Positions 1 through 64,000 of a DNA stretch of 64,000 nt are shown in pieces; positions within the stretch are counted from its first letter, which is position 1, and the number at the start of each line of letters is the position of its first letter. Under the pieces are notes generated by a model. It was not told the origin of the DNA and made no database searches. It saw only the letters and a list, made by a program, of their open reading frames with translations. A program made the translations under genes and the position numbers. Location: positions 30,009 to 94,008 of IMG/VR virus record IMGVR_UViG_3300009151_000044. One strand, 5' to 3'. This DNA is from a virus.

Positions 1-354
1 GCTCCGAACTACTCAGGTAGCTTTGTAGGAACTAGTGCCACTGCTCCGCTACTATCAGGAATGATGGCTAGATTAAATCAACTGTCCGGGCGACGAATTG
101 GATTTGTTAATTCAGATTGGTATAGTGTAAGAACAACCGCGTTCAATGATCAAATAACAGGCGACAACCACGGAGGAAACACTGTAGGTTATAAGGCCAC
201 TGCTGGATGGGATGCGACAACGGGCTTAGGAAGTCCTATCGGTACGGAGTTGTATAAGTTATATAAAATTGGCACAACTTTTCCGAAACGTAATAACGGT
301 TTTAGACCTACTAGCGGACAAGTATATCCTAGAACAACAACAGGTGTTCGATAA
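1..354 (+). CDS. Sedolisin (S53)-like serine peptidase, C-terminal part
   Basis: The reading frame is open from base 1, so the gene starts before the window and only the last 117 residues are present. They contain GTSATAP, the usual context of the nucleophilic serine (codon at bases 34-36) in S53/S8-type peptidases, followed by a small-residue helix, then FNDQITGDN and GWDATTGLGSP. The last two match the calcium-site region of sedolisins (consensus FNDIT and GWDPVTGLG). The catalytic Glu/Asp would lie upstream. It precedes tail-fibre genes, so a virion-borne peptidase or a self-cleaving adhesin domain is likely. Family assignment is fairly firm; the role is inferred. Confidence 0.75.
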   Translation, partial: APNYSGSFVGTSATAPLLSGMMARLNQLSGRRIGFVNSDWYSVRTTAFNDQITGDNHGGNTVGYKATAGWDATTGLGSPIGTELYKLYKIGTTFPKRNNGFRPTSGQVYPRTTTGVR

Positions 355-386
355 GCAATCGATTAAACTACCACATTATATACATT

Positions 387-394
387 GATAAATA
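387..394 (+). promoter_or_regulatory. T4-type late promoter motif
   Basis: GATAAATA lies 20 nt before the start at 415, in the only non-coding gap between the peptidase and the tail genes. It fits the T4/cyanophage late promoter core (NATAAATA), read by the gp55-type sigma factor. It probably drives the whole plus-strand tail and glycosyltransferase block. Confidence 0.6.
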
Positions 395-414
395 TAAGAT
401 AAAGAGAGAGTATT

Positions 415-1023
415 ATGCAGAGTAAAGATACAACGGGAATTCATGTAGAAGGTCACATTAAGATTCATGACCCTGCTTCTGGTGAGGTTTTTATTAATAA
501 GCGTAATGCCGTTCATTACGAAAATATTAGTATTGCGCTAGCTCAGAGTATAGCGAACAGCGGCCAAGGTTTTATATATCAGATGGCCTTTGGTAACGGT
601 GGCACTGCTATTGATCCAACTGGTATTATTACCTATTTGACTCCGAATAGTTCAGGATCAAATGCTAGTTTATATAATGAAACCTACACAAAGATCGTTG
701 ATGATAGAAGTAGTAATAACGTAGACCCAACTCGCAATTTTGTTGAAACTAGACACGTTACTGGCACAAATTATACTGACGTGTTTATTACTTGTTTGTT
801 AGATTATGGTGAACCTAGCGGACAAAATGCTTACGATACAACAACTAATAATGAAAGTGCCTATGTTTTTGACGAGCTAGGGCTTAAATCATACAGTTCA
901 ACTGGGCAGAGTTTATTATTAACACATGTGGTATTCCATCCTGTACAAAAAAGTTTAAATCGATTGATTCAGATTGATTATACTGTGCGTATTCAAAGTT
1001 TAACTGGTTTGGCAGGAGTATAA
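415..1023 (+). CDS. Putative tail or baseplate structural protein
   Basis: 202 residues, with no enzymatic motif recognised. The start ATG follows a purine-rich ribosome binding site (AAAGAGAGAG) and a late promoter motif. The sequence is rich in Asn, Thr, Ser and Tyr and looks beta-rich, with no signal peptide or membrane segment. Near the N-terminus it carries HVEGHIKIHDPASGEV, typical of a small beta-sandwich. It sits 3 nt before the collar-domain fibre gene, so it is probably a fibre-attachment, chaperone or baseplate component. This is inference from position. Confidence 0.55.
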   Translation: MQSKDTTGIHVEGHIKIHDPASGEVFINKRNAVHYENISIALAQSIANSGQGFIYQMAFGNGGTAIDPTGIITYLTPNSSGSNASLYNETYTKIVDDRSSNNVDPTRNFVETRHVTGTNYTDVFITCLLDYGEPSGQNAYDTTTNNESAYVFDELGLKSYSSTGQSLLLTHVVFHPVQKSLNRLIQIDYTVRIQSLTGLAGV

Positions 1024-1026
1024 TAA

Positions 1027-3138
1027 ATGAGTTACCAAGTCAAATATACCGAAACAACAAATCCAAGTAAGCCCCCGATCACAGTCGAAGATCAAACAGT
1101 TAACTCGCAAACTGATTTAAAATTTGTTGGAAAGAATTATGCCGGTTATGCTTCTTACATGGCAGAAAATTTCTTACATTTATTAGAAAATTTTTCTAAA
1201 AATACTGCCCCGACTCAGCCAGTTGAAGGCCAGCTATGGTACGACAACAGCCCAGATGTTAATTTATTAAAAGTATATGACGGCACAGTATGGACAGCGG
1301 CAGGTAGTGTTAAGAAATTAGATACTGCGCCTAGTGTTGGAATTATTGGCGACCTTTGGGTAAACACTAATACCCAACAGCTTCATGTATATTCCGGGTC
1401 TAACTGGTTGTTAATTGGTCCACAGTATAGTTCAGGATCAAAAACGGGTCCAGATGTTGAAACTATTATTGACTCAAACAATATTTCTCATAGTGTAATT
1501 ACATTTTGGGCAAACAATAGCAAGGTAGCAATATTAAGCAAAGAATCATTTAAGCCAAAGTTGTTCATTCCGGGATTTACTACTATCGGTCAGGGATTTA
1601 ATATTAGTACAGTTGACGCTGACAGCACAACCGCTCCAACAAAGATGTGGGGAACTGCTAGCCAAGCCAATGCGTTGGTGATCAGCGGCTCTGCTGTTGC
1701 TGCAAGTAATTTTCTTAGAGGTGATGTAATAAGCACTTCTAATACTCCATTAAATATTAGAGCAAGTGGCGGACTAAGTATTGGTAGTGATTTAAGTTTT
1801 AATATTGGTCAAGAATTATCGTCGACTATTTTATATTCTAAAACTAGTGGCGGCACTATAGATCTTAAACTAACAGCAACTAACGGCACGATAAACACAG
1901 TAGTGCGAGTTGATTCAAACAGTAGGGTTGGTATTAACACAATTAGTCCACAAGAAGCGTTAGATGTAAATGGAAACATCACTACTAGCGGAGATATTAC
2001 AGCCGCTGGGTTAACTACTAGCAATACGCTAGCAGTACAATCAACATCAACGTTTGGCGACGATATTTTTACATTGGGTAAAATTGAAACTAGTTACCTA
2101 GATATTGATGGCAATCCGTTTACTTACCCTGTAATTATTCCAGGCCCAAATGATTCAGCAGACGCAATTTACGACATTGGATCTAGTACAAGAAGATTTA
2201 GAAATATATACGCTCAAGAATTTGTTGGAAATTTTAACGGAGCATTTACTGGATCATTATCGGGAAGTATTTCAGGATCGGCAGCAAAGTTATCTAGCCC
2301 AACTACATTTAGACTAATAGGCGATGTAGCTAGTGATGATGTAGATTTTGACGGCCAAACGCCACAACCTGGTCATGATCCGGGTCTTATTGAATTTACT
2401 ACATCTATTAGTCAAAACCTTATTACAGGAAAGCCGCAAGTTACTTCGTCAAAAAATGACGATCAATTATTAGTATATCGATCGGGGGTCGACAGCGGAT
2501 TAAAACGAGTTACAAGACAATCGTTTTTTGCCAATATTCCAACAGTACCTATTGGCTCTTTAATGCCTTTTGCTGGTACAGTGTTACCAAACGGTTATTT
2601 GCTGTGCGATGGCGGCGAGGTGCGTATTAGTGAGTACCCAGAGTTATTTGGTGTAATCGGTTATACTTACAAGAGATTAGGGCTACGTGGTAAGAACACG
2701 TTTGCGCTGCCAGATTTACGTGGTCGATTTCCAATGGGGTCGGATAGCATGGACAATGGGACAACTGTTCCGGACAAAGATGATCCAACTATTTTAATTG
2801 ACGCAGGCGGAGGAAGTGCCAACAGAGTTACTGCTACATCAGCAGATAATATTGGAGACAGTAACGGAGTTGAAGAAATAAGCATTCAGATTAACAATCT
2901 TCCGGAACATAAACATACACTTCAAAGCGATTCTGGGTTACAATATTTTGCCGGGGGAAGTCCAACAGGTGATGCTGATGGCGGAACGATCGCAGGTTAC
3001 GGAGTTTCGGCCGGCGCATCAGGATATGGATTGCCTAATAGCGGAGGAGTTTCGTCACCGCGGCTTGGCGATACTATTAGCACTATGAACCCTTATATCA
3101 CAATTAATTATATTATCTTTACTGGTGTCATACAATGA
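1027..3138 (+). CDS. Tail fibre protein with C-terminal phage tail-collar domain
   Basis: 703 residues. Residues 1-90 form a module shared with the next two genes (LVGKNYAGYASYMAENFLHL, then GQLWYD). The middle is a beta-rich shaft with VGINTISPQEALDVNGNI and a DIGSSTRRFRNIYA motif common in fibres of marine myophages. Towards the C-terminus comes a phage tail-collar domain (PIGSLMPFAGTVLPNGYLLC, then FALPDLRGRFPMG) and the LPEHKH histidine motif that in T4 gp12-like fibres binds metal. It probably forms a trimeric receptor-binding fibre. The stop overlaps the next start by 4 nt. The domain call is strong; the receptor is unknown. Confidence 0.85.
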   Translation: MSYQVKYTETTNPSKPPITVEDQTVNSQTDLKFVGKNYAGYASYMAENFLHLLENFSKNTAPTQPVEGQLWYDNSPDVNLLKVYDGTVWTAAGSVKKLDTAPSVGIIGDLWVNTNTQQLHVYSGSNWLLIGPQYSSGSKTGPDVETIIDSNNISHSVITFWANNSKVAILSKESFKPKLFIPGFTTIGQGFNISTVDADSTTAPTKMWGTASQANALVISGSAVAASNFLRGDVISTSNTPLNIRASGGLSIGSDLSFNIGQELSSTILYSKTSGGTIDLKLTATNGTINTVVRVDSNSRVGINTISPQEALDVNGNITTSGDITAAGLTTSNTLAVQSTSTFGDDIFTLGKIETSYLDIDGNPFTYPVIIPGPNDSADAIYDIGSSTRRFRNIYAQEFVGNFNGAFTGSLSGSISGSAAKLSSPTTFRLIGDVASDDVDFDGQTPQPGHDPGLIEFTTSISQNLITGKPQVTSSKNDDQLLVYRSGVDSGLKRVTRQSFFANIPTVPIGSLMPFAGTVLPNGYLLCDGGEVRISEYPELFGVIGYTYKRLGLRGKNTFALPDLRGRFPMGSDSMDNGTTVPDKDDPTILIDAGGGSANRVTATSADNIGDSNGVEEISIQINNLPEHKHTLQSDSGLQYFAGGSPTGDADGGTIAGYGVSAGASGYGLPNSGGVSSPRLGDTISTMNPYITINYIIFTGVIQ

Positions 3139-4985
3139 GCTACATAATCAATAAAACTGATGGATCTGTATTAACAGAAATAGTTGACGGCACTATTGAC
3201 CAAACAGCCACTGACTTAACACTAGTCGGAAAAAATGCCAGTAGTTACGGTGAAGCATTTAATGAAAATTTTGTTCATCTCTTAGAAAATTTTGCCAATA
3301 CTAGCGCACCGAATAATCCGATTCAAGGGCAATTATGGTTTGATACTAGTGAAAATAGATTAAAAATTTACGACGGTGGTGGCTTTAAAGTAAGCGGAGG
3401 TAGTATTGTTTCTAATACTATTCCTTCAACTATCGGCCAAGGCGATATATGGATTGATAGTCGAAGGAAACAACTGTATTTCAACGATGGAGTATCTACT
3501 ATATTAGCAGGACCATCTTGGTCAACGTTCCAAGGAATAACTGGATGCGAAGTAGTTGATATAGCCGATACCAATAATAATCCTCGAACAATAATTTTAT
3601 TCAAGGTTGGTGGGATTTTATTAGGAATTTTTAGTAATACTCAATTTGTTCCACTGATTGACGGCGATGGATTAGGTCTTGAGTTTCAAGGTCCGTCTTT
3701 TAACATAGCCACTAGTTACGTTAGGGGCGATCGAGTAACACATAGAAATAACCCGAATACTCCTCCTACGTTAATATATGAAGCAATTACAGCAAGTGTT
3801 CCAACGGGAACATTGCCGACTGATATTACATATTGGAAACAGGTAACTATTAGTCCTGGGTTTAATGCTAGTACACTAGGCAATTTAAAATTTGATGTTA
3901 CTACTACACGAGCAAATGCGTTAATCGATGGTAACGGCGATTTGAAAACCGCAGATAATTTTATAGGTAATGTAGGCGATGCTTCTATCAATGGTACATT
4001 AACTATCACTAACGTAGTTCCTCTAATTCTTGGCGGAAGTACACAGTCTCAAGTAACAGTCAGTAATGCGCTATTTGAATTAGCATCAAATATATCTGAT
4101 CAAAACTTCCAAGTATCGTCAAAGAACGCAGCCAACGGACTGCAAGCTAGTATCTTCGTTAATTCTCGAAATGAAAAGGTGGGCATTTATACTAATACAC
4201 CAACAGCCACGTTAGATGTCAACGGTGATACTCGTATTAGAGGTAGTTTGACAGTTGAAAAGAACATTACTGCTATCAATCAGTACGAAGTAAATATTGA
4301 AGAAAAACTTCTCAATCTAGGTAAAACATCAAACGCAACTAATAGTACAGCGAATGGCGGCGGTATCTTATTAGAAGGCGGACTAGACGGTGATAAAACC
4401 TTATTATGGTCATCTACTATACCAGCATGGTCAAGCTCGGAAAATTTTAATATTGCCAGTTCTAAAGGATACTTTATCAACGGTATCCAAATACTAAATT
4501 ATACAACACTTGGTAGTTCTGTACTTAATTCTAGCCTAACTGGAGTTGGTATATTACGTGCTTTACAAGTTTATAGCAATTCTGCTTCATGCGGTACCAG
4601 CATTGACGGAAATACAATTAGCTATACTAGTAATAGTTTTGCGTCTGGCGATGTTGTATTATTACCAAAGGGCACTGGAAATGTCAGTGTTAGTAATAGA
4701 AAGATTGTTAACGTTTCAAACGCCCAAGATGCTACAGATGCTGTAAATTTACAAACAGTACAGGCGTTAATTAGCAGTGCTCCCCTAGGATTGTCAGCTG
4801 ATACAGCGTTTTTAGCCGGAGCAACGTTAAATGCTGACATTGCCACACAGATTATTGAAAAAGTTTATCCAGCAATTACCCACGGGATTGGTACAGAATG
4901 TAGAATTTGGTGTATTGATCTAGGAATTGCAAAGCTATTCACTATATCTGCTCTTGGGGTATGGGGTTGGTCAACCAATCTGTAA
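3135..4985 (+). CDS. Tail fibre/adhesin protein, second paralogue
   Basis: 616 residues. The start overlaps the previous stop (ATGA). The first 90 residues repeat the module of the neighbouring fibres (TDLTLVGKNASSYGEAFNEN, GQLWFD). The centre has a shaft-like region with VGIYTNTPTATLDVNGDT, the same pattern as VGINT..EALDVNG in the upstream gene. No collar domain is visible; the C-terminus is a short hydrophobic/aromatic stretch ending in WGWSTNL. It is likely a structural tail fibre whose tip differs from its neighbours, perhaps a different receptor specificity or a hinge segment. Confidence 0.8.
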   Translation: MSYIINKTDGSVLTEIVDGTIDQTATDLTLVGKNASSYGEAFNENFVHLLENFANTSAPNNPIQGQLWFDTSENRLKIYDGGGFKVSGGSIVSNTIPSTIGQGDIWIDSRRKQLYFNDGVSTILAGPSWSTFQGITGCEVVDIADTNNNPRTIILFKVGGILLGIFSNTQFVPLIDGDGLGLEFQGPSFNIATSYVRGDRVTHRNNPNTPPTLIYEAITASVPTGTLPTDITYWKQVTISPGFNASTLGNLKFDVTTTRANALIDGNGDLKTADNFIGNVGDASINGTLTITNVVPLILGGSTQSQVTVSNALFELASNISDQNFQVSSKNAANGLQASIFVNSRNEKVGIYTNTPTATLDVNGDTRIRGSLTVEKNITAINQYEVNIEEKLLNLGKTSNATNSTANGGGILLEGGLDGDKTLLWSSTIPAWSSSENFNIASSKGYFINGIQILNYTTLGSSVLNSSLTGVGILRALQVYSNSASCGTSIDGNTISYTSNSFASGDVVLLPKGTGNVSVSNRKIVNVSNAQDATDAVNLQTVQALISSAPLGLSADTAFLAGATLNADIATQIIEKVYPAITHGIGTECRIWCIDLGIAKLFTISALGVWGWSTNL

Positions 4986-4999
4986 ACGAGCCAAAATAG

Positions 5000-5007
5000 A
5001 ATAAATA
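5000..5007 (+). promoter_or_regulatory. T4-type late promoter motif
   Basis: AATAAATA followed by CTAAG lies 23 nt upstream of the ATG at 5031, in a 45-nt gap. It fits the T4-like late promoter core. A purine-rich ribosome binding site (AAGGAATGATGGAAA) follows it. Confidence 0.55.
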
Positions 5008-5030
5008 CTAAGAATAAGGAATGATGGAAA

Positions 5031-6566
5031 ATGCCATATACGATTAATCATTACAACGGAGATTTTGCTGTTACTGTTGCCGACGGCACAGTTGATACTA
5101 GCTATGCAGTTAAACTTGTTGGCAAAAACTACGCTGGTTACGGTGAACTTCAGAATGAGAACTTTCTAGCATTGTTAGAAAACTTTGCTAACGGCATTGA
5201 ACCAGCAAGAAAAACAGCGGGTCAACTGTGGTATAACAGCACAGACAAAAAATTAAAGTTTTTTGACGGTAGTAAATTTAAGTCAACAGGCGGAGCAGAA
5301 ATAACTGATAGTGTTGAACCGTTAGGGCTTGTTGAGGGCGATTTTTGGTGGAAACGCAGTACCAAACAATTATTTGCTAGAAATAACGCAGGAACATTTA
5401 CACTAGTTGGGCCGCAGGCCGCCGGAACAAATCAAACTGAAATGTTTTCTAGAGAATTAATCGATACTAGAATTCCAGCACAAACTCATCCGGTAATTGA
5501 AGCAAGAGTTAATGGTCTTACATCGTTTATTATTGCGCCAATTGACGCAGTACCTTTTAATATTGATAAAGGTATTGAAGGACAAAATATCTCAGGTTTT
5601 ACTACAGTTCACCCTGGAATTACACTAGCGTTGACTGAAGAATCAGATCCAGCTAATGATATGTATGGTGTTACTGATTCGGCAGACATTAGATTCTTTG
5701 GTACTGCTACTAACTCAGACAAGCTAGGCGGCGTGCTGGCAGCAAACTTTGTAAGGAATGATCAAGCATCTGCATTTACTCGAGTTGTTAGATTTGCCGA
5801 TGCTGGTTATACAGTCGGTGATAGTTGGGCAACAAACGGTTTATTAGTTGATATTTCTGGAGCATATCCAAGAATACAAACACAAGGTTCATCTTTACGA
5901 GTACAAACAAAAGCATCAGGAGTTATAAAGACTCCTATTAAATTAGTTGGCAATGCAATTCTTAACGGCGGTGACGACAACGACGGATTTACATACGACA
6001 TCGGTTCATCTACTGTAAAATTCAACACAGTCTATGCCAATGTTTTTAATGGTGCTGCCACTAAGGCTGACAGTGTAAGTGTAGGTGGTGTATATAGAAC
6101 TGCTAGCGTTGATTCGTCTGGTGTTGGAACAGGTAATACGATCGTTGCTAGAGACGCTACCGGTAATATCAATGCCGTATTATTTCAAGGTATTGCTACA
6201 CAAGCTCGTTATGCTGACTTAGCAGAAAAATATCTTGCTGATGTCGACTATGAGATTGGTACAGTTGTGATGATCGGTGGTGAAAAAGAGGTTACAGCCG
6301 GACAGGTTGGATTCCGTGCTATTGGCGCAGTATCTGCTAACCCGGCATACATGATGAATAGCGATTTAGAAGGCGGCACTTACATTGCGTTAAAAGGCCG
6401 TGTTCCTGTCAAAGTAATAGGGCATATTGCCAAGGGTCAACGTTTAGTGGCAGGCGCCGACGGCACTGCGCAAGCCGCATCTGGTAATACAGCTGACTAT
6501 TTTGCTATAGCATTAGAAACAAGTGCTGACGCTGGTACGCGATTAGTTGAAGCTTTAATTTTATAA
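5031..6566 (+). CDS. Tail fibre/adhesin protein, third paralogue
   Basis: 511 residues. The N-terminal module is the clearest version of the shared domain (YTINHYNGDFAVTVADGTVD, KLVGKNYAGYGELQNEN, GQLWYN). The central part includes a DIGSSTVKFNTVYANVFNG fibre motif. The last 120 residues begin ARYADLAEKYLADVDYEIGT and continue with a compact beta domain (VVMIGGEKEVTAG, GGTYIALKGRVPVKVIG). This terminal domain recurs in fibre proteins of marine T4-like phages, where its exact job is unknown. It has its own late promoter motif. Confidence 0.8.
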   Translation: MPYTINHYNGDFAVTVADGTVDTSYAVKLVGKNYAGYGELQNENFLALLENFANGIEPARKTAGQLWYNSTDKKLKFFDGSKFKSTGGAEITDSVEPLGLVEGDFWWKRSTKQLFARNNAGTFTLVGPQAAGTNQTEMFSRELIDTRIPAQTHPVIEARVNGLTSFIIAPIDAVPFNIDKGIEGQNISGFTTVHPGITLALTEESDPANDMYGVTDSADIRFFGTATNSDKLGGVLAANFVRNDQASAFTRVVRFADAGYTVGDSWATNGLLVDISGAYPRIQTQGSSLRVQTKASGVIKTPIKLVGNAILNGGDDNDGFTYDIGSSTVKFNTVYANVFNGAATKADSVSVGGVYRTASVDSSGVGTGNTIVARDATGNINAVLFQGIATQARYADLAEKYLADVDYEIGTVVMIGGEKEVTAGQVGFRAIGAVSANPAYMMNSDLEGGTYIALKGRVPVKVIGHIAKGQRLVAGADGTAQAASGNTADYFAIALETSADAGTRLVEALIL

Positions 6567-6578
6567 TAGGATACAAAA

Positions 6579-7523
6579 ATGGCCGCAGGTGTTGGACAAA
6601 AAATTGAAGCCACTGACTATAACAGTATTCAAAATAAAATAGCTGGAATTTTGGGAACTGGTAGTGGTACTTCTGGATACGGACAAGCAGTCTCTAGTTC
6701 GGCTGTTGTGTCCGGCGACAAAATCAATCTCAGCGGTTGGTTAAATCTCAGAGCTGATTTACGTGCTGCACGCGAGCATCAATTAGGCACTGGTACAGTT
6801 AGTACAGGTACTGCTACTGATGGCGCAAATTTACTAGTTCCTGCCAATAGCCTAGTTGTTACTGAAGAACTTAGAAATCAATACAATTTATTTGCTGATA
6901 CAGTGATAGCAAACAAATGGTTATTAGGCACTCCGGGTCAATACTCAACAGAAATTGTTATTACCTATGCTAAATCGGGTGCTTGGAACGGTACAATATC
7001 TAATGTAGTTACTATTTCTGGTAGCGCAAGCGGTGCTGGCACTGTTGATAATATGCGATTCTTTTTTAATGCTGGCGGTAGTTTTCAACTTCAATCTAGT
7101 CGAACTGGCCCAAGCGCAGGATCAAAAGATGACACTTGGACAACCATGTTAACTCAGGCAGCAGTGGTTACTATGAATCATAGTACTACTACTTACTCCG
7201 GGTCAAATGGCACAGTATATAGTATTGGATATGATTCGCTAACTACATCAAATCAACTAATCTTTGGAAAACCGGCAGACGCAGGAAAGTACGCAGAAAA
7301 CGATTATTTTATCTATGCTAGAAAATCAGCTAACGGTGCTGATGTTATTTTTACATTACAATTCCAGGATGATGATACTGGGGATCAAACCGGTCTTGGC
7401 CCACCAGTAGATGAGAATGTCAATGCTGCCGGCGGCACTTTAAATACTTCAGTAAGTATGATTAGACCATCTGGGTCAAATGTTTCGATACTAGCACCTA
7501 CATCAAGCCAAACCGGAATGTAA
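6579..7523 (+). CDS. Putative virion structural protein
   Basis: 314 residues. It begins MAAGVGQKIEATDYNSIQNK, an opening I associate with structural proteins encoded beside fibre genes in T4-like cyanophages. The rest is Gly/Ser/Thr/Ala-rich beta sequence without signal peptide, membrane segment or enzymatic motif. The gene follows the fibre trio by 12 nt and precedes a conserved 116-residue tail-linked gene. A tail-tip or fibre-associated protein is the best guess. Confidence 0.6.
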   Translation: MAAGVGQKIEATDYNSIQNKIAGILGTGSGTSGYGQAVSSSAVVSGDKINLSGWLNLRADLRAAREHQLGTGTVSTGTATDGANLLVPANSLVVTEELRNQYNLFADTVIANKWLLGTPGQYSTEIVITYAKSGAWNGTISNVVTISGSASGAGTVDNMRFFFNAGGSFQLQSSRTGPSAGSKDDTWTTMLTQAAVVTMNHSTTTYSGSNGTVYSIGYDSLTTSNQLIFGKPADAGKYAENDYFIYARKSANGADVIFTLQFQDDDTGDQTGLGPPVDENVNAAGGTLNTSVSMIRPSGSNVSILAPTSSQTGM

Positions 7524-7574
7524 GCTCCCGCTGTAAAAAATAGATAATTACTTGATATATTCAAGAGGTTATCT

Positions 7575-7925
7575 ATGGACGAACGTTTAGAAAAAGCGTA
7601 TCAAGTTGTCAACTACATGGCAACGCTATCTGCTCAAAAACGAGTAATTAAAGAAGAATTTGATCAAAAGTTGCTGCATTATGTAAACGGTAGCACATTC
7701 AAAATCACACCAACTTTAATTAATTTTACAAAAACAGTTATAGATCTAGGGCATACTACTGATGTGGCATTTCTAGACGAAAATAATCTTCCAGTACTTA
7801 TCGAAGATGTACAGGTATTTTTTGATATAATTGTTGATCAATATTTTCAATCCTTAAATATCTACGCAGTTAAGACAGCAGAAATTAAGTCTAAACGTTC
7901 AGTAACAGCTATTACTTCATTATGA
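7575..7925 (+). CDS. Conserved T4-like phage protein of the tail-fibre region
   Basis: 116 residues, starting MDERLEKAYQVVNYMATLSA and rich in Lys, Glu and Val, predicted largely helical. I recognise it as one of the small conserved proteins next to fibre genes in T4-like marine phages; its function is not established. It overlaps the following glycosyltransferase-like gene by 4 nt (ATGA), so the two are translationally coupled. No membrane segment or signal peptide. Confidence 0.6.
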   Translation: MDERLEKAYQVVNYMATLSAQKRVIKEEFDQKLLHYVNGSTFKITPTLINFTKTVIDLGHTTDVAFLDENNLPVLIEDVQVFFDIIVDQYFQSLNIYAVKTAEIKSKRSVTAITSL

Positions 7926-8755
7926 CCCACGGCGCAGTTATATTCGCACAAAATAACGGAGCAATTGACTATGTTAAAATTGCAACATTTTCTGCTAAAC
8001 AAATTAAAAAATATTTGAATATTCCTGTATCGTTAATTACTGATTCTCCCACATCAGTAACTGAAGATGTGTTTGATCAAATTATTGTAATTAGTTCTAA
8101 TACCACGCAAACAAAGAAATTTTTTGACGGCGCATTATCATCAAAAAATTTAATATGGAAAAATCAATCACGTAGTCAGGTGTTTGAACTAACACCGTAT
8201 GATACAACATTAGTCATCGACAGCGATTATATCGTTAATTCATCAGTGTTATTACCTGCTTTTGATAGCGACAGTAATTTTCAAATATATCGTACTAGTT
8301 TAGATCTTGCCGGTTGGCGCAACACCAGTAGCTTTGATAGATTAAATCAGTACAGTATTCCATTTTATTGGGCCACAGTGTTTATATTCAAGAAAGATGA
8401 AATTACACAAACATTTTTTAATATTGTAGATAATATTAAATTAAATTGGGAATATTATAGATTATTGTATACTATAGATTCAAAAGTATTTAGAAATGAT
8501 TTTGCTTTTAGTATAGCAATTCATATTATGAATAACAATACTACTGGCGAGTTTGCTACTGCGCTTCCGGGGAGTATGACATATATCCTAGATCGAGATT
8601 TGTTAGTAGAAATGGCAGAAGATAGAATGCAATTCTTAGTTGAAAAAGAAAGCTACCACGGAGAATATACGCTAGTTAAAACTACAGGACTTGATGTCCA
8701 TGTCATGAATAAATCTAGTTTACTTAGAGTAGTTGAAGGAGGTCAAGGTGTCTAA
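7922..8755 (+). CDS. Putative GT-A type glycosyltransferase
   Basis: 277 residues. The N-terminus GAVIFAQNNGAIDYVKIA matches the start of the next gene (GFVVLAQNTSTVDYVKQA), so the two are paralogues. At about residue 97 it has TLVIDSDYIV, where DSD sits like the metal-binding DxD of GT-A enzymes such as family GT8. It lacks a signal peptide and would act in the cytoplasm. Its place between fibre genes and further sugar-transferase-like genes suggests glycosylation of virion proteins or host surface sugars. The donor is unknown. Confidence 0.6.
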   Translation: MTHGAVIFAQNNGAIDYVKIATFSAKQIKKYLNIPVSLITDSPTSVTEDVFDQIIVISSNTTQTKKFFDGALSSKNLIWKNQSRSQVFELTPYDTTLVIDSDYIVNSSVLLPAFDSDSNFQIYRTSLDLAGWRNTSSFDRLNQYSIPFYWATVFIFKKDEITQTFFNIVDNIKLNWEYYRLLYTIDSKVFRNDFAFSIAIHIMNNNTTGEFATALPGSMTYILDRDLLVEMAEDRMQFLVEKESYHGEYTLVKTTGLDVHVMNKSSLLRVVEGGQGV

Positions 8756-9590
8756 AGGATTCGTTGTTCTTGCTCAAAATACAAGCACAGTAGACTATGT
8801 AAAGCAAGCATATGCTCTTGCGCTTAGTATTAAAAATACTCAAAAAACAGTAACTACAATTTCATTAATCACTAATGATCCAGTGCCTGTCCAATACAAA
8901 CATGTATTCGATAAAATAATAGAAATTCCGTGGGGCGATCTTGCGAATAACCCAGTTTGGAAAATTGAAAATCGTTGGAAGATATTTCATGTATCTCCAT
9001 ACGAAGAAACAATTGTATTAGATACTGACATGTTATTTTTAGATGATATTAGTGATTGGTGGAAGTATTGTAGTAATAGTGATCTTAAATTTTGCTCAAC
9101 GATTAAAAATTATAAAAATGAAATTATATCTACAGACATTGTACATAGGAAAACGTTTATTGCTAACAAGTTACCTAACCCTTATGTGGCATTATTTTAT
9201 TTTAAAAAATCAGACTTAGCACTTGAGTTCTTTAAGGTGTTAGAATTTGTTGTTAAAAATTGGGAATTTTGTTCAAAAACTATTACTACTACTAGCCCGC
9301 AAAAATGGCTCAGTATTGATTTAGCAACGGCAATGTCAATCTACATTATGGGCATTGAAGAACAGGTACTAGACCCATGTTCACCACTTGAGTTTACACA
9401 TATGAAGACTGCGATCCAAGGATGGAGTCCAGTTCCGTCATCGTGGCAAAATGTTGTATCGTTTAATTTTGATGACGGAGTTATGCTAGTTGGCAATTAT
9501 CGTCAACAGTTTTTGTTTCATTATGTAGAAAAAGATTTTCTAACAGACACCATGCTGGTAAAATTAGAAGGGCAAAAAATTTATGACTGA
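8748..9590 (+). CDS. Putative GT-A type glycosyltransferase, paralogue
   Basis: 280 residues from a GTG start chosen because AAGGAGG lies 5 nt upstream; an in-frame TTG at 8733 would add five residues but would put the binding site inside the gene. It overlaps the previous gene by 8 nt. It carries ETIVLDTDMLFLDDIS, a DxD motif in the strand-loop setting of GT8-like enzymes, and a central WxIENRWKIFHVSPYE region parallel to the neighbour's. Cytoplasmic; substrate unknown. It is clearly homologous to the upstream gene and probably arose by duplication. Confidence 0.65.
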   Translation: MSKGFVVLAQNTSTVDYVKQAYALALSIKNTQKTVTTISLITNDPVPVQYKHVFDKIIEIPWGDLANNPVWKIENRWKIFHVSPYEETIVLDTDMLFLDDISDWWKYCSNSDLKFCSTIKNYKNEIISTDIVHRKTFIANKLPNPYVALFYFKKSDLALEFFKVLEFVVKNWEFCSKTITTTSPQKWLSIDLATAMSIYIMGIEEQVLDPCSPLEFTHMKTAIQGWSPVPSSWQNVVSFNFDDGVMLVGNYRQQFLFHYVEKDFLTDTMLVKLEGQKIYD

Positions 9591-10200
9591 CGAAATAGAA
9601 TACCTAACTGATGAACAACTAGCTTCTATTTCTGGTGTTATTGATAATCTATATTACGTTTATTTTCTTGAAGGCGGTAAAATAGATGCCATTACTAATG
9701 AAAAACGAGAAAACAGTGCTGTCAATTTTATCAAAGTAGAGTACAACCGAATTGAAAAATTCCTAGTTGGCAAGGAAAATTTTTCTGAATATATTGTGTC
9801 GTTGATTGATAAAGATACTCCGGTTATTGTTAAACCGTCCGAGTCAATTAACGCAAATACACACTGGTTATTAAAAATAATTGACCAACCTACAGACAAC
9901 ACTACACTGACTATAGTATGGAATAACGTTAACAAAACTTGGAAATTTTCTATTAATGAATCTTCAAGAACACAAATTAAACAGATTGGATTAACGGCGC
10001 AATTATTATTTTTTATCACGTTTAACAATAATCCAAATTTCTTAATTAGAACAATTAGTATAGACATACTTGATATATCAAACACAGAAGCAATTGAAAT
10101 TCCATGGATTTCAGCGTCAGAACAAGATTATTATAGTATATCTATCAGTACCCGACGATTCTTTGAATCTTATGGAATTTTAAAGTATGAGCAAAATTAA
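9583..10200 (+). CDS. Hypothetical protein in the glycosyltransferase block
   Basis: 205 residues, overlapping both neighbours (8 nt upstream, 14 nt downstream). It starts MTDEIEYLTDEQLASISGVI. I recognise no domain. It is acidic N-terminally, then beta-rich (TLTIVWNNVNKTWKFSINES), without signal peptide or membrane helix. Its tight overlap with four sugar-transferase-like genes suggests a shared function, perhaps an acceptor or accessory protein. A long antisense frame within it is a shadow. Confidence 0.45.
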   Translation: MTDEIEYLTDEQLASISGVIDNLYYVYFLEGGKIDAITNEKRENSAVNFIKVEYNRIEKFLVGKENFSEYIVSLIDKDTPVIVKPSESINANTHWLLKIIDQPTDNTTLTIVWNNVNKTWKFSINESSRTQIKQIGLTAQLLFFITFNNNPNFLIRTISIDILDISNTEAIEIPWISASEQDYYSISISTRRFFESYGILKYEQN

Positions 10201-11083
10201 AATCATTGAACAAGATGTTATATTTCTCAGTTACGATGAACCAAATGCTGAAAAAAACTACGCAGATTTATGTAATAAACTACCGTGGGCTAAACGTGTT
10301 CACGGTGTAAAAGGCAGCGATGCTGCACACAAAGCCTGCGCCGCGCTAAGTGACACTGAGTACTTTGTTACTGTAGATGCTGACAACATAGTCGATACAG
10401 AATTTTTTAAAATTGAAATAGATCTAGACGAATTGAATTTAACCCCGGACCATGTGTTTAGTTGGTGTGGTAGTGTTCATGTTAATGGATTAAGGTATGG
10501 CAATGGCGGCCTTAAACTATGGACACGTAAATTTGTTAACAATATGAAAACACACGAAAATTCAAATCCAGATGACACTAAAGGGCTAGTTGAATTTTGT
10601 TTTGATGACAAGTATTATCAATTTAACGAAAACTACAGCGAAAGTTATACTAATGCCAGCCCCTTTCAAGCATGGAGAGCAGGATTTCGTGAAGGTGTAA
10701 AAATGAGCTTAGATCAGGGTGCTAAGGTAAAAGACCTTAAAACTATTTGGTGGCAAAATTACGATCGATTATTAATATGGTGTAATGTAGGTGCCGATGT
10801 TGAACATGGATTATGGTCAATGTACGGAGCCAGAGAAGGCGCATATTTAACCAACTGTACAGATTGGGATTATGCTAATGTGCGCGACTTTGAATGGCTT
10901 ACTAATGAGTGGGAAACTACGTATAGTAAAATTACAACAGATATGTTGCCGTATGAAATTATGGGATTAGGTGAAACATTAATTCACGAATGCGGTCTAG
11001 AAATAACAACATTAGACTCTAACAGCAGTAAATTTTTTAAAACAGTTTATAACAACACTCCTCGTAGAATAAGAAAACGATAA
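10187..11083 (+). CDS. GT-A-like glycosyltransferase domain protein
   Basis: 298 residues. The N-terminus IIEQDVIFLSYDEPNAEKNY is a Rossmann-like first strand, followed by AKRVHGVKGSDAAHKACAAL and YFVTVDADNIVD, where DAD fits a DxD metal site. Later come NGLRYGNGGLKLW and NASPFQAWRAGFREGVK. The same order (SYNESFADDNF, RVHGVKGIHQAH, DADAII, GYGGVKLL, FNTWKSAFRECVK) is found at the C-terminus of the next gene, so the two are homologues. It is probably a nucleotide-sugar transferase. The acceptor is unknown. Confidence 0.6.
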   Translation: MSKIKIIEQDVIFLSYDEPNAEKNYADLCNKLPWAKRVHGVKGSDAAHKACAALSDTEYFVTVDADNIVDTEFFKIEIDLDELNLTPDHVFSWCGSVHVNGLRYGNGGLKLWTRKFVNNMKTHENSNPDDTKGLVEFCFDDKYYQFNENYSESYTNASPFQAWRAGFREGVKMSLDQGAKVKDLKTIWWQNYDRLLIWCNVGADVEHGLWSMYGAREGAYLTNCTDWDYANVRDFEWLTNEWETTYSKITTDMLPYEIMGLGETLIHECGLEITTLDSNSSKFFKTVYNNTPRRIRKR

Positions 11084-13119
11084 TGTACGATATAATTTTT
11101 ATTACCACTAGTAGTAATGCAAGCATAGAAAGATATAAAAAATTTAAATTTTTTTATCCACTGGCTAAACAAGCAAAGACCTACGACGAAGCAAAGACAA
11201 AATCTCTTACAAAATTATTTTGGTTAGTGTGGTATGATGTAGAAGTATTACCATCATTTAATTTTACTTACGAAGTGCCGGATTGGGATCAAAAATATAT
11301 CCATATATTTAAACATGATGCTTCGTTTGCCTGTGTTGGAATATGCCTATCATCGAAAGAAATCAATATATCAAAAAGAGAATTTGATTATCGATACATT
11401 ATTAACAATAAAAAAGAAATAGACATTCCAGCAACAACCACTAGAAAATATGAGATATTTTGTATTGATACATACAAAGAATATTTAGACGCGATAGAAC
11501 GCTGTACAACTGATATGTTTTGGATGATTTCTAATAAGATATCAGTGGTTGACGATTTTAAATTTGATATCACCTTTGATCCATTTGATGGAAAGTATGA
11601 CTATGACCGTAATGAGAATCATGCGTTCATTCATAGAGGAAATGGAAAAGATACGTATAACGGAGTATTCTTACTTTCTAAAAATAAACTATTGAGTAAA
11701 CGAGAAGTTGAATATAGATTTCCAGTACAACGTAAAGAATGGGATATTGTTGCTAGCATCACTAAAACTTATGAGATATTTTGTATTGATACTTATAAAG
11801 AATATTTAGACGCAATGGAAAGCTGTACGACTGGTATGTTTTGGATGACTTCAAAAAAAATAGCGATCGACCCAGATTTTAAATTTGATATCACCTTTGA
11901 TCCATTTGATGGAAAGTATGACTATGACCGTAATGAGAATCATGTGTTTATTCACAGAGACAACGGGAAAGATACGTATAACGGAGTATTCTTACTTTCT
12001 AAAAATAAACCATTAAGTAAACGGGAAATTGAACATAGATTTCCAGTACACCGTAAAGAATGGGATATTGTTGCCAGCGTTCCGCCAGAATACGAAAAAT
12101 TTACGTTAGATACTTATAACGATTATCTAAATGCAGTTTCTAGCTCAAACACTGAATTATTTTGGAATATTCCGTCTAATGTAACTGTTAATCCTAATTT
12201 TAAATTTAATTTGTTTTTTGGAAAAGAAGAAGAAGAGTATACTTACGATAAGAATATAAACCATTTATTTTTAAATGGTGAACACTATGACGGGGTTACG
12301 TTATACAGCACTCATTCTATAGTAACTGAACGAGAATTTACCAACAGATTTCCATTAAACAAAAAAGAATGGAATGTGATAGCATCAACACCTAATCCTT
12401 ATGATATTGTGTTTATATCGTATAATGAATCATTTGCTGATGATAATTTTACTAAATTAAAAATACGTTTTCCTCGGGCAATTCGAGTTCACGGAGTTAA
12501 AGGAATTCATCAAGCACACATCGAAGCGGCAAAGTTAGCAACTACAGAAATGTTTTGGGTAGTAGATGCTGACGCAATTATTGAAGATTCTTTTAATTTT
12601 GAATTTGAATATATTCCGTATCGTAATATTCAAAGCAGAAAAATGGTTCGCAGTATTGTTCATGTATGGCAAAGTAAAAATCCAATTAATGGATTGATAT
12701 ACGGCTATGGCGGAGTTAAGTTGTTGCCTAAGGCATTAACAATGCATATGAGTACTACTACTACTGACATGACTACAAGTATAAGTTCTAAATTTAAAGT
12801 AATGCCACAAGTATCAAACATAACTGCTTTTAATACAGATCCATTTAATACTTGGAAATCAGCATTTCGCGAATGTGTTAAGTTATCAAGTAAAGTAATC
12901 GACGGCCAAGTTGATATTGAAACTGAAGAAAGATTAGATGCATGGTGTGTGCTTAATGATGATGTGTCTTATGGGTTTTACGCCTACGCAGGCGCACTCG
13001 CTGGTAAAACATACGGCCAAGAAAATGCCGGCAATTTACCGGCGCTTTCTTTAATTAATGATTTTGATTGGTTACGAACTCAGTTTGATGCTAGTTCAGT
13101 TGCCATCGGAAAAATTTGA
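11083..13119 (+). CDS. Multi-repeat protein with C-terminal glycosyltransferase-like domain
   Basis: 678 residues. The N-terminal two thirds consist of related units starting at about bases 11086, 11449, 11770 and 12091; the unit consensus is YEIFCIDTYKEYLDA, FKFDITFDPFDGKYDYDRN, LSKREVEYRFPV, RKEWDIVAS. Units 1-3 have a 107-codon period and units 1 and 2 are almost identical at DNA level. The last 240 residues, from YDIVFISYNESFADD, are homologous to the upstream gene and contain DADAII. The C-terminus overlaps the convergent thyX by 40 nt. The repeats could bind carbohydrate or virion protein and position the catalytic domain; that is inference. Confidence 0.65.
   Translation: MYDIIFITTSSNASIERYKKFKFFYPLAKQAKTYDEAKTKSLTKLFWLVWYDVEVLPSFNFTYEVPDWDQKYIHIFKHDASFACVGICLSSKEINISKREFDYRYIINNKKEIDIPATTTRKYEIFCIDTYKEYLDAIERCTTDMFWMISNKISVVDDFKFDITFDPFDGKYDYDRNENHAFIHRGNGKDTYNGVFLLSKNKLLSKREVEYRFPVQRKEWDIVASITKTYEIFCIDTYKEYLDAMESCTTGMFWMTSKKIAIDPDFKFDITFDPFDGKYDYDRNENHVFIHRDNGKDTYNGVFLLSKNKPLSKREIEHRFPVHRKEWDIVASVPPEYEKFTLDTYNDYLNAVSSSNTELFWNIPSNVTVNPNFKFNLFFGKEEEEYTYDKNINHLFLNGEHYDGVTLYSTHSIVTEREFTNRFPLNKKEWNVIASTPNPYDIVFISYNESFADDNFTKLKIRFPRAIRVHGVKGIHQAHIEAAKLATTEMFWVVDADAIIEDSFNFEFEYIPYRNIQSRKMVRSIVHVWQSKNPINGLIYGYGGVKLLPKALTMHMSTTTTDMTTSISSKFKVMPQVSNITAFNTDPFNTWKSAFRECVKLSSKVIDGQVDIETEERLDAWCVLNDDVSYGFYAYAGALAGKTYGQENAGNLPALSLINDFDWLRTQFDASSVAIGKI
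11449..12399 (+). repeat. In-frame tandem repeat, 321-bp period, three copies
   Basis: Copies begin at 11449, 11770 and 12091, spacing exactly 321 bp (107 codons); the third runs 309 bp to 12399. Copies 1 and 2 share long identical stretches, for example around 11572-11629 and 11881-11938, so the duplication is recent or kept homogeneous by recombination. Copy 3 is diverged, and a further diverged unit (363 bp) precedes copy 1. Confidence 0.9.
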
Positions 13120-13748
13120 GCGATAACTCGAGCACACGCAATTGCCACTTCTTGATGTTCTTTCTGTGTACCATTAGCACTACGTAGTTCAATAAAATGA
13201 ATCCAGCTACGTAATGTACCATTCATATACAATCGACTTTCAATAAGGCCTTCCGGTAATACAGCCCGAGCTTGTTCTTTTGCTATGCCGTTAACGATAG
13301 CCCACTCGTACTCTCTTTTTGCGGCATAGATGACTCGTTGTTGGGCACGATACCATTCATTTTGTAACAGTTGATCATCGACTGGGACACTGTTCTGTCT
13401 ATTCTTCTCGTCTTGCAACCGTGCTTCTCTACATACAAACGACAGGTCTTTAGTAGGGTCAGCATATCGCTGACTGAACTCTTGGAAGCTGAAACTTCTG
13501 TGTCTAAGGATTTGTCGGGCAATATCTCTGGTTGTAGTAATTTCAATACAGGCACTGACCATTTCGAGAGGGCTCCAGTGTTGGTGTTTGACCAAGTACT
13601 TGATGAGTTTGTCTGACGTCTCTGTGTTGAGCTGATTGGAGGGATTGCTGACACGGGCGCAATACGCAATGAGTTCTTGCGCATCCGCAAGACCCAGCTC
13701 TCTGAATTCCTCTGTAGGTTGGGAATATGATAAAAGTTTAACATTCAT
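13080..13748 (-). CDS. thyX: Flavin-dependent thymidylate synthase ThyX
   Basis: 222 residues. It makes dTMP from dUMP using methylene-tetrahydrofolate, FAD and NADPH, supporting phage DNA synthesis. The ThyX signature is intact: RHRSFSFQEFSQRY (family RHRxxSxNExSxRY, with Gln for Asn), preceded by ATRDIARQIL and followed near the C-terminus by ANGTQKEHQEVA. Length is normal for the family. It is the first minus-strand gene at the left end of the early block and overlaps the oxygenase gene by 11 nt and the convergent plus-strand gene by 40 nt. Confidence 0.95.
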   Translation of the reverse strand: MNVKLLSYSQPTEEFRELGLADAQELIAYCARVSNPSNQLNTETSDKLIKYLVKHQHWSPLEMVSACIEITTTRDIARQILRHRSFSFQEFSQRYADPTKDLSFVCREARLQDEKNRQNSVPVDDQLLQNEWYRAQQRVIYAAKREYEWAIVNGIAKEQARAVLPEGLIESRLYMNGTLRSWIHFIELRSANGTQKEHQEVAIACARVIAQIFPMATELASN

Positions 13749-14313
13749 TTTTGTTTATTATAATTTTGGTTGCTATTGTAAATCGAGGAAACTCTGCTAT
13801 CTTTGATGGGGTAGTAGCAGAATGCATTAGTACAGAATCAAACACTAGTACTCTACCCGGTTTAACTGTTGATGTAAAAATTGCGTCAACGGAATTAGAG
13901 TCATAAAAAATAGTTTCGCCGTGCCAGTTTGGATCCCAAGTATAGTTTGCATATTGAAGTATCGTATATACTCCTTCTTGGAATGTGTTACAGTCTGCGT
14001 GAATCAGATCAGCTGTGTCTGAGGTAGAATAGTTAACATATTGTCTAACGTCACTAACTTGTTCCCATGGTATAAAATCAATGGTTTTAGAATATTTGTC
14101 TAAGGTAAATTGATATAACATATCATGTTGCCCTAAATTACAAATCCATTTTTTATTAGTTTCGTTTACATTAAATGATAGATCTACATTTGTTCTAGTA
14201 AAATTTAGTTGAGATATAATTGCGTAGATATCAAAATTTTCTTGAGATGAAAATGCGTCATCATACACATAGATTTTTTTATTGTTAAAATTAAATTCTT
14301 TGCAATCGGGCAT
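13738..14313 (-). CDS. 2-oxoglutarate/Fe(II)-dependent dioxygenase-like protein
   Basis: 191 residues. The C-terminal half has the double-stranded beta-helix metal and cosubstrate residues: IHADCN (HxD), a glycine turn in PNWHGETIFYDS, the distal histidine in VLMHSATTPS and an arginine in FPRFTIATK for 2-oxoglutarate. This layout matches prolyl-4-hydroxylase-like oxygenases that are common in T4-like marine phages. The substrate is unknown; protein hydroxylation is more likely than base modification given this subfamily. It starts right after the upstream gene and overlaps thyX. Confidence 0.8.
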   Translation of the reverse strand: MPDCKEFNFNNKKIYVYDDAFSSQENFDIYAIISQLNFTRTNVDLSFNVNETNKKWICNLGQHDMLYQFTLDKYSKTIDFIPWEQVSDVRQYVNYSTSDTADLIHADCNTFQEGVYTILQYANYTWDPNWHGETIFYDSNSVDAIFTSTVKPGRVLVFDSVLMHSATTPSKIAEFPRFTIATKIIINKNEC

Positions 14314-14630
14314 TATAATTTTCGATTTTTTAAAAATTTCTCGGTGGATTTTTCTATATCTTTTTTAACTTTAATAGTGTCAAGTTTAAAATCAATATTA
14401 TCAATCCGTTTTTCATATGCCTTAAATAATTCTGACAACGATTTTTCGAAAGATTCCCATCCATCTTTTTTTGTCTTAGCTGTAACTTTTATTTCCCAAG
14501 TCTTGCCATCTTTAAAATTGACCAGTACCGCATGGAGATACCTAAGTGGTAACACGTTGAGCTTTACCTCTCCGAATACTTCTGGCCAATGCTCAATGAC
14601 TTCTTTGGGAAGAATTCTTCCCGCAGTCAT
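14313..14630 (-). CDS. Conserved T4-like phage protein, unknown function
   Basis: 105 residues from the ATG that overlaps the upstream stop by one base (TGATG); a GTG one codon earlier is possible. The sequence begins MTAGRILPKEVIEHWPEVFG and ends with a long Lys/Glu-rich helix (KVKKDIEKSTEKFLKNRKL). I recognise the family as a small conserved protein of T4-like cyanophages and pelagiphages without assigned function. It is coupled to the gene upstream, suggesting joint expression in the early block. Confidence 0.6.
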   Translation of the reverse strand: MTAGRILPKEVIEHWPEVFGEVKLNVLPLRYLHAVLVNFKDGKTWEIKVTAKTKKDGWESFEKSLSELFKAYEKRIDNIDFKLDTIKVKKDIEKSTEKFLKNRKL

Positions 14631-15232
14631 CACTTAGCTTTTTTGGTCGGAACCAACTCCTCGGCCAAACGGCGCATAGCGGCAGCTTCTTTAGCAAGTT
14701 TATCAGCTTGTGAACGATAAAACTTGGCTTGATCTTCTGGAGTACCTGTTGGAGCAACTACTGGTTGAGCTATTTCAGGAGCACTTGTTGTAAGTTCTTT
14801 AGCAGATGCTACTTCAGTTAGTTTAGCAGTATCACCTAACCCTGGAGCAATAGATAATCCATCTACGGCAATACCGCGTTGTTCTGCGATGATCTGATTT
14901 AATTCAGAAAGTAAAATAGACACACCAATTGACGGAGTCATTTCAATCTGATCAGTACCAACTTTAATTAGTCGACCTTTTGAATGTAGACTTGGCAACA
15001 TACGGCTTCCGTCTGGAAATTGTGTGCGATCTAATGCTTCGGCAAACTCATATGCTTCTTGAGCGGTTGCGCTTTCGACCAAATTAATGAGAGCATTATG
15101 ATATTGGTCATCTAGGCTTTCAGTCGGTACGACTAGTGCGCTATATGCGTCACCTGGTAGAGTTCTATAAGCAACAAGTACTTTCTTATTTGATGCTTTG
15201 ATTCTACCTACGTGTTTTAATGATTGTGCCAT
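14630..15232 (-). CDS. Conserved T4-like phage protein, unknown function
   Basis: 200 residues from the ATG with GGAG 6 nt upstream; a longer frame exists but would overlap the upstream gene. It begins MAQSLKHVGRIKASNKKVLV and contains YRTLPGDAYSALVVPTESL and FPDGSRMLPSLHSKG, a conserved block I associate with T4-like marine phages. The C-terminal 60 residues are Ala/Glu-rich and probably coiled (YRSQADKLAKEAAAMRRLAE). No enzymatic motif. It is the centre of a three-gene overlapping set. Confidence 0.65.
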   Translation of the reverse strand: MAQSLKHVGRIKASNKKVLVAYRTLPGDAYSALVVPTESLDDQYHNALINLVESATAQEAYEFAEALDRTQFPDGSRMLPSLHSKGRLIKVGTDQIEMTPSIGVSILLSELNQIIAEQRGIAVDGLSIAPGLGDTAKLTEVASAKELTTSAPEIAQPVVAPTGTPEDQAKFYRSQADKLAKEAAAMRRLAEELVPTKKAK

Positions 15233-15233
15233 A

Positions 15234-15467
15234 TTAGGCTCCTTGTTTAGATGCTTCTGCTTGTTTAGCAACTTGATCTAAGAATGTTGTTAGTTTGTTA
15301 TATGTTTGCCCTACAACAGCCATTTCGTTTGGTTTAAATGCGCCTCGAGAGCTAGCAATATCAATAATAACTTTCATTGCGTTAAGATCGTTAATATTAA
15401 GTTCGGCCGCATTTTCTTGCGATTGTTCTGTTGTTGCTTCTTGATTTGTTTCCACTTGATCAGTCAT
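15234..15467 (-). CDS. Small conserved T4-like phage protein
   Basis: 77 residues, acidic and Gln/Glu-rich at the N-terminus (DQVETNQEATTEQSQENAAE), then a helical segment with NDLNAMKVIIDIASSRGAF. AAGGAG precedes the start. It is followed within 2 nt by the 200-residue gene, and the pair is commonly adjacent in T4-like marine phages as I recall. No membrane or secretion signal; function unknown. Confidence 0.6.
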   Translation of the reverse strand: MTDQVETNQEATTEQSQENAAELNINDLNAMKVIIDIASSRGAFKPNEMAVVGQTYNKLTTFLDQVAKQAEASKQGA

Positions 15468-15498
15468 GGTATCTCCTTAAATTAAGTGTGTATATAAT

Positions 15499-15786
15499 TT
15501 ATCTCAATTGTAAATGTGGACAGGCAATTGTGAAGAAGCTGAGTTCTTTTTCACTTTCAAAGCCGATTCTTGTAGTATATACGATAGTATTAGTATAATC
15601 TAAAGCTAGATCTTGCCCGATATAATACCTATTATTTAGGTTATTCATTATCCACTGATTAACTAATTTAATAAATGTAGGGGTGTGTTTTTCTATTACA
15701 GTATATTTAAAATGAGGAGCGGCAAACTCAACTCTCCGTAAATCAAAATAATTTAAAGGATTAGGTTTGCCATTCTTTAAAGCCAT
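15499..15786 (-). CDS. Hypothetical protein
   Basis: 95 residues, directly abutting the upstream metallopeptidase gene, so probably co-expressed with it. Sequence features are KNGKPNPLNYFDLRRVEFAA at the N-terminus and many aromatic residues in the middle (NNRYYIGQDLALDYTNTIVY). No known motif, signal peptide or membrane segment. A small accessory of the VWA/MoxR pair is conceivable but not shown. Confidence 0.5.
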   Translation of the reverse strand: MALKNGKPNPLNYFDLRRVEFAAPHFKYTVIEKHTPTFIKLVNQWIMNNLNNRYYIGQDLALDYTNTIVYTTRIGFESEKELSFFTIACPHLQLR

Positions 15787-16989
15787 TTATGCCATTTCCT
15801 TAACTTCTTCGTAGTAAGCGTACTCGCCCCAAGGTGGCACAATAGTATTATTTCCATGAATAATAAAAATAGTATCACAGTAGTTTTCGTCGCCCCACGA
15901 GCTCCAAGGATAACCGTCTGTGAACATGATAAACTTTTTAGGTTGAATATCGTGTTCTTTCATATAATCCCAGTTAGCATCAAACTCAGTACCGCCACCG
16001 CCCATGACTTCATAGTCGTCAAACTCGTCCATGGTGTAACCGTCAAAGTCTGCTTCGTTATATACCTTAGTGTCAAAGCACCAAACCTTAATTTTAAAGT
16101 CTTTGTACTCTTCCATAATGCCTTTAATTTCTGTTAGGAAATCTTTAGCTTGTTCGTCGCCAATTGAACCAGACATGTCGATTGATACACAGATATCAAT
16201 TGTTTCCTGAAATTGTGTACCTGGCAAAATAGCACTCATATGCCAGCCTTTGCGGTTAGGGCGCATGAATGAATAATCGTTTTTAATGGTGCTTTGAATT
16301 TGTTGACGCAAAATTTCACGCCAGTTCATCTTAGGCTCAGTAAGTTCTTTGATCATACGTTGAACGCTGGCAGGTGTATTCCCAGCACCCGCCGCCTGCG
16401 CCGCTTGCATTGTTGCTTCACGAATTTCGTCACGGATTTGTTTTAATTCATCTTTTGTATACGACGGTTTACCTTGACCATCTTTACCATCTTTACCATC
16501 TTTATCGCCCCAGTCGATATGATCATCAAGTAATTGACCAAGAGCGTCTAATTCTTGTTCGTCCATCTCGTCAAATATCTTGTCGTAGACTTCTTCAGCA
16601 CCCATACCGTAGTACTTTTGATCATGGAAAATTGTAATGCCTTTAATTTGATGATCACCAATATGATCGCGAACTAATTGTCCATTAACACAATAGTCGG
16701 CGGCAATGTTAAAAATACGTGCATTACGTCCTTCTTTACGACCCATATGGTCAAATACGTTATGAAGAATTTCGTGAGCAATAACAAATTCCACTTGTTT
16801 AGTAGTAAGTGGTTCGAAAAATGTGCGATTAAAATAAATGGTTCTGCCGTCTGTGGCAGCGGTGCCCATCCATTCAGAGCCTTCTTCAATTTTCAAACGT
16901 GTAGCCATGTTGCCAAAAAATGGATGACGAAGTAGCAGACCTACTCGGGCTACAATAATTTTATCAATAATTGGATCATTGTGTGACAT
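15787..16989 (-). CDS. VWA-like metallopeptidase-domain protein (DUF2201-like)
   Basis: 400 residues. The N-terminal zinc-peptidase-like domain has AHEILHNVFDHMGR (HEILH at 72-76). A charged linker at about 160-175 is built on a Lys-Asp-Gly repeat. The C-terminal VWA-like domain starts near 265 with DMSGS (271-275), a MIDAS metal site, and ends with FIMFTDGYPW. This architecture pairs in bacteria with a MoxR-type AAA+ ATPase, which is exactly the next gene upstream. Such pairs are thought to act as chaperones or in assembling metal-containing complexes. It has its own consensus promoter. Confidence 0.85.
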   Translation of the reverse strand: MSHNDPIIDKIIVARVGLLLRHPFFGNMATRLKIEEGSEWMGTAATDGRTIYFNRTFFEPLTTKQVEFVIAHEILHNVFDHMGRKEGRNARIFNIAADYCVNGQLVRDHIGDHQIKGITIFHDQKYYGMGAEEVYDKIFDEMDEQELDALGQLLDDHIDWGDKDGKDGKDGQGKPSYTKDELKQIRDEIREATMQAAQAAGAGNTPASVQRMIKELTEPKMNWREILRQQIQSTIKNDYSFMRPNRKGWHMSAILPGTQFQETIDICVSIDMSGSIGDEQAKDFLTEIKGIMEEYKDFKIKVWCFDTKVYNEADFDGYTMDEFDDYEVMGGGGTEFDANWDYMKEHDIQPKKFIMFTDGYPWSSWGDENYCDTIFIIHGNNTIVPPWGEYAYYEEVKEMA

Positions 16990-17019
16990 ATCTACTCCTG
17001 ATGTTTGCTGTATGTATAT

Positions 17020-17048
17020 ATTATAACAGGACCCGAAGGTCCTGTCAA
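17020..17048 (-). promoter_or_regulatory. Consensus sigma70 promoter with hairpin in its spacer
   Basis: On the minus strand TTGACA (17043-17048), a 17-bp spacer and TATAAT (17020-17025) form a perfect consensus promoter for the metallopeptidase gene. The spacer plus the end of the -35 is an 8-bp inverted repeat closed by a TTCG tetraloop (ACAGGACC TTCG GGTCCTGT, 17026-17045). In transcripts reading through from the MoxR gene it would form a stable hairpin. Confidence 0.85.
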
Positions 17049-17063
17049 TTGGTTTTATAACTG

Positions 17064-18164
17064 TTAACGACTTTCTTTTTCTGTAGCCGCCGCAATGTAC
17101 TTACCAAATTTAGAGTGGAATGCATCGAAGCACTCAATTTCGTCCGGATCCAACGGCAATTTGTAAGTGCTCAATGCCAATTTAGTACCCATAATGACCA
17201 ACTCAGTTTCAAAGTTATTCATAATGAATTCAAAGAAGTTGTTAACTTGTTTGTTCCAATCTTTAGCACCTTTGTCGCAACTATCTTTGAGCTCGTAGCA
17301 TAATGCTACAGTAAGTGAATACATAGCTGAGATCTCTTTCGAATCCATCTTCTTAACTTTGCCATTCAAAATGTCAGTAGGGTTAGGCATCTTGCTGGCG
17401 TGTTTACGGTGCGCCATAAATTTAATAGCCAGACCCTCACCGATTGATCCTGAAGTTAGGTCAGTTAATGTATCGGCATCAGTGTCGTCATCTACAAGTA
17501 GTTCACTAACAAATGACCAACTACGTGGCGTAGCAAAGGCACGTGAGCTAGACTTTGGATCAAAGTCATATAAGTCTTTCTTGCTGAAAGTCAAAAAGCC
17601 CACAACATCTTTATGGATCTTATTAAGTACAGCCCATTCGTTCCAGTCTTCCCATTCAACTTGCATTTCCAAGTGAACAAAACGATTAGCCAACGGAGCA
17701 GGCATACGATAAGTAACACCCTTGTCAGTTTCACGGTTACCGGCCGCAACCATTACTACGTTATCGGGCAATTCATAAGTACCGACCTTACGGTTAAGAA
17801 CTAGTTGATAAGCCGCGGCTTGTACGCTAGGTGCGGCACTATTCATTTCGTCCATAAACAAGATAATTTGTTTATGTTGTTTGGCAAACTCTTTACTTGG
17901 TAACTCGCCAGGAGGCGCCCATACCATAGTGCCCGAGTTGCTATCAAAATATGGAATACCTTTGATATCAGTAGGTTCCCAAAGAGAAAGACGAACGTCA
18001 ATCACGTGAGCTTCTAACTCGTCGCCGAGTTGTTTAATAATATCGGATTTGCCAATACCTGGAGGACCCCAGAGGAAAATTGGACGCTTGTTTTTAAAAG
18101 CCTTACGTAGAGACTTTTTAGCGTTTTTTGGGCCTACTGTGCGGCTAAGAATTTCTGCTGCCAT
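17064..18164 (-). CDS. MoxR-family AAA+ ATPase
   Basis: 366 residues. Walker A is GPPGIGKS at 33-40, Walker B ILFMDEMN with LFMDE at 102-106, followed by MVAAGNRETDKGVTYRMPAP, which holds the sensor 1 asparagine and the RFVHLEM region typical of MoxR/CbbQ proteins. The C-terminal third is a helical lid. It is cytoplasmic. With the VWA-domain metallopeptidase it forms the standard MoxR-VWA pair, probably remodelling a host or phage protein complex. Transcription starts from a consensus promoter upstream. Confidence 0.9.
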   Translation of the reverse strand: MAAEILSRTVGPKNAKKSLRKAFKNKRPIFLWGPPGIGKSDIIKQLGDELEAHVIDVRLSLWEPTDIKGIPYFDSNSGTMVWAPPGELPSKEFAKQHKQIILFMDEMNSAAPSVQAAAYQLVLNRKVGTYELPDNVVMVAAGNRETDKGVTYRMPAPLANRFVHLEMQVEWEDWNEWAVLNKIHKDVVGFLTFSKKDLYDFDPKSSSRAFATPRSWSFVSELLVDDDTDADTLTDLTSGSIGEGLAIKFMAHRKHASKMPNPTDILNGKVKKMDSKEISAMYSLTVALCYELKDSCDKGAKDWNKQVNNFFEFIMNNFETELVIMGTKLALSTYKLPLDPDEIECFDAFHSKFGKYIAAATEKESR

Positions 18165-18214
18165 TTTACATTTCCTTAAAGTTTAGCGGGGTTAAAAATT
18201 TACTTTATGTAGCT

Positions 18215-18243
18215 ATTATACAGCTACCTCGAGGAAGTGTCAA
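18215..18243 (-). promoter_or_regulatory. Consensus sigma70 promoter with palindrome around the -10
   Basis: TTGACA (18238-18243), 17-bp spacer, TATAAT (18215-18220) on the minus strand, upstream of the MoxR gene. The -10 is flanked by the inverted repeat GTAGCT...AGCTAC, and the spacer contains the palindrome CCTCGAGG. The -35 overlaps the stop of the upstream gene. The palindromes may be operator sites or an RNA hairpin. Confidence 0.85.
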
Positions 18244-18647
18244 GCGGTATTTTCAGAATCTATTTCTTTTTGTCGCTCATTCATTGCTTTTATGAGCCCA
18301 AATTTTCGTATATCGTCTGAAAACAACATTAGCTCAAAACTCTTCTTTTCCGAAAAGACAGTAATACTTTGGTTAGTTAGCAAGTAAGGACAGTCAATAT
18401 ATCTTTCCAAAAAGATAATTGTCTGTGGACTAAGTTCGATTGGTTCAGTAAATGGAATCTCGTATTCCTTTAATTCTAACTCACTAGTCAAAAACATGTA
18501 CCCTTCTTCACTAAGCCGAAAGGCAGTTTGTTTGTTCACTCGATTTGATTGCCACCACTTATGCGAATATAGATTTACATTAGTTTCGTCTACACTCTTA
18601 CCCCACTGTTGTAAGAATATTTTGGTTAGCACATCTCTGGTTATCAT
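18240..18647 (-). CDS. Hypothetical protein
   Basis: 135 residues, overlapping the upstream gene by 4 nt (ATGA). N-terminus MITRDVLTKIFLQQWGKSVD; the middle has a helix-turn pattern (NRVNKQTAFRLSEEGYMFLT) that could be a winged-helix type fold, and later FLERYIDCPYLL. No catalytic motif. Conserved small proteins with similar W..N..NK..FRLTEEG patterns occur in T4-like marine phages. A DNA-binding role is only a possibility. Confidence 0.5.
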   Translation of the reverse strand: MITRDVLTKIFLQQWGKSVDETNVNLYSHKWWQSNRVNKQTAFRLSEEGYMFLTSELELKEYEIPFTEPIELSPQTIIFLERYIDCPYLLTNQSITVFSEKKSFELMLFSDDIRKFGLIKAMNERQKEIDSENTA

Positions 18648-18928
18648 TTTACGATAGTGCCAGAAGTTAATTTAACAACCTGAAAATCTTCAGATCCAAA
18701 TGTTAAATTTAATTTCTTAGCAAGATTTACTGCGTGACCCGGATTAGAGAAGCTGGTCTTTTTATACTTTGGCCCAGGATAGCTGGTAAGACTGTTGAAC
18801 GATTTTAGATTGAATGGCTCGTTCTTATAGAATACGGCCCAGATAGCATCTGCTTCTAAAACTTGTTCAGCTTTATACGTTTTTTTGTTGGTGTACTCTA
18901 ATAGTACTTTAGGTTTAGGTCTGCTCAT
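18644..18928 (-). CDS. Hypothetical protein
   Basis: 94 residues from the ATG that directly follows a 10-bp inverted repeat; the longer frame upstream would run back through the hairpin into the neighbouring gene. It begins MSRPKPKVLLEYTNKKTYKA and contains IWAVFYKNEPFNLKSFNSLT, a basic, beta-rich sequence. No known motif. It is coupled by ATGA to the downstream gene. The position of the hairpin suggests translational control. Confidence 0.5.
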   Translation of the reverse strand: MSRPKPKVLLEYTNKKTYKAEQVLEADAIWAVFYKNEPFNLKSFNSLTSYPGPKYKKTSFSNPGHAVNLAKKLNLTFGSEDFQVVKLTSGTIVK

Positions 18929-18957
18929 ATATGCGTATCCAAATAATATACGCATAT
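18929..18957 (-). promoter_or_regulatory. Inverted repeat abutting a start codon
   Basis: On the minus strand a perfect 10-bp inverted repeat (ATATGCGTAT and ATACGCATAT) with a 9-nt loop ends exactly at the ATG at 18928. A GATAAATA late-type motif lies just upstream (18957-18964). The only weak ribosome binding site lies in the loop, so folding could affect translation. Confidence 0.5.
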
Positions 18958-18965
18958 ATTTATCT

Positions 18966-19214
18966 TTATTTAGGCAGTTCGAATCCGCCACCGTCCATCT
19001 CTACAGATATAACTTCAGAGTCTACGCTACGTTTAAGAGCACTATACATGCTTTCGTAGTCTTGGTTCATTTTATCCATCATCTCGGCAAGTGCTAAACC
19101 AAGCATCCTAGCCTGTTGTAAAGACATTTTAACTTCTTTACTTTGAGCTTGTTCAGCACTTCTAACCTGTTGTATAAATTGTGTAACAGGGCTTAAATTA
19201 ATCTGATTTTGCAT
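18966..19214 (-). CDS. Small hypothetical protein
   Basis: 82 residues, mostly helical and polar: MQNQINLSPVTQFIQQVRSA at the N-terminus, then LQQARMLGLALAEMMDKMNQ, and a beta-rich end VISVEMDGGGFELPK. The pattern is familiar from short proteins of T4-like phages but has no assigned function. It overlaps the upstream gene by 17 nt. No signal peptide or membrane segment. Confidence 0.5.
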   Translation of the reverse strand: MQNQINLSPVTQFIQQVRSAEQAQSKEVKMSLQQARMLGLALAEMMDKMNQDYESMYSALKRSVDSEVISVEMDGGGFELPK

Positions 19215-19677
19215 TTGACAGTACCTGTTTCATTTCAATTTCTGATTTAAATGGGCCTTTGTATGGGTAACGTTCAACAGTAATTGCTTTTGGACAAAAA
19301 CTTTTAACCCAGCCCTTGTCAAATTTAATTACATAGTAACCAGCACAATATAGACTCTTACTAGCATTTGATTTAGTAAACAACGGTAGTTTACGCCTTA
19401 CATCGTACATGCTGTTATACGGACTACAACTTGTTGGGTAACTGTGACACTCATACGGAGCAGAATGTGTTACCTTAACTTTGGTACTGGTTAAGAAAAA
19501 CTGTTCTCCAAACTGTTTAGTTAAGTCTTGTTTTTTATTAAACATGACTTCTCCCTTAGTACTACTCAAAACAAATTTATTATTTTCTTTTTTATGTAGG
19601 GTAGCAATCTTAGATCCGCCTTGCTCTACGATCCAAAATTTGCCGTCTACGATCGGCTTTGCGTGAATATCTGTCAT
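19198..19677 (-). CDS. Hypothetical protein
   Basis: 159 residues. N-terminal half is beta-rich (KFWIVEQGGSKIATLHKKEN); the middle is Cys/Tyr/Pro-rich (APYECHSYPTSCSPYNSMYD), and the end contains GYYVIKFDKGWVKSFCPK. It touches the flap nuclease gene directly upstream (one shared base), indicating coupled translation. I recognise the general type from T4-like marine phages but know no function. No membrane or secretion signal. Confidence 0.5.
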   Translation of the reverse strand: MTDIHAKPIVDGKFWIVEQGGSKIATLHKKENNKFVLSSTKGEVMFNKKQDLTKQFGEQFFLTSTKVKVTHSAPYECHSYPTSCSPYNSMYDVRRKLPLFTKSNASKSLYCAGYYVIKFDKGWVKSFCPKAITVERYPYKGPFKSEIEMKQVLSNAKSD

Positions 19678-20693
19678 TATTTTTCCTCAAATAAATTTTG
19701 TACAGCTAGTACAGTCGGGTACCTTGCCTGGAATGGTTCTGCGTATGATTGAATATTGTCAGCAATCTTTTTCATATCGTAACTATTACAGAATTTTAGC
19801 ATACGTATACCTACTTGAGTAATCTCTTTAGGCACAGCATACGTATCGATAGTTTCTTTAATCAATGCCTTGATATTATCTGGCTGTGCTGTTAGATCAC
19901 ACAGTTGTACATTACGTTGATAGTCTTCTAATACTCTATGTTCTTCGCCATTATGGTCGGTCCAACGTTGCAACATGAGATTGTTCCACGAATATCCTTT
20001 GGATTTACGGTCCTCAAATGCTTCAGTCAACCCGACTTTATTTTTAGTTCCCTTAACACGAACTCCCGGATATGCCGAAAAGACATTATCGCTAGTGTCG
20101 CCACGCATACACTTTTCAAATAGTAACCATTCTGGATTCGGAACTTCTTTAGGTTCTTTTGTTTTTTTGTCAATAACAAGTTTACCTTTTTTATCAAATA
20201 TACCATTAATGGTATGTGTCTCTTCAGCAACACCGTTATATTGTTTTACGTTGCCTGACAGTAGTTGATAAAAATCTCTATCTGTTGAGATAATAACATG
20301 ATCAGCCATAGGATGAGCTTGAATAAATCCCGCAATCAAATCGTCAGCTTCTAGTTGATTATGTTGTAGTACAGTACAGTTAGTTTTTTCTGTCACAAAT
20401 GTTTTAAACTCGTCAAATGCTTCCCAGAATACTTTTTCTTCTTCAGCTTCTTTTACTGTATGTGCGGCACGGGCTTCAGCTCGATTAGCTTTATACGGGG
20501 CATAATGATCTTTACGCCAGCTACGACCTTCGAGACAGAACACTACATGAGTACCACCGAAGTCTTGCCAAGCCTTCTTGATACTGTTAAATGTAATATG
20601 AAATGCCATGCCGAGTTTAATCTCAGCATTGCCTTGTACTACATGTCTAGCACGAAAAAATGTGTTAGCAGTATCAACTAAAATATATGTCAT
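19677..20693 (-). CDS. 5'-3' exonuclease / flap endonuclease (T4 RNase H-like)
   Basis: 338 residues. It would remove RNA primers and 5' flaps during lagging-strand synthesis. FEN-family acidic metal ligands appear in order: ILVDTANTFFRAR at the N-terminus, QLEADDLIAGFI, VIISTDRDFYQLL and MRGDTSDNVFSAYPGV, the last leading into the helix-hairpin-helix region. Length suits T4 rnh/T5 D15-type enzymes. It lies in the early minus-strand block and is coupled to the downstream gene. Family assignment is firm. Confidence 0.9.
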   Translation of the reverse strand: MTYILVDTANTFFRARHVVQGNAEIKLGMAFHITFNSIKKAWQDFGGTHVVFCLEGRSWRKDHYAPYKANRAEARAAHTVKEAEEEKVFWEAFDEFKTFVTEKTNCTVLQHNQLEADDLIAGFIQAHPMADHVIISTDRDFYQLLSGNVKQYNGVAEETHTINGIFDKKGKLVIDKKTKEPKEVPNPEWLLFEKCMRGDTSDNVFSAYPGVRVKGTKNKVGLTEAFEDRKSKGYSWNNLMLQRWTDHNGEEHRVLEDYQRNVQLCDLTAQPDNIKALIKETIDTYAVPKEITQVGIRMLKFCNSYDMKKIADNIQSYAEPFQARYPTVLAVQNLFEEK

Positions 20694-21100
20694 TCTATTT
20701 GTGCTCTATTGTTACCAAGTCTTGTTACATTAACATAACCAGCAGTCCGATCTTTAGCTTCCATACCTTCACCTTGAATCATGGAACTATACAAATCTCG
20801 AAACCACCGATCAACAATTTGTTCATCTGGATCACCGTCAAATCCGTAACCAGCTTGTTTCAATTGTACTATAAACAGGTCGTTCCAGTCAAGCTCAAAA
20901 AAGCCATTTCTTGGATTGTCTTTATTAACTTTGGTGTCCAATACGCTAACCCAAGGCTCACCTCGAGCAGTAGCACGTTCTTTTGGTGCTAGTTTAGCAA
21001 TACGTTCATCTTCTTTAGCCTGAGCAGTTTCTAACTGTGCTTGCTCTTTCTCGGCAAGAAGCTTGTCTATACCAAACATCTTTCTAATAAATTGTTTCAT
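20690..21100 (-). CDS. Conserved T4-like phage protein
   Basis: 136 residues from the ATG overlapping the queE stop by one base (TAATG); a GTG four codons upstream is possible. It begins MKQFIRKMFGIDKLLAEKEQ, a coiled, charged N-terminus, then has ATARGEPWVSVLDT and GFFELDWNDLFIVQLKQAGY followed by DEQIVDRWFRDL. This block is conserved in many T4-like phages with unknown function. It is coupled to both queE and the nuclease gene. Confidence 0.65.
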   Translation of the reverse strand: MKQFIRKMFGIDKLLAEKEQAQLETAQAKEDERIAKLAPKERATARGEPWVSVLDTKVNKDNPRNGFFELDWNDLFIVQLKQAGYGFDGDPDEQIVDRWFRDLYSSMIQGEGMEAKDRTAGYVNVTRLGNNRAQIE

Positions 21101-21954
21101 TAAGTTCCCCACTCATTTTTAAATAGTGGCACTTGTAAACGGTCACTATAACGTAATCCGTGCTTCATAGCCATTATTGCCACATTTTTATTATTCAATG
21201 CGTAAACACTTTCCACACCGCCCACTGGCATTAGATAAACGTGTCCTTTAAATCCTGCTTTACGATATGCGGCAATGGCACATTCAGCATCAGCAAAGTC
21301 TTGTTCAGTAGCAATAACAAACTTCAAATACGCTGTGCCGACTTCTTCATATTCACAAACTACTTCTGGAAGAATAGCTTCTTCCCACTTTTCACCACTA
21401 CATGGAAGTTTAGCACTTACGCTAAATGTAATTTCTTTATTTTCACACCCATAGGCCCAAAAATTGTCAATCAAATATTGTTTAAATTCTGATGTAAGTT
21501 TTTGAGTGCCGTTAGTTTCAAAAGTGATTTCTTTAAGACCTTGCATCTTAGGGTGACTTAACAAGTCTGGGTAAGCACGTTGCCAGCCCAATAACGGTTC
21601 TCCACCTGTAATAACCAAGTGTTCATCCTTCCAATGATCCTGTGGAAGAATTTCCATAATACGATCTGCGATTGCTTCGCTAGTAAGCATAGGGCTAAGT
21701 TCTTTAAAACTAGGATGCCACGATGCGTAGCTATCACACCCTGTGCTAACTAATGGCAAGTCTTCATATTTTGTAAACATGTGAGATACGCTGGCAATTT
21801 CTTCGGCTTCTTCACTCAACATGCCTCGACTCATACCAAATCCAGCACATTTAAAGTTACAACCAAATGTACGTAAGAACACACTTGGTACACCCATATA
21901 ACGTCCTTCTCCTTGGATTGAATAAAATAACTCGGCTATTTTAATTTTTGACAT
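21100..21954 (-). CDS. queE: 7-carboxy-7-deazaguanine synthase QueE (radical SAM)
   Basis: 284 residues. QueE converts carboxy-tetrahydropterin to 7-carboxy-7-deazaguanine. The start IAELFYSIQGEGRYMGVPSV is the standard QueE opening, and GCNFKC supplies the first two cluster cysteines (32 and 36). The third is in GCDSYASW (Cys73), matching the usual WCDT..AW but displaced by an insertion of some 35 residues. LVITGGEPLLGW (SAM-binding GGEP) and FETNGTQ follow. It works with FolE and QueD in the same window to feed DpdA. Identification is strong; the insertion is unusual. Confidence 0.9.
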   Translation of the reverse strand: MSKIKIAELFYSIQGEGRYMGVPSVFLRTFGCNFKCAGFGMSRGMLSEEAEEIASVSHMFTKYEDLPLVSTGCDSYASWHPSFKELSPMLTSEAIADRIMEILPQDHWKDEHLVITGGEPLLGWQRAYPDLLSHPKMQGLKEITFETNGTQKLTSEFKQYLIDNFWAYGCENKEITFSVSAKLPCSGEKWEEAILPEVVCEYEEVGTAYLKFVIATEQDFADAECAIAAYRKAGFKGHVYLMPVGGVESVYALNNKNVAIMAMKHGLRYSDRLQVPLFKNEWGT

Positions 21955-22282
21955 TTTTCTTCCTAAAATCTTCTACATCGTCTATTGCTAGTTTTAAAGT
22001 TTCTGCATAGTTTAAAGCACCTTGAGCTTTCAAACAAACAGTTGCTTGGGTATCAATATATCCTTTGGTAAGCAGAGTCCAGATATGATGCCATCGTGTT
22101 TGAGTCCAAAAGTTAGATCTAGTAGTAGTATAAATTGTTACAGTAACTCCAGTGTCTTCGGCCTCTACCCAAACATTATGGTCGCATTCGGAACTACCGC
22201 ATTCGCATGTAACACGATAAACTTTTGAGTCTCCCCAATCGTTGTGTTTTAATATACCTTCTGCTGGCATTTGATAATTCAT
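21941..22282 (-). CDS. Hypothetical protein with N-terminal Cys-His cluster
   Basis: 113 residues. It begins MNYQMPAEGILKHNDWGDSK and has VTCECGSSECDHNVWVEAED, a Cys-x-Cys-x4-Cys-x-His arrangement that could bind zinc. The C-terminal half is helical (LKAQGALNYAETLKLAIDDV). It sits between queE and folE, overlapping queE by 14 nt and the upstream gene by 4 nt. It is a small conserved protein of T4-like phages as far as I recall; function unknown. Confidence 0.55.
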   Translation of the reverse strand: MNYQMPAEGILKHNDWGDSKVYRVTCECGSSECDHNVWVEAEDTGVTVTIYTTTRSNFWTQTRWHHIWTLLTKGYIDTQATVCLKAQGALNYAETLKLAIDDVEDFRKKNVKN

Positions 22283-22500
22283 TCCACGCCCTCCTCAAAC
22301 CATTCATCGACCATTTGTTCCGCCTCTTCTTGTGTAAGGGCTGGTACAAAAATACGAGCAGGTTCTCCTGCTGTATGTTGTATACTAAACTTAATTACAC
22401 CATTTAATGGTACATTATTAAATTCTCTTTCTACAACAAATTCTTGTAAATTTTTAGCACGATTGATTAATTGATCAGTTAACTCTTTAGCAGTGGTCAT
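22279..22500 (-). CDS. Small hypothetical protein
   Basis: 73 residues linking folE to the Cys-His gene by ATGA overlaps on both sides. Sequence: an amphipathic N-terminal helix (TAKELTDQLINRAKNLQEFV), a beta segment and a C-terminal acidic helix (LTQEEAEQMVDEWFEEG). No recognised motif. Being embedded between folE and queE suggests co-expression with the deazaguanine genes but not necessarily a role in that pathway. Confidence 0.5.
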   Translation of the reverse strand: MTTAKELTDQLINRAKNLQEFVVEREFNNVPLNGVIKFSIQHTAGEPARIFVPALTQEEAEQMVDEWFEEGVE

Positions 22501-23234
22501 TTTGAGGCATACTCCTGTTGCATTTTAATATTATCAAAGAATTCTTTCTTAGTACCCATGTCGTCTTTGAATGCGCCTTTGAGTACAGTAGTCTGTGTTA
22601 AGCTACTCTTAGCCATAATGCCACGATTTTCACAACAACCGTGAGTTGCTTGAACATAGACTGCTACGTTTTCTGATTCGGTTGCTTTTTGGATTTCTCT
22701 TGCGATGTCGTTACATAATTCTTCTTGAAGTGTGCCACGACGAGCACACCACTGAGCGATGCGAGTATATTTAGAAAGGCCAATAAGTTTGTTAGCCGCA
22801 ATAATTCCGATGTATGCCACACCTGATACAGGCTGGTGATGATGACTACACATAGAACGCAGTTCGCTACGTACAACCAACATACCTTCGTATCTATCTG
22901 CCGAATCATTTGGAAAAGCTGTTGCATCTGGTGCTGGATCATATCGACCTCCCATAATTTCGTTGTAATACATTTTAGCTAATCGTTTAGCTGTACCTCG
23001 ACTGTTAGGATCGCTTTCACGATCAATGAGCAATCGATCTAATACTACTTCAAACGCTTCAGTGGCTTCTTTAATTAAGATAGCCTTGTCTTCTTCACTA
23101 ACATACTCACTGATGTTATCGCCTGCCCAAAAGCGTTTGCCTTCTCGCTTCATTTTAAAGCGGATAGCATCTGCTAGATTAGCTTCTTCATAGCCCTTGT
23201 CGTCTATGTTATTATAATTTACTGGGTCACTCAA
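22497..23234 (-). CDS. folE: GTP cyclohydrolase I (FolE)
   Basis: 245 residues from a TTG start chosen for the GGAG 8 nt upstream; no nearby in-frame ATG is preceded by a good site. The enzyme turns GTP into dihydroneopterin triphosphate, the first step to 7-deazaguanines and folates. Diagnostic segments are SMCSHHHQPVSGVAYIGI (zinc Cys and His, catalytic His; Ser replaces the usual Glu of CEHH), GLSKYTRIAQW and ATHGCCENRGI (second zinc Cys). It heads the transcript that continues into queE. Firm assignment. Confidence 0.93.
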   Translation of the reverse strand: MSDPVNYNNIDDKGYEEANLADAIRFKMKREGKRFWAGDNISEYVSEEDKAILIKEATEAFEVVLDRLLIDRESDPNSRGTAKRLAKMYYNEIMGGRYDPAPDATAFPNDSADRYEGMLVVRSELRSMCSHHHQPVSGVAYIGIIAANKLIGLSKYTRIAQWCARRGTLQEELCNDIAREIQKATESENVAVYVQATHGCCENRGIMAKSSLTQTTVLKGAFKDDMGTKKEFFDNIKMQQEYASK

Positions 23235-23275
23235 TTTATTACTCCGATGTTAAGGCAGTGGATTGCCATATGTGT

Positions 23276-23304
23276 ATTATACAATCTTATTTAGGTTTAT
23301 TCAA
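23276..23304 (-). promoter_or_regulatory. Sigma70-type promoter of folE-queE operon
   Basis: TTGAAT (23299-23304), 17-bp spacer, TATAAT (23276-23281) on the minus strand, about 40 nt before the folE start. GATTG...CAATC repeats flank the -10. The -35 lies inside the end of the upstream gene. Confidence 0.7.
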
Positions 23305-23502
23305 GATATTTTCTGCTCGAAGTTTGCGACAGCCTTCTTTAACAGCTATTGGATAGTCTGGGCTTATTTCAGATATTGAGCAGTCATATACTATTGTATC
23401 ACCTTTTTTTGGTAGTGATAAAAATATCATTGGTATTACTATTAGAACAGCAACAGCAATCACACCTATTTCTATAGTTTCTCGCTTAACAATATTTGAC
23501 AT
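23287..23502 (-). CDS. Small single-pass membrane protein
   Basis: 71 residues with one strong membrane helix at about 11-30 (IGVIAVAVLIVIPMIFLSLP) and a polar C-terminus containing YDCSISEISPDYPIAVKEGC, two cysteines that could pair if periplasmic. The positive N-terminus (SNIVKRE) predicts N-in, C-out. I recognise the YDC..AE/SPDYP..VK pattern from small conserved T4-like phage proteins of unknown function. It overlaps the upstream gene by 31 nt. Confidence 0.6.
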   Translation of the reverse strand: MSNIVKRETIEIGVIAVAVLIVIPMIFLSLPKKGDTIVYDCSISEISPDYPIAVKEGCRKLRAENILNKPK

Positions 23503-23726
23503 AGGTCAGCATCCCTCTTTGATTTGAAATAAAATTCCATCTTGTCTTCGCTCGGGTGACTAGTAAATTTATCTCCCGGCAATCCAAATACTTCTAGAAC
23601 GTCTATACATGCTTCATTCCACCAATATTTGTTTTGTCCCTTCCACGGAATTGCTACAATATATTGATAGCCATCGTCACGTGCTGGTATACGGCTATCC
23701 CAGTTAGCATGTTTTTTTGAGTTCAT
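23472..23726 (-). CDS. Hypothetical protein
   Basis: 84 residues from the ATG preceded by AAAGGA; a longer frame overlaps the upstream gene fully and lacks a ribosome binding site. It begins MNSKKHANWDSRIPARDDGY and includes YQYIVAIPWKGQNKYWWNEA and DKFTSHPSEDKMEFYFKSKR. Rich in aromatic residues, no membrane segment. It overlaps the SGNH-like gene by 23 nt. No function recognised. Confidence 0.5.
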   Translation of the reverse strand: MNSKKHANWDSRIPARDDGYQYIVAIPWKGQNKYWWNEACIDVLEVFGLPGDKFTSHPSEDKMEFYFKSKRDADLCQILLSEKL

Positions 23727-24285
23727 CTTGAATCCTTTTAAAGACAAATCTGTTACCAACTTCTGTATAATGATTAATAGTACCCCGTTCACTGGCCCAT
23801 AACGTACTAAGATTAATATTATGTTTTTCTATTGCTAGTGAATTAACAATTTCAACATGCGACAAACTAATATATGGAACAGCAATCATATCATGAATCT
23901 GCTTACGTAACAAATTATAAATGTCAATTTGATATTCTTCGTCGTAATGGTATTTGAAAAAATTCTTTGCTGTGTATAGATTTGTATTAAACGGTCGGAA
24001 ATGCTCAATTAAATCCGTAAGTATTAGATCACAATTTTTATGTAACCCAGATTTATGTATAGGATGATTATTAGTGTGTATCCTACTGGGACTAGTATGA
24101 CTTACTATTACTAGATCAAATTGGTTTATATCAACGCTACAAACTTGTTTATAAATTTTATATTCACCAATACCTGCTTGTGCTAGATTAGTTACCTGAT
24201 GTTGTTCGGCAAGTAATCCTACCCAACTTAAATTAGGTGTTGATAATTTAGTAGCAAAACTATCACCGGCAATTAAAATGTTCAT
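23704..24285 (-). CDS. SGNH/GDSL-like hydrolase-fold protein
   Basis: 193 residues. The N-terminus MNILIAGDSFATKL has the GDS block I of SGNH hydrolases, and NLAQAGIGEYKIYK resembles block II (glycine), with DLVIVSHTSPSRIHT at the block III position where Asn is expected but His/Thr appears. NHYTEVGNRF near the end could supply the catalytic His (DxxH-like). Proteins of this kind occur in T4-like cyanophages with unknown substrate. The call is moderate because block III is atypical. Confidence 0.6.
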   Translation of the reverse strand: MNILIAGDSFATKLSTPNLSWVGLLAEQHQVTNLAQAGIGEYKIYKQVCSVDINQFDLVIVSHTSPSRIHTNNHPIHKSGLHKNCDLILTDLIEHFRPFNTNLYTAKNFFKYHYDEEYQIDIYNLLRKQIHDMIAVPYISLSHVEIVNSLAIEKHNINLSTLWASERGTINHYTEVGNRFVFKRIQDELKKTC

Positions 24286-24334
24286 ATAGTAACATACACG
24301 TAAGGGTAGTAGTTGACTATAAACACAGTCCTAC

Positions 24335-24706
24335 TCATTTTTTGTAATTTCCTTTTTCAGGTATAACATGTCTAACACCGCCACGTGGGTCTTCCATATC
24401 TCCGTTGCGTCTTGGAATCATATGTATGTGCGGATACATCACTGTTTGACCAGCTGCCGCACCGCAGTTTTGTCCAATATTATACCCGTCCCATTGTTCA
24501 TTAATAATACCATCATACCCAAATTTATGTGCAGCTTTATAACAGGCAATAATGTTATCAAACTTTTCCTGTGTTGGTACAAACAATAAGTGCCCATCTG
24601 TAACAGCATACGCATCTCTAAAGACCCAAAAGTCTTTAGCTCTGTATTCGATTTCAGTCCATGGTGCTCGACGTTCGTCAAGTGCTTGTTCTAGATCTGT
24701 TTTCAT
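24335..24706 (-). CDS. HIT-family hydrolase
   Basis: 123 residues from the ATG with GGAA just upstream; a GTG at 24742 would add 12 residues. HIT proteins hydrolyse or transfer nucleoside monophosphates. The histidine triad is visible as YPHIHMIPRRNGD (HxHxxP), preceded by NIGQNCGAAAGQTV, which is the usual glycine-rich approach (N.G..AGQTV.H.H). The N-terminal strands have FWVFRDAYAVTDGHLLFVP, the standard start of the fold. Substrate unknown. Strong family assignment. Confidence 0.88.
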   Translation of the reverse strand: MKTDLEQALDERRAPWTEIEYRAKDFWVFRDAYAVTDGHLLFVPTQEKFDNIIACYKAAHKFGYDGIINEQWDGYNIGQNCGAAAGQTVMYPHIHMIPRRNGDMEDPRGGVRHVIPEKGNYKK

Positions 24707-24860
24707 TTTCCAAAAATTTAATTTCGTCTTGAATATACTCACGGTACTCAGTTAGTACTCCCAACTTTCTTCCAGAGTCTCCTGTAGCCCTAAGTTTTTC
24801 TAAATCTTGATCTATAACTTTTAGTTTTGCTTTAAGATCGTCTACGGTTAACTCGCTCAT
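24678..24860 (-). CDS. Small coiled-coil protein
   Basis: 60 residues, almost wholly helical and charged: MSELTVDDLKAKLKVIDQDL then LGVLTEYREYIQDEIKFLEN. It overlaps the HIT gene by 29 nt and the upstream membrane-protein gene by 4 nt (ATGA). Small conserved proteins with this heptad pattern are common in T4-like phages. No function known. Confidence 0.5.
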   Translation of the reverse strand: MSELTVDDLKAKLKVIDQDLEKLRATGDSGRKLGVLTEYREYIQDEIKFLENENRSRTST

Positions 24861-25054
24861 TTGCTAGTTCCAAATCTTAATCCGCTAGCACTGCCTAATA
24901 GAATTGCAAATGCCGCCCAAGTTTCCCAAGTATATGGGATATGTAGGATAGGAAAGAGTGTATTTAAACTCCATATACCTAACAATGGTCCAATAGCGAT
25001 AGCAAATACTATCAAAATAATACCTAAAATAAGTTTAATTAATGCTGATGTCAT
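24857..25054 (-). CDS. Small membrane protein with two helices
   Basis: 65 residues from the ATG that overlaps the phosphoribosyltransferase stop (ATGA) and has GGAGG 10 nt upstream. Two hydrophobic helices: ALIKLILGIILIVFAIAIGP and WETWAAFAILLGSASGLRFG, separated by a short loop with proline. Probably an inner-membrane protein. The WETWAAFAILLG.S.LRFG ending is familiar from small membrane proteins of T4-like phages. Function unknown. Confidence 0.6.
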   Translation of the reverse strand: MTSALIKLILGIILIVFAIAIGPLLGIWSLNTLFPILHIPYTWETWAAFAILLGSASGLRFGTSK

Positions 25055-25542
25055 AACCAATAATCCTCCCAAGGATAAACTAACCAACAATCTTCGTCTG
25101 CTTTATTAACTTCCCATACTGAGTAGTCTACATCTTCTTTGCTAGACAGGTTGTTCGTGAGTGTAGCAAAGCGTACAGTCTTGTGCCATATATCATTGTC
25201 CCAGCGTATAGCACTGGGCAATGCTGATTCACGCCAGTCTTGTTTGATCCAGGCAATTGTGCTACCTTGGTCATTGATGTCATCTACTATAAGGATATTT
25301 TTACCTTCATACGCATCTTCTGCCATGCCGCAGTTGCTGACAGTATCGCCGCCATCACGCAAACTGATATCTAGGCTGTTCATCTTAATGCCAGTGTACT
25401 GACTCAGCAGATTAGCGGGAACAAGACCTCCGCGACCAATACCTACAATGTAATCTGGACGCCAATTATGTACTGACATTTGCCTGGAAATTTCCAAGCA
25501 GGCACCCTCTACTTGCGACCAAGTATAGTAAATCTTTTTCAT
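25051..25542 (-). CDS. Phosphoribosyltransferase (type I)
   Basis: 163 residues. The PRPP-binding loop is clear: KNILIVDDINDQGSTI, and the fold start is DYIVGIGRGGLVPANLLSQY. The closing segments are VWEVNKADEDCWLVYPWEDY. It resembles hypoxanthine/xanthine-guanine type transferases that salvage purine bases, and would support nucleotide supply. A link to handling deazaguanine bases is conceivable because the queuosine-like genes are near, but nothing in the sequence shows it. Cytoplasmic. Confidence 0.85.
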   Translation of the reverse strand: MKKIYYTWSQVEGACLEISRQMSVHNWRPDYIVGIGRGGLVPANLLSQYTGIKMNSLDISLRDGGDTVSNCGMAEDAYEGKNILIVDDINDQGSTIAWIKQDWRESALPSAIRWDNDIWHKTVRFATLTNNLSSKEDVDYSVWEVNKADEDCWLVYPWEDYWL

Positions 25543-25772
25543 GCTGTTAGTGCTGTAGCCAGAGTTGCCATTTCTTCTTTAGTCATAAAGAAATTATATA
25601 CCGCTGTGTCTCGAACTTCGCCATCGAGCCCTAATGTTTGCTGTTCAAAGTCGACACTGAATAATCCTTTAGGCATTAGTACTTCGTGTTTTTTCAACAC
25701 CAGACGAAATCCTTCGTGATCTTTAATAACTGTTTCCGTATAGGTATTTCTAATTGATTCATGTAGTTCCAT
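25539..25772 (-). CDS. Hypothetical protein
   Basis: 77 residues. The ATG at 25772 is chosen because AAAGGAG lies 6 nt upstream; an earlier ATG sits too close to it. It begins MELHESIRNTYTETVIKDHE and has KKHEVLMPKGLFSVDFEQQT and an alanine-rich end. The pattern is beta then helix. It overlaps the upstream gene by 14 nt and the phosphoribosyltransferase by 4 nt. No recognised family. Confidence 0.5.
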   Translation of the reverse strand: MELHESIRNTYTETVIKDHEGFRLVLKKHEVLMPKGLFSVDFEQQTLGLDGEVRDTAVYNFFMTKEEMATLATALTA

Positions 25773-26148
25773 TTTCATCTCCTTTAATTGCTTCAAATGT
25801 TCTGTATTTGCCCAATGCTGTAATGTATTCGTTATACAGTTTCTTCAGCTTCGGATGCTTACGTTCTAGTATAACATCTCTTTCAGGAATTGCCAAGACT
25901 TTTTCAATGGTGTCTAACCGTTCTTCTAAATCTCGTCCGTTGATAACCATATTACCTTTAACTTCTATAGTAGGGGGATTAGTTTGATTAATCTTCATTA
26001 CTGTGTCATACGGATTAGAAGGATTAGCCCAATTAGTTGTACCAGTACCTGTGGTTGTATAAATCTGCCCAGGTTGTCCGGTAGTATGTACCGTATTGTT
26101 TCCGTATAATACACTAGGCATTTTTACGGTCGTCAAGATATTTGCCAT
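25759..26148 (-). CDS. Conserved T4-like phage protein
   Basis: 129 residues from the ATG with GGA 7 nt upstream. The N-terminal half is low-complexity Thr/Gly/Asn (GQPGQIYTTTGTGTTNWANP); the C-terminal half is more conserved: TIEVKGNMVINGRDLEERLD, then RHKPKLKKLYNEY-like HPKLKKLYNEYITALGKYRT. This second half recurs in T4-like cyanophages. It resembles the upstream 138-residue gene in general plan (variable N-terminus, conserved helical C-terminus). Function unknown. Confidence 0.55.
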   Translation of the reverse strand: MANILTTVKMPSVLYGNNTVHTTGQPGQIYTTTGTGTTNWANPSNPYDTVMKINQTNPPTIEVKGNMVINGRDLEERLDTIEKVLAIPERDVILERKHPKLKKLYNEYITALGKYRTFEAIKGDENGTT

Positions 26149-26596
26149 TTGGTATCCATTTATTATCAACTAAAAAACCCCATTCTCTTTTTTGAGGACC
26201 TGGCATAAACAATGTCCAAGCAGTTACACTTTCTTTTAATTCAATACGATGATAACTGTTAGGACTACAGATGCGGAAATGCCCAGGACCTCTCCAATAT
26301 TTTATTTCGTTAATCTTTTCGCCAAGGGTATTGAACACCGGCACCCATTCATAGTACCCACCTGCTAAAATTAAGGTAGCATACGGCCATGGATGATCAT
26401 GGACATCGTCCGGATCACCTTTTAAAAACTTGTGTAGAAATATATTAAACGGAAACTTTTTTCGATCTTTAAGGAACAAGTAGTACCGTTCTAAGTATGG
26501 CTCGTTGTTCACACGATCCATAATGATAATTTTACGACCACGTTTTTCTAACCATCTAAGGCTTTGCTCTTTGATCTTTTGGAGTATCATAGTCAT
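26114..26596 (-). CDS. Cupin-like protein
   Basis: 160 residues. After a basic N-terminus (RWLEKRGRKIIIMDR) comes a cupin-type beta-barrel signature: DPDDVHDHPWPYATLILAGG, with His, Asp and His spaced as metal ligands, then HFRICSPNSYHRIEL with the later histidine, and AWTLFMPGPQKREWGFL. Proteins of this kind are common in T4-like marine phages; the reaction is unknown. It may be a sugar or small-molecule enzyme or a binding protein. The start could be two codons later. Confidence 0.7.
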   Translation of the reverse strand: MTMILQKIKEQSLRWLEKRGRKIIIMDRVNNEPYLERYYLFLKDRKKFPFNIFLHKFLKGDPDDVHDHPWPYATLILAGGYYEWVPVFNTLGEKINEIKYWRGPGHFRICSPNSYHRIELKESVTAWTLFMPGPQKREWGFLVDNKWIPNGKYLDDRKNA

Positions 26597-26972
26597 CTTT
26601 TACAAGTTTATAAACTGTCTTAAATTTTTCAAACGCTATTGCTAGCCCGGGATACTGTTTACACATCTCCTCAACTCTAGACCAATCTGGGAATTTGTTA
26701 ATCCATTCGTCCCCGCCACTCCATATACTTGACATATCAATGCCACTAATAGTATTAATAGTAGAGCCATTAGTAAAACAAACAGACCCGGTACTAATTG
26801 TATTTGGATAACATGGAATACATGGATTAGTATAATATGCTAAACCTGAGGTAGATAATGTTATAGTGCTTAAATCAATAGTATTACTAGCATAACTATT
26901 ATCAGTAAAAGTAATAGTGTCTCCACTACTTAATGTTGTTAAGTAATCCGTTTGCGCTAAAGAAGTTGTCAT
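26556..26972 (-). CDS. Conserved T4-like phage protein
   Basis: 138 residues, started at the ATG with GGAGG 6 nt upstream even though it overlaps the glycosyltransferase by 47 nt. The N-terminal 80 residues are Thr/Ser/Ile-rich beta repeats; the C-terminus has EWINKFPDWSRVEEMCKQYP and GLAIAFEKFKTVYKLVKDDY, a block I recognise from many marine T4-like phages. Function unknown. The variable N-terminus and conserved C-terminus suggest a modular structural or scaffold role. Confidence 0.6.
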   Translation of the reverse strand: MTTSLAQTDYLTTLSSGDTITFTDNSYASNTIDLSTITLSTSGLAYYTNPCIPCYPNTISTGSVCFTNGSTINTISGIDMSSIWSGGDEWINKFPDWSRVEEMCKQYPGLAIAFEKFKTVYKLVKDDYDTPKDQRAKP

Positions 26973-28026
26973 GTAAAGCCTCCGCTTGTTTTTTAATGGA
27001 CGGAATCATTTGTTGATAATTGTCCATGTACTGTATTATGCGTCCGCACAAGTCTGGACGAAATACTTCATACGCTTCAAAACTTTCAGTCCACTTGCTT
27101 GGGTATTTGAAAGTGTCAAAATACATCTCGGTGTAGCTAAGTCTATCCGGCACCATAGGAACGGCATCTACTACTGCCCCTTCATAGCAACTGATGCCCA
27201 GCGTTTCTTGTAAGTTAGCACTGAACACTAATTTAGCTTCACCTAATAATTTATGATATTCGTCTTTAGATAATGCTCGATCTTGGCAAACTACAAATTC
27301 ATATTGTGGTAAGTGAGTAGCCAAGTCTCTAAAAATCTCAACTTGTTTCTCAGGAGCAATTCTGTGTGGGAATAGAATAAGATCACGCTTAGTCATATTT
27401 TTGTATGGGCTTAGTGTAGCATCCATATATTCCATTGGCCAACCAGTACGCACAAACTTATCACTAAATGTACCGGCACGTAGTTCTGTCAAATCTTCTT
27501 CAAACCACGGATTCTCTGTTGGAAAATCATTTAATAGATTTGTAAACAGTAGCTCAATATGAAATTGTGTAGCAAAGTAATTATAGTCAAACGCCGCAAA
27601 GAATGATTTCTCAGCGTGTCTAACCCAGGGCTTGTTGCCAACAAGCCGCCCTAGGAAATCTTGAGGATCATAACTGCCAGCATGCCATAATCCATGTGTA
27701 GTCACAGGTATCTGTAACAGTTCACTCATGTACTTTAAGTTTATGATGCCAGGATGCCAAGCATCAGCAAAGATGAAGTGATCGCCAGGAGCCACTGATC
27801 CGGAGCAAAATAAACGACCCATTTGCTCAACCTGACTAGCCTTGTATATATTGGTACCACCAAAATTAAGAAAAGCGCCTGGAGTAGTAGCCCGGGGAAT
27901 ATCCTCAGGGCCAGAGATAATTTGAACATTATGTCCTGCCTTTGTAAGTAACTCCGGTACATGAGTTTTCCATTGACCTGTGTACCGGGTATCTACTGCT
28001 TCTAGATCAACGAGAAAAACAGTCAT
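26926..28026 (-). CDS. GT-B type glycosyltransferase (GT4-like)
   Basis: 366 residues. The C-terminal half is a nucleotide-sugar binding domain: LILFPHRIAPEKQVEIFRDL (the basic residues contacting phosphate) and FSANLQETLGISCYEGAVVD, the E-x7-E-like element of GT4 enzymes, followed by AVPMVPDRLSYTEMY. The N-terminal domain begins MTVFLVDLEAVDTRYTG. It is cytoplasmic. It belongs to the overlapping run that contains queD and dpdA, so it may glycosylate phage DNA, but action on another phage or host molecule is equally possible. Confidence 0.8.
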   Translation of the reverse strand: MTVFLVDLEAVDTRYTGQWKTHVPELLTKAGHNVQIISGPEDIPRATTPGAFLNFGGTNIYKASQVEQMGRLFCSGSVAPGDHFIFADAWHPGIINLKYMSELLQIPVTTHGLWHAGSYDPQDFLGRLVGNKPWVRHAEKSFFAAFDYNYFATQFHIELLFTNLLNDFPTENPWFEEDLTELRAGTFSDKFVRTGWPMEYMDATLSPYKNMTKRDLILFPHRIAPEKQVEIFRDLATHLPQYEFVVCQDRALSKDEYHKLLGEAKLVFSANLQETLGISCYEGAVVDAVPMVPDRLSYTEMYFDTFKYPSKWTESFEAYEVFRPDLCGRIIQYMDNYQQMIPSIKKQAEALHDNFFSANGLLNNIK

Positions 28027-28283
28027 TAACTTTCTTGTCTGTTGTACGCTGGACGCGGATTTTTGCCTAGATACGGCTTACGCTCACCATTCCAAGACTT
28101 GCGTGGGCGTGTGCTACGCTCATACGATTGCCAAACTTTTGCCCCTCTATTATACAGATCTGCTTCGTTAAACGGCAACATCTCAATACGACAAAAATCT
28201 AACAGCTTTTCAAGATCATCAAAGATCCGAACAACGTCAGGACGGTTTTCAAAGTATGCGTAGTCTTTGTAATTCTTAGCCAT
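28026..28283 (-). CDS. Small basic hypothetical protein
   Basis: 85 residues, rich in Arg, Lys, Asn and Tyr; it begins MAKNYKDYAYFENRPDVVRI and ends with the basic, disordered GERKPYLGKNPRPAYNRQES. The central helix FDDLEKLLDFCRIEMLPFNE is followed by WQSYERSTRPRKSWNGERK, which could bind nucleic acid. It touches the glycosyltransferase start and lies 14 nt after queD. Conserved T4-like small protein; role unknown. Confidence 0.5.
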   Translation of the reverse strand: MAKNYKDYAYFENRPDVVRIFDDLEKLLDFCRIEMLPFNEADLYNRGAKVWQSYERSTRPRKSWNGERKPYLGKNPRPAYNRQES

Positions 28284-28297
28284 AATAGCCTCTTATT

Positions 28298-28693
28298 TTA
28301 ATATTTAATGAACGAACCATTTTCTCCGTCTTCGGAGACCTCAATCCAAACCTCACGGTCTGGATACTTTTGTGAAATAGTGTCGTACAATTCGTCCGAC
28401 ATCATTTCGCAACTCTTATGATCTAGCGACAAAACACCTTGTGCGCTAGAATACAGTTGTTCAAGCCATCGCTTGAACTGTATGAATTCCACATCTCTAT
28501 CATTGTGGGTGACACTAAGCCATACCCTAAAATGGAAAATATGACGATGAGGATTAGCAAGAAACGATACATCATATTGATCTCCTGTTGCTAGGTTAGG
28601 GTCTGTAGCGGCCGCAGGATAGCAATGAATGCCTTCCTTTTGAAATGTGACCCAAATCATTTTAAGCGGGCGAATGTCTTGTTTAATAATCAT
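28298..28693 (-). CDS. queD: QueD-like 6-carboxy-tetrahydropterin synthase
   Basis: 131 residues. The fold of the PTPS/QueD family is visible: a first strand with VTFQKEGIHCYP (first His), FLANPHRHIFHFRVWLSV (HxH zinc ligands, family HGH), DRDVEFIQFKRWLEQL (family VDF..LK), LSLDHKSCEMMSDELY (family LDH) and REVWIEVSEDGENG (family V.V.E). It would convert dihydroneopterin triphosphate, the FolE product, into carboxy-tetrahydropterin for QueE. It is more divergent than FolE and QueE, so a PTPS-like activity cannot be excluded. The start overlaps the upstream stop (ATGA). Confidence 0.78.
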   Translation of the reverse strand: MIIKQDIRPLKMIWVTFQKEGIHCYPAAATDPNLATGDQYDVSFLANPHRHIFHFRVWLSVTHNDRDVEFIQFKRWLEQLYSSAQGVLSLDHKSCEMMSDELYDTISQKYPDREVWIEVSEDGENGSFIKY

Positions 28694-29232
28694 TTTATAA
28701 TTTGGTCGTTAGTGTAGTCAGTCCACGGAGTGAACTTACTACGGTCTTTAAGAGTGTGTAGACTATGTGACCACACACCAGGATTAGTAGCATTAAAATC
28801 TTTATCGTCAATTTTAATCATCGTATTATAATTCCATAATTTAATGTAGGGAATTGGAACTCTTATCTGCGGAATAAAATTATTATGATCATTTAATCCG
28901 CCATCATTGAATTCTTCTACTTGATTTAAGGGAATATCTAAACTACACCAGTAGCCTTGCTCGAGAAAATATGTAATCATATCTTCCCATAGTTTATGTT
29001 CATCATATCCGTTGGGATTAAAACTATGATTAGCACCAAAGAAAATATGCTTAATATGTTTACTAGTATCAAGCAAACAATTCTCATCTCCGAGGATATG
29101 CTCGATTGCTTGCTCGTTTTGAACACCAGTTACAAATAGTGTACGCATACCGAATGTAGGTGTATGCTCGACTTCATTACCAATAAAGAAATCTACGTTA
29201 TCACTCACACCGTCTTTATAGTCACGCTTCAT
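28690..29232 (-). CDS. Hypothetical protein between queD and dpdA
   Basis: 180 residues. Starts MKRDYKDGVSDNVDFFIGNE and continues GMRTLFVTGVQNEQAIEHIL, HIKHIFFGANHSFNPNGYDE and ATNPGVWSHSLHTLKDRSKF. It is an alpha/beta protein with several conserved-looking His and Asn residues but no motif I can name. It overlaps queD by 4 nt and the 80-residue gene by 11 nt. Its position inside the deazaguanine run makes it a candidate accessory enzyme for base modification; this is inference only. Confidence 0.55.
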   Translation of the reverse strand: MKRDYKDGVSDNVDFFIGNEVEHTPTFGMRTLFVTGVQNEQAIEHILGDENCLLDTSKHIKHIFFGANHSFNPNGYDEHKLWEDMITYFLEQGYWCSLDIPLNQVEEFNDGGLNDHNNFIPQIRVPIPYIKLWNYNTMIKIDDKDFNATNPGVWSHSLHTLKDRSKFTPWTDYTNDQIIK

Positions 29233-29464
29233 TTTTAGTTTGCTCGTAAAGTTTAAACATTCGAGTCACGTCTTCCATGCGTTCAGCAAAATGCTCAGGA
29301 GCACCTCGAGCCGCCGCTTTCATGTCATATTCTTCGGGATAGTGTCGTAAACAAGCTCGAGCACCGTCTTTGATTGCTTTTGGAACTCGGGGAGTAGTCA
29401 GGATCTCTAATAGAAATCTTTTAGTTTGTACTACTGCTCGATATCTTTCATCTGGTAATGTCAT
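29222..29464 (-). CDS. BPSL0761-like small protein
   Basis: 80 residues: MTLPDERYRAVVQTKRFLLE followed by VPKAIKDGARACLRHYPEEY. This (PDER.RAV.QT..FL, LRHYP) matches what I recall of the BPSL0761 family of small bacterial proteins, found largely in Proteobacteria and of unknown function. Likely acquired from a host-like source. It overlaps dpdA by 4 nt (ATGA), so it is co-translated. Confidence 0.6.
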   Translation of the reverse strand: MTLPDERYRAVVQTKRFLLEILTTPRVPKAIKDGARACLRHYPEEYDMKAAARGAPEHFAERMEDVTRMFKLYEQTKNEA

Positions 29465-31098
29465 TTTACTATTGCTTCTAGTTCGTCAAGTTTATCAATT
29501 GCGGATTCGTTGAATTCGCTGTCTTCTGCTAATTGTACAGTATTGGAATCCACTTCGTCAAATAGATTGGCAAACGATGTACTAGCATTAACAGTTTTCT
29601 TACCGCTAGCACCTCGAGTACCAATAATATCCATCCAATATTTGTTATATTCTTCAACTAGGTCGTCTGCTCGTCCTCGATCACTTGTTTCAAATATAGC
29701 ATTAACGATGTCCTTGAAAAACATGTGTTCATATTGCTTAGACGATTTTCTATTTGCGTCTAGTACACTCATCATAGCAGGCATATTACCAGCATCATAT
29801 TGGCGGTTAGCTTCTTGTACAGCATTAATATGCATCCAAACATTGTGCCCCATTTGAATAGCATAACTAAATGAATCCCAGCTAGTCTTGTTACTAACTT
29901 TACCTAACTTATTCAAGTCCGGTGTTTTAATCCAATCTGCTGGATTCATTGGGTCCGGATTAGTAATACCAGGTTTGGGAATACCAGCACCGTAGATACA
30001 AATCTCTTTCATAGTAACTTGATCTATGATTGGACTAGATTCAAATAATTTAAAGATATTATCTTGTATTACTGCGTCTTTAAAGAGTCTAGTGTCTGTT
30101 GCGTATTTTTTATTGTCTGCAGAAGACTGCATACGGTAGACCCATTTTTTACGATCTTCGGTTTCTGTGTTGATATAGATTTGTCCGTTTGCGGTAGCAA
30201 GGAACGGACTTGCGCAGTCAAAAGAGATGGTAAATTGCTCATTATGATATTTCCTTACAGCACGTTGAATGTCAGTGAGCAGTACAGCCCACTCCAATTT
30301 TGAGGTACCTAAGAAGTGCATCCAATCTTGTTCACCCTTCTCAAGCAAGCCATCAAATCTTAATGCCACTAGGCGTTTTAATACCAAGTGTACGTCACAC
30401 ATATTCTGCCCACCCATACCCCAACCGTTAAAATGACGGTCGCCGTATTGTTTAGGATCACAATACTTCTTCATGCGATCATACCAGTCGTCGGCATCGG
30501 CGTGATTTTCGCCCTGTAAAACGTTTAAGAACTTACAATTGCCGTTTCGATTATTAACAAAATAATCGTTATTAATATAAGTACCTTGTACAGCTTCTGC
30601 GTATGTACTAATGCCAGTTGCCGCAACACCAGACGGACTACGAGCTACCCACGCTGGGATATCAAGCCCCATACCATAGTCCATTAGCGTGTCCATCCAA
30701 GTTAACACTTGAGAACGTTTCTTTGCCGCTTTGGGACAATTGGGATCTTTCCAATCAGCAGGCCAAACACCTTTACCGATCTGGAAACCACCTGAGTCAC
30801 CTAACACCCAACTTGTAGATCTATTACGATTTCGGAACATGTCCTCGCTTTCGTCTTGTTTATTCAAATCAAGATTAGCATGTCCTGCGGAGTACAAACA
30901 ATGGTCATAATAAAATGCGCCTTTATCTGGGTCAAGATAGTTAAGACTTTCAACGCCATTCACAAAACTTGCCGGAATACGAGCAGGATCTACATAGTTG
31001 CTATAGCGTTGTTTACCTATAAATGTACTATAAAATCCCGATGTTGCTGGCAAGAAATATGCGTAATCGTTTTGATGTGCTGTTAAATTTTTATTCAT
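29461..31098 (-). CDS. dpdA: DpdA-like DNA 7-deazaguanine transglycosylase
   Basis: 545 residues from the ATG overlapping the upstream stop (ATGA); an ATG at 31140 with AGGA upstream would add 14. It is related to tRNA-guanine transglycosylase: WVLGDSGGFQIG (Asp101, the active-site acid), NVLQGENHAD, GWGMGGQN, MHFLGTS and SFDCASPFLATANG (Asp294 in the nucleophile position). I see no CxCxxC zinc site of canonical TGT, and the protein is longer, as in phage DpdA. It would exchange guanine in DNA for a deazaguanine base. It lies beside queD, with folE and queE 6 kb downstream. Confidence 0.85.
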   Translation of the reverse strand: MNKNLTAHQNDYAYFLPATSGFYSTFIGKQRYSNYVDPARIPASFVNGVESLNYLDPDKGAFYYDHCLYSAGHANLDLNKQDESEDMFRNRNRSTSWVLGDSGGFQIGKGVWPADWKDPNCPKAAKKRSQVLTWMDTLMDYGMGLDIPAWVARSPSGVAATGISTYAEAVQGTYINNDYFVNNRNGNCKFLNVLQGENHADADDWYDRMKKYCDPKQYGDRHFNGWGMGGQNMCDVHLVLKRLVALRFDGLLEKGEQDWMHFLGTSKLEWAVLLTDIQRAVRKYHNEQFTISFDCASPFLATANGQIYINTETEDRKKWVYRMQSSADNKKYATDTRLFKDAVIQDNIFKLFESSPIIDQVTMKEICIYGAGIPKPGITNPDPMNPADWIKTPDLNKLGKVSNKTSWDSFSYAIQMGHNVWMHINAVQEANRQYDAGNMPAMMSVLDANRKSSKQYEHMFFKDIVNAIFETSDRGRADDLVEEYNKYWMDIIGTRGASGKKTVNASTSFANLFDEVDSNTVQLAEDSEFNESAIDKLDELEAIVK

Positions 31099-31445
31099 AT
31101 TAAATGTTGTGCCAGTACCATACAGCTGATCCACGCCCATATAGTGTTAAATCCTACTAGTGTCGGTAATAATTTCTTCTCACTTGCCCAAATAAGTGTT
31201 AGACTTGTTGCTAGTGTAAAGAAATACAACCACCATATTTGTATACCGAATATTAAACCAGGAACAATGATAAAAGCCTTGGCCGCCCAACTTAAAAACT
31301 CCACGAGATTATAGTCAGTCCAATATTCCTTTGTAAACCACATGCCATAGCACTCTTTAATCTTAGTAAACGTAATATGTTTATATACTATTACTATTAA
31401 AACTAGCCATGCTAGGCATGCAGATACTATCTGGACATTATTCAT
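31095..31445 (-). CDS. Membrane protein with four predicted helices
   Basis: 116 residues with hydrophobic segments at about 5-22 (QIVSACLAWLVLIVIVYK), 48-66 (FLSWAAKAFIIVPGLIFGIQ region), 68-85 (WLYFFTLATSLTLIWA) and 95-112 (LVGFNTIWAWISCMVLAQ). Probably an inner-membrane protein of unknown role. It is coupled to dpdA (ATGA) and to the sliding clamp (one shared base), in the transcript that starts at the clamp promoter. Confidence 0.65.
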   Translation of the reverse strand: MNNVQIVSACLAWLVLIVIVYKHITFTKIKECYGMWFTKEYWTDYNLVEFLSWAAKAFIIVPGLIFGIQIWWLYFFTLATSLTLIWASEKKLLPTLVGFNTIWAWISCMVLAQHLI

Positions 31446-32176
31446 TACTTAGATTGTGCTGGTAGAATGTAGTTATACTCGGCAAGTCCGCTGTCAACTG
31501 TAATTTGTAGTGCGCCTTGATCAGTAATCTTCATAGTAATATCACCACTTAGATTTAAAATGCTCATCATTTGATTAACGGGCCATGACCACGATTGTTT
31601 CAATTTACCAGTAATGCCTGCTTGGAAAATAAATGATCCAGCATGGGTGCTAGCATCACCAAAACTAAACACTAGGTTATCATCTTTAGTTGTTATTTGA
31701 AATACTGTTTCTTCAGTATGTGCTTGTGCTTGGAACTTCAACCGTTGGATACTTGAAACGCTTGGTTGGAATTCAATATCCCAAGAAGAGCCTTTATACT
31801 TTACAGACTTAAGACGTTCGTTAATAATGTCTTGATTCATAAAACGGTAATCGTTTTCAAAATCGTTAGCCGCATTAACAAAGTGTAACCCTGTTGGAAT
31901 TTCTTCCCCGTTACGTTGTTGTTTAACCACGCTAATCTTTGCGTTTTCTTTGTACTCTGGGCACTTCAAATGAATGTCCAACTTGTTTAAGTTAGGCATG
32001 CCAAACGTACCTTCAAAGTCGCTGACTGGTTTATGAGTCTTAGCATTAACAATAACTGAACGATCCTCAGCCATCGATTCAATTTTTGTTTCTGTGTCAG
32101 TAGCACTAATTTTCACTAATGGCAAAAAGCCAAGTGAATGTGTATGTGCTACTAGGTCTTGTAAAAAGTCTTTCAT
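31445..32176 (-). CDS. Sliding clamp (T4 gp45-like)
   Basis: 243 residues, near the T4 gp45 length of 228. It tethers DNA polymerase to DNA and, in T4, also activates late transcription. The sequence shows the repeated beta-sheet plan of clamps (FEGTFGMPNLNKLDIHLKCP, then WSWPVNQMMSILNLSGDITM and a C-terminal EYNYILPAQSK). Identity rests on overall pattern plus context: it precedes dpdA and follows the polymerase/dehydrogenase genes. A strong promoter lies immediately upstream. Confidence 0.8.
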   Translation of the reverse strand: MKDFLQDLVAHTHSLGFLPLVKISATDTETKIESMAEDRSVIVNAKTHKPVSDFEGTFGMPNLNKLDIHLKCPEYKENAKISVVKQQRNGEEIPTGLHFVNAANDFENDYRFMNQDIINERLKSVKYKGSSWDIEFQPSVSSIQRLKFQAQAHTEETVFQITTKDDNLVFSFGDASTHAGSFIFQAGITGKLKQSWSWPVNQMMSILNLSGDITMKITDQGALQITVDSGLAEYNYILPAQSK

Positions 32177-32197
32177 ATTGATTCTCCGTGTTTATCT

Positions 32198-32226
32198 ATT
32201 ATATTTAGGTTTGTGACAAAAGTCAA
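32198..32226 (-). promoter_or_regulatory. Near-consensus sigma70 promoter of the clamp
   Basis: TTGACT (32221-32226), 17-bp spacer, TATAAT (32198-32203) on the minus strand, about 20 nt before the clamp start. The spacer contains the small inverted repeat TTTGTCACAAA. The -35 overlaps the stop of the dehydrogenase gene. Confidence 0.85.
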
Positions 32227-32996
32227 GCATTTTTTCGTATTTGATGATTGTATTTCACCGTTTCTTCAACTAGTGTAATTGGCGACCCAATTGCGTTAGC
32301 CCATTGTATAAATGCTGTCGTGTCTTTGGGGAAACAATGACCTCCCCATCCACGTTCTCCATCTGGTCCTGGCACAATAGTGTGTCCAGAACCAATTCTT
32401 TGATCGTTAGCTAGTATGTGTCTAACGATATCATAATCCATTCCTGTTGTTTCGCAAATATCGTTTATTTGATTAAAGAAACTTGTTTTAAGAGCAAGGA
32501 ACGAGTTAGTTGAGTATTTGACTAAACATGCTTCTTTAGCAGTACAGTTAAACACTAGTTTACAATTTGGTAATGTTGTTTGGAATAGTTCTTGCCAAAA
32601 ACATTCAGGATCCTCACCGCCTAACACAACATACTTTTGATTTAAGAAATCTTCATTAGCACTTCTTGCTCTTAAAAACTCTGGACTATATGTTATAGAA
32701 AGTGTTGAATATGCTTGTTCGAAAGCTTCGGCAATGCCAGGGGTTACTGTACTTTTAATTAACACTGGCATGAATATAGGTACTTGGTCCAATATGCTAA
32801 TAATTATACTGTCATCGCAAACACCATTTTCAGTAGCGGGAGTTGGCGCACATATAATCAATCCATCGGCATCGTGATGATCTTTAATTTGATCTTCGGA
32901 ATATTTAGGATCAACAATAACGATTTCGTGTTGATTTTTAAAAGCATTGAATACTGCTTTACCAACAAATCCGTATCCGGCAATAATTATTTTCAT
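32223..32996 (-). CDS. Truncated UDP-glucose/GDP-mannose dehydrogenase-like protein
   Basis: 257 residues from the ATG just after the polymerase stop. The NAD-binding start is MKIIIAGYGFVGKAVFNAF, then KSTVTPG and YSPEFLRARSA, and the catalytic cysteine is in GWGGHCFPKDTTAF. Known enzymes of this family are 390-450 residues, so the C-terminal UDP-binding domain is missing, while the catalytic Cys is kept. It may act on a different sugar or be non-canonical. Similar short forms occur in T4-like cyanophages. It lies between polymerase and clamp. Confidence 0.8.
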   Translation of the reverse strand: MKIIIAGYGFVGKAVFNAFKNQHEIVIVDPKYSEDQIKDHHDADGLIICAPTPATENGVCDDSIIISILDQVPIFMPVLIKSTVTPGIAEAFEQAYSTLSITYSPEFLRARSANEDFLNQKYVVLGGEDPECFWQELFQTTLPNCKLVFNCTAKEACLVKYSTNSFLALKTSFFNQINDICETTGMDYDIVRHILANDQRIGSGHTIVPGPDGERGWGGHCFPKDTTAFIQWANAIGSPITLVEETVKYNHQIRKNA

Positions 32997-32997
32997 A

Positions 32998-35667
32998 TTA
33001 GAACTCAAATAAACTGTTAAATGTATTCTTTTCTTCAGTGCTAGTAACGTCCCACTTCAATACACCGATTAAGTTGTCTAACTTATTATCGATGATTGTT
33101 TGCTCCATTTCAGCATGATCGAACGGCAAGTCTTTGAACCATTGTGGTAATCGTAACTCGTCTACTGGATAGGCAACACTAGTGTATCCAAGAGGATTCT
33201 GTTTTAGCTTACAAACAATAACTTTAGCACCATCGGTAATCGACATTGAGTATTTGTCGTTAAACATACGCTTTAAGGTATTCCAATTAATACTAGCACG
33301 GACATGTCCAGGCATATTAGCTTTACCGGCTTTTACTTCTTTAGCTTGATATTCTGTAATCTTGTTAGCACGTTTAGGTGAACCTTTCTCCCAACCTGGT
33401 CTGCTTTTGAATCTCAATCTAAATTCGCTGATATGTGCTAGTACATCATCTTCGGTGGCTCCTGTCAAGACTTTTTCAAGTACATCACTTAAAAAGTTCT
33501 GAATGAATTCCGGCGTATCACTGCGCTTCAAATCCAAGCCCATGGCCTTGATCTTACCAGGTTTACCATCCACGTCTGCCCGTTTGCCCTCCTTGTCATA
33601 ATACAAGACAGCATAGCGTTTCTTAGTAATGAACAGACTCTTACTGCCAACGATCTCACGACCTGCTTTGATAACTTCACCACGGGTCTTTGGACAGTGG
33701 AACGCATCTAACATAAACTGTGGGAATGTGGTATTGACTTCTTCACCAATTTGGTCATACAACTGTATAACACTTTCTTTAGTCCAGGGTACATGTCCTG
33801 CGGCAATTTCTTTTTCTAATGTTTTATACGCACTAAAGTAACAAGAGTCAGTATCACCATAGATAATAGCTTTGCCTGTGTGATTGTATTCGCCTGCGAT
33901 AATTTCATTTACCTTACTTGCCATATGGTGTGCGATAGCACGTCCAGTAAGAGTGGTAGATTGACCGATGCGTTTATCAAAAAAGCGACACCCAGGATTA
34001 AGAATGGCACCGTACAGCGAGTTAAGATTAATCTTTTTAACCAATTGTCGCTTGTCCCAGTATTCCTCTTCAATTTTATTACCAGCATTGATTGCCTCCT
34101 TTAGTTTAGCTTGCATTTCTTTTCGCTCGCTATACCACCGTTTCAACAATCCGGGAATAATACCTTCATTTTCATAAGTGAAAATAGTACCGTTGGCACT
34201 AAGCATCCAAGGTTGGTTGCTTTCGTAAATTAATCTATATACTTCTGCGGCACTTAGCACATCGCTATCGCCATTTTCCCAGTCGATGGTAATATCAGCG
34301 CCAATTTCTTGACCCATTACTGCAGTATACTCTACACTGCCGAACATACCTTCCCATGCCGCGGCAAATGATTTTCCTTTGGCAGTTTGATTATCGATAT
34401 ATTCTTGTGTTTTAGTTTGTCGTAGTTGCCCAATAATAGTTTCAGGACCCATATTAAGTGCTCTAATGGCACTTGGATATAACGAATTAATGTCTAACGA
34501 GCCAACCCAGTCCTGGATGCCTTCTTTAGGATATGCAACGTAAGCACCAGCGGCCCCTTCGTTGTCTTCACGTTCGTCCATTTTAGTTCTATTGGGAACT
34601 TGAAATCCTCTGCGATGGCATTCATTAATGATAGCCTGTTCAGTTACCGCTACCGCACCCATTGTAGTCTGTAGCAACACAGTACATTCGTGTGCTAGTG
34701 TGTTGGCAAGATCCATGAACTTGAGCTTTTTATCAAGATCATCTAGTAGTTGGCAGTCATTAATATTATATTCTACAAATGTACGGAAGTCATTGTTGTA
34801 TAGCTGATCCAATGTGCCTTCGTATTGTGTTTTACGCTGACCTAATTCGTATTCTGCGATTGCATCCAATCGATACGTATGACGTTCTTCATACGTATAC
34901 TTACGATACAGTTCAAGACTATCTAAGTGTACACGACCAATGAAGTCATAGGTTACTGCTTGACGTCCGTATTTTTCATATTCTCTGCGTTTAGGAAATT
35001 GATTAAACAAACAGAATCTACGTGTATCTTCTTTTGACAGTGCCTTAGTAACACGGTTAACAGTGTAAGGAATATCAAAGCCTTCTGAGTTCCACCCACT
35101 TAGTATGTCGGCGTCTTTAATTAAATCTAAAAATACATCTAGCATTTCTGCTTCAGATGCGTACAACATGACATTGTCAAAGTCTTTGACAGCTTCCTTG
35201 GCTTGTTCCATGGTCATGGTCTTTGGAGGAATTGCCAAACAGATCATAGTGTCCATCCACTGTAGCTTGACTGCTATAGCAGTGATAGGCATGAACGCAT
35301 CGTCCGGACTAGCATAGCCACGTTCTGGGTCAAAGTCGACCTCAATGTCGAAGAACGCTACATTTAGTTTTGGTGCGTCTTGATTAAGATAGTTTTCACT
35401 TAGGCAAACAAAGATTGGATTAATATCTGCTTCGAATAATTTCTTGCCACTATTAATAGCTTGTTCTTTTCGAAACTCTTTTGTGTTTTTACATACAACA
35501 CGGCTTACGGGATCGCCGTAAATGCTTTGGAATTTGCCCCTTGGGTCTTGATAGTAGAACGTGTGCTTAACAGGAATATCTCTGAATTCACGTTCACCTT
35601 TCTTATTACGTTCAACCACTTTGATGATATCATTCTCGCGGTCAAACCATGCGTCTACGTAGCTCAT
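32998..35667 (-). CDS. DNA polymerase, family B (T4 gp43-like)
   Basis: 889 residues, close to T4 gp43. Exonuclease motif I is VAFFDIEVDF; polymerase motifs follow in order: SLDINSLYPSAIRAL (motif A), KINLNSLYGAILN (motif B) and IIYGDTDSCYFS (motif C). Motif set is complete, so both proofreading and synthesis should work. It ends with FNSLFEF, in the position of the clamp-binding C-terminus. A small hairpin stands just before its ribosome binding site. Assignment is firm. Confidence 0.97.
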   Translation of the reverse strand: MSYVDAWFDRENDIIKVVERNKKGEREFRDIPVKHTFYYQDPRGKFQSIYGDPVSRVVCKNTKEFRKEQAINSGKKLFEADINPIFVCLSENYLNQDAPKLNVAFFDIEVDFDPERGYASPDDAFMPITAIAVKLQWMDTMICLAIPPKTMTMEQAKEAVKDFDNVMLYASEAEMLDVFLDLIKDADILSGWNSEGFDIPYTVNRVTKALSKEDTRRFCLFNQFPKRREYEKYGRQAVTYDFIGRVHLDSLELYRKYTYEERHTYRLDAIAEYELGQRKTQYEGTLDQLYNNDFRTFVEYNINDCQLLDDLDKKLKFMDLANTLAHECTVLLQTTMGAVAVTEQAIINECHRRGFQVPNRTKMDEREDNEGAAGAYVAYPKEGIQDWVGSLDINSLYPSAIRALNMGPETIIGQLRQTKTQEYIDNQTAKGKSFAAAWEGMFGSVEYTAVMGQEIGADITIDWENGDSDVLSAAEVYRLIYESNQPWMLSANGTIFTYENEGIIPGLLKRWYSERKEMQAKLKEAINAGNKIEEEYWDKRQLVKKINLNSLYGAILNPGCRFFDKRIGQSTTLTGRAIAHHMASKVNEIIAGEYNHTGKAIIYGDTDSCYFSAYKTLEKEIAAGHVPWTKESVIQLYDQIGEEVNTTFPQFMLDAFHCPKTRGEVIKAGREIVGSKSLFITKKRYAVLYYDKEGKRADVDGKPGKIKAMGLDLKRSDTPEFIQNFLSDVLEKVLTGATEDDVLAHISEFRLRFKSRPGWEKGSPKRANKITEYQAKEVKAGKANMPGHVRASINWNTLKRMFNDKYSMSITDGAKVIVCKLKQNPLGYTSVAYPVDELRLPQWFKDLPFDHAEMEQTIIDNKLDNLIGVLKWDVTSTEEKNTFNSLFEF

Positions 35668-35679
35668 TTAATCTCCATA

Positions 35680-35697
35680 TGTCATTTAGGGCTGACA
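35680..35697 (-). promoter_or_regulatory. Candidate translational operator in the polymerase leader
   Basis: On the minus strand TGTCA and TGACA form a 5-bp stem with an 8-nt loop (GCCCTAAA), ending 3 nt before the GGAG ribosome binding site. T4 gp43 represses its own translation by binding a hairpin of this same geometry (5-bp stem, 8-nt loop) next to its binding site. The loop sequence differs. Confidence 0.45.
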
Positions 35698-35748
35698 AAC
35701 ACCAACGTTGCGGTTTATGGCCCGCCTGCCATCTATAGTATACTGCTT

Positions 35749-36006
35749 TTAGATACGTTTTGTAATATCCAAAATTGCTTCAATCTCAGCCCAATCTTCA
35801 TTGTGTGAACTCCAATCGCCCTTGTGAGCAATCTTAATAGCACGATTAATAACGCTGGGTTTGATCTGTAATTCTTCTGCTACTGCCTTGACTGTTTCTT
35901 TTAAGCCTTCTGTAAGATCTTCAACTTCACGTAGTACCGTACTACCTTCCGAAATCAATCGCTCTAGTTTTGCCTTTTCTTCTGCGCCATAATTACGTCC
36001 TGACAT
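35749..36006 (-). CDS. DsbA-like double-stranded DNA-binding protein
   Basis: 85 residues. Starts MSGRNYGAEEKAKLERLISE and contains LKETVKAVAEELQIKPSVIN followed by RAIKIAHKGDW. Size and this helix-turn-helix-like end resemble T4 DsbA, a small dsDNA-binding protein that binds late promoter regions. The whole-chain similarity is modest, so the assignment is tentative. It is the first gene after a terminator and its own promoter, and it precedes the DNA polymerase gene by 81 nt. Confidence 0.65.
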   Translation of the reverse strand: MSGRNYGAEEKAKLERLISEGSTVLREVEDLTEGLKETVKAVAEELQIKPSVINRAIKIAHKGDWSSHNEDWAEIEAILDITKRI

Positions 36007-36029
36007 GTGATATCTCCTTGTATAAGCCT

Positions 36030-36058
36030 ATTATACTTTACTTATCTTGTAATAGCAA
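36030..36058 (-). promoter_or_regulatory. Sigma70-type promoter of dsbA-polymerase operon
   Basis: TTGCTA (36053-36058), 17-bp spacer, TATAAT (36030-36035) on the minus strand. ATAAG...CTTAT repeats flank the -10. It follows the terminator of the late block and drives the replication genes. Confidence 0.7.
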
Positions 36059-36080
36059 CCACTTAGAAATTTTAGAGGTG

Positions 36081-36107
36081 AAAATGGCAGAACGAATCTG
36101 CCATTTT
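36081..36107 (-). terminator. Intrinsic terminator of the late block
   Basis: An 11-bp stem with a 5-nt loop (AAAATGGCAGA TTCGT TCTGCCATTTT) ending in a T run, just after the stop of the 666-residue gene. Its A-rich start also makes it work in the opposite direction. Confidence 0.85.
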
Positions 36108-36117
36108 AACTAATTGA

Positions 36118-38118
36118 TTACTTTAGTTTTTCTTGAGCAGCCGCTAGTCCTTTTTGGATTTCTGGATTTTTAGAAGTGCTTAGATCTTTAATTAATGCTT
36201 CAATTTGAGCTTTTAGTGCTGCCATCTCAGCATCGTCGGCTGCTGATGTATCTGGAGGATTTGTTTGTCCACCTTGACCACCGCCTTCTGGAGGTTTAAC
36301 TGGAACATTAGGTCTAACTGGGGTATTAGGAGTAACTGGAGTATTAGGGGTAACTGGGTCATTGCCACCAAGTTTGCCCGAAGCATAACCGCCTGCTAGT
36401 CCAAGCCCAGTCAATCCAGCTGCAGTTTTTAGTGGATTATTTTTTATCGCTTTAACACCTTGGCCGGCACGATAAGCGCCTCTTGCTAGCGCAGGCTGAG
36501 CGGCAAGTTGCTTTTGAAATATTTTAGTACCTTGACCAACTACTTGCGGATTACCTGCTCTAGTTAACGCTCCGGTAGCAACTTTTGCTCCTGATGCGCC
36601 TGTTTTAAACGCATTTAAAGCGCCTTTAGCAATGCTATCCCAAATGCCTTCTTCTAAACCTTCACTTAACCCTGCTGCCTGAGGATCAAATTTTTGCCCC
36701 GTGGGTTGTAATGAGTTATTATCTAAAATTTCCATAGATGGATATGCTAAGATTGGTCCTGTATCTGGTTTAACAACTATGAATTGCTGACCTGCCTTTT
36801 CATGTCCTGGAGGAAATTCCATAAATTCGCCCCCTGCCCTAACAACCATATCGGCCATTTGTTGTTCTTCTGGAGTTGGAGCATCTGGTTTGGCAGCTGG
36901 ATTAGCGTCAGCAACCGGCGCTACATCATCTTCTTCATTAATTCTATCTAACTTTTGTTGTAATTCTCTCATTGTTTCTGCTAGTGATTTTTGTGGCATA
37001 GTAGTCTCTTGAATTTTTAAACGCTGCATGGCGGCTTGTGTTTCTGTACCCATACGTCCGTCGGCACCGTACTTAGGTAATGCGTTTGGATCTTTGGCAA
37101 GGATACGTTGTTGTAATTCCTTGACTTTTGGATCAACTGGTCCTGCGCCCGGCGGTGGAGTTGGTTGGCCACTTTGAGCGGCAGGTTTACCTGTTTTTGG
37201 ATCTACCTTATTCTCTGGATTGTCATACTTGTCAGTAGCACCCGACAGTTCACGACCAGCTTGCCAAGCACCTAGACCAAGAGCTGGGATCCACCCTACA
37301 CCTGGTACTAATGAAAACGCACCCGACAATCCGTTTAATGCAGCACCGAGGTAGTCTCCCTTTTTATAGCTGTCGTAAGCACCTTGTGCGCCTAGTACTG
37401 CGCCAACGCCCGGTGCAGCTCTGCCAAGTACTTTAGTAGCGGCAGCGCCAAATCCTTCGTCAGTGTGTTCTTCACGTACTTCATAGCCAAATGATTCAAC
37501 TAGGCTCTGAGCAATACCGCTTTTGTAGTTGATACTTTCCTTGACCTTGTTCTTTGGTAAGTTTGGATTTGAACCAGCAATATACGGATTACCTTCACTA
37601 TCGGTGGATGCTACATTGCCGTTGGTGTCAGTAGTCATTTTACTACCGTCACCCATATCTCGTGTAGTCGGGCCTGCTGGCTTGCCACCTTGCCCACGTT
37701 TAGCTCTTAATGCGTTGTACTTTTCAATTAATTCTAATAATTTCTTTAGCTTTTCCATCAAGGCAGCATCGGCATCAGCAGTTTCTTTGTACTGCTTCCA
37801 GTTGACACCTTCTGGGAAATCAATGTACTTGCCGTCTGCTGTAATTACACCGTCAACACTGGCTGGATTCCAACCTGAACGATTTAATGTGTCGCCGTTC
37901 CATACAGTAATACGAGAACCGGTCATTGGGCCTTCACCGCCTTGATTGCCGCCTTCCCAGTAAAATGTTCCGTCAGGTGCCAGCATCAACGGCATCTTAT
38001 TACCCAAATTGCCTTTGTGAAAGTGTGTGGGTTTAAATTCTGTAGGAGCAGTTGCTTCATTAACATACGTGCCGGCTTGAATTGCTTCTAATTTGTTAAC
38101 TAATGATCGGTAGTCCAT
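36118..38118 (-). CDS. Large late protein with peptidoglycan-binding-like motif
   Basis: 666 residues. N-terminus MDYRSLVNKLEAIQAGTYVN is helical. A central hydrophobic glycine-rich stretch (GLSGAFSLVPGVGWIPALGL) could cross a membrane. Then VKELQQRILAKDPNAL, DGRMGTETQAAMQRL resembles a peptidoglycan-binding (PGB-1) domain, and the C-terminus has Pro-rich repeats (PVTPNTPVTPNTPVRPN). It may be an internal head or ejection protein acting on the cell wall at entry; this is inference. A late promoter motif lies 21 nt upstream. Confidence 0.65.
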   Translation of the reverse strand: MDYRSLVNKLEAIQAGTYVNEATAPTEFKPTHFHKGNLGNKMPLMLAPDGTFYWEGGNQGGEGPMTGSRITVWNGDTLNRSGWNPASVDGVITADGKYIDFPEGVNWKQYKETADADAALMEKLKKLLELIEKYNALRAKRGQGGKPAGPTTRDMGDGSKMTTDTNGNVASTDSEGNPYIAGSNPNLPKNKVKESINYKSGIAQSLVESFGYEVREEHTDEGFGAAATKVLGRAAPGVGAVLGAQGAYDSYKKGDYLGAALNGLSGAFSLVPGVGWIPALGLGAWQAGRELSGATDKYDNPENKVDPKTGKPAAQSGQPTPPPGAGPVDPKVKELQQRILAKDPNALPKYGADGRMGTETQAAMQRLKIQETTMPQKSLAETMRELQQKLDRINEEDDVAPVADANPAAKPDAPTPEEQQMADMVVRAGGEFMEFPPGHEKAGQQFIVVKPDTGPILAYPSMEILDNNSLQPTGQKFDPQAAGLSEGLEEGIWDSIAKGALNAFKTGASGAKVATGALTRAGNPQVVGQGTKIFQKQLAAQPALARGAYRAGQGVKAIKNNPLKTAAGLTGLGLAGGYASGKLGGNDPVTPNTPVTPNTPVRPNVPVKPPEGGGQGGQTNPPDTSAADDAEMAALKAQIEALIKDLSTSKNPEIQKGLAAAQEKLK

Positions 38119-38138
38119 TTCAATCTTCCTTGATATTC

Positions 38139-38146
38139 TATTTATT
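38139..38146 (-). promoter_or_regulatory. T4-type late promoter motif
   Basis: AATAAATA on the minus strand, 21 nt upstream of the start at 38118. It overlaps the end of the next gene and lies in the position expected for a T4-type late core. Confidence 0.5.
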
Positions 38147-39098
38147 TCTTAGGTACACAATTGGGGACAGTTTTGCCGCCCTTTTTCTTCATGCCTACTT
38201 GCTTGTAATCTTTCCAGCAAGGATCGTTATCCTCGCCAATATTCTTATCTATGCCACGACTGGCAATGCCGCCACGCTTGCGTTTTGCCGCAAGTTCTTC
38301 TATGCCGTGGCGGATTTGTTCTATGTTTTGTTCAAGACCCATAAACATTCCGCCTTGGGCTTTTTTAACAATTTCTTCCCACGCTACCAGGCTATCACTA
38401 TCTGCTAGTTGTGCTAGTTCTTTCAACTGGGCACGGGCTGACATAATACGGCCTTTAAGGCTCATAGGATTAGCTTTTTCGTGACCGTATATAGTTGGAT
38501 CGTTTGGATCACCAGTCATGTCGATTGGAGTTTCTTGTAAATCGCCGATGCTTTGTTTGTAAGCAATAGCGGCATCAATCTCTTCTAGACTTAGTTTTGG
38601 AGCAAACCCTTTGTATGTTCCAGCTTTTAATCCTTGCAACACAGTCATTTTTAAATTAGATCCACGCGGACCTGTTGGAGCAGGGGCTGCCTCAGGGGCT
38701 GCCTCAGGGGCGATTGGTTGCCCAGTTAGTCGATTGATCCCCGGCGGAGTTTCTTGTCCAGGTACTACCCGCTCATTAAGTCTACTTTCTCTCATCATAA
38801 CACGATCAGCAATAGTTTGTGCGTACTGATTAATCAGTTGACGCTTGTGTGCTTGTGCTTCTACAGCTTCTTCATCAAGTTCTTGAAGATAGCCTTTCAG
38901 CAATGATTCTGTTCTAATTAGGGGAGGTGTTTCTTTAGGTGTAGCATAATGTTGCATTGCCATTTGTACAGGCAACGCAACTTTATGTGGATTAGCACCT
39001 TCAGTAACGACTGAAAGAAATTTCTTCATGTCGTTTGCGCCTTCTACAGGCTTTGTAGATACTCCATCCAACGCCTGTAGTATGCGCTTCATGTCCAT
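38142..39098 (-). CDS. Late protein with conserved C-terminal Cys/Lys motif
   Basis: 318 residues. N-terminus MDMKRILQALDGVSTKPVEG with two possible prohead-protease-like sites (KPVEG and SVVTEG, compare the T4 gp21 rule of hydrophobic-x-Glu before Gly/Ala). The C-terminal 45 residues, RGIDKNIGEDNDPCWKDYKQ then VGMKKKGGKTVPNCVPKK, form a short module common in marine T4-like phage proteins. An Ala/Glu/Pro repeat (PEAAPEAAPAP) lies in the middle. Probably a scaffold or internal head protein; function is inferred from position. Confidence 0.6.
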   Translation of the reverse strand: MDMKRILQALDGVSTKPVEGANDMKKFLSVVTEGANPHKVALPVQMAMQHYATPKETPPLIRTESLLKGYLQELDEEAVEAQAHKRQLINQYAQTIADRVMMRESRLNERVVPGQETPPGINRLTGQPIAPEAAPEAAPAPTGPRGSNLKMTVLQGLKAGTYKGFAPKLSLEEIDAAIAYKQSIGDLQETPIDMTGDPNDPTIYGHEKANPMSLKGRIMSARAQLKELAQLADSDSLVAWEEIVKKAQGGMFMGLEQNIEQIRHGIEELAAKRKRGGIASRGIDKNIGEDNDPCWKDYKQVGMKKKGGKTVPNCVPKK

Positions 39099-39102
39099 TG
39101 GA

Positions 39103-40497
39103 TTACCCCAATAGACGCTTTGTTAACGCACGTAATTGATCAACTTCGCTTGATTCTTTAACAATAACATTTTCGTTAAGATTTAAACGACCAGTTAGTT
39201 CACGCATACGAGCTAATTCAGAACTTTCTTTAACTGTTTCTTTCTTATCAGCAACTGCTTTCTTCATTGGCTCTTTTTTGTCACCATCTTTGTCCATGTC
39301 TAAGAAGTCAGGCTTTTTACCTTTCTTAGCTTCGGCAACTGCTTGAGCAACATATGATTCAGTTTTCTTTTCTTTCTTAGCAAAAGGATTAACACCTTTC
39401 TTTGGACCTGCTTTCTTATCAGCAACTGCTTTCTTCATTGGCTCTTTTTTGTCACCATCTTTGTCCATGTCTAAGAAGTCAGGCTTTTTACCTTTACCTT
39501 CGTAAACGCCTTGACCATAAGTTTCGTCAACTTCTTTTTCTTTCTTAGCATTAGGATCAACTTTCTTGCCATCTTTAACACGAGTTACTGTGCCTGGATT
39601 TTTCTTTTCGTAGTCTTTAGAATCTTTAGCGGCAGCTTTGTCAGCAGCCTTGTCAGCGGCTTTGTCAGCGGCTGAGCGTGACTTAGCTTGGCTCTTTGGT
39701 TCTGTATGTGGCTCGTCAGTGAAACGATTTGGATTGTGAGTATGGCGTGTTACCCCTTTTGATGGACGAGTAATTTCACCGCCTGTTGAAGATAATTCTT
39801 CTTCAACTTCTTTTGATGGAGTATATGTACCCTTAACTTCGCCTGTACCAAAATTTGTACTGCCACCTGGGTATTCTGCGGTTAACTCATCTAATTCTTG
39901 ATTGTCTGGAATACCATTATGATTCTTATCTAGACGCTTGTGTGCTGCATGAGTAGCTTTGGTTAAACGCTTATATTTTTCAACTTTCTTTTCAACATGA
40001 TCAGGAACAGGCATGCCCATAGTAAGTCTCTTACCAGTACCACCACATTCTGTACATTGCTCTTCTTTGCCGCCACCGATCATTCTAGTTTCTTCAACTT
40101 TAGATTTTTTAGCTTGTTTTACTTTAAGCTCTTTGATCTTTGCTTTAGCTTCCATTAACTTGTTCTTAAGAGCAACTTTTTGCCCTTCAGAAAGAACATC
40201 ACTGTTATCTAGCTTATGACCGTATTCGCTGAACTCCATCTCGTATTCAAGATAGTGATATACTGAAGCAATATAATCAGCGGCTTTAGTAATCTTAGCT
40301 TGTACCCAACCTTCTAGTTGAGCGTTGTCTTCTAGCTTTTTAAATAGCTTGAAACTGTAGTTAGCTAGTTTGTACAAATCAGCTTTGGCCATTGCGCCTT
40401 CTTCGTCTGTTTGTCCTGGCTCTAAGCCCACGACTTGCCCGCTCATTTCTGGTTGTGTTGGTTCCATTTCTGGGCTCATTTGATCTAATTCTGGCAT
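39103..40497 (-). CDS. Late protein with EF-hand-like loops and Lys-rich repeats
   Basis: 464 residues. The N-terminal 130 residues are helical and charged. CTECGGTGKRL (CxxCxGxG) might bind zinc with a partner. DKNHNGIPDNQEL fits an EF-hand calcium loop, and two copies of a repeat contain FLDMDKDGDKKEPMKKAV with DxDxDG. Ala-Asp-Lys repeats add to the low complexity. The 85-bp perfect repeat lies within the C-terminal part. A scaffold or prohead-core role is likely from context and composition. A late promoter motif lies 25 nt upstream. Confidence 0.65.
   Translation of the reverse strand: MPELDQMSPEMEPTQPEMSGQVVGLEPGQTDEEGAMAKADLYKLANYSFKLFKKLEDNAQLEGWVQAKITKAADYIASVYHYLEYEMEFSEYGHKLDNSDVLSEGQKVALKNKLMEAKAKIKELKVKQAKKSKVEETRMIGGGKEEQCTECGGTGKRLTMGMPVPDHVEKKVEKYKRLTKATHAAHKRLDKNHNGIPDNQELDELTAEYPGGSTNFGTGEVKGTYTPSKEVEEELSSTGGEITRPSKGVTRHTHNPNRFTDEPHTEPKSQAKSRSAADKAADKAADKAAAKDSKDYEKKNPGTVTRVKDGKKVDPNAKKEKEVDETYGQGVYEGKGKKPDFLDMDKDGDKKEPMKKAVADKKAGPKKGVNPFAKKEKKTESYVAQAVAEAKKGKKPDFLDMDKDGDKKEPMKKAVADKKETVKESSELARMRELTGRLNLNENVIVKESSEVDQLRALTKRLLG
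39240..39495 (-). repeat. 85-bp perfect direct repeat inside a late gene
   Basis: Copies at 39240-39324 and 39411-39495, 171 bp apart and in frame. Both encode FLDMDKDGDKKEPMKKAVAD, an acidic-then-basic module. The perfect identity implies recent duplication or gene conversion, and copy number could vary by slippage. Confidence 0.9.
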
Positions 40498-40522
40498 GGT
40501 ATGTAACTCCGTTATCTTTATG

Positions 40523-40529
40523 TATTTAG
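40523..40529 (-). promoter_or_regulatory. T4-type late promoter motif
   Basis: CTAAATA on the minus strand, 25 nt upstream of the start at 40497 and overlapping the stop of the next gene. Confidence 0.45.
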
Positions 40530-41170
40530 CGTCTTTTAACTACTGCGGCCTTCTTTGCCGGGCCACCAAATAGGCTGCTTCCTTTAATATCTAAACCGTT
40601 TTTAGCAGTTCCGTCTTTGTTTCTAGGTTGTACAACCTTAGGTTGCGGGGGTGCTTTTGTACCACTATGCCCAGGTCTACCGATATAACTCTTCTTTCCA
40701 CGTGCTTTTCCCGGACTAATATGTGGTGCATCCACGGTACCTATACTAGCAGAACTAGTTGCTCCGGCAGTTGCTGATTCGTTAGTCGGTGCCCACCATT
40801 TACCGGGTCCAAATTCTTTGTCAGCACTATCTTTTTGCATACTAAAACTACGACCGCTTGTACTGTATTTTGCCTTAGCCCACTTTCCACTTTTAGTTTT
40901 TTTAACTCCGTACATGGCAGCTGTGTCTTCTTGTCCAGGTTGTACACTGTAAAAGTAGTAACCTTTTAATACAGGCTTATCTTCCGGTGCTTGGTAACGT
41001 TGTTGTGGCTCTTTATCCCACCCTTCGTCATTTGCACCACCATCATCTTGATATGCTTGTGATTGATGCTTGCCCATGCCGCTTACGCTAGAACGATAGT
41101 CTCGATCATAAGCACTTGGACTGCCTGGTCGACGATAATGACCGTCGGTTAAAAGTTCACGTATTTTCAT
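40526..41170 (-). CDS. Basic late protein with ELL-type N-terminus
   Basis: 214 residues, Lys/Gly/Pro/Ser-rich and largely disordered. N-terminus MKIRELLTDGHYRRPGSPSA shares the M-x-[IL]-[RN]-E-L-[LF] start of three neighbours. The middle has GYYFYSVQPGQEDTAAMYGV, a compact beta segment. The C-terminal half is basic (GKKSYIGRPGHSGTKAPPQP). It overlaps the upstream gene by 4 nt (ATGA). A DNA-associated internal head protein is plausible. Confidence 0.55.
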   Translation of the reverse strand: MKIRELLTDGHYRRPGSPSAYDRDYRSSVSGMGKHQSQAYQDDGGANDEGWDKEPQQRYQAPEDKPVLKGYYFYSVQPGQEDTAAMYGVKKTKSGKWAKAKYSTSGRSFSMQKDSADKEFGPGKWWAPTNESATAGATSSASIGTVDAPHISPGKARGKKSYIGRPGHSGTKAPPQPKVVQPRNKDGTAKNGLDIKGSSLFGGPAKKAAVVKRR

Positions 41171-41565
41171 ATGCCGTATTGATTCCGTTTAGGGTTGGCA
41201 ACAGTACTTTTTGTATTTGTACCCTCAACTTCTTCACTATTTTTTGAAGTTAGTGTTTTGCCTTTCAATCCCATATTTTTTTTGCTTTTATTAATAATCT
41301 CTTCTTCAGCGTCAGTGTAAGCGAAAGTTGCCAATTGATTAGCAGTATGACTTTTTTGATCCATTGGGTGTAGATCGTCCGGACTACCGGCCATGTTTAC
41401 ACCAAATCTATACATATCGTAATACCAACCAGGTAGTTCTGGGTAAGTGGTCATATTTTTAATTGCTGACTTATGATGAGAATGAAGTTTGCCAGTTTTG
41501 CCCTTTCTCCCGCCGTTGCCGCCGGTATCTCCAGTATCTTCGTTAAACAGTTCTCTTAAATTCAT
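41167..41565 (-). CDS. Late protein sharing its C-terminal domain with the 1120-residue fusion
   Basis: 132 residues from the ATG that overlaps the upstream stop (ATGA). N-terminus MNLRELFNEDTGDTGGNGGR is the shared short peptide. Then KSAIKNMTTYPELPGWYYDM, YRFGVNMAGSPDD and the ending STVANPKRNQYGI match residues 1015-1120 of the fusion (KASMKNMITMPDQ, YRMGIALAGAPDY, SSVAKRKKNQYGV). The two are clearly homologous over about 100 residues. The domain may be a packaging or assembly tag; its function is unknown. Confidence 0.65.
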   Translation of the reverse strand: MNLRELFNEDTGDTGGNGGRKGKTGKLHSHHKSAIKNMTTYPELPGWYYDMYRFGVNMAGSPDDLHPMDQKSHTANQLATFAYTDAEEEIINKSKKNMGLKGKTLTSKNSEEVEGTNTKSTVANPKRNQYGI

Positions 41566-41852
41566 TTGACTGGTTTCTCCCCAGTCATGTAGGGCAAGCT
41601 GAACCATAGTTTAAACCACTCGGGAGTTCCGGGTTTAATATTATGCTTTTTCATTAACTCGCCTTTAGCATTACCAGTTACACTAATATTACTACCTTGA
41701 TTGGCACGATATTCGTGTAATCTTGCTTCACCGCCAAGACCGCCTAATCCCGCTAATGCTTTTAATTCGTGTATAGGATCATCGGGAGCAAGGTAGCAAT
41801 CTTCATTGCTATCCTGATTTAAATTTTCTGCGGTGATCCTATACTGTTTCAT
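41562..41852 (-). CDS. Conserved late T4-like phage protein
   Basis: 96 residues from the ATG overlapping the dps stop (ATGA). N-terminus MKQYRITAENLNQDSNEDCY; the conserved end is NIKPGTPEWFKLWFSLPYMT followed by GEKPVK, a motif I recognise in late proteins of T4-like marine phages. Glycine-rich centre (ALAGLGGLGGEARLHEY). Function unknown; position in the late head/lysis block suggests a virion or assembly component. Confidence 0.6.
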   Translation of the reverse strand: MKQYRITAENLNQDSNEDCYLAPDDPIHELKALAGLGGLGGEARLHEYRANQGSNISVTGNAKGELMKKHNIKPGTPEWFKLWFSLPYMTGEKPVK

Positions 41853-42286
41853 TTTAAACTTGCTCTCAACATCCAACTGTGTTTCTTATGTGCGTCCTGT
41901 CGATCAGCTAAGAAATTACTTAGTCCGTGATCACCGTTTTGCTCAGCCATATCAAATGTAATACGAAATATATTAGCCATACGTTCGCTATCTTCTAACA
42001 GTTCACCTAGCATCTCACTCCATTCCGGTACAGAATTTTCATCTTTAACTTGTGTGAGCATACTAAATTTGCTATAGCTGGCAGGCGCATACACTTGTAA
42101 TGCTCGTAGTTCTTCAGCAAACTGATCAATAGCACTGTACACTTCGTCGTAAATTCTTTCGAATAACAAATGATGTTGATAAAATAAAGGACCTTCGGTA
42201 TTCCAGTGAAAGTTCTGTGCTTTTAAAGCAAACGCATATTCACTTGCGAATGCTGTTTTTAATGCTAAATGATATTTCTCGTCCAC
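41849..42286 (-). CDS. dps: Dps-like ferritin with intact ferroxidase site
   Basis: 145 residues. Dps proteins form 12-subunit cages that store iron and bind or shield DNA from oxidants. The signature is AQNFHWNTEGPLFYQHHLLF then VYSAIDQFAEELRAL. His27, His39, Asp54 and Glu58 have the spacing (12, 15, 4) of the E. coli ferroxidase ligands His51, His63, Asp78 and Glu82, so activity is probably intact. It is the only stand-alone enzyme-like gene among the late head-type genes and is coupled by ATGA to the next gene. Confidence 0.92.
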   Translation of the reverse strand: MDEKYHLALKTAFASEYAFALKAQNFHWNTEGPLFYQHHLLFERIYDEVYSAIDQFAEELRALQVYAPASYSKFSMLTQVKDENSVPEWSEMLGELLEDSERMANIFRITFDMAEQNGDHGLSNFLADRQDAHKKHSWMLRASLK

Positions 42287-42287
42287 T

Positions 42288-45200
42288 TTAAACTCCGTAT
42301 TGATTCTTTTTACGTTTTGCCACTGAACTAGTCTTATTTACAGTTGGTAACTCTTGACTACGCTTTCCTGACCAGTTTTCAATCTTACCACCACCTACTA
42401 GTAAAGAAGCTTTCTTAACCATTTCAAGTTCTTCGGGTGTATATGTTGATAGTAGAGGATCTCCGCCTAACCATGTATCACCGGCCATCTTTGTAGGATA
42501 GTCAGGGGCGCCAGCAAGGGCAATACCCATCCTGTAGTTCAAATAAGACGATCCTGTACTTGAGTTTTGATCAGGCATTGTTATCATATTTTTCATTGAT
42601 GCTTTATATTCTTTATCTAAGGGTGTTGTTTTACCCTTCATTTTATTACCTTGACCGTTTTTAGCTTCATTAATAGCACGTTCCATTTCACGAACTTGCT
42701 CGGCTAGGCGGCGCTCTTTTAACTTGGCGGCAATCGGCGCCGGAATATCTTTGTCTATTTTATCTATTGATGGCATAGCTGGTTTTATCTCTTGTGGTGT
42801 ATTTACCGGTTCTGTAGATACAGGAAGTTCAGCTGGCTCTTCCGCCGCCGGTTTAATTCTCATAAACTTTCTAGCAGTATCCATGAGTTTTTTAATCCAC
42901 GGCACTCCTAATTTCTTAACATCAAATGCCTGAGTCCAAAATTTCAATGCTTTTTCGTCTGGTAATGATAATGCTTTTCGAGCTTGCGTAAAACTAATGC
43001 CAGTACCGCCTTTGTCCGGATCGCGTTCTGTTTGAATAGTTTCAAACGTGACATCGTTATGACTACCTGGATAGCGCGGATCCTTCATGCGCTTGGCTAG
43101 CACATCCATCCATTTTTTCATGCCGGCGTATCGATCTTCACCAACCATTAGTATAATATGATTATACGGACTATCTGGAGGTAATACTAATTCTTTTTCT
43201 AATTTCTTTATAGGACTTCCACCATCCTGCCATATTTGAAACATATCAGCACGTTCTGGATACAATTTTTGCCAAGTTGCTAATTTCATTTCTGGCGGAA
43301 TCGGATCATCTGGTCCCACTGTAGGGCTAATATAAACAAACGCATCTCCGTCTAATTCATCAGCTTTATCTAACACTAAGTTAACTAACTGCTCGTGACC
43401 TTTATGGCCTACAAAGCTACCTGCTGTTACTATTGCTGTCCTTGTGCGGGTAGCACCTCCGGCAGCTTTTCTTGCTTCTCTAGCCGCTGCAATAGCATCT
43501 TGTTTGTTAGAAACTACTTGGCGTTGTTCTGCGCTAGTAACTTTAATTGGCCCGAGGCGAGTATTAAGAACAATACCTTCGTAATCCTTGCCTAGCATGT
43601 CTTTACCAATAATATTAGGATCTGAAATAATTGCTTTCTCTAAAGCTACTGCTACTGGTTGAAGTGCAGCAGCCACTTGACGTTTGCGATCATTAATGCC
43701 TTTTTCTTTACTGGTCAACATAGTTTTAAGTTCTTCTATGTTTTCTAACGGAGGTACAATTCCAGTAACATCTAATGCGCCATTTTGTGTTAGCGCATTA
43801 TTAATAAACATCACACTGCCTTGCTGTCCCAGTTCAGTTAACGATTTAACAACTTGCCTAGAATTTTTAATGTCGTCTCCACTAGTGGCATCAGATATAT
43901 GAAACGGTACTAGTGCCAGTTCTACACCTTGCGGAAGTTTGTCATAATGAATACCAACAAATTTTAATTGGCCTTCTGGTGTTTCTGTCGCAAATGGTAG
44001 GAACAATACTTCGCAAGTGACTTGTTTGTTAACTAAAAATTCTGGACCTAACTTGTCATCTACAAGTTCAACAGCTTTCATCATTTCTTCAAACAACTTG
44101 TCAAACAACTGAGCACGACCGAGTATCTCTGGATCAGTAGTTCCTTTTTCTTGATGATACTTGGCAAAGTTTGCTTCGTATCTAGGCGGAGTGCGACTAG
44201 TGCCCATAAAAGGTTTGCCGTCGGCATTTTTACCAAACCGTCCACCAAAGCCGTCTACCTTGACGTTCAACGGAATGTTTTGTATTTTAAAGTTTCCATT
44301 ACCGTCGTGTATTTCGTCTAGCAAATCTAACAAGTCTGCTGGAGGTAAATTACGTAAGTGCGGCATACCTTTTCTAAGTTTGGCAGCAACTTCAGCTTCT
44401 GCTAAAGGTTGTTTTGCTGTATTTTTATTAAGAAAATCTTGTTCGTAATTTTTACTCATTTCTACAGCACGGTCACGAAGCTCGCCGACAGTTTCATTTG
44501 GCAACCCTATATTTTCTAGCATGTAGTCAACTGCGGCAAATTTAATTTTTCTATCTCGTGCTGGGTCATTCTTGGTAATCATTTGACTACCTTTTTCAAA
44601 CAAGATATCTAAGAAACGATTAACGACCTCAGTTTTTTGTGTGTCATCATAATTTTTAGCAAGTAGCCCAACAGTACCGACAAAACTGTCTTGTGCGTTG
44701 CGCTCTTGCTTAGATGGTTTGTGACCAAAGAATGCTTCAAAGTGCGAACCAATTGATTGATCGTAGTGTCTGTCTTTTGGCTCTAGCAACTGCATAACAG
44801 GAATGCCATCCTGTACCATTGCTTCACCAGTTGCCGGATCCATATAGGGAACATACTTACGACTTAGGCCACCACCTTGACCGCCAGACACTGCAAAGCT
44901 ATAGTCGGCATCGGTAACCGGTTCTGGACTAATCTTTGTACTTTTCTTAAGTACGCGAGCAACGTATTTGGTACTAGTTTGTGCATAAGGCATCGCACGA
45001 TTGAGGTACTTGTGAAAAACACCTTTAATATTTTGTTGGATGTCATCCCAGTGCGAGCTATGACTATAGGCATACCATTCGTCTGGTTGTTCAGTAGCCG
45101 GATCGTACTTGCCAAATTCAAAATCAATTTGTAATTTAACTGGTAACTTTTCTAAGTTAACTTCCCACATACTTGAGTATTGATTGTTGCCTGGTTTAAA

Positions 45201-45650
45201 TCCGACAAATGTCGCCGGGCCGATTTGTTTTCCGATTACACCTGTTAAAAATTCTTTGACGCTGGGATCTAGTTCAACAGGAGCTTGTGTGTCAATATCA
45301 CCGACTTTAGGTTTTAATTTTACAAATTGATCATCTGTAATCTTTTTATCAAAGAAATGAAAGCTACTTCCGCTGAGATAAGACCCACTAGCGAATGCAG
45401 CTTCCGGCCATATTGGTTTGCCATATTGTTGTGAAAATGCGTTATTGATATTGATCATCAAATCATTTAATACATTTAACACAGCAGTTCTGTTATGAAC
45501 TTCTAAGTCTAAATCTTCTGCTTGATGTACGCCTGGTGTACCTTGCCAGCCAGCTGAGATCTTACCAGCTTCATCGTGGCTGGCTAGATTGCCACCCTCA
45601 GACAGTATTAGAAGTTTTCTAGTATTAACGAATAGTTCACGTAATAACAT
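42288..45650 (-). CDS. Fusion of three putative nucleotidyltransferase domains
   Basis: 1120 residues. (1) Residues 50-180: GS at 89-90, GDID at 117-120 and QID at 174-176 fit the Pol beta-type nucleotidyltransferase pattern. (2) Residues 460-710: VKVDG at 463-467 (motif I lysine), CEVLF at 546-550, YEGIVLNT at 690-697 (motif IV) and PIKV at 701-704 (motif V) fit an ATP-dependent ligase-type core. (3) Residues 740-895: AGSFVGHKGHEQL and GISFTQARKAL fit an NMNAT/cytidylyltransferase fold. The last 110 residues form a domain also found in a neighbour. The N-terminus MLLRELFVNTRKLLILSEGG is the short shared peptide. Substrates are unknown; RNA repair or NAD metabolism are options. Confidence 0.75.
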   Translation of the reverse strand: MLLRELFVNTRKLLILSEGGNLASHDEAGKISAGWQGTPGVHQAEDLDLEVHNRTAVLNVLNDLMININNAFSQQYGKPIWPEAAFASGSYLSGSSFHFFDKKITDDQFVKLKPKVGDIDTQAPVELDPSVKEFLTGVIGKQIGPATFVGFKPGNNQYSSMWEVNLEKLPVKLQIDFEFGKYDPATEQPDEWYAYSHSSHWDDIQQNIKGVFHKYLNRAMPYAQTSTKYVARVLKKSTKISPEPVTDADYSFAVSGGQGGGLSRKYVPYMDPATGEAMVQDGIPVMQLLEPKDRHYDQSIGSHFEAFFGHKPSKQERNAQDSFVGTVGLLAKNYDDTQKTEVVNRFLDILFEKGSQMITKNDPARDRKIKFAAVDYMLENIGLPNETVGELRDRAVEMSKNYEQDFLNKNTAKQPLAEAEVAAKLRKGMPHLRNLPPADLLDLLDEIHDGNGNFKIQNIPLNVKVDGFGGRFGKNADGKPFMGTSRTPPRYEANFAKYHQEKGTTDPEILGRAQLFDKLFEEMMKAVELVDDKLGPEFLVNKQVTCEVLFLPFATETPEGQLKFVGIHYDKLPQGVELALVPFHISDATSGDDIKNSRQVVKSLTELGQQGSVMFINNALTQNGALDVTGIVPPLENIEELKTMLTSKEKGINDRKRQVAAALQPVAVALEKAIISDPNIIGKDMLGKDYEGIVLNTRLGPIKVTSAEQRQVVSNKQDAIAAAREARKAAGGATRTRTAIVTAGSFVGHKGHEQLVNLVLDKADELDGDAFVYISPTVGPDDPIPPEMKLATWQKLYPERADMFQIWQDGGSPIKKLEKELVLPPDSPYNHIILMVGEDRYAGMKKWMDVLAKRMKDPRYPGSHNDVTFETIQTERDPDKGGTGISFTQARKALSLPDEKALKFWTQAFDVKKLGVPWIKKLMDTARKFMRIKPAAEEPAELPVSTEPVNTPQEIKPAMPSIDKIDKDIPAPIAAKLKERRLAEQVREMERAINEAKNGQGNKMKGKTTPLDKEYKASMKNMITMPDQNSSTGSSYLNYRMGIALAGAPDYPTKMAGDTWLGGDPLLSTYTPEELEMVKKASLLVGGGKIENWSGKRSQELPTVNKTSSVAKRKKNQYGV

Positions 45651-46024
45651 TAATAATCCTTATACTTCCCGTCACTGTGATGTTTTTTAAAATCTTCTAG
45701 CATTTTTTTACAAACTGCTTTACAAGTTTTATCTTCTAATGATTCTGGTAATTCTTTAATAGGATACTCTTCAACATACTGTTTATAGCATTCGTTAACT
45801 GCTGATTTAAACATCATCGGATCAATTTTTTCTTTTGCTTTAACGTGTTTAATACATTTAGTAATCAACGGGTAGACATGACGACGGTACATGTCATCAT
45901 CATGATTCATAAAAAATGTCAGGTCTTCAACAAGATCGAAGTCAATTTTAGTGCCGTCAAGATCTTTCTTGACAAACTCTAATTCTTTAACATCTTTGCC
46001 TTCTAATAGTTCATTAATGCGCAT
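45650..46024 (-). CDS. Conserved T4-like late protein with ELL-type N-terminus
   Basis: 124 residues. MRINELLEGKDVKELEFVKK opens with the shared ELL peptide, here followed directly by Glu-Gly. Then comes FDLVEDLTFFMNHDDDMYRR HVYPL, an all-helical domain rich in Lys and Cys (NECYKQYVEEYP, KTCKAVCKKMLEDFKKHH). I recognise the MNHDDDMYRR..YPLI pattern from T4-like marine phages, with no assigned function. A late promoter motif lies 45 nt upstream. It abuts the fusion gene. Confidence 0.6.
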   Translation of the reverse strand: MRINELLEGKDVKELEFVKKDLDGTKIDFDLVEDLTFFMNHDDDMYRRHVYPLITKCIKHVKAKEKIDPMMFKSAVNECYKQYVEEYPIKELPESLEDKTCKAVCKKMLEDFKKHHSDGKYKDY

Positions 46025-46069
46025 TTTTAGCCCGTTATGTTTAGTCGCAACAATACTTTGCGGATATAC

Positions 46070-46077
46070 TATTTATC
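46070..46077 (-). promoter_or_regulatory. T4-type late promoter motif
   Basis: GATAAATA on the minus strand followed by GTATATCC, in a 90-nt gap before the start at 46024. It probably initiates the head-protein run. Confidence 0.6.
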
Positions 46078-46114
46078 GCAAACGCCTTTTTAGAAAATAG
46101 CTTTGATTTGGCAG

Positions 46115-46747
46115 TTAGGCCTTAACAACCCGTTCTATTTTGTTAATAGAACCGCCTAAATGCATTTTTGTCATGAGTAATACGTTATCACCGGTTAGAT
46201 AAAAGTGTGTACCACCCCAACTGCGATCTTTTAGCAGATCTCTTTTACAACTCTTAGTTAGCTTTAACTTTGAAGTATTTTCGGCCCACTCAACAAATGC
46301 GCTGTGGTTTTGTATAGTCTTACCTAGGGTGATCCTAAATTCGTACGGAATTTTAGGCATTATTACAGTATCTTTAACTAGATTACTACCGTCAATCGGA
46401 ATGCTTATATACTTTACTTTATCTTTGTCGATCTTAATTAAACTATCAACATCTGATTTTAAATTTGTATATACTGAAATGTATGGAGATTCTACACGTA
46501 CTTCAATATTTTTTAATTTGTTAATCTGATGTTGTAGCTTAAATGCGTAATCTAATTGTTCTTGAGTCTTTGGTTGCGGTTGATACATTGACCGATATGT
46601 ATCTTTGCTAGTAAGAGTGGTCTTTTTCAACTGTTCTAGCGTTGACTCCATGTCTCCACTTCTAAATGCCGACGCTATCGAGCATACCAGAACTATTTTG
46701 TACTGGTATGTCCCTTTGAACAAACTTTTTGTTGTTTTAGTTAGCAT
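46115..46747 (-). CDS. Conserved T4-like phage protein, unknown function
   Basis: 210 residues, beginning MLTKTTKSLFKGTYQYKIVL VCSIA, with a hydrophobic strand and then SAFRSGDMESTLEQLKK. The C-terminal part has SWGGTHFYLTGDNVLLMTKM, a segment I associate with conserved T4-like cyanophage proteins. It is alpha/beta, with no signal peptide or enzymatic motif. It overlaps the ClpA gene by 11 nt, so it belongs to the same transcript. Confidence 0.6.
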   Translation of the reverse strand: MLTKTTKSLFKGTYQYKIVLVCSIASAFRSGDMESTLEQLKKTTLTSKDTYRSMYQPQPKTQEQLDYAFKLQHQINKLKNIEVRVESPYISVYTNLKSDVDSLIKIDKDKVKYISIPIDGSNLVKDTVIMPKIPYEFRITLGKTIQNHSAFVEWAENTSKLKLTKSCKRDLLKDRSWGGTHFYLTGDNVLLMTKMHLGGSINKIERVVKA

Positions 46748-48998
46748 TTTCCAACATGCTGCCTGTAGTAAGCAACGGCACCTTGACTACTTTTGGTTTA
46801 GCAACTAGTAAGATCTTATCGTTCTCAATAGTAATAGTTAACCAACCGCCACCTTTTAATTCGCCAAACAACATCATACGAGCAAGGTCACGTTTAATTT
46901 CCTTATCAATAACACGTTGTAGTGGACGAGCACCCATCTTAGCATCAAACCCTTTGTCGATCAGCCAGTTAACAGCTTCCTTATCAATTTTAATACGAAT
47001 AGCTTTATCTTTAACTTGATCTTTCAAAGCGTCAATAAACTTCATAACTACTTTAGTCATTGTTTCTTTGCCTAACTTATTAAAGGTAATGACACCGTCT
47101 AATCGATTTCGGAATTCAGGAGTAAAGAATTTCTTTAAGTCTTTATCACTATAGTCTTTTTCTTGAGTGCCAAAGCCAATAACATTCTTTTCAGCATCTT
47201 GTGAGCCAGCATTTGTAGTAAGAATAAGAATTAAGTTACGGCAATCGGCTTGCTTGCCATTTGATCCTGTGATAAAGCCATTATCCATCATTTGTAACAG
47301 TACGGTACTTACGTCCGGGTGTGACTTTTCAACTTCGTCAAACAATAACACAGCATTTGGATTCTCTTGAATCTGCGTGATCAATAGTCCGGCGTTTTCT
47401 TCAAAGCCAACATAGCCCGGTGGACTGCCGATAAGTTTACTGATGCTATGCTTCTCTTGATATTCACTCATGTCAAATCGTAGTAGCTTAACGCCCAAGT
47501 GCTTACTCAGCGCCTTGGCAGTTTCGGTCTTACCGCAACCTGTAGGCCCCATGAACACAAATGACCCGATAGGTTTATTATCTGATTTTAAGCCTGCCTG
47601 TGCTACAACAATCTTATCAACTACTTCAGTTAGGGCAAGATCTTGACCGTATACTTCTTCACCGAGCTTATCTTGTAGTGTTGCAAGTGTTTGGCTTTCA
47701 GTTTCCATAACTTGTTCTTCGGGCAAGTTAATAATCTTGCTTAACTCATGTTGGATTTCACGTTCGGTAACATTACGATCGTCTGCTAATTTTAAATTAA
47801 AACGTGAACACGCTAAGTCGATCAAATCAATTGCTTTATCTGGAAGCTTCTTATCTGTTTGATACTTAACGGATAGTTTGATTGCCGCTTGTAACGCATC
47901 GTCTTTAATCTTAACTTTATGGAATTCTTCGTAGTATTTCTTAATGCCTTTAAGAATTTGTAAAGTTACTTCCTGTGTAGGCTCGTCAACAGTAATGCGT
48001 TGGAAACGACGCATGAGCGCACGGTCCTTTTCAAAGTGTTTGCGATACTCTTCCCAGGTAGTCGATGCCACAACTTTAATGTTGCCTTTGCTTAGAGCCG
48101 GTTTCATCATGTTAGCGAGATCGTTAGCACTATTACCTGCGGATCCTGCGCCAGAGATCATGTGTGCCTCGTCGATGAACAGCACCGTCTTACCTTTCTT
48201 AGTAAGGGCTTTCAGCACTTGTTTGAAACGCTCTTCAAAATCGCCTCGATACTTACTGCCTGCTAGCATAGCACTAATATCTAGATTATAAACTGTATAG
48301 TCTTTTAGGAAATCAGGAACAGCACCCTTAACGATATTAAACGCAAGACCTTCTGCTATGGCAGTTTTTCCTACGCCGGGATCTCCAACTAAGATTACAT
48401 TGTTTTTACTACGTCGCCCCATTGCTAAGGCAATATTTTCTAATTCGTCGATTCGACCAATGACCGGGTCAATCTTATTTTTCTTAACAGCATCGTTTAA
48501 GTTTGTAGTAAATGATGATAATGCCCTGCTACTAGAGTTATCTTGTTCTTCTACTTCTTCTTGCTCAACCGAATTGTTAATATAGTCGGCAAATTTATCT
48601 TTATCAATATTTGCTTGAGCAATATAAAAGTGCGCCCAACTACGTTTTTCACCAACCATAGCAAGGAATACATCAGTGGGCTCAATGCGTTGACGACCGT
48701 TGAATAACACTTGTGTAAAAGCACGGTTAAGCACACGCTCAACTGATTGTGTTTTCTTTGGCTTGACTACTACATCCTGAACAGTAATTTCGGCACATTT
48801 ATGCTGAAGATACTCACCAAGATTCTTTCTCAGATGCTCGGCATCGGCACCGTATCCTTGAATAGTGTTAGTAAACGACTCCTCTAATAACATAGCAAAC
48901 AATAGATGCTCTATAGTTAGATATTCGTGGTGTAATTTTTTAGCAGTATCAATTGCTTTTTCAAATACTACTTGTAAATTGTCGCTTGGTTCAACCAT
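46737..48998 (-). CDS. clpA: ClpA-type AAA+ unfoldase
   Basis: 753 residues, essentially full length. The N-terminal Clp domain (IEHLLFAMLLEESFTN) is followed by AAA-1 with GDPGVGKT at 205-212 and VLFIDEAHM, and AAA-2 with GPTGCGKT at 484-491. The tripeptide IGF at 607-609 occupies the ClpP-docking loop position (IGL in E. coli ClpA). The protein should therefore engage host ClpP and redirect proteolysis, or act alone as an unfoldase. No clpP gene is present here. It is in one overlapping run with peptide deformylase and DnaJ. Confidence 0.95.
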   Translation of the reverse strand: MVEPSDNLQVVFEKAIDTAKKLHHEYLTIEHLLFAMLLEESFTNTIQGYGADAEHLRKNLGEYLQHKCAEITVQDVVVKPKKTQSVERVLNRAFTQVLFNGRQRIEPTDVFLAMVGEKRSWAHFYIAQANIDKDKFADYINNSVEQEEVEEQDNSSSRALSSFTTNLNDAVKKNKIDPVIGRIDELENIALAMGRRSKNNVILVGDPGVGKTAIAEGLAFNIVKGAVPDFLKDYTVYNLDISAMLAGSKYRGDFEERFKQVLKALTKKGKTVLFIDEAHMISGAGSAGNSANDLANMMKPALSKGNIKVVASTTWEEYRKHFEKDRALMRRFQRITVDEPTQEVTLQILKGIKKYYEEFHKVKIKDDALQAAIKLSVKYQTDKKLPDKAIDLIDLACSRFNLKLADDRNVTEREIQHELSKIINLPEEQVMETESQTLATLQDKLGEEVYGQDLALTEVVDKIVVAQAGLKSDNKPIGSFVFMGPTGCGKTETAKALSKHLGVKLLRFDMSEYQEKHSISKLIGSPPGYVGFEENAGLLITQIQENPNAVLLFDEVEKSHPDVSTVLLQMMDNGFITGSNGKQADCRNLILILTTNAGSQDAEKNVIGFGTQEKDYSDKDLKKFFTPEFRNRLDGVITFNKLGKETMTKVVMKFIDALKDQVKDKAIRIKIDKEAVNWLIDKGFDAKMGARPLQRVIDKEIKRDLARMMLFGELKGGGWLTITIENDKILLVAKPKVVKVPLLTTGSMLENAN

Positions 48999-49479
48999 TT
49001 AATTTCCTTTGTTTTTTCCGTGCCATTTGTAATTTTAAATCACTTACATATTCTGTAAATGTAATTCCATCTAAATGATCCAATTCGTGTTGGAAACATC
49101 TAGAGTCAACGCCATCAAGTTCTATTATACATTGTTTGCCTGTGTTGTCAAGATAAGCGGCAGTAATTTTATTATGTCTTTTAACTTTAAGCCATAAATT
49201 AGGAAAACTTAAACATCCTTCTTGATCATCTTTTAGATCGTTGTCGCCGACCATAATCCATGGATTAAAACAACCGATTTCTCGACCGTCTACTAGTTTC
49301 ATAACAAACACTCTGCGCAATAGTCCGACTTGATTACCAGCTAGCCCAATACCTCGATTAGCCTTCATTATTACTAACATGTCTTGTTCAACGACTGCAG
49401 CATTAATATGATTTTTAAAATCCCAACTTTCAGATTTTTGTTTAAGTATGGGATCAGGCTCGTGAATTAATTTCATCAT
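48991..49479 (-). CDS. def: Peptide deformylase
   Basis: 162 residues. The enzyme removes the formyl group from nascent proteins. All three motifs are present: GIGLAGNQVG (motif 1, usual GxGLAAxQ), EGCLSFP (motif 2 with the metal-binding Cys) and QHELDHLDGITF (motif 3 with two His and the catalytic Glu). It begins MMKLIHEPDPILKQKSE, as in typical deformylases, and ends with a basic tail, QMARKKQRKLNG. Phage deformylases are known from cyanophages. It overlaps both neighbours, so it is co-expressed with DnaJ and ClpA. Confidence 0.96.
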   Translation of the reverse strand: MMKLIHEPDPILKQKSESWDFKNHINAAVVEQDMLVIMKANRGIGLAGNQVGLLRRVFVMKLVDGREIGCFNPWIMVGDNDLKDDQEGCLSFPNLWLKVKRHNKITAAYLDNTGKQCIIELDGVDSRCFQHELDHLDGITFTEYVSDLKLQMARKKQRKLNG

Positions 49480-50305
49480 TGAGTTGCTTCAACCTTGTTA
49501 CTAAATCTGGATCAGTCACTGCTGGTGCCTTAATATTTACTACAATTACAAATCTTCCTTTATATCCGGAATGGGGATTAGTAAATCCTTGTCCTGCGCT
49601 GGCAAATTCTGCTCCAACATTTATTCCAGGTCGTAGGTCAATTGGCATAGTATTTCCAGTAATTGACGTAGCAACTTTTTGACATCCTACCATTGCTTCG
49701 ATTGGTGTAATGTCTATGCTTGTATATAGGTCATCACCTCGGCGCTCAAATTTGCCAGACGGGTCACCTAACACAATAATAGTTACGTTTAAATGGCCAC
49801 GGGGAGTATTAGGAAAACTATCGTCACCTAATCCTTGGTATCTAATAGTTTCGCCATGGTGAATGCCAGGCGGCACATTAATGACTACAGTTTGAGGTTT
49901 ACCGCTAGGTAGTCTATAGTTAGCTTCTAACTGTTTGCCTAAGTAAGAATCTAGCAAGCTGATTTGGCACTGAATATTTAAATCTCTATTTCGACGTTGA
50001 TTTCCACCTCGCATATGACCAAATATATCACCGAACGGATTGCCGCCCTGACCAAACATATCACCGAACGGATCTCCTGATGTAAATCGCACTTGCGGTC
50101 CACCGCCGTACATACGTTGTTGATCGTATTCAGCTTTCTTCTGAGCGTTGCTTAAGATATCATAGGCAACACTGATATCTTTGAATCGGGCTTGGTCACC
50201 ACCTTTGTCTGGATGATGTTTGTTAGCCAAGGTTCGATATGCTTTTTTAATTTCGTCTGGGCTAGCATTTTCGCCAACACCTAGTGTTTGGTAATAATCT
50301 GTCAT
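49454..50305 (-). CDS. DnaJ/CbpA-type J-domain co-chaperone
   Basis: 283 residues. The J-domain at 1-65 has ANKHHPDKGGD (HPD loop) and YDILSNAQKKAEYD. It is followed by a Gly/Phe-rich linker with a GNPFGDIFGHMRGGNQRRNR segment, then two beta-barrel substrate-binding domains (VINVPPGIHHGETIRYQGLG and RRGDDLYTSIDITPIEA). It lacks the zinc-finger region, so it is CbpA-like. It would recruit host DnaK. It is the first gene of the transcript started by the promoter at 50337. Confidence 0.93.
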   Translation of the reverse strand: MTDYYQTLGVGENASPDEIKKAYRTLANKHHPDKGGDQARFKDISVAYDILSNAQKKAEYDQQRMYGGGPQVRFTSGDPFGDMFGQGGNPFGDIFGHMRGGNQRRNRDLNIQCQISLLDSYLGKQLEANYRLPSGKPQTVVINVPPGIHHGETIRYQGLGDDSFPNTPRGHLNVTIIVLGDPSGKFERRGDDLYTSIDITPIEAMVGCQKVATSITGNTMPIDLRPGINVGAEFASAGQGFTNPHSGYKGRFVIVVNIKAPAVTDPDLVTRLKQLNDEINSRA

Positions 50306-50311
50306 AGTCGT

Positions 50312-50365
50312 AAAAAAGGCTCCATTGATAGTACTAATTATACTATCTTAAACGGAGCCTGTCAA
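50312..50365 (-). promoter_or_regulatory. Consensus promoter nested in a terminator-like inverted repeat
   Basis: On the minus strand TTGACA (50360-50365), 17-bp spacer, TATAAT (50337-50342). GGCTCC (50354-50359) pairs with GGAGCC (50318-50323), which is followed by six T residues, so transcripts coming from upstream would end in an intrinsic terminator. GATAGT...ACTATC form an inner stem around the -10. It serves the DnaJ-deformylase-ClpA operon. Confidence 0.8.
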
Positions 50366-50374
50366 GAGTTTGGC

Positions 50375-50563
50375 TTATTTCTTCTTAGCCGGTGCTTTTG
50401 GTTTTGCCGGTGCGTTTTCAGGAACTTTTTCGCCTTCGAATTTCTTATGCTTTTTAACTGCTTTCTTTTCGGCTATTGGCTTCTTAGCTGGTTCTTTTTT
50501 ATCAGCGGCAATTGCTGTTGTGGCTAACACTGCCGTAATTAATAATGCTAGTAGGTGTTTCAT
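50375..50563 (-). CDS. Small secreted Lys-rich protein
   Basis: 62 residues with a signal peptide at 1-19 (KHLLALLITAVLATTAIA, cleaved near Ala-Ala) and a mature part of repeated Lys/Pro/Ala (PAKKPIAEKKAVKKHKKFEG then APAKPKAPAKKK). It would be exported to the periplasm as a strongly basic peptide. It is the last gene of the lysis block, 11 nt after the holin-like gene. It might help lysis or disrupt the envelope; this is speculative. No family recognised. Confidence 0.6.
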   Translation of the reverse strand: MKHLLALLITAVLATTAIAADKKEPAKKPIAEKKAVKKHKKFEGEKVPENAPAKPKAPAKKK

Positions 50564-50574
50564 AATATTTTTCC

Positions 50575-51165
50575 TTATAGTGCTGGTTGGTCAGCTTGTG
50601 GCACAACTTTACCAAACTTGCTTGCGGCTGGAGCTGGTGAATTAAAACTGCTGGTTGAGCCGAAGCTTCCTGCCGCAGGTGCGCTAGGTGCTGTAAACCC
50701 GCTTGATGGTACGTTGGTTGTTGCATTTCCAAATGCTCCGGGGCTTGCAAAGGCTGTATTAGTGTTGCTACTGGCAAAGGTATTATTAGTACCAAAGCTG
50801 GTTGGTGCCTGGTTAGTGTTGTTTACATTAATCATTCCTTGACTGTTTGGTGGCATGTAAGTTGTGCCTGCGCCCTGGCCAAAACTACCTAGACCACCCT
50901 GCTCTGCTCCAGCAATTTTTTCTTGTGTGCGACCATACGCGGCAATACCCAACACAGCACCCATGGCCAAGTGGAACAGTCCAGCGCCTTGTAGTGTTAG
51001 TGGTTGCCACTGGCTACTGATCTGTCCGTGATTGAGGGCTTGATGTATGCTCCATAATACTGGAAACAACATGAAGTCGCAGGCGCATACCGCCATGTAC
51101 AACCACCCCATAGCTGGTCGCCATCGTTTGGCCATCCAATCTTCTTTTTGTACTGCTTCTGACAT
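50575..51165 (-). CDS. Holin-like membrane protein with FG-rich C-terminal tail
   Basis: 196 residues. The first 90 residues resemble the 3TM phage holin family: KRWRPAMGWLYMAVCACDFM, then GAGLFHLAMGAVLGIAAYGR, with a further hydrophobic segment between. The remaining 100 residues are low complexity, Asn/Gly/Ser/Ala-rich with recurring SFG, AFG and GSFG. It follows the spanin and endolysin genes on the same strand, as expected of a lysis cassette. The C-terminal tail is unusual for a holin. Confidence 0.7.
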   Translation of the reverse strand: MSEAVQKEDWMAKRWRPAMGWLYMAVCACDFMLFPVLWSIHQALNHGQISSQWQPLTLQGAGLFHLAMGAVLGIAAYGRTQEKIAGAEQGGLGSFGQGAGTTYMPPNSQGMINVNNTNQAPTSFGTNNTFASSNTNTAFASPGAFGNATTNVPSSGFTAPSAPAAGSFGSTSSFNSPAPAASKFGKVVPQADQPAL

Positions 51166-51193
51166 AGTGTTCGCTCCTTTGTCGTTATATGTT

Positions 51194-51200
51194 TATTTAC
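51194..51200 (-). promoter_or_regulatory. T4-type late promoter-like motif
   Basis: GTAAATA on the minus strand, 28 nt upstream of the holin-like start at 51165, within the 31-nt gap after the lipoprotein gene. It fits the late core with G in place of the usual first base. Confidence 0.35.
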
Positions 51201-51466
51201 TTTACTTGTTCAAATATCTTCTTTTGGCTAGTGTACCATTCAATCCACGCATTATATTTTTCTCTAAGCTCATAATATTTGCCAGCATTTTCGTTAGCAT
51301 TTTCTATAATATCACTTAGTTGAATTTTTTTATTTGTGTCCAGTAGTGTCAGCTTGCCCGCAGGTTCTACTAGCGCAGCCGGAACATCTGGAAATTTAAC
51401 AGCTACCGGAACAGTAGTACAACCAGTAATCAACGCAACAAGGAAAATTACTAAAAACTTTTTCAT
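51197..51466 (-). CDS. Outer-membrane lipoprotein, o-spanin candidate
   Basis: 89 residues. The N-terminus is a lipoprotein signal: FLVALITGC with the lipobox cysteine at 16, so the mature chain would attach to the outer membrane. The rest is helical (IIENANENAGKYYELREKYN, AWIEWYTSQKKIFEQVK). It overlaps the end of the next upstream gene (ATGA), a common i-spanin/o-spanin arrangement, and belongs to the lysis block. Spanin function is inferred. Confidence 0.7.
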   Translation of the reverse strand: MKKFLVIFLVALITGCTTVPVAVKFPDVPAALVEPAGKLTLLDTNKKIQLSDIIENANENAGKYYELREKYNAWIEWYTSQKKIFEQVK

Positions 51467-51927
51467 TTTTTCACCTCAGTTGGATCAGCTACAGCTTTAT
51501 TATAGTCAATAATGGCAATTTCTGGAACCTTACATTCAGCATTAATTGCTTCTTTATCTTTTTCAATGATTGTTTTAACAACCTCAACTTTTTTCTCAAC
51601 TATCTTAACTCGTTCAACGATCTTAGTTTCAATAACTGTATTAACTTGTTTACTTTGTGCTTCTGCTACAGCTACTTTATCTTGCATTTCTTTAATTCGA
51701 GCACGGGTATCAGTGCCAGCGTTAAAACTACCTAGTAAGTAGGCAGTAGACACTAGTACAACTACCCCACCAATTTCCGCCGGCAGTTTGTACTGACCCA
51801 TAAAAGGAATTAAGTTAACTAACTTACTACCAATATATAAGGCAAGACCAACTATAGTAAACAAATAGTAGATCCAAACAACAAAGCTATCCGGTACTAA
51901 ACTAAACATCCACTGAAATTGTCCCAT
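51463..51927 (-). CDS. Inner-membrane coiled-coil protein, i-spanin candidate
   Basis: 154 residues with two hydrophobic segments (FVVWIYYLFTIVGLALYIGS and AEIGGVVVLVSTAYLLGSF) followed by a long coiled coil (EMQDKVAVAEAQSKQVNTVI, KIVERVKIVEKKVEVVKTII). A periplasmic coiled coil fits an i-spanin, but two membrane segments are atypical (usual i-spanins have one). It is coupled to the lipoprotein gene by ATGA and sits 7 nt from the endolysin. Confidence in function is moderate. Confidence 0.6.
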   Translation of the reverse strand: MGQFQWMFSLVPDSFVVWIYYLFTIVGLALYIGSKLVNLIPFMGQYKLPAEIGGVVVLVSTAYLLGSFNAGTDTRARIKEMQDKVAVAEAQSKQVNTVIETKIVERVKIVEKKVEVVKTIIEKDKEAINAECKVPEIAIIDYNKAVADPTEVKK

Positions 51928-51933
51928 GACCGA

Positions 51934-52569
51934 TTATCCTTGAAGAACTTGAATTGCGTGTTGGTAATGATTTTGACGATCTTCTAATCCCAATGTACCA
52001 CCGTTGATACGCTTGGTCATTGTAAGGATGTCGCCGTTATCTGCGTACTGATTTAATCCGTTTGTTTCCCAAAACCAGCAACCTGATTGGATAGCACCTT
52101 CAAATGTTCCAAGGAATTCAGGAAGGTCTTCGACTGGTGTTTCAATACTTTCGGCAAACTTAGTATAGTTTTGCTTGCCAGTTAACTGAATAAGTCCACG
52201 TCCGCAGTAACGGAATCCGTCACCAGATGCTTCGTCACCATTACCCATGCGTCCACCGTACGCACGGTTAGCAATAGCTTCTTGATTGTGGGCATACTGA
52301 TTGGCAATTTCCATATTAGGAAATAGTCTTGGCCACACTTTACATAATGTTTCAGCACGATAGTTTAAATTTTCTTTTAGTGCTGTATATCCGCCCGATT
52401 CGTGTGCTGTTTGTGCTAGGAAAGCTGCAACACGTGGCACTGTGTTAATGTCGTAATCAGGAAGAATTTTACATAGTGCTTCATGCCAGTGTTCGACATA
52501 AGGGTTATTAGGTAAAATTGCCGCTAACTTTTGTACTGTAAAATCAAAATCAAATCCGTCTGCCATCAT
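51934..52569 (-). CDS. Endolysin, GH19 chitinase-like lysozyme
   Basis: 211 residues. GH19 endolysins cut peptidoglycan glycan chains. The active-site region is AQTAHESGGYTALKENLNYR, with catalytic Glu57 and Glu66 spaced as in this subfamily. GDGFRYCGRGLIQLTGKQNY and NGGTLGLEDRQNHY are further GH19 hallmarks. No signal peptide, so it would need the holin to reach the wall. It heads the lysis block endolysin, spanins, holin. Confidence 0.95.
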   Translation of the reverse strand: MMADGFDFDFTVQKLAAILPNNPYVEHWHEALCKILPDYDINTVPRVAAFLAQTAHESGGYTALKENLNYRAETLCKVWPRLFPNMEIANQYAHNQEAIANRAYGGRMGNGDEASGDGFRYCGRGLIQLTGKQNYTKFAESIETPVEDLPEFLGTFEGAIQSGCWFWETNGLNQYADNGDILTMTKRINGGTLGLEDRQNHYQHAIQVLQG

Positions 52570-53303
52570 AGTTTCCTTTTAAGTGCTACGGCCCAGCCGC
52601 TGTTTTCAAATATAAATGTATCACCAATTTTGGTAATATTGTAAGGGCCGATATATTTGGACAAAAACATGACTTCGGCCATGCTTGAACTTTCCAACAT
52701 AATAGGACCTTTTACTGCTGTATAAACTTCTTGTCGTGTACCGCTGGTAACGATATTAAATTTTACTAAATCTCCGTAGCTTTTTTTAAAGCTGATTGAT
52801 TCATCGAGTAAATGTATTTCTTCAGCATAACTATTTTTAAAAAAGTTACTAAAGTTTTCTAACATGTTTTCTTCAGTAGCAATGTTATAAGACTGTGCGT
52901 CAGTCGGTACAGCTATTCCTAAGTTTTCTAGGGTCGCTTCTTGACTTTTAAAACTTTTAAAATATCTAAATCGCATGTTTGGTTCGTCACACAATTTCTT
53001 AACACCGTCTAAAATTGTGTTAATTTGACTAGCAACATGTTTAGTACGTTCTAGCTCGACAAATACTCGATATTTGCCATCATCCATTTCACCGGGAGTA
53101 ATATCTGCGTCAAGCACAAAGTCGTACCCCATTTCGATAAAGTTTTCAAGGTCTTTGGCAGGATCTTCACTATCAACAGTAAATGCTAATACAACAATAT
53201 CTTCGTCGTCGCCAATTTTACTTTTATAAGAATCAATCTCAAAGACCTTTTTAACAAAGTATCTTAGGTCAGTGGCACGTAAACTTTCTGTAATATGTTT
53301 CAT
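52566..53303 (-). CDS. Conserved late protein, unknown function
   Basis: 245 residues. N-terminus MKHITESLRATDLRYFVKKV. It has regular alpha/beta segments (IVVLAFTVDSEDPAKDLENF, DGKYRVFVELERTKHVASQI) and the ending SKYIGPYNITKIGDTFIFEN. The two halves look alike in pattern and may form two related domains. Homologues occur in T4-like marine phages next to lysis and structural genes. No enzymatic motif. It overlaps the endolysin by 4 nt. Confidence 0.55.
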   Translation of the reverse strand: MKHITESLRATDLRYFVKKVFEIDSYKSKIGDDEDIVVLAFTVDSEDPAKDLENFIEMGYDFVLDADITPGEMDDGKYRVFVELERTKHVASQINTILDGVKKLCDEPNMRFRYFKSFKSQEATLENLGIAVPTDAQSYNIATEENMLENFSNFFKNSYAEEIHLLDESISFKKSYGDLVKFNIVTSGTRQEVYTAVKGPIMLESSSMAEVMFLSKYIGPYNITKIGDTFIFENSGWAVALKRKL

Positions 53304-53305
53304 AA

Positions 53306-53881
53306 TTATACCGGTGGAGCCGCTGGTGCGCCTGCTGGTGCTGGCATACCGCCTGGAGCAGGTGCTGCACCGCCTGGAGCCATAGGAGCAGGTGCTCCGC
53401 CTGGCGCAGGTGTCCCGGCTGTGGGCGCAGTAGCTTCTTGATCTTGATTTTCGTTTTTCATCTTATCCATGTAGCCTTTGTAGATATCAAATGCTACTTT
53501 CTTTGGCATTTGGATTTCAACAACCCAAATAGGCTTATGATCTAATTTACCTTTTTTAGTACCTGGACGGATGTCATCTGGTGTTCGTATTTTTCTAGGC
53601 TCGATCAAATGACTCTTTTCATAAGATACTTTACATCCCAGGTCTAACAATCTTTTTGCGCCATCTGGATCAGGCATCTTATTCTTTGGCCACATAAAGC
53701 TAGCAGTTATCCAATGACGGTCTACGACTGGACCCGATGCTAGTTCACCATCTTCCCAATTGTCGTATACATACAGATCCATTTCGTCAAGCACACGCTC
53801 GAAGTCTTTTAACACACTAATGCTAGTGTTGTTTTCGTATAGATCGTCTATGTTGCGGATTACGTCTAAAATATCATGCAT
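53306..53881 (-). CDS. Conserved late protein with Pro/Gly/Ala-rich tail
   Basis: 191 residues. The conserved N-terminal part includes DEMDLYVYDNWEDGELASGP and DRHWITASFMWPKNKMPDPD, familiar from T4-like marine phages. The last 45 residues are a Pro/Ala/Gly repeat (TPAPGGAPAPMAPGGAAPAP and so on), disordered. A late promoter motif lies 25 nt upstream, so it is the first gene of the late lysis run. Structural role likely, unproven. Confidence 0.6.
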   Translation of the reverse strand: MHDILDVIRNIDDLYENNTSISVLKDFERVLDEMDLYVYDNWEDGELASGPVVDRHWITASFMWPKNKMPDPDGAKRLLDLGCKVSYEKSHLIEPRKIRTPDDIRPGTKKGKLDHKPIWVVEIQMPKKVAFDIYKGYMDKMKNENQDQEATAPTAGTPAPGGAPAPMAPGGAAPAPGGMPAPAGAPAAPPV

Positions 53882-53906
53882 GAGAGTTCCTAGAATTCAT
53901 TATACT

Positions 53907-53913
53907 TATTTAG
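53907..53913 (-). promoter_or_regulatory. T4-type late promoter motif
   Basis: CTAAATA on the minus strand within GCTAAATAAGTATAAT, 25 nt upstream of the start at 53881. It probably starts the late run that includes the endolysin. Confidence 0.55.
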
Positions 53914-53918
53914 CTGGT

Positions 53919-53946
53919 TTGAAACGATAACATAACAGTTTATTAT
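53919..53946 (+). promoter_or_regulatory. Sigma70-type promoter of phoH
   Basis: TTGAAA (53919-53924), 16-bp spacer, TATTAT (53941-53946), divergent from the late promoter at 53907-53913. It gives a leader of roughly 90 nt before the phoH start. Confidence 0.55.
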
Positions 53947-53970
53947 TCTGTGTATTCGTTAAATAATAGT

Positions 53971-54037
53971 GTAGGACCTCTGTAGTTATCGAGGCGGTCG
54001 CTACAAGTCCTACTTTTACATTACATTAAAGTAGGAG
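53971..54037 (+). promoter_or_regulatory. phoH leader with two mutually exclusive hairpins
   Basis: Hairpin A: GTAGGAC (53971-53977) pairs with GTCCTAC (54007-54013), with an inner stem TGTAG/CTACA and a CGA/TCG tip. Hairpin B: TCCTACTTT (54008-54016) pairs with AAAGTAGGA (54028-54036), burying the GGAG ribosome binding site at 54034-54037. The two share bases 54008-54013, so only one can form. This is the layout of a translational switch. Confidence 0.6.
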
Positions 54038-54045
54038 CAACTTAG

Positions 54046-54762
54046 ATGACAAAAAGAGTGAAAAAACGCTTTACATCAGAAGTTAAAGTCATTGACTTTC
54101 AACCATACCTTCCTCAAAAGAAGCAACGTGTTAGCCTTCAGGCGCGAAATGCCAACCAGAAGATTTACATACAAAAACTCCAAGACGAACAAAAAAGTAT
54201 TATATTTGCCATCGGGCCAGCCGGCACAGGCAAAACAATGCTGGCAGTTCAACATGGAATTAAATTGTTTCAAGAAGGTATAGTAGATAAGATCATTGTG
54301 ACTAGACCCGCCGTTTCCGTAGATGAAGATTTGGGATTTTTACCTGGTACGCTAAATGAAAAAATGGCCCCGTGGACAAGACCAATATTTGACGTACTTG
54401 GAGAATATTATAAACAAACAGACATAGCTAAAATGCTAGAGGATGGAACTATTGAAATTAGCCCGCTCGCTTATATGCGAGGACGTACATTTAAAAATGC
54501 CTACATTATCGCTGACGAATGTCAGAATACAACAGCTAATCAAATGAAGATGCTACTTACACGCTTAGGTGAAGGATCTAAGATGGTAGTAACAGGAGAT
54601 TTAGCCCAGGCAGATCGTATGAACGATAATGGACTAATAGAATTTTGTAATTTATTATCGAAGAAACCCGGACTTAAACACATTGACATAGTCCAGTTCG
54701 ATCATAAAGATATTGAAAGACACGATGCCGTTAAGGAGGTGTTGTCAATATACGGTGATTAA
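54046..54762 (+). CDS. phoH: PhoH-like ATPase
   Basis: 238 residues. Walker A is AIGPAGTGKTMLAVQ and Walker B YIIADECQNT, followed by TGDLAQADR, all as in PhoH. PhoH is common in marine phages and often linked to phosphate stress, but its molecular role is unsettled, possibly RNA-related. The only plus-strand gene in this part of the map, with its own structured leader and a strong terminator at its end. Its N-terminus is basic (TKRVKKRFTSEVKVID). Confidence 0.95.
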   Translation: MTKRVKKRFTSEVKVIDFQPYLPQKKQRVSLQARNANQKIYIQKLQDEQKSIIFAIGPAGTGKTMLAVQHGIKLFQEGIVDKIIVTRPAVSVDEDLGFLPGTLNEKMAPWTRPIFDVLGEYYKQTDIAKMLEDGTIEISPLAYMRGRTFKNAYIIADECQNTTANQMKMLLTRLGEGSKMVVTGDLAQADRMNDNGLIEFCNLLSKKPGLKHIDIVQFDHKDIERHDAVKEVLSIYGD

Positions 54763-54785
54763 AAAAGGGCCTTCGGGCCCTTTTT
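54761..54785. terminator. Bidirectional intrinsic terminator
   Basis: AAAAAGGGCC TTCG GGCCCTTTTT: a 10-bp stem with a stable TTCG loop and T runs on both sides, between the convergent phoH and clamp-loader genes. It would stop transcription from both directions. Confidence 0.95.
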
Positions 54786-54787
54786 GT

Positions 54788-55702
54788 TTACAAATGACTT
54801 AATCTTATCAGTGTTGCAGCTAGATTGATTTCAGCATCGCTAACTAGCGCATGATCTGCTAATCCTGCTTTAATAATAAGGATCGCTTTATCCTGAGTAG
54901 GTTCATCACCGAAGATAGTAATATTATCATACAACCAACGATAAATTTCTTCCATTTCTTCTGGACGAGCTTGTGAACATACTAGCTTACGTGCTTCACT
55001 AATCTTACCAGCTTTGAACAACGCAACCATTTCAAGTTTATAATCAGCCTGACCACTGTCACCTTTTTCTGGACTGTGTAATTTGCCATCTAAACTGTTC
55101 ATTTGAACAGTATTGATACATTTACGTAGATCAGGGTATGTAGCTTTAACAAACGTATCAAGTGTGTCTAATTCAAAATCAATTTGTTCTGTAATCAAAA
55201 TCTCAGCCATTCGAGCAGTAAATTCTGTAATGTCTACTCGTTCAATATGAAAGCCCTGGCAACGACTATGTAACGCAGGTATAATCCTGTTAGGATAGTT
55301 ACAAGTAAGAATAAATCTAGCAGTAGTATGGTATTCTTCCATCACTCCACGAAGTGCCGCTTGAGCGTTGGGTGACAAATAATCAGCTTCGTCTAGTAGT
55401 ACTACCTTAAAGTCCCCAAACGGAATCATCTGTACAAAGTTAACAATCTTGTCACGTACATCTTCAACGGAGTTAGTACGGCTTGCGTTAATTTCTAAAA
55501 TATCGTATTCATTTAGATCAAGTTCATTAAACAAGATTTTAGCTAGAGTAGTTTTACCAATACCTGCGTTACCACTAAACAACAAATGCGGAATTGATTT
55601 TTGTTTAATCCATCCTTGTACTTGTTCCTTCTGATGATTATCTCTAAACACATACCCGTCTATAGTTGACGGTCTATATTTTTCAACCCATAGTTCTTTC
55701 AT
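54788..55702 (-). CDS. Clamp loader large subunit (T4 gp44-like, RFC-type AAA+)
   Basis: 304 residues. Walker A is GNAGIGKTTLAK, Walker B VVLLDEADYLS, and HSRCQGFHIE carries the SRC arginine finger of clamp loaders. The N-terminus MKELWVEKYRPSTIDGYVF is the usual RFC opening. It opens the gp45 clamp onto primed DNA. The small partner gp62 is not recognised in this window. It is the third gene of the transcript from the palindromic promoter at 56095. Confidence 0.95.
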   Translation of the reverse strand: MKELWVEKYRPSTIDGYVFRDNHQKEQVQGWIKQKSIPHLLFSGNAGIGKTTLAKILFNELDLNEYDILEINASRTNSVEDVRDKIVNFVQMIPFGDFKVVLLDEADYLSPNAQAALRGVMEEYHTTARFILTCNYPNRIIPALHSRCQGFHIERVDITEFTARMAEILITEQIDFELDTLDTFVKATYPDLRKCINTVQMNSLDGKLHSPEKGDSGQADYKLEMVALFKAGKISEARKLVCSQARPEEMEEIYRWLYDNITIFGDEPTQDKAILIIKAGLADHALVSDAEINLAATLIRLSHL

Positions 55703-55905
55703 TTTTTATCCCTTTCTAATTCTTCTCTTGTTACAAAGTGCGGAGGAGGATTAAAATTCCAACTATCCGCTGTAAAAATACGTACTGGTTTCCAGTATTT
55801 GTGTAAAATATTGTTAACGGCTACAACTCCTATAACAACTACAACAAATCCTAGCATTGTTAAAATACTGCCGCCGAGCCACACAGCCGCTTGATCCATA
55901 TCCAT
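55699..55905 (-). CDS. Small single-pass membrane protein
   Basis: 68 residues. One membrane helix at about 10-30 (GGSILTMLGFVVVVIGVVAV) and a polar C-terminus (DSWNFNPPPHFVTREELERD). A second ATG two codons later is possible. It overlaps the clamp-loader gene by 4 nt (ATGA) and follows a 56-residue membrane gene by one base. Conserved small protein of T4-like phages, function unknown. Confidence 0.6.
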   Translation of the reverse strand: MDMDQAAVWLGGSILTMLGFVVVVIGVVAVNNILHKYWKPVRIFTADSWNFNPPPHFVTREELERDKK

Positions 55906-55906
55906 A

Positions 55907-56077
55907 TTATACTACTTCCTCAACAATTCCTAAAAATTCTGCTAAGATTAATAATAGTCCAGCAAAAAATAAATCGCCCTGGATTAAACATCCGCCGGCG
56001 CCAATGCGTAATATACTCTTTACAAGGCTAACATAAAAATGTCCCCGGCTTGTGTCTTTAGGTTGAATTTCAATCAT
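55907..56077 (-). CDS. Small hydrophobic protein, 56 residues
   Basis: It reads MIEIQPKDTSRGHFYVSLVK then a hydrophobic part (IGAGGCLIQGDLFFAGLLLI) and ends LGIVEEVV. GGAG precedes the ATG (AGGAGTACAT). It is 56 codons, below common gene-finder cut-offs, but its spacing is perfect: directly behind the palindromic promoter and one base before the next gene. A similar small protein is familiar from T4-like marine phages. Probably membrane-associated. Confidence 0.75.
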   Translation of the reverse strand: MIEIQPKDTSRGHFYVSLVKSILRIGAGGCLIQGDLFFAGLLLILAEFLGIVEEVV

Positions 56078-56085
56078 ATGTACTC

Positions 56086-56133
56086 CTTACCTGTATTATA
56101 CAGGTAAGAACAGGGCTAGTCAATAGCCCTGTT
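56086..56133 (-). promoter_or_regulatory. Promoter with both boxes inside palindromes
   Basis: TTGACT (56118-56123), 17-bp spacer, TATAAT (56095-56100) on the minus strand. The -10 is the centre of a 10-bp inverted repeat (CTTACCTGTA TAA TACAGGTAAG, 56086-56108). The -35 fills the loop of another 10-bp inverted repeat (AACAGGGCTA...TAGCCCTGTT, 56109-56133), which also looks like the terminator hairpin of the GroES-like gene. Both repeats are perfect. Confidence 0.9.
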
Positions 56134-56151
56134 ACTCAAAGTAATTACGAT

Positions 56152-56550
56152 TTAATAATGCGGACGCATAAAATCTTCTGGGCTATGTGTTGATCCGTGC
56201 CCAGGAGTGCTGTGTTCACCAGAATAAAAATCATTTGGTTTTTCGTCGGTACTGGCAAGAATTGCCTTAGTATCAACTCTGCGGATAACAAAGTCATTGC
56301 CGTCTTCGCCTCTAACTGTAATCCCGCGAGTCCAACGACCGTGTTCGATTAGGATCCATTCTCCTACTTGTACGTCCTGTTGCTTTGGTCCAATGGCCCA
56401 AACTTTACCCCAGCGTGGTTTAATACCTTCGCTTTTGCCGTCATCACTGCGAATAATAATACCACTTGAAGTTTTTTGTTCTTCAAAATTCATATCTGTA
56501 ATTAAGACATTATCTCGAATTGGGATAAGTTTTCCTTCTACTACATTCAT
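56152..56550 (-). CDS. GroES-like co-chaperonin (T4 gp31-like)
   Basis: 132 residues. LIPIRDNVLITDMNFEEQKT then SSGIIIR is the GroES mobile-loop region, and GKVWAIGPKQQDVQVGEWIL continues the beta-barrel. T4 gp31 replaces host GroES so that GroEL can fold the major capsid protein. The C-terminal tail (EHSTPGHGSTHSPEDFMRPH) is longer than usual and His/Ser-rich. It overlaps the gene upstream by 4 nt. Confidence 0.85.
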   Translation of the reverse strand: MNVVEGKLIPIRDNVLITDMNFEEQKTSSGIIIRSDDGKSEGIKPRWGKVWAIGPKQQDVQVGEWILIEHGRWTRGITVRGEDGNDFVIRRVDTKAILASTDEKPNDFYSGEHSTPGHGSTHSPEDFMRPHY

Positions 56551-56825
56551 TCGTTACCCTCTGGATCTTGTTGGGCTACATTTTTAGCAACTGGGTCACG
56601 TGATACTTGCCTATCGGCTACAGCGCCGGCACCTGTCGGCACTGCAATAGTGTCCTCAACCTTGCGGATAATTTTTCCACCAGGCCCTAGTTCGTCACCG
56701 CGAGCATTGACTTTTACATTGCCCACTGCTACTGTCATTTCATTCTGCATAACCAATTTAGTCATGTCGATTTCTTTACCTTGCATTGTGCGGTAAACTG
56801 ATCGTTGTTGTTCTTTCATTGCCAT
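56547..56825 (-). CDS. Conserved T4-like phage protein
   Basis: 92 residues beginning MAMKEQQRSVYRTMQGKEID with the conserved NVKVNARGDELGPGGKIIRK in the middle. This sequence is typical of T4-like marine phages, where the gene is often next to the GroES-like gene. It is mostly disordered and polar, with no known function. GGAG precedes the start (AAGGAGATTAAA). Confidence 0.7.
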   Translation of the reverse strand: MAMKEQQRSVYRTMQGKEIDMTKLVMQNEMTVAVGNVKVNARGDELGPGGKIIRKVEDTIAVPTGAGAVADRQVSRDPVAKNVAQQDPEGNE

Positions 56826-56852
56826 TTTAATCTCCTTGGATTATACTATTAC

Positions 56853-57362
56853 TTATCTCAGGAATTCCTGCCAGTCTAAATTATATTTGACTGAATCTAT
56901 TTCATGTACACCTAGCAAAAACAGCACAAAACTGGCTACGCTAGACCCACGTCCTACACCCCAAACTACGTTATTTTCGCTACAAACATCTACAAAGTGC
57001 TTGATCCATTGTAGCAAGGGGATCATACCACGTTCTTTGTACGCAATAATTTCTGCCGCAACTCGTGCTCGTTCGGCATCAGTAGTACACCTAGTTAGAC
57101 AATGTGATTCTACGTCAAATTTTAAGTATTCTTTTGGCATAAACCAATCACTTTGAAGTGCTTGGTCAAAATCATCGATTGAAATTTGATCTAATTGTTC
57201 ATTGAACCGATTAAACGTAAATCCAGCGGTACGTTCTAACTGCTCAATATCATCAGTATAATCTACCGTAACTTTTTTTAGATTGGTTAGCTTGCCCTGA
57301 TAGAGGACCTTGAATATGTCTTGTGAATTAAAGATAGGATTACCAAATTGATCTAGGCGCAT
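56853..57362 (-). CDS. DNA polymerase III alpha-like fragment
   Basis: 169 residues. The C-terminus has WGVGRGSSVASFVLFLLGVH (137 onward), equivalent to the GPGRGSAAGS..AYLLGI palm start of bacterial DnaE, with DSVKYNLDWQEFLR matching its Asp-Pro-Leu..LLFERFLN region. It stops right there, before the catalytic Asp motif, so it cannot be a polymerase by itself. The N-terminus looks like the DnaE segment before the palm. No continuation is seen in this window. It may have a structural or regulatory role. Confidence 0.75.
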   Translation of the reverse strand: MRLDQFGNPIFNSQDIFKVLYQGKLTNLKKVTVDYTDDIEQLERTAGFTFNRFNEQLDQISIDDFDQALQSDWFMPKEYLKFDVESHCLTRCTTDAERARVAAEIIAYKERGMIPLLQWIKHFVDVCSENNVVWGVGRGSSVASFVLFLLGVHEIDSVKYNLDWQEFLR

Positions 57363-57372
57363 AGCCTATAGT

Positions 57373-57603
57373 TTAACTTACATTTATCAATTTGTCAAGA
57401 TCTTTATTACGAGAATTCATCATTTTTTCGTATTCTCGCAGTCTGCGGTTCGCCATTTCGGCCTTATAAGTATCCAGCATCATAGCAACTTGTTGTTGTA
57501 GCTCAAAATTGTATGTGCTGAAATACTTACGAGTTAGATCGTTAATTTTAGATTCAATTTCCGAATCCTTAAATTGACTAAGGTCGCCTGCTAGTGGATG
57601 CAT
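57373..57603 (-). CDS. Conserved T4-like phage protein
   Basis: 76 residues beginning MHPLAGDLSQFKDSEIESKI and ending YEKMMNSRNKDLDKLINVS. It is helical and charged, probably coiled. I recognise the MHPLA.DLS..KD.E and EKMM.SR.KDLD patterns from T4-like cyanophages, where it lies near structural genes; function unknown. It starts just after the adhesin gene and precedes the polymerase III-like fragment. Confidence 0.7.
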   Translation of the reverse strand: MHPLAGDLSQFKDSEIESKINDLTRKYFSTYNFELQQQVAMMLDTYKAEMANRRLREYEKMMNSRNKDLDKLINVS

Positions 57604-57606
57604 AGG

Positions 57607-59466
57607 TTAAGCAAATACTGCGCCGTTATTGCCAATACAGAACCATTTGGCATTAATGTATTGTAACGTACAAGCAGTACCAACTCCGGTAAATGCTACA
57701 GTACCGGCTCCGCCCCAAGCTGGGCTAGTTACAGTTATAGTCATAGTGTTGTTACCAGCATCGAGCATGAACGATTTGACCTGACCATCTCTCCCATCGG
57801 CTAATGTAGCTGTTTTAGGTGAGCTATTGGCGGTAAAGTATGATACTGATTTGGCTCGATCAACAACATGTGTTGACACTAACAATTCGCTTCCGGTATA
57901 GTAATACGTGCCGACACTAATTGGATATGCCGCACCAATCAATGAAGTGTCAATACTTACTTGAGTAGCGTAAAGAAATAATATCTTTGGGGTATCAGTA
58001 GTTACTCTTAGTTCAACATACGCACCGGCTGTTCCGGCTGTTCCGTTGATTGTTACACCTTGTGTATATGCTGTAATTGATGACGGAACAACGGTATCAG
58101 CAGTAGTTGAAAAACGTAATGGAGCATTAGCATTCGATGAATGGCTAATATCAAAGTGATATTTTTTGCCCACTGAAAATTCTAAATCAAACTCGTCTCC
58201 TGCATCTGTTCTTAACGCTATGCCGTTTAAGAAAAATACATCTTGATTGCCAGCACCGTTGTCATCGACTGTAACTACGTAAGTAACTAAATCTACATTG
58301 TTAGACCAAGTTTGCGTTCCTGCGTCATATCTTAGCGCATCACCATTGGCCGGCGACACAATATTAACGTCAGTAACATCATTAAGATTGTTGTTAGCAT
58401 TAATCCAATTAGCCCCGTCGTATTTTAAAATTTGATTAGCAACTAATCCAGTAGCAGTATCAACGTTAGAAATATCATTAATGTTAGCAATAGTTATGCT
58501 AGTAGTTGATAGTGAAGTATTACCCTCAACTGTAAGATTTCCTTTAATTACAACTTCGTTTGTAGTTGTGGTACCTAATATAACATTACCACCTACGTTT
58601 AATCGTTTAGCAACGCCTACTCCACCGGCAATTATTACAGCACCAGTTGTTTTAGAAGTTGACTCAGTAGTACCAGCTACTCCTAATTCCAATCCAATGC
58701 GAGCACTTTTAGCGATACCAACGCCACCGCTTATTTTAACTGCTCCAGTAGATGGTGAAGTTGATTCAGTTGTTCCGGTTGCGTTTAAAATGCCGCCAAC
58801 AGTTACATTACCAAACGAAGTAATTAATTCACCTAGCGTAGTGTAGTTACCTAATACTCGCATGAATACGGTGATACCATTATATGTCCATACATCAACT
58901 ACTGTATGAACTGGATCGGTTACTCCGGGTGTATATCCGGTTAACGTAACAGTTTGATTTATCACACCATTTGCTTGATCAAATACTACACTGCCACCGC
59001 TATTTGAAAATTGTACAGTCCATGCGCTAGCCCCATTACTGACTAAATGAATGCGCATACTAGTAAATTGTGCCGGATTAGTTTTCCAATTAGCAAATGT
59101 AATTAATGAATTTTGAGATATTTTAAAAACTTGTAGGGCACCAGAGTTTTCATTAACACCGCTGAAATGTATAGTATGCTGACTACCAGTAAATGTAGTT
59201 TCGCCCGCATCCGGTACCAAGCCGTTAAAATTACTGTACAATCCGTTCTTAATAGTGCTACCTAACAAATCGTTTGTTACAGTAGCAGTTCCAGCTCCTA
59301 GCGTTGCTTTTAGTACTGCTTTTAATTGTAGATCAGACAGGTCTGACTGGGCAGTTTCTAAAGAAGCTTTTATTGCGGCAAAATTTCCACGAAATCCTTC
59401 GCTGTCGTTATCCTGGCCAGCAATCGGAAATGCTTCGTTAATTGCGCCATAATTTAAATTGCTCAT
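57607..59466 (-). CDS. Adhesin/tail-fibre protein with repeated AGGVGVA motifs
   Basis: 619 residues. N-terminus MSNLNYGAINEAFPIAGQDN resembles the start of the neighbouring 171-residue gene in plan. The centre has repeats such as KISGGVGIAKSARIG and IIAGGVGVAKRLNVGG, each with TESTS, typical of fibre shafts of marine myophages. The C-terminal part is beta-rich. A late promoter motif lies 30 nt upstream. A trimeric structural fibre is likely. Confidence 0.75.
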   Translation of the reverse strand: MSNLNYGAINEAFPIAGQDNDSEGFRGNFAAIKASLETAQSDLSDLQLKAVLKATLGAGTATVTNDLLGSTIKNGLYSNFNGLVPDAGETTFTGSQHTIHFSGVNENSGALQVFKISQNSLITFANWKTNPAQFTSMRIHLVSNGASAWTVQFSNSGGSVVFDQANGVINQTVTLTGYTPGVTDPVHTVVDVWTYNGITVFMRVLGNYTTLGELITSFGNVTVGGILNATGTTESTSPSTGAVKISGGVGIAKSARIGLELGVAGTTESTSKTTGAVIIAGGVGVAKRLNVGGNVILGTTTTNEVVIKGNLTVEGNTSLSTTSITIANINDISNVDTATGLVANQILKYDGANWINANNNLNDVTDVNIVSPANGDALRYDAGTQTWSNNVDLVTYVVTVDDNGAGNQDVFFLNGIALRTDAGDEFDLEFSVGKKYHFDISHSSNANAPLRFSTTADTVVPSSITAYTQGVTINGTAGTAGAYVELRVTTDTPKILFLYATQVSIDTSLIGAAYPISVGTYYYTGSELLVSTHVVDRAKSVSYFTANSSPKTATLADGRDGQVKSFMLDAGNNTMTITVTSPAWGGAGTVAFTGVGTACTLQYINAKWFCIGNNGAVFA

Positions 59467-62240
59467 ATTGTTATCCTATCGTTTCTAAATATAAGGTATT
59501 TATCCCCTATCTCTTCACCTACTGCATCAATTATATATCGATCAGAGGTGTAGTCTAATAATTTAAAATCAAAGCCACTAAACTTGATGTTTAATATTAT
59601 GTCATCTGCGGTACCTACTTTACAGTAGCAAAGTGGTACAGCTAACTGAAAATCTAATTCTTGTCGTGCGCCCGGTTGAATACTGCGCATCCATAACGGC
59701 AAGTAGTTGCGTTCTAATTCTAACGGTATCTGATTGCCTGAGTTATCTATCCTATAACTTGACTTAATACGATCTCTCCACAAGGAAATGCTACTAGGAT
59801 AATATGTACCTAAATTTGGGTTCGACACCTGATATACCGATTGATCAATACTTACTGACGTATCGGGGCGATTTGCTGGATTACCAACTTGTTCCATGCG
59901 AGCCCGTTTAGCAGCCGCCATGGGGTCGCTTAGACTATATCCAGCCGCCCAAATATCATTACTGGTATCAATGGTTATACTAGAAGAACGCAGTCCTAAG
60001 TTTTTTATAGTATCGGGCAGTACATTACCGTTTGGTTCTAATGGGTCAATCATTTGTACGTACACGACCTCGTATACTTTGTCATGAGTTCCTGGAATTA
60101 CAGCAGTAGCTTTCTTAACACTACTGAATTGAAATCTCTTGCGCTTATGGTTTAACCCCATTGCTGATACATAGGCCGCTGCCTCTGTAGTTTCAATTCC
60201 GGCAAAGATTAACATTGATAGCTCTTGTTGAATCCCAAAATTTTCATCGGTTGGTCTATAGATGCTTTCTGGAGTAAACACGCTGGCATTGTTAATAAAG
60301 CCCTTCCAACGAGATCGTTGATCTAATTTTAAGAATGGTTTAGTTTTTAAATTACCGTATATTGCGCGATTTGGAGTATCAACCGTGATTGAAAATGTTC
60401 TAGTAGTTGCGCTGTAGCCAAACTGATCTTTAGCTTCAACTGTAAACACAAATTTACGATCTATAGTAGTCTTACCGTTATCAAATGATGTAAATGTTTT
60501 TGTAGAAGTTTGTGGCGGCTGATCAAAAAATCTAGTGAGGCCCTGGTTACCAGGTTTATAAAATTGATTGGCCTTGCCAATAATTTCACCATCTTGCGTT
60601 AATCCTAGCCCCGGCGGTAGTCTTCCGTTGACTTTTGAATACAATACAGTTGCCCCAGTGATGCTAGTAGTGGCTTGTATTTTTAAAGTGGATACAAAAT
60701 TAGCATTAATTGATCCCAGATCGACCGGAGTAACCCATGACATCACGCTTTCGACTTCGCCTATCATACTGACGGTGAACACTCTTGGCGATCTTGCGTA
60801 TTCACCTTTATCTGAAAACCGTGTAGCAGTTACAGTGAATTTGTAATCTTTAGTAATCGCAGGCTGATACGGTGAAATACCATATATTTCAGCGGTAGCG
60901 ATATCAAAATTTAATCCTGGAGGTAGTTGACTTAAATCACCAATAAAGAAAGTTACCCCATCTGGCAACGCTAGCTGTAATGGTTCTACAACTGTTAACC
61001 TATATTCATTACTGCCCAATGAAGCCACATGAGATATATGATATTTTCTATAATCCGGAGTTGCTATCACTATGTCAGTTAGCGGATCAGTAATTGTAAA
61101 CAATCCACCAAATGTTAACCATTGACCTATTACTGGAGCAACAGGTGTATTTGTTACGGTAATGCTATGACCGTTAATTTTATTATCAGTATATAATTTA
61201 CTTAATGTAACTGCCGATATATCACTGTTTATTTCTTCTAATGAATAGATAACTTGGTCAGTGTCATATGTGTCTAATACTAATGTTATGTAATTGTTTG
61301 CTCTATGTAATCCAAGATTACTCTTAGTAAGCCATATCGGAGCACGTAGGTAGGTAGCATCTGCGGTAAACAAACTAGTACCATCTAATAATGAAACATT
61401 GTCTGATCTAAAATAATCGTCACCTACTACAAAGATAGCAAACTTTCTTTTTGACTTATATGAAATACTCGGAATAGTAGTGCCATTAATAGGATTAGTA
61501 GTATACGTGACAATGGTTTCCGGAGTCACATCACCGTCTGTAATACTAACTACGAATTCGTAATTTCTGTTTAGTTTCTTTGGTCTTGCCGCTGGTATAC
61601 TATAATCAAAAAATACAGTATCGTAAATATAGCTGTCGTACCCGTTTGTTGGGCGCGACCCGAAATCAAAAGCTACTGAATCATAGTACCCGTCATCATA
61701 TGTACCAGCCCCGTCTTGAGGTTTAATTGATAGCGCAGGCTCCACCCATCCTGTAATTTTACCATCGGGAGACAATGATAATCCTGGAGGTAACTGTCCG
61801 TCGTTGTCAGCAATGAAAAAACTTAATCTTTGACCTGCGGCAGTATCTCGATCAAATGCTTCAATTTGAAAATCTACATAACTCGAGTCTAACACAAAGT
61901 ATTGCAGATTATTTTGATTAACTGTTAATGATCCTGACGGGGTAATAAATTCAGGGTCATCAGGACCTTGGATAGTTATAAAAAATGTTCTGTCAGATAT
62001 CTGACCAAGTTTTTCTGCTCTAATACAAAATTCATAGATAGTATTTCTAGGAACTTCGTAAGGAGTTCCTATTATTTTTAATCCTGAGATTCTAAGACCA
62101 CCGGGAAGTTTTCCTGATATTACTCTAAAATTACTAACTCCTGCTGATAAATTAATAGGCAGCGTAAGTTCTAGAGTAGACCTTTCTTGGAATGTTCCAA
62201 AGGAGTATCCTGATAGTTCGGTCCATACTGCTAGTGCCAT
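59463..62240 (-). CDS. Large adhesin with He_PIG/Ig-like repeats
   Basis: 925 residues. Recurrent He_PIG-type signatures: LPGGLRISGLKIIGTP, LPPGLSLSPDGKITGWV, LPPGLNFDIATAEIYG and LPPGLGLTQDGEIIGK, each ending an Ig-like domain. Long beta-rich stretches separate them. It overlaps the next gene by 4 nt. Proteins of this type form extended rods on virions and bind host surfaces. No signal peptide or membrane segment. Confidence 0.8.
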   Translation of the reverse strand: MALAVWTELSGYSFGTFQERSTLELTLPINLSAGVSNFRVISGKLPGGLRISGLKIIGTPYEVPRNTIYEFCIRAEKLGQISDRTFFITIQGPDDPEFITPSGSLTVNQNNLQYFVLDSSYVDFQIEAFDRDTAAGQRLSFFIADNDGQLPPGLSLSPDGKITGWVEPALSIKPQDGAGTYDDGYYDSVAFDFGSRPTNGYDSYIYDTVFFDYSIPAARPKKLNRNYEFVVSITDGDVTPETIVTYTTNPINGTTIPSISYKSKRKFAIFVVGDDYFRSDNVSLLDGTSLFTADATYLRAPIWLTKSNLGLHRANNYITLVLDTYDTDQVIYSLEEINSDISAVTLSKLYTDNKINGHSITVTNTPVAPVIGQWLTFGGLFTITDPLTDIVIATPDYRKYHISHVASLGSNEYRLTVVEPLQLALPDGVTFFIGDLSQLPPGLNFDIATAEIYGISPYQPAITKDYKFTVTATRFSDKGEYARSPRVFTVSMIGEVESVMSWVTPVDLGSINANFVSTLKIQATTSITGATVLYSKVNGRLPPGLGLTQDGEIIGKANQFYKPGNQGLTRFFDQPPQTSTKTFTSFDNGKTTIDRKFVFTVEAKDQFGYSATTRTFSITVDTPNRAIYGNLKTKPFLKLDQRSRWKGFINNASVFTPESIYRPTDENFGIQQELSMLIFAGIETTEAAAYVSAMGLNHKRKRFQFSSVKKATAVIPGTHDKVYEVVYVQMIDPLEPNGNVLPDTIKNLGLRSSSITIDTSNDIWAAGYSLSDPMAAAKRARMEQVGNPANRPDTSVSIDQSVYQVSNPNLGTYYPSSISLWRDRIKSSYRIDNSGNQIPLELERNYLPLWMRSIQPGARQELDFQLAVPLCYCKVGTADDIILNIKFSGFDFKLLDYTSDRYIIDAVGEEIGDKYLIFRNDRITI
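59497..59504 (-). promoter_or_regulatory. T4-type late promoter motif
   Basis: GATAAATA on the minus strand followed by CCTTATAT, 30 nt upstream of the start at 59466; the motif lies inside the end of the larger adhesin gene. Confidence 0.5.
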
Positions 62241-62253
62241 GAATAGTCCTAAA

Positions 62254-62367
62254 TTAGTTTAACGCTACCCAACCACGCTGTGTGCGGTCAGTGCTTCCTT
62301 CAAATTCACTATTATCTAATGGAACTGCTCTTTGAGAGTTTATCCCCCTTCTTAATTGTAATGCCAT
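62254..62367 (-). CDS. Small structural-type protein, 37 residues
   Basis: It reads MALQLRRGINSQRAVPLDNS then EFEGSTDRTQRGWVALN, with TAGGAGAAGAAT immediately before the ATG. The beginning (ALQLRRG.N.QR) matches the first residues of fibre or structural proteins of marine T4-like phages, so this may be a shortened relative. It fills the 141-nt gap between two structural genes. Too short for usual ORF lists. Confidence 0.7.
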   Translation of the reverse strand: MALQLRRGINSQRAVPLDNSEFEGSTDRTQRGWVALN

Positions 62368-62381
62368 ATTCTTCTCCTACC

Positions 62382-62897
62382 TTAAAAGGTTCCTAAATCA
62401 AAAGTACTTGCGGTTGGAGCAGTAAATGTTCCAAAATCACCAAAGTTTGCGTTTAATGCAGTTTGAATTTGAGTATTAAGCGTTCTAACATCAAAGCCCC
62501 ATACTGTTGCTTTAATATCACCACTTGCGCCCGGGCTACCTGCTCCAATGACATTATAGCCATTTAGGCTCAAACTACCACCGAGTGTAGGACTGGTATC
62601 AGTTGATACTTCTACTACTGATGCTATATCAATAGTGGTAGCGTTGGCCGTCAGTGTAATTCCCGAGCTGCCAGTTAATGTTTTAAATTTTAATTTATTA
62701 TCAACGTGATTGACAAATACTGGGGTCCCGCTACCAAGATTTTCACCACCAATACCGGTAGCAAATGTGGCATTTATTAAATCAAATGTTCCGTTAACTT
62801 TAGTAAAAGCAGTGTTTAAATCGTCACCTGTGCCGTCGTTAGGGTACTTTCCTAATTTTAGTTTTAACTCGTCTGGTATTATAAATCCGTTTGCCAT
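62382..62897 (-). CDS. Putative structural protein
   Basis: 171 residues. N-terminus MANGFIIPDELKLKLGKYPN then DGTGDDLNTAFTKVN, a module common at the start of T4-like fibre proteins. The remainder is beta-rich (LTGSSGITLTANATTIDIAS; LGGSLSLNGYNVIGAGSPGA). No C-terminal receptor-type domain. A late promoter motif and a GGAAATAAC ribosome binding site precede it. Likely a short tail or fibre-linker protein. Confidence 0.7.
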   Translation of the reverse strand: MANGFIIPDELKLKLGKYPNDGTGDDLNTAFTKVNGTFDLINATFATGIGGENLGSGTPVFVNHVDNKLKFKTLTGSSGITLTANATTIDIASVVEVSTDTSPTLGGSLSLNGYNVIGAGSPGASGDIKATVWGFDVRTLNTQIQTALNANFGDFGTFTAPTASTFDLGTF

Positions 62898-62919
62898 GTT
62901 ATTTCCTTGCTCTATAGTA

Positions 62920-62927
62920 TATTTATC
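62920..62927 (-). promoter_or_regulatory. T4-type late promoter motif
   Basis: GATAAATA on the minus strand, 22 nt before the start at 62897, overlapping the stop of the protease gene. Confidence 0.6.
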
Positions 62928-63774
62928 AAGGGTTACGAACCGCGCTGATTAGCCAAAAGTCACTGCTCATATTTGTATCTTGTATTACGCCATATGGCAT
63001 ATAAAAGTAACCGTTATCACCCCAACTAGTTCCCCAACTGTTACGTACAATAAAACGTCCATTGGTCTTGCCTGCTACAGGCATAGTGTCATCATAGCCC
63101 ACGATACAAACAGCATGTCCACCTAATATCTGTTCAGTGGCTGTATTAGGAAAAGGCATCATTCCAGATCCTGCTTGGCCATGAGGAATATTCGCCCAGA
63201 TACCTTCAAAACTATCATACACTGTAAATCCTATAACAACAGGGTTACCGGCGGCTACTGCGTTTTTAACTGCGGCAAAATTTGTACAGCGTTGATAGCC
63301 TGTTACTTTACGTTTAAGAGCATCTGTATATGCAGGAGCCGGTGGTTTGGTAGCAAACTTACTGGTATTGTAAGGCCATAGTGTTTCTACCGGAGCACCT
63401 TTGGTATAACATACTTTGATGCCGTCACGTATGTAAGCGCCAGCATCGTAACGCACTGATCCTTCTAATACACGCTCTTCGTAATAGATAAACAAACGGC
63501 TTACATCTAATTGTTTGCCGCCTTTACGATCGATGAGTTCAATCTGTCCGGCTATAGCGTTACCAGTACATGAGCCAATGTTCCCTTGATCTTCAATGGG
63601 ACTACAGTAATTTCTTAGATCAACTACTGGTGCTAGTGTTAGTGCTGTGTTAAGTTGATACAAATGATCTCTAGCATCCGGAGGATCCGGTAGCCAGCGA
63701 TACTTGCCCAGTAGACTAGGATTAAAAATTCCCGCTACATTGATTGTTGATAAATTTACACCCGTTGTTTTCAT
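62926..63774 (-). CDS. Papain-like (C1) cysteine protease
   Basis: 282 residues. Gln63 and Cys69 in EDQGNIGSCTG form the oxyanion hole and nucleophile; His220 in GGHAVCIVGYD and Asn245 in RNSWGTSWGDNGYFYMPYG complete the triad. The N-terminal 50 residues include RWLPDPPDARDHLY, typical of secreted bacterial C1 peptidases, but no signal peptide is visible. It lies among adhesin genes, so it may be a virion-associated protease acting on surface proteins or on virion processing. Triad complete, so active. Confidence 0.93.
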   Translation of the reverse strand: MKTTGVNLSTINVAGIFNPSLLGKYRWLPDPPDARDHLYQLNTALTLAPVVDLRNYCSPIEDQGNIGSCTGNAIAGQIELIDRKGGKQLDVSRLFIYYEERVLEGSVRYDAGAYIRDGIKVCYTKGAPVETLWPYNTSKFATKPPAPAYTDALKRKVTGYQRCTNFAAVKNAVAAGNPVVIGFTVYDSFEGIWANIPHGQAGSGMMPFPNTATEQILGGHAVCIVGYDDTMPVAGKTNGRFIVRNSWGTSWGDNGYFYMPYGVIQDTNMSSDFWLISAVRNP

Positions 63775-63784
63775 ATTCGCTCCG

Positions 63785-64000
63785 TTAAATCCAACCAGTA
63801 CTACCAGCTACTTTAGCCCAAATAGGATCAGTACCGTCTGTGTAGTTGGCAATACAATAATAAAATTCTCCGCCAATTGAGTCAATAGCTACCATACCTT
63901 TTAAATCTCCAGCCTGCCCCTCTTTAGTTGTAGGCTTGGCCTGTAATGTTAATGTAGCACCTAATACACTAGTGCCAGCACTATTTTTAATATCACCACC
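63785..64000 (-). CDS. Tail-fibre protein, C-terminal part
   Basis: The last 71 residues of a gene that continues past the window end. They contain GATLTLQAKPTTKEGQAGDL, KGMVAIDSIGGEFYYCIANY and TDGTDPIWAKVAGS, a small beta domain common at the tips of fibre proteins in marine myophages. It is followed by 10 nt and the protease gene. The N-terminus lies outside, so the full length and type cannot be judged. Confidence 0.65.
   Translation of the reverse strand, partial: GGDIKNSAGTSVLGATLTLQAKPTTKEGQAGDLKGMVAIDSIGGEFYYCIANYTDGTDPIWAKVAGSTGWI

Follow-up and report, generated by a model that had tools for sequence, protein, structure and literature searches.

What is a phage protein for that contains three different types of nucleotidyltransferase domain? 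The window analysed here, i.e. the whole 64,000-nucleotide stretch at positions 30,009 to 94,008 of the IMG/VR virus record IMGVR_UViG_3300009151_000044, encodes such a protein on its minus strand, in a 1120-aa ORF with an ATG start. A sequence-only reading had described it as a late protein that acts as one machine for RNA end repair, tRNA repair or NAD-linked RNA capping and might travel in the phage head. Judged from sequence, the protein is most likely a head-packaged polyprotein whose cleavage would yield a nucleotidyltransferase (NTase), a ligase-HIGH enzyme and, from the C terminus, a basic protein.

42288..45650, minus strand: whole ORF, precursor of 1120 aa, with 67 distinct full-length homologues

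A conserved three-domain fusion

From the N terminus, the protein comprises a Pol beta-superfamily NTase-like domain, a ligase-type covalent nucleotidyltransferase and a HIGH/NMNAT-like nucleotidylyltransferase; uncultured phages supplied 67 distinct full-length homologues with the identical order. That one ORF unites three nucleotidyltransferase types was borne out, with the ligase recognised by Foldseek and the HIGH domain by profile comparison and PHROG_3041. The motifs lie where they had been placed (GDIDT 117, QID 174-176, KVDGFGG 464, CEVLF 546, YEGIV 690, PIKVT 701, GSFVGHKGH 744 and GTGISFT 882), and their conservation among homologues puts them beyond chance: the ligase and HIGH motifs are found in 67/67 full-length homologues (KxDGxxxRFG, YEGI(V/I), GP(I/V)K(V/I)TS and HxGH, each 67/67), the GDIDT(Q/E) and Q(I/V)D(F/L)E pattern is matched in 62/67, and the catalytic aspartates are all invariant in a 49-row alignment. 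The fused order recurs in all complete loci from a ligase search and in 73 of the 79 loci from an NTase search. An assembly artefact was considered as the source of the ORF and rejected because dozens of independent contigs carry the identical fusion.

The whole protein matches no Pfam, NCBIfam or PADLOC model, and a single-sequence PDB search returned nothing useful. Zero relatives were found in a scan of cellular genomes, and likewise in a viral scan that used the ligase of Xanthomonas phage X1 as the query. The window contains no copy of the T4 late promoter TATAAATA, so the label 'late' is not supported by a promoter.

The nearest known arrangement is a four-gene cluster in phage X1 and Stenotrophomonas phage Moby, where homologous NTase, ligase and NMNAT-like genes are adjacent and follow the same order. 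In these phages, however, they are separate, leaderless genes, and a fourth gene (P0003 / CPT_Moby_049) sits between NTase and ligase. Apart from the NMNAT-like gene, the members of this cluster are annotated as hypothetical.

The Pol beta-type domain

44397..45596, minus strand: Pol beta-superfamily-like nucleotidyltransferase, residues 19-418, predicted product of 44.7 kDa (AF2 model and fold matches)
45366..45371, minus strand: G94-S95, conserved Gly-Ser of the NTase, invariant in 49 rows
45291..45299, minus strand: D118-I119-D120, metal-binding DxD, invariant in 49 rows
45123..45125, minus strand: D176, third carboxylate (QIDFE), invariant

The NTase is modelled with confidence by AF2 (pLDDT 92.3, pTM 0.88) and carries the Pol beta signature G-S...DxD...D, with a longer spacing than usual between G-S and the first D. 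While GDID and QID had been read correctly, G89-S90 is not the conserved Gly-Ser, the real pair being G94-S95. GDID or GDVD is also present in the NTase orthologues from X1, Moby, Vibrio and Campylobacter phages. The top listed PDB fold matches are mostly Pol beta/mu, RelP, MenT4 and JHP933, and nearly all of the listed matches belong to the Pol beta superfamily. None of them is strong (best E 0.011, TMq about 0.2), but together with the invariant motifs they support the assignment. Named Pol beta families including RlaP are unmatched among the Pfam, NCBIfam and PADLOC models, a profile search of PDB sequences gave spurious matches, and the sole family match is PHROG_19290, whose function is unknown.

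The same fold matches raise the idea that the protein attacks the host, with the NTase inactivating host tRNA through nucleotide addition at the end of the molecule, in the manner of MenT/AbiEii-type enzymes. MenT toxins are known to extend tRNA acceptor stems (PMC10435456), and the top two NTase matches are chains of an H. pylori nucleotidyltransferase (4o8s, 4ok0), with MenT4 at rank 8. Yet these matches are weak (E 0.01-0.05, probability 0.2-0.45), AbiEii and MenT models give no sequence-family match, and an NTase coupled to a ligase is more suggestive of repair, which makes host attack quite improbable.

The ligase-type domain

43452..44396, minus strand: ligase-type covalent nucleotidyltransferase, residues 419-733 (AF2, Foldseek), homologous to X1 P0004
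44259..44261, minus strand: K464, motif I (KVDGFGGRFG), predicted adenylylated lysine, 67/67 and also in X1 and Moby
44010..44012, minus strand: E547, motif III (CEVLF), invariant in alignment A6
43575..43580, minus strand: E691-G692, motif IV (YEGIV), 67/67
43542..43544, minus strand: K703, motif V (GPIKVTS), 67/67

Ligase motifs I, III, IV and V appear in order, and the K, D, G, EG and K residues are retained in X1 and Moby. Loss of Lys464 in close homologues would have spoken against a ligase, and none has lost it; the lysine is invariant even in X1 (KLDG) and Moby (KMDG). In Foldseek searches with the AF2 model of this domain (pLDDT 87.6), RNA or DNA ligases make up all 50 PDB matches listed (best E 9e-4, probability 1.0), at TM-scores (TMq) of just 0.36-0.40, and ATP-dependent RNA ligases rank first. 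Sequence comparison, in turn, found no Pfam or NCBIfam match to the Rnl1 or Rnl2 RNA ligase families and no hhalign match when T4 Rnl2 or T4 DNA ligase served as a single-sequence target, and a profile search of PDB sequences yielded spurious hits (integrins). By sequence, then, the domain is best described as ligase-like but outside Rnl1 and Rnl2, and the signature KxDGx3RFG may define a new family of divergent ligases.

These results bear on a further possibility, namely a virion-carried DNA repair kit that performs Pol X-like gap filling and nick sealing on the incoming phage DNA. The NTase fold matches include Pol mu, Pol beta and AsfvPolX, those of the ligase domain include DNA ligases, and a single canonical DNA ligase turned up across eight relative contigs. 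However, RNA ligases top the ligase fold search, and the OB domain that follows motif V in ATP-dependent DNA ligases is absent from the AF2 model; a single helix (local residues 294-318 in the model) between motif V and the HIGH domain leaves no room for it. As an NMNAT-like partner would also lack an obvious role, we regard a DNA repair kit as having only a small chance of being correct. RNA is the more likely ligase substrate, a preference drawn solely from the ranking of modelled fold matches.

Pairing of a template-independent Pol beta NTase with a nucleotidyltransferase-type RNA ligase has an RNA-repair counterpart in phages, RlaP and its ATP-grasp RNA ligase (PMC7824862). In contrast to that system, the NTase of the window has no Pfam family match, the HIGH domain comes as an extra partner, and the protein would be packaged rather than expressed early.

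The HIGH/NMNAT-like domain

42846..43448, minus strand: HIGH-superfamily (NMNAT/FAD-synthetase-like) nucleotidylyltransferase, residues 735-935 (PHROG_3041, hhalign)
43395..43406, minus strand: H749-K-G-H752, HxGH motif, 67/67

The third domain matches PHROG_3041 (cytidyltransferase) at E 1.9e-14 and aligns by hhalign to a set of X1, Moby, L021 and RibF sequences (92%, E 6e-7) across both the HxGH and SxxxR motifs. Such a domain might suggest that NAD is the point of the whole protein: the HIGH domain would make NAD, either as a supply or for RNA capping, with the other two domains attaching or processing NAD-capped ends. Phage NAD+ synthesis has been described as a counter-defence (PMC9503650), and NMNAT models are the nearest ones for the stand-alone HIGH gene of X1, which scores below their cut-offs. 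In the window protein (P0001), however, the HIGH domain is unmatched by the NCBIfam NMNAT models, and its best PDB sequence match is RibF, a profile-search match confined to the HIGH motif. An NAD-centred role for the protein appears unlikely. The phage NAD salvage enzymes NMNAT, NadM and NadR offer a precedent for a HIGH-superfamily adenylyltransferase in phages (PMC9503650), but no NadV, Nudix or kinase partner is seen here, and the HxGH loop is divergent and one residue shorter.

A leader and cleavage-type sites at module borders

45597..45650, minus strand: leader, residues 1-18, MLLRELFVNTRKLLILSE, capsid-targeting-like, ending at the prohead-protease-type site LSE↓GGN (the arrow marks the predicted cut), conserved in 64/64
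44394..44399, minus strand: predicted prohead-protease site LAE418↓A419 at the NTase/ligase border, with [LI]xE conserved upstream of the ligase
42291..42665, minus strand: basic C-terminal module, residues 996-1120, 13.6 kDa, pI 9.7, after the predicted site INE995↓A; homologues of it stand alone as leader-bearing proteins

That the protein might be packaged in the head is strongly supported by sequence, through its leader, its protease sites and the gp21 of its relatives. The short leader, whose residues 1-16 are disordered in the AF2 model, ends in [LIV]-x-E↓G(G/S)N in all 64 readable homologues (P3 is L or I in 57 and V in 7), which fits the rule that the T4 prohead protease gp21 cleaves after L/I-x-E; the T4 capsid-targeting sequence (CTS) measures about 10 residues (PMC9026906). 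Orthologues without the leader start M-GGN, and the NTase of Campylobacter phage CP220 starts MKLSELMFILE↓GGN. Against packaging, CPT_0100 is missing from the 11 gel bands identified for CP220, a list that does not name the NTase, although such gels show abundant proteins only (PMC2853527).

Only three [LIV]xE↓[AGS] sites exist in the window protein, after residues 18, 418 and 995, all of them at module borders. Within the 25 aa preceding the ligase, [LI]xE is found in 48/60 homologues, with V in 10 more, compared with 16% of random windows, while the ligase-HIGH linker contains [LIV]xE↓[AGS] sites in 0/67. Such sites are ten times as dense in the tails as in the domain cores. Cleavage at the predicted site 418 would detach the NTase from the ligase-HIGH enzyme, and solitary NTases occur in phages of Vibrio and Campylobacter as well as in the metagenomic loci L143-L145 and L148. 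Joint action of the domains is therefore not required, and the proposal of one machine for RNA end repair becomes doubtful and is partly contradicted.

Neighbouring genes are leader-bearing too.

45650..46024, minus strand: neighbour starting MRINELLEG, leader-bearing, 124 aa, directly upstream
41167..41565, minus strand: neighbour starting MNLRELF, a leader joined to a C-terminal-module homologue
40526..41170, minus strand: neighbour starting MKIRELL, leader-bearing, with NESATAGATS, a stretch similar to the gp23 propeptide site in relatives

In most loci, the homologue comes after a similar gene that has a leader, and similar leaders open 160/842 ORFs (19%) in these loci, as against 10/5036 internal Met (0.2%). 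Both gp21 and gp23 were found in 6 of 12 relative contigs, whose gp23 propeptides end LLE↓G and L(A/S/V)E↓(S/A), matching the leader-site motif; neither was found on the 94-kb contig to which the window belongs, a fragment. Head-packaging is the best-supported part of our interpretation, and the conserved leader, the border-only sites, the gp21 and gp23 of relatives and the enrichment of leaders at ORF starts together argue for a head-packaged polyprotein.

A packaged string could nevertheless consist of unrelated injected effectors with separate jobs, fused for co-packaging only. Besides the solitary NTases, the tails beyond the HIGH domain are in keeping with this: they are highly variable among homologues and bear additional modules, such as HD_4 in L064, with QGVAE↓G/S/A repeats in between. 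L021 is an NMNAT-like protein that stands alone and has its own leader, and polyvalent proteins are a known class (PMC5512222). Against this, the order of the three enzyme domains is almost fixed while the tails vary, and the set is adjacent in the X1/Moby lineage, which suggests functional coupling of at least ligase and HIGH. A string of unrelated effectors is a reasonable but clearly less probable reading.

A proposed packaged polyprotein for end repair

We favour, with a probability of about 0.55, a cargo polyprotein of a T4-type phage that is packaged, cut, injected and used for nucleic-acid end repair. The leader would target the precursor into the prohead, where a gp21-type protease would cleave after residues 18, 418 and 995, freeing three products: a Pol beta-type NTase starting GGN, the ligase-HIGH enzyme with its two domains, and a small protein of basic character. 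The matured pieces would be injected together with the phage DNA. Inside the cell, the NTase may add one or more nucleotides onto nucleic-acid ends, and the ligase would self-adenylylate on Lys464 and seal breaks, more likely in RNA (perhaps tRNA) than in DNA. The NMNAT-like domain may make NAD or a related dinucleotide that either restores a pool depleted by host defences or feeds the ligase. We infer end repair of RNA (or DNA) as the likeliest role. In keeping with this reading, eight relative contigs yielded no canonical RNA ligase (PF09511, PF09414) and a single canonical DNA ligase. The X1 and Moby enzymes, which have no leader, may work without packaging.

Precedent for such cargo comes from the T4 internal head proteins and Alt, with which the window protein shares a short N-terminal leader, an L/I-x-E site (predicted here) and basic small modules; relatives encode gp21 and gp23, and T4 is known to inject enzymes (PMC9026906). 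T4 cargo, however, consists of single proteins, whereas here a precursor with three enzyme domains and internal sites would be packaged, as judged from its sequence. Polyvalent proteins of phages and conjugative elements are large proteins, injected or associated with the virion, in which enzyme domains including Pol beta NTases are mixed (PMC5512222). The present protein resembles them in its multidomain architecture, but its delivery would rely on a T4-type leader and protease. A term search of PMC5512222 did not find the combination of a ligase, a HIGH NTase and this NTase.

In a wider and more tentative version, a group of T4-type phages would pack a protease-activated polyprotein into the head that delivers, right upon infection, an end-repair kit—an end-extending NTase, a ligase and an NAD-making enzyme—to counter tRNA or DNA breaks and NAD depletion by host defences before phage gene expression. 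If true, a capsid preloaded with repair enzymes would give the phage a first strike against defences that cleave tRNA or deplete NAD and that act too soon for early genes to respond. The leader and the [LIV]xE↓[AGS] sites may, moreover, provide a reading rule for listing the injected proteins of many uncultured T4-type phages.

Gene, contig and relatives

The window derives from a 94-kb IMG/VR virus contig that also encodes a phage family-B DNA polymerase and a clamp loader. The gene of interest and other features are as follows (positions in the window).

42288-45650, minus strand: gene for a predicted polyprotein of 1120 aa, comprising an NTase domain (residues 19-418), a ligase-type domain (419-733), an NMNAT-like HIGH domain (735-935) and a tail
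41849-42286, minus strand: Ferritin/Dps-like protein (PF00210, E 2.4e-19), encoded immediately downstream of 42288-45650; a similar protein holds the same position at relative locus L148
46737-48998, minus strand: phage-encoded ClpA/ClpB-like AAA+ protein of 753 aa, upstream of the polyprotein cluster; L145 has a close homologue in the same position
62926-63774, minus strand: papain-family cysteine protease in a phage genome (PF00112, E 8e-16)
1-64000: T4 late promoter TATAAATA, depleted (0 occurrences vs 8.0 +/- 2.8 expected)

IMG/VR relatives were collected with the whole protein as query (21 loci), a ligase profile (73 loci) and an NTase profile (best 80 of 170). The order NTase-ligase-HIGH is kept in all complete homologues from the first two sets and at 73 of 79 loci from the third, where four loci have the NTase by itself and the contig end truncates two. 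A scan of cellular genomes found no relatives of the polyprotein. Distinct full-length homologues number 67. The tail after the HIGH domain is variable, with large differences from one homologue to another. Many modules occur in other homologues' tails, separated by QGVAE↓(G/S/A) repeats (↓, predicted prohead-protease cut; e.g. L004, L018, L036); the tail at L064:4763-7564 includes a phosphohydrolase domain of the HD_4 family (E 2.4e-17), and that of L035 appears ADP-ribosyltransferase-like by eye. At L007, L047, L058, L091, L092 and L094, some 105-130 additional residues ahead of the (I/L)xE↓GGN site form an extra N-terminal module.

Three enzyme domains

The sequence-only reading had proposed a fusion of three nucleotidyltransferase folds; its three motif sets do lie at the residues it named, except that the conserved Pol-beta Gly-Ser is G94-S95, not G89-S90. 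Computation establishes the ligase and HIGH types well and the NTase type moderately.

The NTase model (AF2; pLDDT 92.3, pTM 0.88, residues 1-16 disordered) has as its top PDB fold matches nearly exclusively Pol-beta-superfamily enzymes, including H. pylori nucleotidyltransferase (4o8s/4ok0), RelP, Pol mu, Pol beta and MenT4, all with weak scores. G94-S95, D118, D120 and D176 are invariant in the alignment, and membership of this superfamily is likely. The sole family match is PHROG_19290, of unknown function; judged from the families compared here, the NTase family is new or undescribed.

For the ligase domain (AF2; pLDDT 87.6), all of the 50 PDB fold matches listed are RNA or DNA ligases, with RNA ligases on top. 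Motifs I, IV and V are present in 67/67 homologues, and the Glu of motif III never varies. Beyond motif V there is only one helix, hence no DNA-ligase OB domain where one would usually sit. Among eight large, possibly incomplete relative contigs, PF01068 DNA ligase occurs just once, and RNA ligases PF09511 and PF09414 were not found, the PF09511 search having no positive control.

The HIGH domain matches PHROG_3041 'cytidyltransferase' (E 1.9e-14) and aligns from HxGH through SxxxR with a set of Xanthomonas phage X1, Stenotrophomonas phage Moby, L021 and E. coli RibF sequences (hhalign 92%, E 6e-7). L021:270-1304 encodes a 345-aa leader-bearing protein that joins a canonical GRFNPPHKGH NMNAT-like domain to a C-terminal module 75% identical to polyprotein residues 999-1120; its sequence suggests an independent NMNAT-like enzyme that would be packaged.

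Lineages with separate genes

In X1, four adjacent genes encode the NTase (336 aa), P0003 (334 aa), a ligase-like protein (286 aa) and a 162-aa protein annotated as adenylyltransferase/cytidyltransferase, an order repeated in Moby (CPT_Moby_048 to 051). The X1 ligase-like gene is matched by the ligase profile (hhalign probability 97%, E 9e-11), X1 and Moby share the KxDGx3RFG signature of the ligase domain, and NMNAT models come closest to the X1 HIGH gene, with scores below their cut-offs. Vibrio and Campylobacter phages carry the NTase without the other two enzymes. The cluster's fourth gene (P0003, CPT_Moby_049) is also present at L024:8924-9925 and L098:6911-7855; by eye, its D-x(n)-SxK pattern resembles PD-(D/E)XK nucleases, and a single profile, PHROG_12709, covers both CPT_Moby_049 and the ligase gene.

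Leader, predicted cutting sites and head context

T4 prohead protease gp21 cleaves after L/I-x-E, and T4 capsid-targeting sequences (CTS) are about 10 residues long (PMC9026906). The polyprotein bears a CTS-like leader: E immediately precedes G(G/S)N in 64/64 homologues with a readable N-terminus, with L (37), I (20) or V (7) at P3. The orthologues from X1, Moby and Vibrio begin with M-GGN, coinciding exactly with the predicted cut, and the Campylobacter CP220 NTase has a leader, MKLSELMFILE↓GGN. Of 842 distinct ORFs, 160 have CTS-like starts, and 53 of these belong to the polyprotein family; the figure for internal Met is 10 of 5036. Within the window, 40526-46024 holds four ORFs with such a start, the polyprotein included.

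Conserved sites extend beyond the leader. The last 25 aa ahead of the ligase contain [LI]xE in 48/60 homologues (16% in random windows) and VxE in 10 more, and the ligase-HIGH linker has no site in 67/67. Cut-site density in tails is about 10 times that of cores and 2.6 times the shuffled expectation. In the window protein, [LIV]xE↓[AGS] falls only after residues 18, 418 and 995; cutting there would yield pieces of 44.7, 63.9 and 13.6 kDa, of which the smallest is basic (pI 9.7). Six of 12 relative contigs encode gp21 (PF03420) and gp23 (PF07068), always as a pair. The gp23 propeptides of relatives have the sites LLE↓G and L(A/S/V)E↓(S/A), and their ESATAGATS string recurs in small leader-bearing proteins.

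Proposed role

The polyprotein would be packaged in the phage head, cut and injected. Its parts may act as separate effectors, or its enzymes may serve DNA repair; for the presumed activities of its enzymes, we favour RNA end repair, because RNA ligases rank first in the ligase-domain fold comparison, because Pol-beta NTases partner RNA ligases in known phage repair, as RlaP does (PMC7824862), and because an NAD enzyme suits host defence via NAD depletion (PMC9503650). The open-licence literature searched yielded neither the NTase-ligase-HIGH combination nor its use as a protease-cut polyprotein. As models, T4 Alt and internal proteins would serve for its delivery, polyvalent proteins for its architecture, and RlaP with RNA ligase for its chemistry.
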